From a virus, in the IMG/VR virus record IMGVR_UViG_3300042890_006069, positions 1 to 22,034 of that record: DNA of 22,034 nucleotides; one strand, 5' to 3'. Under the pieces are notes generated by a model, which was given only the letters and a program-made list of their open reading frames with translations, did not search any database and was not told the origin of the DNA. The position numbers and the translations under genes were made by a program. This document shows, in pieces, positions 1 through 22,034 of this stretch. Within the stretch, counting starts at the first letter, position 1. The number at the start of each line of letters is the position of its first letter.

Positions 1-101
1 CCCTGGAAGGCGGTCGCGCCGGCGCGGCCGACGTCCTCCATCGTGCGCTTGGCCTCGGAGCCGCCCTCGATGCCGAGGCGGATGGCGATGTTCTTCGGCA
101 T
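1..101 (-). CDS. Start of tail tape measure protein (partial)
   Basis: Only the first 33 codons are in the window; the gene continues off the left edge. The start ATG at 101 is preceded by a strong GAGGAGG ribosome site eight bases upstream. The fragment begins MPKNIAIRLGIEGG and continues with a charged stretch, the style of N-termini of tape measure proteins in alphaproteobacterial siphophages. It lies 13 bases after a tail assembly chaperone gene, the usual place for a tape measure gene. Tape measure proteins set tail length and are injected with the DNA. The call rests mostly on position, because so little sequence is visible. Confidence 0.5.
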   Translation of the reverse strand, partial: MPKNIAIRLGIEGGSEAKRTMEDVGRAGATAFQ

Positions 102-114
102 CGGGGCGGCCTCC

Positions 115-507
115 TCAGTGGTCGTTGGCGCTCGGCGGGGCAGCGGCGCCCGAGAGCGCCGGCCCCATCACGAGGCGGTCGAAGGCGTCGAAGGCGGGGA
201 ACACTTCGAGCAGCCGGTCGATGGTCTCGGGTGTCGGCTCGATCGGCTCGCCGTCCGCATCGCCGATGCCCTCCCAGGCCACGATGCAGGCTCGCGCAAA
301 GGATTTCGTCAGGGCGACCGATGCGAGGGCGTCAACCGCGGGATCCCGCGCCTCATCTACCTCCTGCGGGTGGTCGCGAAACACCTGCGCGGCGTCGGAG
401 CGAGCGCGGAGATGGTCCACCACCTCAAGGGGGCGCACCTGCACCCGGACACCCGGCAACAGGTCGATCCAACGGGGCTCGGTCGCATGGGCGTTCAGCT
501 TCAGCAT
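115..507 (-). CDS. Phage tail assembly chaperone
   Basis: A 130-residue protein. The central part (about residues 65-115) has the family look: a basic helix, AWEGIGDADGEPIEPTPE, then a helix with VFPAFDAFDRLVMGP. This pattern (WEGxGDxxGxP followed by TPE and a helix ending xxFxxxVxxP) is typical of small tail assembly chaperones encoded just before the tape measure gene. Such proteins coat the tape measure protein while the tail tube polymerises. The ATG at 507 has GAGGA seven bases upstream, overlapping the stop region of the TerS-like gene, so the two genes are probably cotranscribed. It is odd that it directly follows a terminase small subunit rather than head and tail-tube genes. Confidence 0.72.
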   Translation of the reverse strand: MLKLNAHATEPRWIDLLPGVRVQVRPLEVVDHLRARSDAAQVFRDHPQEVDEARDPAVDALASVALTKSFARACIVAWEGIGDADGEPIEPTPETIDRLLEVFPAFDAFDRLVMGPALSGAAAPPSANDH

Positions 508-516
508 CGTGGGTCC

Positions 517-1119
517 TCAGGCAGCGTTGGCGAAGTCAGCGGTGGGCTCGCCCAATTCGGCGAGGTGACGGCGCACCTCCCGGTCGAGAGCGGTGGTGAG
601 GTGCCGGGGCTCGATGCCGAGTTCATCGGCGAGTTCGACGGCGATCCGCGCCGGCCAGGCGATCCAGGCGTCCCGGATTGCCCTGGCTTCGGCGAAGAAC
701 GCCGCCTCGGCAGCGGCGCGGTTCACGAGGCTGCCTTCCTGCTCGGCCTGGTCGAGGCTGCGCTGGCGGGCCTTCAGAATCAGCTCGGCGGTGCGGGCCT
801 TGGCGAAGTCGACCGGGCCGGCGGCCTCGGCGCCCTCCTCGGCGAGAATCCGGGCCACGAGGCTGATCGCCTGCCGGGCCTCGGCCTCAGTGCTGACCTC
901 CGCCGCGCGCTGCGTACCTCCGGTGCGTACCTTGGGCTCGGTACGCACCTTGGTACGCACGGGATCGGTCGAGGCGCCCCAGGCCTCCCGGGCTGCGACC
1001 GGATCCAGCCGCCCGCCCGGCAGCACGCTGATGCGCTTGGCCTCGATGGCCTTGCGCACGGCGCCCTCGGAGACGCCGAGGATCTTGGCCAACTCTCGCC
1101 GCGAAACCCCTTCAGGCAT
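517..1119 (-). CDS. Terminase small subunit-like protein, second copy (cassette TerS)
   Basis: A 200-residue DNA-packaging protein. Residues 1-45 form a helix-turn-helix (RRELAKILGVSEGAVRKAIE), followed by a linker with three VRT repeats and a C-terminal half with AAEAAFF.EARAIRDAW.AWPARI and HLAELGEPT. The C-terminal half is nearly identical to that of the TerS at 9.7-10.4 kb, whereas the N-terminal DNA-binding half and linker are different. In TerS proteins the N-terminal part recognises cos or pac DNA and the rest oligomerises and contacts TerL. The protein therefore looks able to work with the phage TerL while recognising different DNA. It sits 42 bases past a cos-like element, but no TerL follows; the next gene is a tail chaperone. 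A degenerate duplicate is possible, but the frame is intact. Confidence 0.82.
   Translation of the reverse strand: MPEGVSRRELAKILGVSEGAVRKAIEAKRISVLPGGRLDPVAAREAWGASTDPVRTKVRTEPKVRTGGTQRAAEVSTEAEARQAISLVARILAEEGAEAAGPVDFAKARTAELILKARQRSLDQAEQEGSLVNRAAAEAAFFAEARAIRDAWIAWPARIAVELADELGIEPRHLTTALDREVRRHLAELGEPTADFANAA
911..960. repeat. Clustered inverted copies of GGTACGCAC in the cassette TerS gene
   Basis: Four copies lie within 50 bases: TGCGTACC at 911-918, GTGCGTACC at 923-931, GGTACGCACC at 940-949 and GGTACGCAC at 952-960. The first two point one way and the last two the other, giving an imperfect large dyad. A fifth copy, GTGCGTACC at 1121-1129, lies just upstream of the TerS start codon in non-coding DNA. 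The cluster encodes the VRT repeats of the linker, so part of the pattern could come from protein repetition. The mixed orientation and the non-coding copy suggest a DNA-level role, for example as TerS binding sites next to cos. Confidence 0.6.
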
Positions 1120-1161
1120 GGTGCGTACCTAGAATTTCTGGCTTGGCGCTGCGAACGGCCC

Positions 1162-1211
1162 GGGCCCCGACCACCCCTATACTGGCCGAGATCCCAGGGT
1201 CCCCGGCGGGG
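1162..1211 (-). other. Cos-like element, cassette copy
   Basis: Positions 1162-1204 match 10435-10477 at 36 of 43 bases with no gap: a 15-base identical block GGGCCCCGACCACCC, a 15-base spacer with 8 matches, and a 13-base identical block TCCCAGGGTCCCC. A short dyad follows (CCCC at 1201-1204, GGGG at 1208-1211), as in the other copy. Both copies lie in non-coding DNA immediately upstream of a terminase small subunit gene, where cos lies in lambda-type phages. On the minus strand the first block reads GGGTGGTCGGGGCCC, similar in style to a lambda-type cosN. The cleavage position cannot be read from sequence. Confidence 0.62.
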
Positions 1212-1224
1212 TGTCCGGGTGGGG

Positions 1225-1662
1225 TCAGCCCGGCCGACCCATCGTCATCGTCCGTAGGCCGGAGACCCGCTGAAGCTCGCGCCCGGCCCAGTCGGCGTCG
1301 ATGTTGGTGCCGGCGAGCGCATCGGTGCGTCCCTGCGGCTTCGGGGCGAGGCCCTGTCTCTGAAGCTCGCGCTGCATGCTGGCCTGACCGGCGGTCAGTC
1401 CGGGCTTGCTTTCGGCCTTCGGGGCGGCGGGCACGGGCAGCGGCTCGCGGGTGCTGGCGCCCAGGTTCGGGATCAGGGGCGTGCGGGCCGTGGGCGCGGG
1501 AGGCGCGCTGCCGTGGCGCTGATCATAGGCGGCGATGTCGGCCGCGAGTGCGTCGAAGGCGTGCTGCTCGTCGTCGGTGAGTTGCCGGGTGCGCACGATC
1601 GCCAGTTCCGCATCCATGCGGCTCTGAGCGGCGCGGCGCTCCTCTGCGGTGTGAATCGGCAT
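1225..1662 (-). CDS. Short scaffold-like protein (mimic of the phage scaffold)
   Basis: A 145-residue protein with an N-terminal charged helix (SRM.AELAIVRTRQLTDDEQ, then FDAL), a long Pro/Ala-rich middle and a C-terminal ASMQRELQRQGLAP segment. Both ends match the phage protein at 4259-4840, which has SRMTELATAARGRSMTDDEQ then FDAA at the N-terminus and ASMERELVRAGLKK at its C-terminus. The middle of the phage protein is absent. In that protein the ends plausibly self-associate and bind capsid, so a short version could alter head assembly, as satellite scaffolds do. That role is inference. The gene starts three bases after the ribbon-helix-helix gene and ends 20 bases from the cos-like core. 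Confidence 0.62.
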   Translation of the reverse strand: MPIHTAEERRAAQSRMDAELAIVRTRQLTDDEQHAFDALAADIAAYDQRHGSAPPAPTARTPLIPNLGASTREPLPVPAAPKAESKPGLTAGQASMQRELQRQGLAPKPQGRTDALAGTNIDADWAGRELQRVSGLRTMTMGRPG

Positions 1663-1665
1663 GGG

Positions 1666-1890
1666 TCAGCCTTTCAGATCTTCGGGACGGCCCGGCACGG
1701 AGCGGACGCGCACAAGGTCGGGGAGCGGTTGGACGGGCACGCCATCCATGACGAGGCGGCCGAACAGGGCGCCGCGGACGTAATCGGCGACGCTGACACC
1801 GCGCACTGAAGCGGCGCGACGAATGGCGGCCCCCACGTCCTCCGGGACGGAGGCACCAACGCGATCGGGCAAGGTGATGGGGTCCATCAT
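1666..1890 (-). CDS. Small ribbon-helix-helix-type regulator
   Basis: A 74-residue protein from the ATG at 1890 (a second ATG follows at 1887). Residues about 9-45 (RVGASVPEDVGAAIRRAA then SVRGVSVADYVRGAL) have the strand-helix-turn-helix spacing of the CopG/Arc ribbon-helix-helix fold: a beta-strand, a first helix and a second helix after VSVADYV. Such dimers bind short direct or inverted repeats and often repress their own operon. Four TGGACA half-sites lie 37-75 bases upstream of the start. It is translated just ahead of the scaffold-like gene, so it likely controls that gene and possibly packaging functions. An upstream in-frame start near 2010 is rejected because it would read through the operator repeats. 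Confidence 0.6.
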   Translation of the reverse strand: MMDPITLPDRVGASVPEDVGAAIRRAASVRGVSVADYVRGALFGRLVMDGVPVQPLPDLVRVRSVPGRPEDLKG

Positions 1891-1925
1891 CGGGCTAGCC
1901 TGCACCGAACAGGCTGCCCACGGGA

Positions 1926-1965
1926 GTGGACAAAACTGGACATCGGGGGTGGACAAACTGGACAT
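1926..1965 (-). promoter_or_regulatory. Tandem TGGACA operator-like repeats
   Basis: Two direct repeats, GTGGACAAAACTGGACAT at 1926-1943 and GTGGACAAACTGGACAT at 1949-1965, differ by one A. Each contains two TGGACA half-sites, giving four at 1927, 1937, 1950 and 1959, spaced 9 to 13 bases, about one helical turn. Arrays of this type are typical binding sites for ribbon-helix-helix dimers, and the next gene downstream on the minus strand encodes one. Autoregulation is inferred. Confidence 0.55.
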
Positions 1966-2067
1966 GCCGCTTCGGAGAGCGGCTTGAAAGAGCGGGAAGC
2001 ATTCCCCCAATTCCCCATCATTCCCATATGTTTGGGGAAAGAAATGGGGAAATAATATCGTTATATG

Positions 2068-2330
2068 TCAGTGGCTTAATGCGCTTTTCCCCAATTCCCC
2101 CGTTTTACCCAGGATGTATGCACCCTTACGCGCGCCTGCGGACGCGCGCCGCCGCGTGCGCGCCCGGCGGCGCGCGTCCGGGCGGGCGGGAATGCGTCTC
2201 GTCAGAATTTCGGGAAATGGGGGAAATAGGCCGCTCAAGTCAGAAAGCTATTTGCAATCAGTGGCTTGCTCTGTTCCCTTAATCCATTGCTTCAGGGGAA
2301 ACCGGGGAACCATTTTGTATCAGTGGCTTA
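2068..2330 (+). repeat. Three direct copies of TCAGTGGCTT
   Basis: TCAGTGGCTTA occurs at 2068-2078 and 2320-2330, and TCAGTGGCTT(G) at 2258-2268. The last copy overlaps the stop codon of the zinc-finger gene. Each is preceded by a short AT-rich run. They are interleaved with the TTCCCC motifs and may be a second class of iteron. Confidence 0.6.
2139..2180. repeat. Perfect 15-base inverted repeat in the origin-like region
   Basis: CGGACGCGCGCCGCC at 2139-2153 is the exact reverse complement of 2166-2180, with a 12-base loop. The stem is all G/C apart from one A-T pair. It lacks a T tract on either strand, so it is not a good intrinsic terminator. Its place between the two TTCCCC fields suggests a structural role at the origin. 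Confidence 0.75.
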
Positions 2331-2930
2331 GGCCTGCTTCGGTTGCCTGAGGCCCGCTGAAGCCTGGGGGAAGTCAGGCGGCAGGGCCAGATGAAGCGCG
2401 CTCCGGCGCAGCGCGTAAGCCGAGATCCTGCCGACGTCGGGGACGTACCGGACGTAGTTTCTGCCATCGGCCTCGGCTTTCCCGAGGAACCGCCCCCTGG
2501 CCAACAACAAGCCGCCCTCACGCTCAATCATCCGGCCGCCGAGCGCATCGCAGAGGCGGTCCCGGCGGAGATAGACAACATGCTCGTCGAACCAACCGTC
2601 CGTGCCGTCCGTGATCTCGCCGGGGGCGGCCGGCAGGATCGTGCGGCCCCATCGGTCCAGGATCCAAGTGCGCAAGGTGGCTGCGATCTCCCTTGCCTGC
2701 GCGCTGCCGGAAAAGGTCTGGGACGGCTTCCGGTAGTCCCCGCACCAGTCGGTAGCGCAGACCGCCGGCCACACACGCCGCCGTGAGGCGTCTCCCGCCC
2801 GAGCGGCCGGCATGCTGCGCCGGCATTCCCCATCGCCGAATCTACCTTCCGGCGGTTGGTCGCCGAATGGGGCCATGTAGCGGCACGAGCTGCAATTGCT
2901 TTTCAAGGTCGCCTCCTGGTGATGGGTCAT
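2328..2930 (-). CDS. Zinc-finger protein fused to a primase C-terminal-type domain
   Basis: A 200-residue protein from the ATG at 2930 (a GTG at 2936 is also possible). Residues 1-60 have a compact cysteine pattern, CSSC..., then GEC, then WPAVCATDWCGDY, probably binding zinc. Residues about 85-185 align with the end of the 982-residue phage primase/helicase: GWFDEHVVYL against GWFDVSTVYL, and YVRYVPDVGRISAYALRR against YVRYVRGIGKTTAYALKR. The primase, linker and ATPase parts are missing. In both places the gene ends at a TTCCCC-rich origin-like region, so the shared domain is a candidate origin-binding module. The protein could recruit replication enzymes to the cassette origin or compete for the phage one. 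Confidence 0.68.
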   Translation of the reverse strand: MTHHQEATLKSNCSSCRYMAPFGDQPPEGRFGDGECRRSMPAARAGDASRRRVWPAVCATDWCGDYRKPSQTFSGSAQAREIAATLRTWILDRWGRTILPAAPGEITDGTDGWFDEHVVYLRRDRLCDALGGRMIEREGGLLLARGRFLGKAEADGRNYVRYVPDVGRISAYALRRSALHLALPPDFPQASAGLRQPKQA

Positions 2931-2947
2931 GTTCACGGGGTGGGGCG

Positions 2948-3205
2948 TTATGGATCCTCGAGGGGCGGAAGGTCTCGCGCAGACACGTGCCAGCGGCCGG
3001 CAATCTTGCGGCCCTGACCGCGCCGAGCGCGCTTGATCCCCGTATCCTTCGAGACGTTCCAGGCGCGGCAGGCGACCGCCAGCGGCACCATGCCCGCAGG
3101 GACGGGCGAGGCGCCGTCGCGGGCCAAAGCGGCCTCGATGGAGGCTACGGTCGCCTTTGCGGTCCTCAGGGCGGCGAGGAGGCAGGCGCGCTCGTCAGGC
3201 GTCAT
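2948..3205 (-). CDS. Small DNA-binding protein with C-terminal helix-turn-helix
   Basis: An 85-residue protein. Residues 1-30 form an Ala-rich charged helix (MTPDERACLLAALRTAKATV). Residues about 38-80 (MVPLAVACRAWNVSKDTGIK, then RKIAGRWHVSARDLPPLE) match the layout of excisionase/MerR-like winged helix-turn-helix modules: a helix, NVSKDTxxKRARRG, then a short beta wing ending in a W-H-V strand. The start ATG at 3205 overlaps the stop of the SpoVG-like gene by 11 bases, so the genes are translationally linked. Its target is unknown. An upstream start at 3253 would give a longer overlap and a poorly conserved-looking N-terminus. Confidence 0.58.
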   Translation of the reverse strand: MTPDERACLLAALRTAKATVASIEAALARDGASPVPAGMVPLAVACRAWNVSKDTGIKRARRGQGRKIAGRWHVSARDLPPLEDP

Positions 3206-3476
3206 CGGCCGGCAGGACGCCGCCCAGCGCCTGGAAGGCTGCCACCGCGGCATCCCGAAGCTTCAGCCGGGTCTCATGGCTGTCGAACCGGAACGAGGCG
3301 TGGCGGTACGAGCAGCGCGGCAGGTCGACCATGGGGGTACCGCCCTCGTCCACGCGGAGCAGGCAGGAGCGAACGCGGACCAAGCCCAGGTCGCAATCGA
3401 ATCGCGCCACGATCCGGGAATGGCGATCGCCATCGGAGTCAGCAAGCCGGATGCCGGTCACGCGCAGGTCAAGCAT
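3195..3476 (-). CDS. SpoVG-like small protein, cassette copy
   Basis: A 93-residue protein from the ATG at 3476, chosen because GGGAGAG lies eight bases upstream. It is rich in predicted beta-strands, with a basic VRVRSCLLRVDEGG segment, a MVDLPR segment and a C-terminal helix (ETRLKLRDAAVAAFQALGG). The arrangement resembles the 108-residue phage protein at 17119-17445 (RLTIRDCTV, GLPGK, then a helix with AAVLAVLDA) and more distantly SpoVG, a small nucleic-acid-binding protein family. Overall identity to the phage protein is low, so homology is a suggestion from layout. It overlaps the AlpA-like gene by eight bases. Confidence 0.5.
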   Translation of the reverse strand: MLDLRVTGIRLADSDGDRHSRIVARFDCDLGLVRVRSCLLRVDEGGTPMVDLPRCSYRHASFRFDSHETRLKLRDAAVAAFQALGGVLPADDA

Positions 3477-3687
3477 CGGCACGGCTCTCCCGTGCGGCGG
3501 CCTCGCGCTCGGCGATACTGACGATCCAGGCCCGGATGGCGCTACGCTTGGCGCAGACGGTCTTGCCCACCTTGAACGTCGGCAGGCCGTGCTTGTCCTT
3601 CAGGTGGTAGACCTGCCGAGGTCGCCACCGGAACGCTTCGGCGATGGCGGGAACCCCATAAAGCATGTCGTCGTCACGATCTGTCAT
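3469..3687 (-). CDS. AlpA/excisionase-like helix-turn-helix regulator
   Basis: A 72-residue protein starting at the ATG at 3687, which has GAGGA six bases upstream. The core LYGVPAIAEAFRWRPRQVYH followed by KHGLPTFKVGKTVCAKRSAI is a winged helix-turn-helix of the AlpA/excisionase type: two helices, RQVYHLKDK recognition helix, then a GLPTFKVG wing and a closing helix. In P4-type elements and phage-inducible islands, AlpA-like proteins start the replication operon or direct excision. This is the first gene of the left cassette, just after the head-operon terminator, and four TGTCGCA repeats lie immediately upstream. No integrase is visible next to it. Confidence 0.66.
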   Translation of the reverse strand: MTDRDDDMLYGVPAIAEAFRWRPRQVYHLKDKHGLPTFKVGKTVCAKRSAIRAWIVSIAEREAAARESRADA

Positions 3688-3694
3688 GGCTTCC

Positions 3695-3731
3695 TCGCAT
3701 GTCGCATTTCTTGTCGCATCAGATGTCGCAC
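3695..3731. repeat. TGTCGCA repeats upstream of the AlpA-like gene
   Basis: TCGCAT begins at 3695, 3702 and 3714, and TCGCA again at 3726, the last two as TGTCGCAT and TGTCGCAC. Spacings are 7, 12 and 12 bases. The run ends eight bases before the AlpA-like start codon. It may be an operator or excisionase-binding array, though an alternative GTG start at 3759 would make it coding. Confidence 0.5.
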
Positions 3732-3806
3732 GGAGATGCGCGCAAACCGCGTAAGTCACGGTAATCGTTGGATTGTTGGTAACGGTCGCGAACGCGCCCC
3801 TACCAT

Positions 3807-3831
3807 AAAGAAAGGCCGCCCAGAGGCGGCC
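3807..3831 (-). terminator. Intrinsic terminator after the head operon
   Basis: On the minus strand GGCCGCC, loop TCTG, GGCGGCC is followed by TTTCTTT, a classic Rho-independent terminator. It lies 45 bases beyond the decoration protein stop and closes the packaging/head operon before the left cassette begins. Confidence 0.85.
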
Positions 3832-3875
3832 TAAGTCGTTGCATCATCTATGGTTTATCAGGAAAATCCGCTCTT

Positions 3876-4256
3876 TCAGGCTCCCTGGCGGACGATGATG
3901 CCCACCGCGCCGAGCTGGCCGTTGGCCGCCGCGCGCTTCGTGGCATCGTTGACGGTGGCCCCGTGGATGAGGCCGGCATGGCTGACGACGGCGTGGCGGG
4001 CCACGACGACGGCGGGCGCGTCGGCGCTGGTGGCGTCGACCGGGAAGACGAGGACCGCGACCGAGGTCTGCGAGCCGTCCGAGCCCGAGGCCGCATTCGG
4101 CACGTACTTGCCGGAGGCGGAGAGCTTGCCGAGCACCTGGCCGGACTTCAGCTTGCCGGAGCCGGCGGCGATCACCGCGGTATCGCGGCTGCGGTAGGAG
4201 CCGTCCTCGGACTTGAGCCAGTCGGAGGCGACGGGAGCGGTTTCGAGCAGAGCCAT
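3876..4256 (-). CDS. Head decoration protein (lambda gpD-like)
   Basis: A 126-residue protein beginning MALLETAPVASDWLKSEDGS, then a beta-rich body with DTAVIAAGSGKLKSGQVLGK and GKYVPNAASGSDGSQ, the layout of phage head decoration proteins (lambda D family). Those trimers bind the expanded capsid surface and stabilise it against DNA pressure. It starts two bases after the scaffold-like gene and is the last gene of the head operon. In lambda-like phages the major capsid gene follows directly; here a terminator follows and no capsid gene is present in the window. Confidence 0.85.
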   Translation of the reverse strand: MALLETAPVASDWLKSEDGSYRSRDTAVIAAGSGKLKSGQVLGKLSASGKYVPNAASGSDGSQTSVAVLVFPVDATSADAPAVVVARHAVVSHAGLIHGATVNDATKRAAANGQLGAVGIIVRQGA

Positions 4257-4258
4257 GA

Positions 4259-4840
4259 TCAGAGACCCTTCTTGAGGCCGGCGCGCACGAGCTCACGCTC
4301 CATGCTGGCGGCGGAGGCGGAGATGCCGGCATTGCCGACGGCGGCGGGGACGTGGGACGAGATCGAGGTCTTCTCCTCGGCCGCCACCAGCTTGTCGAAG
4401 AGCTCGGCGCGGACCTGCTCCACGGTCTTGCCCGAGGCGATCATCTGGGCGCCGAGGTCGGCCGGCAGGCTCGCGTCCTTGCGGCGCGCGAGCGCCACCA
4501 GGTCGTTGATCTTGCCGGCGGCGCCGATGCGCTCCTTGGCCTGATCCACCGAGACGCCCTCAGCGAGGAGCGTGGCGGCCATGGCGGGCACGCCGCCATC
4601 GACGCAGAGCCTGGCGATCTCGGCCGCGTCGGCGCGCGTCACGGCCTTGTCCTTCGGGCCCGTGGAGGCCTCGGCGGCGGTGATCTTCGCCTCGAGGTCG
4701 GTGAGGTCGCGCGAGGCAGCGTCGAAGTCGCGCTGCTCGTCGTCGGTCATTGAGCGGCCGCGGGCTGCGGTCGCCAGTTCGGTCATGCGGGAGGACGCCT
4801 TCGCGCGATCGCGACGAAGGCCAGCGATATCGCCAGGCAT
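4259..4840 (-). CDS. Scaffold-like head assembly protein
   Basis: A 193-residue, highly helical charged protein. The N-terminal third (about residues 8-60) is a likely coiled coil with SSRMTELATAARGRSMTDDE; the middle is Ala-rich; the end carries SASAASMERELVRAGLKKGL. Such small helical proteins encoded between the S49 protease and decoration or capsid genes act as internal scaffolds, either separate or as the C-terminal part of gpC. A good GGAGACAGGA site precedes the ATG at 4840. It is a separate gene here, 78 bases after the protease gene. A short relative is encoded in the left cassette at 1225-1662. I cannot exclude that it is a capsid pro-domain-type protein. Confidence 0.6.
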   Translation of the reverse strand: MPGDIAGLRRDRAKASSRMTELATAARGRSMTDDEQRDFDAASRDLTDLEAKITAAEASTGPKDKAVTRADAAEIARLCVDGGVPAMAATLLAEGVSVDQAKERIGAAGKINDLVALARRKDASLPADLGAQMIASGKTVEQVRAELFDKLVAAEEKTSISSHVPAAVGNAGISASAASMERELVRAGLKKGL

Positions 4841-4918
4841 TCCTGTCTCCGTTGTTGCTGGCAGGGGGGCGGGCGCCGGAGCGCCCTAACCCGGCCGAAG
4901 CCGGGATCTCGGGGGCGG

Positions 4919-5821
4919 CTACGGCCGCGCGGCCCGCGCGCGGCGCTCGGTGGCCGCCGTGCGGGTGAGGTCGGTGAGGCTGCGCTCGTAGGTCTGGACG
5001 CGGTCGGCCATGCCGGCGGCGACCGCGTCGGCGCCGACCTTGACGCCGCCGGCACCGAAATCGGTCTTCACCCGGGCGGCCGTGGTCTTCCGCCCGCGCG
5101 CCACGTCGGCGACGAACTGCGATTCGATGCTGTCGAGGAGCGAACGGATCTCGCCGATGCCCTCCTCGGACTGCGGGTCGGGCCGCTTGTTCGGGGCGCC
5201 GGACGAGACGATCTCGATGGCGAGATTGCCGGCCGCGTCCGGCTCGACCTGCTTCGTGATCGCCGCCACCACGCCGATCGAACCGACAATGCCGGTCTTC
5301 TCCACAACGAGCTCGCCCGCGGACGAGGCGAGCCAGTAGGCCGCGGATGCGCAGCTGCCGGTGACGTGCGCCAGGACGCGCTTGCGCCCGCGCATGGCGT
5401 AGATCTGGTCGGCCAGGGCGTTGATGCCGGTCGGGGAGCCGCCGGGCGAATCCACCATCAGCATGACGGCGCCGACGTCCTCGCTGTCCCGGGCGAGCTG
5501 CAGGTCCCGCGCGAGCATCGCCGCGGAGGTGCCGGTGCCCGACATCTCGGTCATCAGGTTGGCGCGCGGGAAGATCGGGCCGACCACCGGCACGATGGCG
5601 ACGCCCTCGCGGGTCAGCATGGCGTAGCGGGCGCCGTCGAGGCGCTGGGCGGTCGGGCCGGCCGCGGCGGCGAGGTCGAGCCGGAACCAGTCCTCGCCCT
5701 CGGCCGAGCGTCGATCCGCGCGCGCCTCGCGATCGAGGCTGGCGAGCGAGGCCATGAAGTGCAGGTAGTCGGGCCGGATGGCCCACGGCTCGGCCGTCAG
5801 GGCCCGAAGCGCAGCGGTCAT
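4919..5821 (-). CDS. S49 family head maturation protease (lambda gpC-like)
   Basis: A 300-residue ClpP-fold serine protease of the SppA/S49 type. VGPIFPRANLMTEMSGTG (from residue 80) and MLMVDSPGGSPTGI (about 120-133) match the fold, and GSCASAAYWLASSAGE (155-170) holds the probable catalytic serine 159. In lambda-like heads gpC degrades scaffold and trims portal during prohead maturation. It overlaps the portal gene by four bases (ATGA), the usual translational coupling. Length fits a protease without the fused C-terminal scaffold found in lambda C, consistent with the separate scaffold gene that follows. Confidence 0.92.
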   Translation of the reverse strand: MTAALRALTAEPWAIRPDYLHFMASLASLDREARADRRSAEGEDWFRLDLAAAAGPTAQRLDGARYAMLTREGVAIVPVVGPIFPRANLMTEMSGTGTSAAMLARDLQLARDSEDVGAVMLMVDSPGGSPTGINALADQIYAMRGRKRVLAHVTGSCASAAYWLASSAGELVVEKTGIVGSIGVVAAITKQVEPDAAGNLAIEIVSSGAPNKRPDPQSEEGIGEIRSLLDSIESQFVADVARGRKTTAARVKTDFGAGGVKVGADAVAAGMADRVQTYERSLTDLTRTAATERRARAARP

Positions 5822-7437
5822 GGTTCGTCACCCGGCTGGGATGGATCGTTGCCGCTCGGCGGATCGCTCGCGGCCGGGGCCGCGGCATCCTTCGCGGCGC
5901 GGCGGCCGTCGCTGGTGTAGGAGAGGCCGAGCGCGTCGGCCCGCTCGTTGTCGGCGGCGTTCTCGGCGTCGATCGCCTCGGAATCGTAGCCGCCCTCGGA
6001 GACCTTCTGCGTCCGGGTCGAGAGGCCGGCCTGTATTTCTTTGGTCTTGCCCTCCACGTCCTGAACGGGGTGGATGTACGGCCAGGACTGCGGGATCCAC
6101 TTCACGGCCAGCGCCTGCTGGCGCGTCATGCCCTCCGGCAGCGTCAGCTGGCCCGAGAGCAGGGCCATGTCGAACCAGCGCAGCCAGATCGGGCGGCACC
6201 ACTGGAACACGACGAGGTGGTGCTGCCAGCCCTCGACGGCGCGGCGGAAGTCGTTCAGCGCCGCGCGCAGGGTGCGGTCGTTGAGTTCGCCGTAGTCGCC
6301 GCTGAGGATCTCGTAGAGCAGCCCGACCGCCGCCGCGATGTTGCGCTTGGCCTCTCGGATGAAGACCTCGAACATCGGCCCGACATCCTTCGGGTCCGAG
6401 AAGACCATGTCCTCGCCGTCGGCCAGCACCTGCAGCGTGCCGGGCTCGAAATCCAGGGTGGCCGCGCCGTCCTCGTCGGGCTGGCCAGTGCCGAGGGGGC
6501 CACCGCCGGGAACCGGCTCGGTGGTCTCGTCGAAGACGCGCTTGATGAAGCCGACGAACCGGGCGGCGTTCTTCTTCCGGACGAGCTCGGCATCGAAGTA
6601 GGCGTCGAGGTCGTAGAGGGTGCGCAGGGCCCGGGCGAGCCAGGGCTCGCCGCGGTCCTGCCCGGGCCGCATCGCCCGGAAGAGGTGGCAGATATCGGCC
6701 GCCGGGACCTGCGTCTCGTCCAGGCCGGCCGCCGTCAGCACGCCGTCGCCAGGGTGCTCGCGGTAGAGGTAGTAGCCGGTCCGCTTGCCGATCGCGTCGT
6801 ACTGGATGCCCTGCCGGATCCGGCTGCTGGCGTCGGTCTTGAGATGCGGGCAGTGGTCGCCTTCCAGGACCTGCAGCTGCAAGGGGACCGGCAGGCCGTC
6901 CTCGGGGCGGCGCGTGCGCAGCCGGGTGAAGGTCTCGCCGCCCTCGACGAGACCGCGCACCGCGATGGCCTGCAGGCCGTAGAAGTCGTGCGCGCCGACG
7001 CTGTCGGCCTGGTCGGTCCATTCCAGCCAGAGGCGCTGGATCTCGGCGCGGAAGGCCGCGTCCTCGAGCTTGACCCGCTTGGCCTCCTCCTTCGAAAGCC
7101 CCCGGGTCGAGCGCGCCGCGATCGAGCGCGGCACGATGCCGGTGCCGATGATGTTCGAGACCAGCTTGTCGACCGCCGCACCGGCCAGCGGGTTCTTCCT
7201 AGTCTGGTCGCGCGACTTCCGCCGCAGCTCGTCCAGCGCGTAGCTGATCGCGCTGTTCGGTCCGTAGCTACCGACCCGCCAGGACCGCGAGCGCCGCCCG
7301 CTGCCGCCCGCAACGTCGTAGGCCAGGGCCTCGCTCGGACCGTCGGCGGTCCCGCCATCGAGGTCGAGCGCCTGCGGCTCGATGTACTCGCCGGTCCCCT
7401 TGATCCGGAACCGGACGGGATGCGCCGAGGCTACCAC
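5818..7437 (-). CDS. Portal protein (lambda gpB-like)
   Basis: A 539-residue portal protein of the lambda family. Visible hallmarks are a Tyr-rich basic region with RRKSRDQTRKNPLAGAAVDK and LVSNIIGTGIVPRS, a middle with FTRLRTRRPEDGLPVPLQLQ then VLEGDHCP, and a C-terminal half with AAAVGLLYEILSGDYGELND followed by a helix leading into GWQHHLV. Portals form the dodecameric ring through which DNA enters and leaves the head. The start is a GTG at 7437, overlapping the gpW-like gene by seven bases. The last 60 residues are Ala/Asp/Pro-rich, as is common. Nothing suggests decay. Confidence 0.95.
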   Translation of the reverse strand: MVASAHPVRFRIKGTGEYIEPQALDLDGGTADGPSEALAYDVAGGSGRRSRSWRVGSYGPNSAISYALDELRRKSRDQTRKNPLAGAAVDKLVSNIIGTGIVPRSIAARSTRGLSKEEAKRVKLEDAAFRAEIQRLWLEWTDQADSVGAHDFYGLQAIAVRGLVEGGETFTRLRTRRPEDGLPVPLQLQVLEGDHCPHLKTDASSRIRQGIQYDAIGKRTGYYLYREHPGDGVLTAAGLDETQVPAADICHLFRAMRPGQDRGEPWLARALRTLYDLDAYFDAELVRKKNAARFVGFIKRVFDETTEPVPGGGPLGTGQPDEDGAATLDFEPGTLQVLADGEDMVFSDPKDVGPMFEVFIREAKRNIAAAVGLLYEILSGDYGELNDRTLRAALNDFRRAVEGWQHHLVVFQWCRPIWLRWFDMALLSGQLTLPEGMTRQQALAVKWIPQSWPYIHPVQDVEGKTKEIQAGLSTRTQKVSEGGYDSEAIDAENAADNERADALGLSYTSDGRRAAKDAAAPAASDPPSGNDPSQPGDEP

Positions 7438-7691
7438 CCGCTGCGCCCCGTCATGACGACCTGGCGCGTGCGGCGCGGCGCGACGATTCCGGCGCTCGCC
7501 TCGGCAAGGCCGATCCGCCGCGCGAGATCGGCGTCGGCCTTCCGCATCTCGTCATAGCTCCGGTAGGTCGTGCGACCGCCGTTGTCGGCCTGCTCGACGG
7601 TGAGCACGCCGCTGCCCATGGCGCGTTGCAGGCTCGCACGCTGCGCCCGCAGCTTCGCGAGCTCCTGTTCAGGGGTGTCGGCCATGGTCAC
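7431..7691 (-). CDS. Head-tail joining protein (gpW-like)
   Basis: An 86-residue protein. PEQELAKLRAQRASLQRAMG forms the first helix, a beta hairpin follows (GVLTVEQADNGGRTTYRSYD), and a second helix, EMRKADADLARRIG, closes the fold. This helix-hairpin-helix layout with the TYRSYDEM motif is the lambda gpW pattern. gpW plugs the portal and provides the binding surface for gpFII and the tail. The GTG at 7691 overlaps the TerL stop by four bases; an ATG two codons later (7685) is an equal candidate. Gene order TerL-W-portal is exactly that of lambda. Confidence 0.88.
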   Translation of the reverse strand: MTMADTPEQELAKLRAQRASLQRAMGSGVLTVEQADNGGRTTYRSYDEMRKADADLARRIGLAEASAGIVAPRRTRQVVMTGRSGW

Positions 7692-9778
7692 CTCATCGGC
7701 CGGTTGCTGACCCGGCTGCGCCGAACGACGCGGCGGTGCTCGTTCCGCGCGGCGAGCGTCCGGGCCGCGACCTCGGGGGCGACCGCCGCCTCATCCTGCG
7801 CGGGCCGCGCCCGCTCGATGCCGAGCAGCGCTTCGAGCTCGCGCCAGTGGGTCTCGCGCCAGCGGTCCCAGCCGCGCATCGCGGCCAGCGCGCGGGCATA
7901 GTTCGCGCAGTCCAGCCACTCGTTCCGGCGCCCACCGATCGGCACCCACTCGCGCCGGGTTCGGCCCCGGACAACGGTGACGATCAGCTCCTCGGCGGTG
8001 AGCTGCCGAACGCCGTCCTCGGTCACGTCCCGCGGCAGGTGGACGAAGCCGGCCGGGAAGGCCTGGTCCGCCGGGGGCCGTTGCAGCCCGAGGCAGCCCA
8101 TCAGCTCCTGCTTGCAGAACGAGGCGCCGACCCGGACCGTCTTGAGGCCGCGCCGGAGCTTCTTCCCGGCGGCCGTCGAGTCCTTCGAGCCGACCCCGAG
8201 GAACGCGCTCGAATAGCTGTCCTGGCCGTCGATCGCGTGGACGTTGCCGCGGCCGGCCTGGGTGCGGACGAAGGCATAGACCTCGGCGGTGAAGGCGCTG
8301 GAATCGATGCCCCAATCCCGCACCGCCATCTCGGCGCCGCTCTCGTGCTCCCAGGTCTCGCCGAACATCGCCTCGAGGTCGGCCCAGACCTTCGCCCGGG
8401 CCGTGTCGCCGGGGAGCACCCGGTGCTCGACCAGCCAACGCTCGCGGTTGCGCCCGAAGCCCCAGACGGTGACCTCGATGCGGTCCTTCTGGACGTCGGC
8501 CCCGCCGAACAGGATCAGCGCGCCCTGCGGGACCTTGCCGGACAGGTACGTCCCGCGCCGTGCGTAGACGTCCTGCCACTCGGGCGCGTCGGCGCCCTCC
8601 TTCCAGGTGCGGGCGAGCTGCGTGTTGAAGAAGGTCCGCAAGGCTTCCGGTCCCCGCCGCAACGCCCGCGCGAACTTCGCCGCCGTCTCCCGAATCGTCT
8701 GCTTCGGCGCGTAGAGCTTCGAGGCGACGCCGCCGGCATGCTCGTTCGGGACGGCCTGCGCCCCGCAATGCCGGCAGAGCGCCCGCCGCACGCCGTGGGC
8801 CTGGGGCGCCCAGCGCTCCGGCACCTGCGGCTCGCCGCAGCAGGTGAAGGCCTTCGTCTGCCGCCACTCGATCCGCTTCAGGGCGCCCAGGCGCTGGGCC
8901 TCGGTCCACGGCCGCTCGCAGCCGACGCACTCGTACCGCGCCGTGTCCGGCCGGATCTTGCCGGCCTCGTCCCTGTCGAAGCGGACCTGCTCCCATTCCA
9001 GCGACTGCCAAGTGCCGCAGCCCGGGTGCGGGCAGCAAACGAAAGCCTTGCGCTGGTCGCTCTCTTCGTAGCTCGCCTCGATCGCGCTCCGGCCGGAGAT
9101 CGTCGGGGAGCAGGCCAGCACGGTCAGGCTGTTCGCCTTGAACTCGGCCTGCCGCTCCTCGGCGAGGTCGATCGGCGGGCCCTCGCCGCCGGCCGAGAGG
9201 GGGTACTTGTCGATCTCGTCGCAGACCAGCAGCCGGATCGGCCGCATGGCGAGGTTGGTCGGGCTGTTCGCGCCGACGAGCGTAATGTGCCCGCCGGGGA
9301 ACTGCTTGTGCGACAGGGTCGCGCCCGCGTCCCGGGCCTTGGCCTCGCCGAACAGGTCGGTCAGGACCTTGGTGTCCCGGATCATCGGCGCGAGCCGGTC
9401 CTTCGAGAAGGTCTCCGCCGCGTCGTCCTTCGGGAACACGCCGAGCATCGGGCAGGGATCGACGTGGGCGAAGCGGCCGATGACGTTCTCGATCAGCGTC
9501 GTCTTCAGCAGCTGCGTGCACGCCATCAGCGAGATCTTGCTGACGCCCGGCTCGGTGGCCCAGAGCATCGGGCCGCGGGCGACCTCGACGCGCGAGACGA
9601 AGAACTTCCCGCCGTTCGAGCTTTCCTTGCTCAGCTTCCGGTGGCGCTCGGCCCACTGCACCACGTCGAGGTTCGGCGGCGGCGTCATCCCGCGCCGCCA
9701 TGACCGGCGCAGGCTGGCGGTGTCAGCCGTCCTCGGGTTGCTGGGGCTCGCCGAGTTCGGCGAGGTGCTGTTGAACAT
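7688..9778 (-). CDS. Terminase large subunit (lambda gpA family)
   Basis: A 696-residue packaging motor ATPase/nuclease. A deviant Walker A (ACTQLLKTT, residues 86-94) and a Walker B (LLVCDE, 183-188) lie in the N-terminal ATPase. Cys pairs (CCPHPGCG, CVGC, CRHCG) mark the zinc-containing region of gpA-type terminases. The C-terminal half contains the nuclease-type segment beginning LILFGGADVQKDRIEV. It cuts cos and pumps DNA into the prohead. It overlaps the TerS gene by 56 bases; a later in-frame ATG at 9688 would remove a conserved-looking N-terminal helix (SLRRSWRRG), so the upstream start is kept. It is the only large subunit in the window and would have to serve both TerS proteins. Confidence 0.95.
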   Translation of the reverse strand: MFNSTSPNSASPSNPRTADTASLRRSWRRGMTPPPNLDVVQWAERHRKLSKESSNGGKFFVSRVEVARGPMLWATEPGVSKISLMACTQLLKTTLIENVIGRFAHVDPCPMLGVFPKDDAAETFSKDRLAPMIRDTKVLTDLFGEAKARDAGATLSHKQFPGGHITLVGANSPTNLAMRPIRLLVCDEIDKYPLSAGGEGPPIDLAEERQAEFKANSLTVLACSPTISGRSAIEASYEESDQRKAFVCCPHPGCGTWQSLEWEQVRFDRDEAGKIRPDTARYECVGCERPWTEAQRLGALKRIEWRQTKAFTCCGEPQVPERWAPQAHGVRRALCRHCGAQAVPNEHAGGVASKLYAPKQTIRETAAKFARALRRGPEALRTFFNTQLARTWKEGADAPEWQDVYARRGTYLSGKVPQGALILFGGADVQKDRIEVTVWGFGRNRERWLVEHRVLPGDTARAKVWADLEAMFGETWEHESGAEMAVRDWGIDSSAFTAEVYAFVRTQAGRGNVHAIDGQDSYSSAFLGVGSKDSTAAGKKLRRGLKTVRVGASFCKQELMGCLGLQRPPADQAFPAGFVHLPRDVTEDGVRQLTAEELIVTVVRGRTRREWVPIGGRRNEWLDCANYARALAAMRGWDRWRETHWRELEALLGIERARPAQDEAAVAPEVAARTLAARNEHRRVVRRSRVSNRPMR

Positions 9779-10355
9779 AGGTGGCGAGGACCTGGGTCAG
9801 CGTCCGGGCATCAACCTTCAACTCGGCGGCCATCTCGATGCTCACGCGGGCCGGCCAGGCGAGCCAGGCGTCGCGGATCGCGCGGGCCTCGTCGAAGAAG
9901 GCGGCCTCCGCCGCGTCGCGGTCGACCAGCTTGCCCTGCTTGACCAGGTACTCCTGCCGCCGGAGCAGCCCGAGATGGTTTTCCTTGCGCTGCGCCGCCT
10001 GGATCAGCGGGAGGTTGGGGTTCTCCGGATCGAACTCTGGCCCGCCCTCCGGCGCGGTGCCGGGCTCGGCGGGACGGGGCGGCGGCTCAGACCGCGGGGC
10101 TGGGGGCGGGGGCGGAAGCGCCCGCTTCGATTCCACCGGCCGCTCGCGCGGATCCGGCTCCTCCTTCGGTACGGTCCGGATCGGGCGGTGCGTCGTGCCA
10201 CCCCGATTGGTCGCCGGCCGCTGGTCGAGGTTCCATTCGGTGGCCTCGACCTCAATCCGCCCGTCTCCGGTCAGGCTGAGCAGGCCCTGCCCCTTCCACT
10301 TCGTGACGATCGCCTTCGAGACGCCGCGGTGCCGGGCGAACTCGGCTTGGCTCAT
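9723..10355 (-). CDS. Terminase small subunit (phage TerS)
   Basis: A 210-residue protein. Residues about 1-30 form a winged helix-turn-helix (MSQAEFARHRGVSKAIVTKW), followed by a Pro-rich linker and a helical C-terminal half with AAEAAFFDEARAIRDAW and QHLAELGEPQ. It recognises cos and loads TerL. I chose the ATG at 10355 because the upstream GTG at 10388 is itself part of a tandem CGTTCAC repeat; that start would add 11 residues and cannot be excluded. The C-terminal half is almost the same as in the left-cassette protein (517-1119) while the DNA-binding half is not. The cos-like core lies about 80 bases upstream. Confidence 0.9.
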   Translation of the reverse strand: MSQAEFARHRGVSKAIVTKWKGQGLLSLTGDGRIEVEATEWNLDQRPATNRGGTTHRPIRTVPKEEPDPRERPVESKRALPPPPPAPRSEPPPRPAEPGTAPEGGPEFDPENPNLPLIQAAQRKENHLGLLRRQEYLVKQGKLVDRDAAEAAFFDEARAIRDAWLAWPARVSIEMAAELKVDARTLTQVLATYVQQHLAELGEPQQPEDG

Positions 10356-10368
10356 CGTCCGGTCGGGG

Positions 10369-10402
10369 CGTTCACTCTGCGCGTTCACCGTTCACCGTTC
10401 AC
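10369..10402. repeat. CGTTCAC repeats at the phage TerS start
   Basis: Three perfect head-to-tail copies of CGTTCAC run from 10382 to 10402, and a fourth sits at 10369-10375. They lie between the cos-like core and the TerS start at 10355, where lambda has its cosB terminase-binding sites. The left cassette has a different repeat (GGTACGCAC) in the matching place. Confidence 0.72.
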
Positions 10403-10434
10403 GGGTTTTGAGACCCCAGCGCTAGAAATCGTTG

Positions 10435-10487
10435 GGGCCCCGACCACCCGTATTTGGGTCGACTTCCCAGGGTCCCCCGCATGGGGG
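10435..10487 (-). other. Cos-like element, phage copy
   Basis: The two blocks GGGCCCCGACCACCC (10435-10449) and TCCCAGGGTCCCC (10465-10477), 15 bases apart, recur with the same spacing in the left cassette. A dyad CCCCC-GCAT-GGGGG (10474-10487) adjoins, like the shorter dyad in the other copy. The element sits in the 100-base non-coding gap just before the packaging operon, the canonical cos position. Which bond the terminase cuts is unknown. Confidence 0.65.
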
Positions 10488-10497
10488 TGGGGGTGGC

Positions 10498-10758
10498 CTA
10501 CCCCTTGGGGTCTGACCCGCCCGCGCTGTCGAGGTGCGCCGCGATCTGCCGTCCCGTCGCTGTGCCCTGCAGGTCGATCACCCCGCTCACCCTGACTCGA
10601 CGCCAGCGGTAGACCGGGCGCCAGTTCATCGGGCTATGCGGGGCTCCGGGCAGCCAGGTGTTGACGGTGCGGGTCTCCTCGACCTCGTAGGCCAGCCGGC
10701 CGAGCCAGAGGCCGCGGAGACGTGTCCGCCCGGTCGGCGTCCAGTCCGCGGCGCTCAC
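10498..10758 (-). CDS. Small late-region protein of unknown function
   Basis: An 86-residue protein starting at a GTG at 10758 that overlaps the preceding stop by four bases (GTGA). It is basic and Trp-rich (TRLRGLWLGRLAYEVEETR, then WRPVYRWRRVRVSGV), probably beta-rich, with no motif I recognise. Small proteins of this kind commonly sit just ahead of cos and TerS in alphaproteobacterial prophages. The stop lies about 20 bases before the cos-like element. Function is not assigned. Confidence 0.62.
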   Translation of the reverse strand: MSAADWTPTGRTRLRGLWLGRLAYEVEETRTVNTWLPGAPHSPMNWRPVYRWRRVRVSGVIDLQGTATGRQIAAHLDSAGGSDPKG

Positions 10759-10991
10759 TGCCGATCCGGTGCTCCGTCGGGCGCCTCGGGCCGCTCCATC
10801 CAGTGCGTCGCCCGCCAGCCCTTCGGCAGTCCCGACCAGCAGGCGGCGCGGTTGCACATGCTGTCGCCGTTGTCCCAGCGGCAATCCGGGAAGCGCTCCC
10901 CGACGAAGCGGTCACCGTCAGCGAGCCAGATCTTGGCCCAGAGGTCCACCTTGCGATCCTTCGGGACGGTCTCGATGCTGCTCCAAGTCAT
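10755..10991 (-). CDS. Small phage protein (DUF551-like)
   Basis: A 78-residue protein from the ATG at 10991. MTWSSIETVPKDRKVDLWAK, a central W.W.NGD region and a final THWMERPEAPDG follow the well-known small phage protein layout (W..IETAPKD...L.W...THWMP.PEPP) of the DUF551 type. The function of that family is not established. The gene is first in the short minus-strand pair ahead of cos. Its 5' end lies close to the divergent promoter of the 42-residue plus-strand gene. Confidence 0.68.
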   Translation of the reverse strand: MTWSSIETVPKDRKVDLWAKIWLADGDRFVGERFPDCRWDNGDSMCNRAACWSGLPKGWRATHWMERPEAPDGAPDRQ

Positions 10992-11008
10992 GCGAACAAG
11001 ACCTCGAA

Positions 11009-11079
11009 AATACTTCGCTCGACCCGCGAATACTTGTTGACGTCTCAAGTATTCGTCTGTATAACTAAAAGTACAGACA
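11009..11079 (+). promoter_or_regulatory. Strong promoter with operator dyad for the 42-residue gene
   Basis: A sigma70-type promoter has -35 TTGACG (11037-11042), a 17-base spacer and -10 TATAAC (11060-11065). A perfect 10-base inverted repeat, CGAATACTTG (11027-11036) and CAAGTATTCG (11046-11055), brackets the -35 box, and a further AATACTT lies at 11009-11015. GTCTGTA (11056-11062) and TACAGAC (11073-11079) form a second dyad over the -10. The site therefore looks tightly regulated by an unidentified dimeric protein. Confidence 0.75.
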
Positions 11080-11095
11080 GAGACGGAGAGAGCAA

Positions 11096-11224
11096 ATGTT
11101 CCAGATCATCGACACCAAGACCAACAAGGTGATCCTCGCCAAGATCAGCGAGCACGAGGCTCACAAGCGGGTGGATCTCCTGAACAGCGCCGGGATCGTC
11201 CGGTACAAGGCCCGGGCGATGTGA
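11096..11224 (+). CDS. 42-residue moron-like protein
   Basis: A short plus-strand gene among minus-strand neighbours. The protein starts MFQIIDTKTNKVILAKISEH and ends VRYKARAM. It is small, basic and predicted beta-beta-helix, with no recognised family. It has its own strong promoter, a GGAGAG ribosome site seven bases before the ATG, and a hairpin five bases after the stop. A self-contained transcription unit inserted against the direction of the phage operons is the definition of a moron, often expressed in lysogens. A regulatory peptide is equally possible. The transcription signals make me confident it is a gene; I cannot say what it does. Confidence 0.72.
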   Translation: MFQIIDTKTNKVILAKISEHEAHKRVDLLNSAGIVRYKARAM

Positions 11225-11228
11225 GAGA

Positions 11229-11244
11229 GGGGGCGAAAGCCCCC
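11229..11244. terminator. Hairpin after the 42-residue gene
   Basis: GGGGGC, loop GAAA, GCCCCC: a six-pair G/C stem closed by a stable GNRA tetraloop. There is no T run on plus; on minus it is followed by TCTCTC. It is most likely a terminator for the plus-strand unit, possibly working in both directions. Confidence 0.55.
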
Positions 11245-11397
11245 GACCGCCTCTCCACAAGATGTTCTAAATCGTGCCCTCTTGGTGCACGGCCGAGGCC
11301 TCAAGCCTACAAAGCAGAGAAGCGGTGCAACCCGTCCCCGAAGCGGCTCCACATCGATCCCAGAGCGGGAGAGTTAAGCGGCGACCCGGGGGATATA

Positions 11398-12105
11398 CTA
11401 GACCACCTGCACATCTGCAATGCCGAGCACAGCAGGCGTCGCCCGCCCGAAGATGCTGATGGCGACCTTCACCCGGTCTCCGGGCATGATCTCCTCGACG
11501 ATCGCCGGGAAGCTCGCGAAGGGACCGGTCACCACCAACACGCTCTGCCCGACCTGGATCCCGACCGGCTGGACGATCTCGTTCTTCGCCAACGCGTCGA
11601 GGAACTCCTGCAATCTCACCGGGTCGAGCCGAGCCGGCTTCATCACCAGCCCCGCGACGTTGCCCGCGGTCTCCTCCTCCTGCGCGGGCTGGCAGACGAT
11701 CTCCGCAATGCCCGGCAGAGCCTGCACCTCGCCGAGATGCGCGCTGTCCCGCACGCCGATGATCAGGGTCCGGATCAGCAGGGGGACATGCCGAACGACG
11801 CGGCGGCCTCGGCGGACCACGACCGAGGACGTGCGCGGCCGGTAGGCCGGGACCTTCATCCGTTCCAGGGATTCGTCGAGCGCCTTACGGCCGAGACTGC
11901 CGAGGCGAGGACCGGTGCGGGCCAGATGCCAGGACAAGGCGCCGTCGATCGCCTCCGAGGCCCGACCGCGTACCGGCTCGGCGGTGTCCTGCTTGGGCGC
12001 GCCAGGGGGGCATCCTTGAGAGGCCGCCGCACCCATCTCGGCCTTTCGCTGGGCTCGACGCTGCCGCCGGGCCCGCTCTCGCTCGCGCTTGCCGGACTTG
12101 CTCAC
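11398..12105 (-). CDS. NusG-family transcription antitermination protein
   Basis: A 235-residue protein. A basic N-terminal tail (SGKRERERARRQRRAQRKAE) precedes an NGN-like domain (about 95-165, RHVPLLIRTLIIGVRDSAHL then VQALPGIAEIV). A KOW domain closes the protein (about 185-235, IQVGQSVLVVTGPFASFPAI then DRVKVAISIFGRATPAVLG). NusG paralogues bind RNA polymerase and, when specialised, prevent termination on chosen operons. It lies at the junction between the early/replication block and the packaging block, where lambda has Q, so a late antiterminator is the natural role; that is inference. The start used is a GTG at 12105. The extra arginine-rich tail is absent from housekeeping NusG and could bind RNA. 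Confidence 0.85.
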   Translation of the reverse strand: MSKSGKRERERARRQRRAQRKAEMGAAASQGCPPGAPKQDTAEPVRGRASEAIDGALSWHLARTGPRLGSLGRKALDESLERMKVPAYRPRTSSVVVRRGRRVVRHVPLLIRTLIIGVRDSAHLGEVQALPGIAEIVCQPAQEEETAGNVAGLVMKPARLDPVRLQEFLDALAKNEIVQPVGIQVGQSVLVVTGPFASFPAIVEEIMPGDRVKVAISIFGRATPAVLGIADVQVV

Positions 12106-12423
12106 CGGTCACCCCCGAGGCTCATCTGCCCTTTCCCCATTTTTCCCAACCTTTTCCAGATAAGAGAAAGAGTAAGATGCTGATCTATAAGCGTTTCCCA
12201 GATTCCCCATTTTCCCGCATGTTCGCGCTGCCTATACGCGCGCGCGCAATCGGACAGGTCGTCTCGGCTACCGCCGATATTCACCTCACGCGCGCACGCG
12301 ATGGGGCATCTCCGGAACCTGGGAATTTGGGGAATCTGGGAAAGCGTTTTAATTCAGGCACTTAGCCCGACCCCGCCTTGGGGAAACGCGGGAAACTTGG
12401 GGAAGGCGGCGCCGGAACGAGCA
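12106..12423. other. Putative phage replication origin
   Basis: No convincing gene. The region carries many TTCCC/GGGAA motifs: TTCCCC near 12128 and 12203, TTTCCC near 12194 and 12211, and inverted GGGAA/GGGGAA copies near 12321, 12329, 12338, 12380, 12390 and 12398. TTTCCCAGATTCCCC (12194-12208) is the exact reverse complement of 12329-12343. Between the arms lie a CGCGCGCGCGC run and a second CG-rich run. It directly follows the primase/helicase gene. The left cassette has the same plan at 1991-2330 without sharing a long identical stretch. An origin is the best reading. Confidence 0.6.
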
Positions 12424-15372
12424 TCAGGACTCGCTCCCCCGGCCCGTCGAGTACCCATTCGGCGGGTCCTCTTCCCGTCCGAAGTGGGTCCGCTTCAGGG
12501 CGTATGCCGTCGTCTTCCCGATCCCGCGGACGTATCGGACATAGAGCGCGCTGCGGTCGCGCTCAGTAGCCGAGAGAAGGTCGCGCTCTTTCAGCACGGC
12601 CGCCGTCGCCTCCTCTGTCATGACGTTGCCGCCCGCGATGCGCAACGTCTCCCGAGGCAGGTACACGGTCGAGACGTCGAACCACCCTTCCGCCTTCTGC
12701 GCGCCGCCGCCGGAGTTCACGTGACGGATCGTGACCGCCCAGCGCGCCAGGATGTAGCTCTGCAGGTTCGCGATCACCTGCTCTTCCGGGTCCAGGGCCC
12801 GCGCGTCGCTCGACCGCATGAAGCGGCCCCACGCCCAATCGATGCAGCCGTTCACGCTGGTCTCGGCCGGGAGCAGCCCGTAGCGCACGGCCATCGTCCC
12901 GGCCGCTTTCAGGAGGGCGAACGGGATCGCCGCCCGCTGCCGGGTGCTGTCCGAGGTCTCGCCGGCAATCCGCCGCGCCTGGGCCAGGATCTTCTCGCGC
13001 AGGCCGACGGGATCGCGGTGAGCGCCTTCGGCGATGAGGGCCTGCACGAAGGCCGGCCCCGCGTGGCCGAAGTTGCGGTCGACGGCCGCGATGCGGTCGA
13101 GGATCGGTCGCTCCACAGAGCGGTTCACCGAGGTCACGTCGACGTCTGCGAAGCGTGCGGCCATGCCGGCGACCCAATCGCCCTTGTCGCCCTTCACCTT
13201 CTCCTCGAGCGAGCATTCGGACGAGAGCAGGGCGAAGGTCGACCAGGTGTAGGATTCGCGCATCGCGGCATCGGCCGTCATGCGCCGTTTCCCGACGCCG
13301 CCGGCCAGCGTGTAGATCATCTTCGCGACCTCGTGCCCCGAGACGTGCGCCATCTCGTCGAGGGAGAACACGGTGCCGTTTGCGCGCGCGGCGAGCCCTT
13401 CCATCGCGTTGACGGTCGACTTGGCCGAGTAGGCGAGGCCGGGGCGGCGGATGTCGGGCGTCGACCAGGCTGAGACGGCGAGCCGCTGCGCGGTGCTCTT
13501 GCCGCTCGACGACAGGCCGGAAAGGTTGATGCCGCAGGGGTCGAGGCCGGTCAGAGAGAGGATCGGGCCCACGAAGCCGGCGCAGGCGCCGACGGTCCAG
13601 TGCTCGGCCCCCTCGACCTCGACCGCGACGGCGACCGCTTCCTTCCAGCCTTCCAGGGTGCCGGCCCGGGCGACGGGCGGCGGCAGGCGGGTCGCGACCG
13701 ACAGCTCCAGCGGGTTCTCGCCGTCGCTGCCGACCACCTCGCCGCCGGGGGCGACGAAGACCGGGTCCGGGTTGGCCTCGTCCTCGTGCCAGCCCGGATA
13801 GGACACCACCGTGATCTCGACCGCGGGCGCGGCGACCTTCAGGCAGCGGATCGCGATATGCTCGCCATCGTCCTCGGCCTTCAGGCCTTCCCGGAACAGC
13901 CGCTCGCGGATCGGGGCGCCGCCCTGCCGGGCGAGGTCCGCCCGATCGATGTCGATGTACCGCGGCTGCCCGGCCATGTCCTGAACGGCGATCCGCAGGC
14001 CGTAGGCGCTCTCCCGATCCGCGTAGCGCAGGCGCGCCACGGCGCCGAAGGGGGTCGCCACCGGCACGATCACCGCCGGCTTGTCGCCCTTCTGAGGGAC
14101 CTCCTTGTGGAGCATCGGGCGGCCCCGGTTGAACTCGTAGAACACGCGCGGGGCCGACATCACTGGCAGCGGGTATTCCAAGGCGATCCGGTGAAGCAGA
14201 GCGTCGCTCTCGTGCCCGGCATCGCTCCCGCCACCGCCGCTCCCGCCGCCGGGATCGCCCGAGCCGGGATGCCGCCCTTCCTCCCACTGCGCGCGCCGTT
14301 CCTCCGCGCGGCGCGCGCGGGCGCCGATACCGGAAAGGTCGCGGGGCTTGCCCAGGCCTGCGGCGAAGCCGGAATCGATCGTCGCCTGAACCGTCCCCGG
14401 CCCGTCGTCCGCCGTCAGCCCGCACTGCGCGGCCGCGCCTTCCAGCGCCGAGCGCACCTCGGACTCGGACAGGGCGCCGGCGCCGACGAGCTGCGCGAGC
14501 TTGAACGCGGCGGTGTTGAGCGCGTGGTTGCGGGTGCCGCTGCCGGCCGAGCCCACGGCCGAGATCTCTTTGTCCAGGGCGGACGCGGCGTAGCGCTCGA
14601 TCGCGTCCCGCGAGGGATCGCCGGAGGGCTGCCAGCCGCGCGGCCGGCTCGGCGCCCCGGCCTCATCCTCGACCCCCTGGCGAGCCTTGCCCCATGCGGA
14701 GCGCGCCTCGGCGCTGGCCCGCGCCTTGGCGTCCTTCAGCTCCTGCTTCGTCAGGATCCGGGCCAGGGCGTCCGTCGGCGCCGCGAGGCCGTCCCACGGC
14801 TCGGGGCACCACGAATAGGCGCGCCCGTCGCTGCGGACGGACGGCGGGACGATGACGTAGCCGCCCTCGCCGCGGATATCGATCTGGGCACCCTTGGCCG
14901 CCTTGCCGGCGGCCGTCGTGGTGCCCTCGATCGGCGGGATGTAGAGGGCGGGCACCACGTTGGCCCCGTTGTTCACGGGGGCCGCGGGATCCCAATCGAA
15001 CCAGATATGGAAGCCGCCCGATCCGGTCTCCGTCACCGCGCCGGCCGGGATGCCGCCGACATGCTCGCGCAGCCGCTCCAGGTACTCGGGCCCGCTGATC
15101 AGCTGCGGGTCTCCGAGGTCGAGGTCGAGCACGTTGCCCGTCCGCGGACCGGTCGGCACGCCGATCATGGCCTTGGGCCACTTCCGCCACCACGCCCGGA
15201 TCTGATCCGCGTCGGTCGTAGCGAGGTGGAGTCCACCGTCCTTGGCCCCCGGCGCCGATTCCTTCGGCGTCAGCGGGCTCTTCTTCGTGGCGCAGCATGG
15301 GAACACCGGCCAGCCGCGCTCGGCGTAGGAGAGCGCCGCGTCGAGGATCACGTTGCCGGTCGGCGCGTTCAT
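12424..15372 (-). CDS. Primase-polymerase / DUF927 helicase replication protein
   Basis: A 982-residue fusion. Residues 1-200 are a bifunctional primase/polymerase domain with the metal-binding DLDL (83-86) and GSGGFHIWF (117-125). A Gly/Ser-rich linker (about 368-388) separates it from a DUF927-type ATPase with GLSSSGKST (619-627) and FSLDEM as Walker A and B. The C-terminal part (about 860-960, GWFDVSTVYL, YVRYVRGIGKTTAYALKR) recurs as a separate protein in the left cassette. It should prime and unwind DNA for phage replication. The ATG at 15372 overlaps the methyltransferase stop by four bases, and an origin-like region follows its stop. Confidence 0.93.
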   Translation of the reverse strand: MNAPTGNVILDAALSYAERGWPVFPCCATKKSPLTPKESAPGAKDGGLHLATTDADQIRAWWRKWPKAMIGVPTGPRTGNVLDLDLGDPQLISGPEYLERLREHVGGIPAGAVTETGSGGFHIWFDWDPAAPVNNGANVVPALYIPPIEGTTTAAGKAAKGAQIDIRGEGGYVIVPPSVRSDGRAYSWCPEPWDGLAAPTDALARILTKQELKDAKARASAEARSAWGKARQGVEDEAGAPSRPRGWQPSGDPSRDAIERYAASALDKEISAVGSAGSGTRNHALNTAAFKLAQLVGAGALSESEVRSALEGAAAQCGLTADDGPGTVQATIDSGFAAGLGKPRDLSGIGARARRAEERRAQWEEGRHPGSGDPGGGSGGGGSDAGHESDALLHRIALEYPLPVMSAPRVFYEFNRGRPMLHKEVPQKGDKPAVIVPVATPFGAVARLRYADRESAYGLRIAVQDMAGQPRYIDIDRADLARQGGAPIRERLFREGLKAEDDGEHIAIRCLKVAAPAVEITVVSYPGWHEDEANPDPVFVAPGGEVVGSDGENPLELSVATRLPPPVARAGTLEGWKEAVAVAVEVEGAEHWTVGACAGFVGPILSLTGLDPCGINLSGLSSSGKSTAQRLAVSAWSTPDIRRPGLAYSAKSTVNAMEGLAARANGTVFSLDEMAHVSGHEVAKMIYTLAGGVGKRRMTADAAMRESYTWSTFALLSSECSLEEKVKGDKGDWVAGMAARFADVDVTSVNRSVERPILDRIAAVDRNFGHAGPAFVQALIAEGAHRDPVGLREKILAQARRIAGETSDSTRQRAAIPFALLKAAGTMAVRYGLLPAETSVNGCIDWAWGRFMRSSDARALDPEEQVIANLQSYILARWAVTIRHVNSGGGAQKAEGWFDVSTVYLPRETLRIAGGNVMTEEATAAVLKERDLLSATERDRSALYVRYVRGIGKTTAYALKRTHFGREEDPPNGYSTGRGSES

Positions 15373-15998
15373 GGCGTCACCTCGACGGTATCGCGGTGGA
15401 GCCAGCCAATCTCGGCGGGGCCGTCGTGCCCGCGGGACCAGACGAAGATCGCGAAGTCCTTCCTGCCGCCGCCGAGCTTCTGGCCCGGCAGCAGGCCGAG
15501 CCCCGGCATCATGGTCGGGCGCGGCGTCAGGAACAGGAGATGCGAGAGCGGCGTGCCGGCGAGCCACCGCGCCTTCGTGTCACCGCAGGCCCAAGTCGCC
15601 GGCAGGAGCAGGCAGACGCGGTCCGCCGCCTCAATCGCCGCCGCGGCGAACGGGCGCGCGAGCTTGAACGGAGGGTTGCTGACGATGACGTCGGCCTGGG
15701 CGATCCGCATCCCGTTCGCGAACCCGTCGACCGCGTAGGTCCCGGCCAGGTCGTCCTTGCCGAGCCAGCGCGGCTCGATGTCTGAGCCCGACGCGGCGTA
15801 GCCGGAGGCACAGGCCGCCTCGACCGCCGCGCCACCGCCGCAGGCCGGGTCGTGGATCTTCGCCCGGCGATCGAAGCCCATGCGCTCGAACAGCCGCGTC
15901 CAGCACCAGGACGGCTCGGCGTACCAGTCATCGGCGTGCCGCTCGAAGATGCGGCTCTTGCGCTCGCGGGTTGCGGCGAGACCGGTCTCGGTACTCAT
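15369..15998 (-). CDS. DNA adenine methyltransferase (orphan, N6)
   Basis: A 209-residue enzyme. DPACGGG (50-56) is the S-adenosylmethionine-binding motif I and NPPF (108-111) the catalytic motif IV of N6-adenine methyltransferases. DIEPRW (73-78) is the likely acidic motif II. No restriction enzyme is adjacent, so it is probably a phage orphan enzyme that protects DNA or marks it for replication timing. It overlaps both neighbours by four bases (helicase stop and primase start), placing it in the replication operon. Its sequence specificity cannot be read from the protein. Confidence 0.88.
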   Translation of the reverse strand: MSTETGLAATRERKSRIFERHADDWYAEPSWCWTRLFERMGFDRRAKIHDPACGGGAAVEAACASGYAASGSDIEPRWLGKDDLAGTYAVDGFANGMRIAQADVIVSNPPFKLARPFAAAAIEAADRVCLLLPATWACGDTKARWLAGTPLSHLLFLTPRPTMMPGLGLLPGQKLGGGRKDFAIFVWSRGHDGPAEIGWLHRDTVEVTP

Positions 15999-17116
15999 GC
16001 CGCCACCACCGTGATCTGCTCGGCGGCGCGCGTCAGCGCGGTGTATAGGTGCCGGGCCGCGTCCTGCCGGAACGACCGGCTCTCATCGAACAGGAGGACG
16101 TTGTCCCACTGCGAGCCCTGGCTCTTATGCACGGTGAGCGCGTAGCCATAGGTGAACTGGTCAGTCGAGCGCAGATCCGTAGGCGTCAGCCTCTCCTCGG
16201 TGCCCTCGAAGAACTCGCGGCGAACGTAGACCCGGACCGGCCCGCGCTTCTCGTCGTCGAGCGACGCCACGCGCAGCTTCACGCCGTCCTCGTCGAAGGA
16301 TTCGATGGCGTCGATGGTCCAGAGACCGCCGTTCAACAGCCCCTTCTCCCGGTTGTTCTTGAGGCAGACCAGCTTGTCGCCGACCTCGGGATAATCCGGA
16401 TCGAAGCCGAGCCGCTTGCGCACGCGGGCGTTGATCACGCGCCGGGTCCGGTTCAGCCCGACGAGCACCTGGTCGGCATCGGCCTCGTCGCCTTCGGCGA
16501 GATCCCGCATCCCGATCACGCGGCTGTCACCGTGCCGGCCGAGCGCGAGCCGGCGGCCCTCGCGAACGTCCATCGACATGCGGATGATCGGGTTGCCCGC
16601 GGCCTGGCGGTGGATCTCGGTCAGCATGATGTCGGGCGCGCAGGCGGTGAAGAAGCCCTCGCCGCGCACGGGCGGCAGCTGCGCCGGGTCGCCGAGCACC
16701 AAGACCTTCGTCCCGAACGAGAGCAGGTCGCTACCGAGCCGCTCGTCGACCATCGAGCACTCGTCGATGATGACGAGGCGCGCCGACATCACCTCGGACA
16801 GCGGGTTCAAGCCGTAGACGATGCGCGAGGTCTCGCGCCCGGCCGCGTCCGTGTCCGTGACCTCGAAGCAGCGGTAGATCATCGAGTGGATCGTCGAGGC
16901 GTCGGTGCACCCCTTCCGCTGCAGCACGAGGGCTGCCTTGCCGGTGAAAGCGCCGTAGAGGACGCGCCCGCGCACGTCGGCCGCGACCGCCTTCGCCAGC
17001 GTGGTCTTGCCGGTCCCGGCATAGCCGAACAGGCGGAAGACCTGCGGGCCACCCGGCTGCCGGGCCCAGGCCGAAATTTGGCGGATCGCGCTATCCTGCT
17101 GCGGTGACCATCCCAT
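15995..17116 (-). CDS. SF1 DNA helicase (RecD/Dda-like)
   Basis: A 373-residue superfamily 1 helicase. Visible motifs in order: I GYAGTGKTT (31-39), II DECSM (118-122), III GDPAQLPPV (142-150), then a UvrD_C_2-type end with YALTVHKSQGSQWDNVLLF and LYTALTRAAE. This is the RecD/Dda/TraA-type AAA_30 family, here in minimal length. It probably unwinds DNA in replication or recombination. The ATG at 17116 is chosen because motif spacing then matches the family and it lies two bases after the previous stop; more upstream starts overlap the SpoVG-like gene. Confidence 0.93.
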   Translation of the reverse strand: MGWSPQQDSAIRQISAWARQPGGPQVFRLFGYAGTGKTTLAKAVAADVRGRVLYGAFTGKAALVLQRKGCTDASTIHSMIYRCFEVTDTDAAGRETSRIVYGLNPLSEVMSARLVIIDECSMVDERLGSDLLSFGTKVLVLGDPAQLPPVRGEGFFTACAPDIMLTEIHRQAAGNPIIRMSMDVREGRRLALGRHGDSRVIGMRDLAEGDEADADQVLVGLNRTRRVINARVRKRLGFDPDYPEVGDKLVCLKNNREKGLLNGGLWTIDAIESFDEDGVKLRVASLDDEKRGPVRVYVRREFFEGTEERLTPTDLRSTDQFTYGYALTVHKSQGSQWDNVLLFDESRSFRQDAARHLYTALTRAAEQITVVAA

Positions 17117-17118
17117 GC

Positions 17119-17445
17119 TCAGGCCGCCTCGCTCTGTCCGAGGCGCGCGTCGAGCACGGCCAGCACCGCGGCCGAGAATGCGTCGCCGACTTCCTTGGAA
17201 TCGAAGGCGCAGGTGGGCGTGTACTGGACCTTCCCGTCGCGCTTCACGAGCTCGCGGTCGGCATTGATCTGAGCCTTGCCCGGCAGGCCGATCCACCGGC
17301 GGCCGTGGCTCTCGTTCACCGTGCAGTCGCGGATCGTCAGGCGCATCGCCGGGATCCGGACGTTGACGAAGCCGAGCAGCGTCCCACGCGCCAGGGGCTT
17401 CCACTCGGAGATCTCGACTTGGAGCTTACCGCCGGGCTGGGTCAT
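17119..17445 (-). CDS. SpoVG-like small protein, phage copy
   Basis: A 108-residue protein: LQVEISEWKPLARGTLLGFV, then MRLTIRDCTVNE, RRWIGLPGK and a C-terminal helix with VGDAFSAAVLAVLDA. This layout (W.P...G.L..V.......DC...G..WI.LP) recurs in many alphaproteobacterial phages and is related to the SpoVG nucleic-acid-binding fold. It sits directly before the helicase, so a single-strand DNA binding or recombination accessory role is plausible. The short cassette protein at 3195-3476 shows the same layout with low identity. Confidence 0.7.
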   Translation of the reverse strand: MTQPGGKLQVEISEWKPLARGTLLGFVNVRIPAMRLTIRDCTVNESHGRRWIGLPGKAQINADRELVKRDGKVQYTPTCAFDSKEVGDAFSAAVLAVLDARLGQSEAA

Positions 17446-17448
17446 GGT

Positions 17449-17622
17449 TCAGAACCCCGCAGCGTTGCGGAACGCGCGAACGATGGTCCCGAGCCAGCGC
17501 CCATAGCTTTCCGGCCAGAAGAACGCATAGACGAAGATGATCAAGCCGCCCGTAAACGGGATTATGCCGCGACCGTTGAAGTTGTTGGTGACCTCGGCCA
17601 CCTTCTCCCTGTCAATCCTCAT
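17449..17622 (-). CDS. Small single-span membrane protein
   Basis: A 57-residue protein. A polar N-terminus (MRIDREKVAEVTNNFNGRG) leads into one hydrophobic segment (IIPFTGGLIIFVYAFFWP, about residues 20-37) and a basic tail. AGGGG lies eight bases before the ATG at 17622, which is preferred to an in-frame start at 17643 overlapping the upstream gene. No family is recognised. A membrane protein inside a replication operon may be an exclusion or host-takeover factor, but there is no direct support for that. Confidence 0.62.
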   Translation of the reverse strand: MRIDREKVAEVTNNFNGRGIIPFTGGLIIFVYAFFWPESYGRWLGTIVRAFRNAAGF

Positions 17623-17632
17623 GTGAACGCCC

Positions 17633-18028
17633 CTATCGAACATCTAGGATGACCTTGATCCGCTCGAAGACGTTCAGCGGCTGATCAGGGAACGGGTCGT
17701 CGAGCGGCGGCAGCCCGTTGCGCTCGCGCAGGCGCTGGATCGCGCTGGACAGTATCGACAGGAGCAGGGCGCGGTCGGCCGGGACCATGGCTGCGGCGAG
17801 CCCCGAATCCTCGACGCGCCGGACGAGCGCCGGACCGTCGGACAAGCCCATCGTGCGGGCGAAGCGCATCAGGTCGCGCACCTGCCCGCCATGCGGGCCA
17901 TCGCGCAGCGTTTCGGTGCGGCGGCGGAGATCGGCGCGGTAGGCGGCGGCGAGCTTGTCCTTCTCGACGAGCCGCTTTTCGGCCTCGACGTCGGTCCCAC
18001 GGCTTCGGCGCTGCGCAGCTGCTGCCAT
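17633..18028 (-). CDS. Helical phage protein of unknown function
   Basis: A 131-residue protein that is mostly alpha-helical. The N-terminal 50 residues are rich in Lys, Arg, Glu and Ala (KRLVEKDKLAAAYRADLRRR) and may form a coiled coil. The rest contains MRFARTMGLSDGPALVRRVE and a final PLNVFERIKVILDVR. It starts two bases after the VRR-NUC gene stop, so it is in the same operon. I do not recognise the family; a nuclease partner or DNA-binding accessory would fit the context. Confidence 0.68.
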   Translation of the reverse strand: MAAAAQRRSRGTDVEAEKRLVEKDKLAAAYRADLRRRTETLRDGPHGGQVRDLMRFARTMGLSDGPALVRRVEDSGLAAAMVPADRALLLSILSSAIQRLRERNGLPPLDDPFPDQPLNVFERIKVILDVR

Positions 18029-18029
18029 G

Positions 18030-18428
18030 TCAGAAGCCCCCCGCCTCGCGCGAGAGGAAATCGGCCGGATGCGGCGGGCCGAACCCGGTGTCGCGCAGCG
18101 CCTCGACGGCCTCCTCGACCGTGTCGACGATGAAGACGGGGAAGCCGCGGGACTGAAGGTCTGGGATCACGACGCGCTGCGCGTCGGAGAGGTCGCCGCC
18201 GGGCGCCTTCACCTCGAGGAGGACGACGAGGCCCTCGCGGCCGTAGACGATGAGATCAGGGTGACCCGCGACGACGCCGCTTTCCTTCAGCCTGATCGCC
18301 TCGACGCGCCCCCGGGTCCCGCCGTTCGGCACCGCGAAGGGGGCGCAGTCGAAATCGCGCCGGAGCCGCGCGACGATGCGGGTCTGTAGGATCTGTTCAG
18401 GGCGACCGCGGGTCTTTCGGACTGTCAC
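18030..18428 (-). CDS. VRR-NUC domain nuclease
   Basis: A 132-residue stand-alone VRR-NUC protein. The active-site signature is visible: an N-terminal PEQILQTRIVARLRR helix, GHPDLIVYG (about 74-82) and LLEVKAPGGDLSDAQR (about 88-103), the PD-(D/E)xK arrangement with D, then E-x-K, then Q. Stand-alone phage VRR-NUC enzymes act on branched DNA, as Holliday-junction or structure-specific nucleases. It overlaps the preceding gene by four bases. A basic N-terminus (TVRKTRGRPEQ) probably helps DNA binding. Confidence 0.9.
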   Translation of the reverse strand: MTVRKTRGRPEQILQTRIVARLRRDFDCAPFAVPNGGTRGRVEAIRLKESGVVAGHPDLIVYGREGLVVLLEVKAPGGDLSDAQRVVIPDLQSRGFPVFIVDTVEEAVEALRDTGFGPPHPADFLSREAGGF

Positions 18429-18889
18429 CGGGTCGCTCCGCCAGCCACGGGGCGATCGCGAAGGCCCTCTGCCGCAAGGTGGCGGCCCGCGCCTTGGCCC
18501 GGTCCAACATGGAGATGCTGCGCCTGATCAGGCGCCGCGCCCTCCATTCGCTGAAGCGTCGCTGCCAGGAGGTGCCGGAGTTCGGCGACCTCGTCTTCCA
18601 GGGACCGGAGCCGCTCAAGGTCTGTCTCCAAAGGTGTGCGGGTGGCGGCGCGGACGGCTTCCCGCGCCTGCAGGATCTCGGGGCGGTCCACCCGCGTGCG
18701 GGGATCCGCATACCAGAGGTCCTTGGTGCGGGTGTACGACCATCCCAGCGCCTTTGCGGCGGTGCGGATGCGAGCCTTCACCAGCCCGGCCGGGCCGGCG
18801 ATCTCGTGGAGCAGGTCGCGCATCTCGATGCGGCGCTGGTCGAAGGCGGCGGCGTTCATCAGACGGCGTTCCGACGAGAATTCGGACAT
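18425..18889 (-). CDS. Early DNA-binding protein with coiled coil, unknown family
   Basis: A 154-residue protein. Residues about 20-70 contain MRDLLHEIAGPAGLVKARIR, then AAKALGWSYTRTKDLWYADP, which looks like a helix-turn-helix followed by a Trp-Tyr-Asp motif. Residues about 85-115 (LETDLERLRSLEDEVAELRH) are a probable leucine-zipper coiled coil. The tail is low-complexity Gly/His/Ala. A DNA-binding homodimer is a reasonable inference. It overlaps the nuclease gene by four bases. Family and target are unknown. Confidence 0.66.
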   Translation of the reverse strand: MSEFSSERRLMNAAAFDQRRIEMRDLLHEIAGPAGLVKARIRTAAKALGWSYTRTKDLWYADPRTRVDRPEILQAREAVRAATRTPLETDLERLRSLEDEVAELRHLLAATLQRMEGAAPDQAQHLHVGPGQGAGRHLAAEGLRDRPVAGGATR

Positions 18890-19040
18890 TCCGAAGCTCC
18901 CCCATGGTGAGAGTGATCTCGACCACGGGAGACGGAGGTACGCAGGTGAGCACGAAGGGCAGCATCAACGGGCAGACCGAGCGCAGCATCTTGGCGGGCG
19001 CGAGCGTTCGGTCGGGCGGTGGTGCTGGTGAAGGGACGGG
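18890..19040 (-). other. Early-operon gap with no confident gene
   Basis: This 151-base stretch separates two early genes. A GTG at 19044 overlaps the previous stop by four bases and opens a 61-codon frame ending at 18859, and an ATG at 18989 opens a frame whose N-terminus is hydrophobic (MLRSVCPLMLPFVLTCVPP). The second frame would overlap the following gene by 275 bases, which argues against it. Either may be a small gene, but neither has clear support. Confidence 0.3.
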
Positions 19041-19268
19041 TCACGGCGTCGCCTCCGCGGGAACGGAGGCGATGCGCCGCTTCATGGGGACGAGGTCGGC
19101 GGCGCGAACCTTGCCGCCCGAGATCTCGTCGAGCTTGGCGGCGACCCGCATCGAGGCGCCGCGGACGCGGAACCTCAGCTTGCGGATGGCCTCGGCGGAA
19201 AGGCCGGTCGCCTCCGCCACGTCGGAATCGGAAAGGCCCTCGGCCTTCATGAACTCGGAAAGGAGCAT
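19041..19268 (-). CDS. Small helix-turn-helix regulator in the early operon
   Basis: A 75-residue protein from the ATG at 19268. MLLSEFMKAEGLSDSDVAEA and TGLSAEAIRKLRFRVRG form a Cro/XRE-type helix-turn-helix: a helix, DSDVAEATGLS turn, then a recognition helix. The C-terminal AADLVPMKRR is basic. It is the next minus-strand gene after the YdaS/Cro-type gene, fitting a CII-like or second Cro-like role. The start at 19268 was chosen because more upstream codons run into low-quality Ser/Arg-rich sequence that is antisense to the plus-strand gene at 19249-19512. Confidence 0.68.
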   Translation of the reverse strand: MLLSEFMKAEGLSDSDVAEATGLSAEAIRKLRFRVRGASMRVAAKLDEISGGKVRAADLVPMKRRIASVPAEATP

Positions 19269-19512
19269 CGGCTCAGCCCTCGCCCCGCAGGCGGCGCCGC
19301 GCGCCCCGACCGAACTGCCGCCCAACCGGCTGGCCGAGGCCATGGCCGTCATACTGCACGACTTGGTCGGCGCCCTGGACGTGCGCGATCGGAGCGTGGT
19401 GCTGGAGCGGCTGGCCAACCGGCTCGACGACCGGGGCCGCACCGCTGGGGGCACGGAAGCAGCCGCGCTGCTCGGCGCGGTTGGCGGCGCCCTGATGCGC
19501 CTGGAGCGCTGA
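19249..19512 (+). CDS. Small plus-strand protein inside the early region
   Basis: An 87-residue protein. After a Pro/Ala-rich start it reads RLAEAMAVILHDLVGALDVR then SVVLERLANRLDDRG and ends LLGAVGGALMRLER, which looks like an amphipathic helical bundle. Third-position GC is high in this frame and no good minus-strand gene covers 19273-19520, so I think it is real although antisense to the early operon. Its 5' end overlaps the divergent 19041-19268 gene by 20 bases, and it converges on the YdaS/Cro-type gene. The start is uncertain; an ATG at 19342 gives a 56-residue helical core. No family is recognised. Confidence 0.5.
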   Translation: MNSERSIGSALAPQAAPRAPTELPPNRLAEAMAVILHDLVGALDVRDRSVVLERLANRLDDRGRTAGGTEAAALLGAVGGALMRLER

Positions 19513-19520
19513 GGCGCCGC

Positions 19521-19769
19521 TCACAGGCACGCCTCCGCGGGCACGACCGGCGCGACCGGCTTGACGGCCGAGCCGAAGAACTCGGGGCAGAGCAGCCGGC
19601 GGCTGATTCCGCAGGCCGCCTCGATCCTCAGCGCGAGCTTCGGGGAGACGCGGCCGGCCCGCTTCGCCTTGTTGATGGCGGTCTGCGACACGTTGCAGGC
19701 GCGGGCCAGCTTGGCCTCGGAGCCCTGATCGCGAATGGCCGCTTCAATGAGGGGTCGGACGCTCGACAT
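19521..19769 (-). CDS. YdaS/Cro-type phage regulator
   Basis: An 82-residue protein. RPLIEAAIRDQGSEAKLARA and CNVSQTAINKAKRAGRVSPK form the YdaS_antitoxin/Cro-like helix-turn-helix, with LALRIEAACGISRRLLCPEF as the family's closing helix. This family supplies the Cro function in many prophages by repressing the repressor and the early promoter. It is transcribed away from the repressor gene. Its -10 box ends nine bases before the ATG at 19769, so the mRNA is likely leaderless. There is no YdaT toxin partner, which argues against a toxin-antitoxin role. Confidence 0.86.
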   Translation of the reverse strand: MSSVRPLIEAAIRDQGSEAKLARACNVSQTAINKAKRAGRVSPKLALRIEAACGISRRLLCPEFFGSAVKPVAPVVPAEACL

Positions 19770-19777
19770 GGCCGAAC

Positions 19778-19806
19778 GTTAGAACACCTGGGTGTTCGGG
19801 TGTCAA
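19778..19806 (-). promoter_or_regulatory. Early (PR-like) promoter with repressor operator
   Basis: On the minus strand -35 TTGACA (19806-19801) is separated by 17 bases from -10 TCTAAC (19783-19778). A perfect 7-2-7 dyad, GAACACC-TG-GGTGTTC (19782-19797), fills the spacer, so a bound repressor dimer would block RNA polymerase directly. A second dyad, GGGTG-TT-CACCC (19846-19857), abuts the repressor start codon and could give autoregulation. Confidence 0.82.
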
Positions 19807-19857
19807 CAACCAGAAAACCCGGGCGCCACCCGGTTCGAGGCTGTAGGGTGTTCACCC

Positions 19858-20556
19858 ATGGACTGGCGAGACCGCATTCGAGAGGCGCGTGAAGCGAAAG
19901 GCCTGGGGCAGAAGGCCCTCGGCCTGCTCGTCGGTGTGTCGCAGACCACTATCGCCAAGATCGAATCGAAGCACAGCCAGTCCACTGAGGTGCTGGAAGA
20001 CCTGTGCCGGGTCCTCGAACTGGATCCTGCAACGATGCCCGAGGAGGCGTTCGGCCGGAAACGGGTGCAGATCGCCCCCGTCCTCTATACGGACATCCGC
20101 AAGGAGGTCGCCCAGGCGCTGCCAGAGTACGCGCGGGATCCCGCATACTGGGCCTCGGCGGCCGGGCTGGTCGGCGACGTGCCCCTCTATGCCTCTGCCG
20201 AGGGCGGGGAAGGGGCGCTCCTGATTGAGCGCGACCCGATCGGATCGGTTAAGCGGCCACCGCTCCTCCAAGGTGTGAAGGACGGCTACGCCATCTATCT
20301 CGTGGGCGAGTCGATGATGCCGGAGTTCGAGCCGGGCGACACGCTATTCGTCAACCCGCGCCTACCCGTTCTCGGGAACACGACTTGCGTCTTCTACGGC
20401 GGGGAGGACGACGAGCCCAAGGCATCGGTCAAGCGATACATGAGCGCGACCGATGAGGACTGGATCGTCAAGCAGTTCAACCCGCCGCTTGATCTGAAGC
20501 TTCCGCGGAAGACATGGAAGGTCCGCCACCGGATCGTGGCGAAGAACTTCCGCTGA
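19858..20556 (+). CDS. Phage repressor, XRE helix-turn-helix plus S24 peptidase (CI/LexA-like)
   Basis: A 232-residue lysogeny repressor. Residues 1-60 are an XRE domain (KGLGQKALGLLVGVSQTTIA). Residues 100-225 are a LexA/S24 domain with the catalytic serine in VGESMMPEFEPGD (Ser152) and lysine in KASVKRYM (Lys192); Ala102-Gly103 is a good candidate self-cleavage bond. RecA-stimulated autocleavage would link induction to the SOS response. The start ATG at 19858 directly follows a GGGTGTTCACCC dyad, so its mRNA is probably near-leaderless and self-regulated. An earlier start at 19792 is inside the operator and is rejected. Confidence 0.93.
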   Translation: MDWRDRIREAREAKGLGQKALGLLVGVSQTTIAKIESKHSQSTEVLEDLCRVLELDPATMPEEAFGRKRVQIAPVLYTDIRKEVAQALPEYARDPAYWASAAGLVGDVPLYASAEGGEGALLIERDPIGSVKRPPLLQGVKDGYAIYLVGESMMPEFEPGDTLFVNPRLPVLGNTTCVFYGGEDDEPKASVKRYMSATDEDWIVKQFNPPLDLKLPRKTWKVRHRIVAKNFR

Positions 20557-20559
20557 CCC

Positions 20560-20823
20560 TCAGAAGGGGAGATCGTTCGAGCCCTCGCCGACGATCTCGC
20601 CGTAGCTCACCAGCACCCGCGGCTCCTCAAACTCCCCTGTCGTCAGGTCGCCCGTGCGGGCGAACGCGATCACCGACGGCTTCCGCGCCGACAGGCGGGC
20701 TGCGGTGCGACGCGCTGCCGTCTCGCTCGACGCCTCGACGGGTGGATCCATGCGCATGCCGCCTCCCGCCAGGGTGAAGCTCTGCACGATGTAGAACGTC
20801 TTCCTTGCGTTCTCCGCCACCAC
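20560..20823 (-). CDS. Small conserved-style protein of unknown function
   Basis: An 87-residue protein convergent with the repressor gene, their stops three bases apart. It starts at a GTG (20823) with GAGAGGGG upstream. The sequence has an aromatic strand (TFYIVQSFTLAGGG), an Ala/Arg helix (SETAARRTAARLSAR), then VIAFARTGDLTTGEFEEPRV and VLVSYGEIV. The layout resembles small phage-associated proteins of rhizobial prophages that share an SETAARRAA-type helix. No function is known to me. Confidence 0.66.
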   Translation of the reverse strand: MVAENARKTFYIVQSFTLAGGGMRMDPPVEASSETAARRTAARLSARKPSVIAFARTGDLTTGEFEEPRVLVSYGEIVGEGSNDLPF

Positions 20824-20911
20824 GCAGCCCCTCTCCGCATCCGCCTCGGGTCAAACGTTCGCCTTTCGTTCTAGACCGAGTCAATGCACCGCCCCTGTGG
20901 GTAGCTGTGGA

Positions 20912-20973
20912 GAACACCCGATCGAAACCCGATGACACCCGCACTTGACACCCGAAAACCTTGGTTTTAGCCT
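20912..20973 (+). promoter_or_regulatory. Promoter of the 27-residue peptide gene, a relative of PR
   Basis: -35 TTGACA (20945-20950), a 17-base spacer and -10 TAGCCT (20968-20973). The first 12 bases, TTGACACCCGAA, are identical to the PR-like promoter, and the spacer holds a dyad AAAACC-TT-GGTTTT (20955-20968) in the position of the PR operator. Upstream lie GAACACCCGA (20912) and two GACACCCG half-sites (20934 and 20947). The repressor or the YdaS/Cro-type protein may control it. Confidence 0.68.
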
Positions 20974-21005
20974 CTCGGTGATCGAAAGCCATCGGAGAGG
21001 CTGTC

Positions 21006-21089
21006 ATGACCGGGTTTGTGCTCACGTTCGGTCCGCTGATCGCGTTTTGCGCCCTCTGGGGCGTCGGGCATCACCTCTACGGCCGGTAG
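21006..21089 (+). CDS. 27-residue membrane peptide
   Basis: A very short gene: MTGFVLTFGPLIAFCALWGV followed by GHHLYGR. Residues 4-20 are a continuous hydrophobic segment with aromatic and Gly residues, enough for one membrane span, and the tail is polar and basic. GGAGAGG lies six bases before the ATG and a PR-like promoter lies about 33 bases further upstream. Small hydrophobic peptides under prophage promoters include toxins, exclusion proteins and membrane stress regulators; nothing decides between them here. Confidence 0.66.
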   Translation: MTGFVLTFGPLIAFCALWGVGHHLYGR

Positions 21090-21413
21090 CTCGGACAAAA
21101 TTTTTCATCGCGCGAGGCGCGTGTGCTGCCCGCCACCCCACCGCGATGCTTCGACCATCGCGGATTCGCGGGTTAACCCTGTTGGGCCGCGATTCGGAGC
21201 GGTAACCGGACCTTAGGCGGGCAAAGGTTAATCACAGGATCAGAGGAACAAGGATCTGTTAACGATCCGCGTTCAATCTTCGTTCTCCCCTCCGCCCAGG
21301 AGGGGTGCCGGCGGCAGGGCCTTCGCCGACCAAAGCTTCCAGCCCTGCCGCCTCTTCGCCAACCCGGATTCCCGTCCGGGCCAACATAGCCACGTCGAGC
21401 TTGGAGCATCGAC
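21090..21413 (+). other. Non-coding stretch with structured leader
   Basis: No convincing gene in these 324 bases. A perfect 11-base inverted repeat (GGCGGCAGGGC at 21310-21320, GCCCTGCCGCC at 21342-21352) is followed by a shorter hairpin (CCCGG at 21363-21367, CCGGG at 21376-21380). Both lie on the 5' side of the gene at 21414 and could form its leader RNA. The section near 21240-21275 is locally AT-rich with a GGATC/GATCC dyad around GTTAAC. I could not identify a known riboswitch or RNA gene. Confidence 0.45.
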
Positions 21414-22034
21414 ATGACCGAGGTGCACGTTACCACGGACCGATCCCGCACGTCCGTAGTCCAGGATCCTCCCTGCCAGCCCCACGCAAGCAACGACGCC
21501 GTGACGGCGATGCTGACGGCCTCGCCGCCTGCTCGCCCTGTCAGCGCTTCGCCTGATCTCGTAGCTCTCGTCGAGGAGTGGCAGCGGATCGAGGAAGACG
21601 TCGAGGGGCATCCCGAACGTACCGACGAGGACGTCGATCCGTCGCTCAACCGCAGCACCGACCTGCAGATGCAGATCTATCGGTTCCCGGCACGGTCGGT
21701 CGCGGATCTCCTCGCCAAGGTTCCCGTCTTCAAGGACGAGCTGCAGGACGCGATCCGCGGCCTTTCCAACGTGCACGCGGCAGAAGACACGCTCGCCGGT
21801 GCCGCTTGGCTCGGCCTGTTCCGCGACTTCGAGCGGCTGGACGGCGGTGGTCGCGAAGGTCCAGTTGAACACGATGCTGAACTGCTTGCGCTGGTCGACA
21901 AGTGGCGCACGCTGAGCAAGGCCTACGATGAAGCGGCCAAGCATTCTGACGATCTGTCAAATGTAGGCCATCCCGAGCCGCCGGAAGCCATATTCTGGCG
22001 AGAAAGCGATTGGGACCTTGATCTGAATACTCTC
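21414..22034 (+). CDS. Hypothetical protein with a repeated L-V-A-L-V-E-x-W motif (partial, open at right edge)
   Basis: The frame stays open for 207 codons to the end of the window. TTGGAG lies seven bases before the ATG at 21414. The first 45 residues look disordered (Thr, Ser, Pro, Ala). Then comes PDLVALVEEWQRIEEDVE (about 47-64), and a second related segment, AELLALVDKWRTLSKAYDE (about 155-173), suggesting an internal duplication of a helical module. The centre has QMQIYRFPARSVADLLAKV. No enzyme motif is visible and the family is unknown to me. It may lie at or beyond the prophage border. Confidence 0.68.
   Translation, partial: MTEVHVTTDRSRTSVVQDPPCQPHASNDAVTAMLTASPPARPVSASPDLVALVEEWQRIEEDVEGHPERTDEDVDPSLNRSTDLQMQIYRFPARSVADLLAKVPVFKDELQDAIRGLSNVHAAEDTLAGAAWLGLFRDFERLDGGGREGPVEHDAELLALVDKWRTLSKAYDEAAKHSDDLSNVGHPEPPEAIFWRESDWDLDLNTL

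Follow-up and report, generated by a model that had tools for sequence, protein, structure and literature searches.

A probable satellite inserted after the decoration gene of a Methylobacterium-type prophage and its relatives within prophage late genes

Satellites embedded in their helpers have been described among the Enterobacteriaceae as HE-PICIs, which lie in lambdoid late genes, belong to one integrase clade and carry integrase and AlpA together at their upstream end (PMC10111431). Other Gram-negative PICIs, such as EcCICFT073, measure 12-15 kb and have AlpA, an integrase, a replication module and a cos site, with no structural or lytic genes (PMC6092414). Tail genes are known from the PLEs of Vibrio, which have their own tape measure protein and chaperone, form chimeric tails and exploit the lytic phage ICP1; according to the same study, no other satellite had been reported with a tape measure, although putative tmp genes in cf-PICIs were mentioned (PMC12987554). 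In the literature searched, which took in neither preprints nor most subscription papers, we found no paper joining "phage satellite" with Methylobacterium.

The DNA analyzed here (the window) is the whole of the IMG/VR virus record IMGVR_UViG_3300042890_006069, 22,034 nt long, so that no sequence exists to the left of position 1. It is most closely related to phages and satellites of Methylobacterium. The segment 3876-20823 is a lambda-like prophage of Methylobacterium type, with its repressor gene (at 19792) on the plus strand. The minus strand carries, from 20823 downwards, Cro-like and regulator genes, a nuclease, a helicase, a methyltransferase, a primase and an antiterminator-like gene, followed towards 3876 by cos, TerS, TerL, head-tail adaptor, portal, protease, scaffold (4259-4840) and an intact head decoration protein D (3876..4256; PF02924, E 2e-32). 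In 29 relatives with the same D gene, the major capsid gene follows D after 3-75 nt. The similarity of the window to these relatives ends at the D stop codon, where satellite sequence starts, and a capsid gene was not found anywhere in the window.

We consider it probable that the window holds the AlpA end of a satellite inserted exactly after D, between D and the capsid gene. The junction at the D stop codon (3875..3876), presumably attL, is the only one visible; the integrase, attR and the capsid gene lie beyond the left end of the contig, and site-specific insertion at the D/capsid boundary is therefore a reading taken from relatives. The original prediction had recognized a satellite-like cassette at 517-3806. 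The cassette is real, but on the right it extends to 3875, the position next to the D stop codon, and on the left to the end of the contig, because a tail chaperone (115-507) and the start of a tape measure gene (1-101) are part of the same element. A terminator at 3813-3832, previously given to the head operon, belongs to the end of the satellite itself, as the head operon breaks off short of its capsid gene.

From 3875 leftwards, the satellite consists of a GACTTA motif and the terminator, AlpA, a SpoVG-like protein, a small HTH-like protein and a primase C-terminal-domain protein, and further on of an iteron origin, a ribbon-helix-helix (RHH) protein, a short scaffold, cos, TerS, the tail chaperone and the tape measure start. 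All its genes share the strand of the late genes, and the functions that we give them are deduced from sequence. The AlpA-like regulator or excisionase (3469..3687, minus strand) was called correctly from the start (PHROG 18541, E 1e-16; PHROG 66, E 7e-4), and it is 66% identical to AlpA of S045A and 70% to that of L251, both located at the left end of satellites embedded in late genes (S064, S020 and similar names denote stretches assembled from genomes G064, G020 and so on). The intrinsic terminator (3813..3832, minus strand) is matched in position and form by terminators in S064, S045A, S045B, L250 and L251. Arm-type GACTTA motifs occur on the minus strand at 3832..3837 and 3752..3757, the latter being one of two matches to this class in the whole 22 kb; within the window the class is confined to the left end of the satellite. 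The left ends of the five embedded elements and of the window can be aligned, and together they contain 10 such motifs in 1,168 bp.

This conserved end bears on the possibility of a chimeric assembly, that is, a satellite contig and a prophage contig of one sample joined at 3876. The junction is known from a single IMG/VR record, in which it is the only one visible, and an identical junction was not found in any viral contig. However, the break coincides exactly with the end of a late-operon gene, both sides are co-oriented, and beyond the break stands the very AlpA end, with GACTTA and terminator, that borders split late genes in five further insertions. Contigs joined at random would seldom meet at that end, and we regard a chimera as improbable.

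The five insertions are alpA-first elements found inside prophage late genes, namely TerL, portal (twice) and two capsid genes. They split their target gene, the halves of which lie on both sides, whereas the window has one junction, at the stop codon of a D gene left intact. The element of G064 (S064) is 21.3 kb long and lies in the portal gene, both halves of which read in one frame, with 11 identical core bases at both ends. Genome G045 has one element in TerL and another in portal; the portal element has 10.65 kb and the core TGCAGGTGCT, and the TerL element may be composite, as it carries two integrases and two Bro-N-like genes. L250 (G109) and L251 (G108) each interrupt a different capsid-type gene, as judged by eye from split frames and neighbors; gene ends in the relatives are approximate, having been set by a simple codon-usage gene caller. 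All five start with the terminator and AlpA and finish with a Bro-N-like protein and an integrase beside the rest of the target gene. The lack of a visible integrase, which had seemed unusual, is true of the window and is no anomaly, because in the closest relatives this gene lies at the far end, which here is off the contig.

The prophages that host S064 and the G045 elements are decayed, so that the actual helper may be a different phage. Such decay also speaks for reading the window as a deletion fusion of a neighboring satellite and prophage, or as the remnant of a decayed embedded satellite, from which the capsid-to-tail segment had been lost. Against this, all visible frames are intact on both sides of the junction and the break coincides with both the D stop codon and the left end of the satellite, which leaves a fusion or remnant quite improbable and insertion after D the preferred reading.

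A search of 111 genomes of the genus Methylobacterium revealed 12 more elements with the same cos-TerS module as the window satellite, a lower bound given that one genome per species was included; some of the contigs are short. The gene set of this family comprises RHH, a protein of about 340 aa, scaffold, cos and TerS. The window lacks the protein of about 340 aa that is usual in the other satellites; the predicted structure of this protein is a long helical hairpin of low confidence (pLDDT 67.5). Tape measure genes lie downstream in six elements, five of which have the chaperone too. TerL, portal, capsid and D were found in none of the ten satellites scanned; one of the ten has captured a protease. 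Two elements are bounded by a repeated tRNA-Ser half gene, the copies being 21.09 and 20.95 kb apart, and in a third element the copies of this repeat lie on separate contigs. These repeats came from a motif search; an exact-repeat search for att sites in five elements gave nothing convincing.

Looking for the cassette without the phage, and for integrases and att repeats, as had been proposed, thus led to chromosomal satellites free of TerL, portal, capsid and D, with integrases and, in two mapped cases, tRNA-Ser repeats. Their cos is the same as that of these phages. The prediction that the cassette is an inserted satellite, or derives from one, and depends on phages of this type is supported. 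Nor are the cassette genes always part of complete phages: stand-alone elements, too, contain the scaffold, the RHH protein and chaperone-tape measure pairs. The same facts bear on whether the cassette could be a normal, permanent part of one mosaic phage genome and no separate mobile element. A type-2 TerS like that of the satellite is in fact the main TerS of the real phages L048 and L050, but a mosaic phage would have to carry cos, TerS, origin and scaffold in duplicate and yet have no capsid gene, and these modules are found elsewhere in autonomous, integrase-bearing elements; we therefore deem it highly improbable. The duplications and the missing capsid gene are also why we rejected a reading of the cassette as ordinary phage late genes.

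The satellite TerS (type 2; 517..1119, minus strand; PHROG 57, E 1e-26) is 35% identical (E 2e-16) to the TerS of the window phage (type 1; 9723..10388, minus strand; PHROG 57, E 1e-24), a kinship already noticed, and 60-70% identical to its relatives. The satellite cos (about 1131..1221, minus strand) joins a shared cosN core to a type-2 cosB (CTAGGTACGCACC), and the helper cos (10405..10494, minus strand) has the same core followed by type-1 GTGAACG repeats, in agreement with the predicted duplication of cos. A single copy of the core, GGGACCCTGG..TATACGGGTGGTCGGGGCCC..CTAGCGCCAGG, lies a short way upstream of TerS in each case: in the window satellite, in the 12 other satellites and in the phages examined. 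What follows the core, presumably the TerS-binding cosB, tracks the type of TerS: the three sub-types of type 1 go with repeats of GTGAACG, GTAACG/GTGACAG and GGCAACA, type 2 with CTAGGTRCGCACC, type 3 with CTTAACA and type 4 with TGATGCAACA. In S064, the satellite cos and the cos left in the prophage remnant around it share 98.8% identity over 85 bp. These data fit a redirection of the helper TerL to satellite DNA by the satellite TerS.

The stand-alone primase C-terminal-domain protein (2328..2936, minus strand) is a relative of the phage primase, as proposed, with 34% identity over 135 aa (E 6e-15) to residues 829-963. Just downstream of this domain, in the satellite and in the phage primase gene alike, lies an origin-like region with TTCCCC/GGGGAA iterons (1999..2310 and 12133..12404, respectively). 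Of 20 such iterons in the window, 14 fall in these two regions (755 bp; Poisson P ~4e-21), a concentration that upholds the claim of a duplicated origin. Apart from the C-terminal domain, the visible part of the satellite encodes neither a primase nor a helicase. The shortened scaffold-like protein (1225..1662, minus strand) is related to the phage scaffold by blastp (E 6e-5) and by alignment, as had been suspected; it retains both ends of the phage protein, including the N-terminal TDDEQ..FDA block and RELxRxGL-like motifs, and has much of the middle replaced by a Pro-rich linker. Among viral contigs, no relative of this scaffold or of the primase-domain protein was detected.

The small proteins are less firmly labeled. 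The SpoVG-like protein (3195..3476, minus strand) matched nothing in Pfam or PHROG and owes its name to its look; it is kept in a second satellite, S064 (46%). The small HTH-like protein adjoining AlpA (2948..3205, minus strand) is 45% identical to the protein in the same place in S064. The RHH call (1666..1890, minus strand) has a weak PF07878 match (E 0.01, below the curated cut-off) and same-place relatives at 42-61% in S020, S108, S064 and L009.

The cassette had been said to lead into tail genes, which is true as to adjacency; these genes, however, are parts of the satellite itself. The chaperone (115..507, minus strand; PHROG 313, E 2e-13) also stands between TerS and the tape measure gene in S020, S064, S074, S108 and S058. 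The tape measure start (1..101, minus strand), cut by the contig end, reads MPKNIAIRLGIEGGSEAKRTMEDVGRAG.. and matches satellite tape measure starts, such as MPQNIAIRLQVEGGAEIKRSLEDAGRAG in L009/L012, the L012 protein being PF06791 (E 2e-38). The two genes are separated by 13 nt in the window, by 19-26 nt in satellites and by 216-718 nt in phages. As this gap is of the satellite kind, we rejected the helper as the source of the tail genes. A seventh such gene pair, L216, also has a gap of the satellite type; the element around it is unmapped. With L216 included, satellite tape measures have 826-1112 aa (n=7), against 1165-1319 aa in 15 closed phage tape measures. The rule that they are always shorter in satellites is weakened by a phage-type locus, L220 (G013), with 926 aa, which is the closest phage relative of several satellite tape measures.

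Taken together, these features suggest how a satellite placed after D might work. At rest, its end terminator and its length would cut the capsid and tail genes off from the late promoter. Upon helper induction, the satellite would be excised by the integrase beyond the left end, with AlpA as excisionase or activator, and the late operon rejoined. The iteron origin and the primase C-terminal domain may then recruit the primase and helicase of the helper, and the satellite TerS, bound to its own cosB, would cut the shared cosN with the helper TerL. The shortened scaffold may favor small heads, while the chaperone and tape measure would give satellite-type tails made of helper subunits.

A close match among known systems is the prototype HE-PICI 11capE of E. 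coli NRG857c, the region of which we read directly. Like the window satellite, it is co-oriented with the late operon of a lambda-like prophage, has AlpA near its upstream end and a cos in common with the helper; its site within the capsid gene is near the D/capsid boundary seen in the window. In contrast to HE-PICIs, the five embedded relatives have the integrase at the far end, and no integrase gene lies beside AlpA in the window. Moreover, the S064 integrase shares 19% identity with that of 11capE (E 0.18) and is separate in the tree. S064 and the visible part of the window satellite lack a full primase, but have their own TerS, chaperone and tape measure. With PLEs, the window satellite has a tape measure and tail assembly chaperone in common, while helper and site differ; given the host and the type of helper, PLE core genes and a dependence on ICP1 are implausible. 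The likeness to Gram-negative PICIs such as EcCICFT073 lies in AlpA, the integrase (in relatives), a replication module and cos, with no capsid or lytic genes seen, although in the window the first and third of these amount to an AlpA-like gene, an origin and a primase C-terminal domain, the integrase being off the contig. The tail chaperone and tape measure set it apart from PICIs without structural genes, and compared with 12-15 kb the relatives reach 20.95, 21.09 and 21.3 kb, with one at 10.65 kb; the window satellite is incomplete.

To call this a kind not yet described, as originally done, is too strong, because helper-embedded satellites have been published (PMC10111431). Embedding and satellite tape measures are each on record; the Methylobacterium lineage joins both, with integrases outside the E. 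coli clade. On balance we lean towards a separate helper-embedded clade in Methylobacterium (Alphaproteobacteria), with integrases at the opposite end, that independently targets TerL, portal, capsid and the D/capsid boundary. At least one member, S064, and the window satellite also have the parts that could redirect packaging (a TerS matched to its cosB), the head scaffold and tail length (chaperone and tape measure), so that one element would control both the late operon of the helper and the make-up of its virion. Reports of embedding concern one integrase clade, and the experimental evidence for satellite tape measures comes from Vibrio PLEs. If our reading is true, taking the late operon of a helper hostage has arisen repeatedly in evolution, and satellites replace tails more widely. 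A common cosN combined with swappable cosB-TerS pairs, in the phages and satellites of one genus, is a natural experiment on the choice of DNA by terminases, and the set supplies genomes and sites for measuring excision, particle size and tail length.

Copies of a cosB-like motif, GGTRCGCACC/GGTGCGTACC, were found at 905-960 of the window, that is, within the satellite TerS gene itself (cosB being the presumed TerS-binding part of cos). A TerS with 88% identity to that of the window satellite occurs as an orphan in M. symbioticum (L011/L054, G003:C58, 7866-8461), where it is surrounded by host genes and has no cos just upstream.

In another Methylobacterium genome, G045, a single prophage (L230/L231/L226, G045:C2, 772000-831999) has one element embedded in its TerL gene and another in its portal gene. 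A second integrase lies inside the TerL-embedded element, which may be made up of two satellites in tandem. The portal-embedded satellite S064, from genome G064, carries a PD-Lambda-4 defence gene (L125, G064:C12, 8940-12737; PADLOC bit score 1065). Another satellite of the same genome (L156, G064:C34) has a head maturation protease with 73% identity to the protease of the window phage, and its gene adjoins a very short scaffold-like frame.

A protein of ~340 aa, missing from the window, is a family marker in the satellites L009, L010, L013, S020, S064 and S108, among others. Structure prediction suggested a long helical hairpin for this protein, which could conceivably act as a head-size factor.
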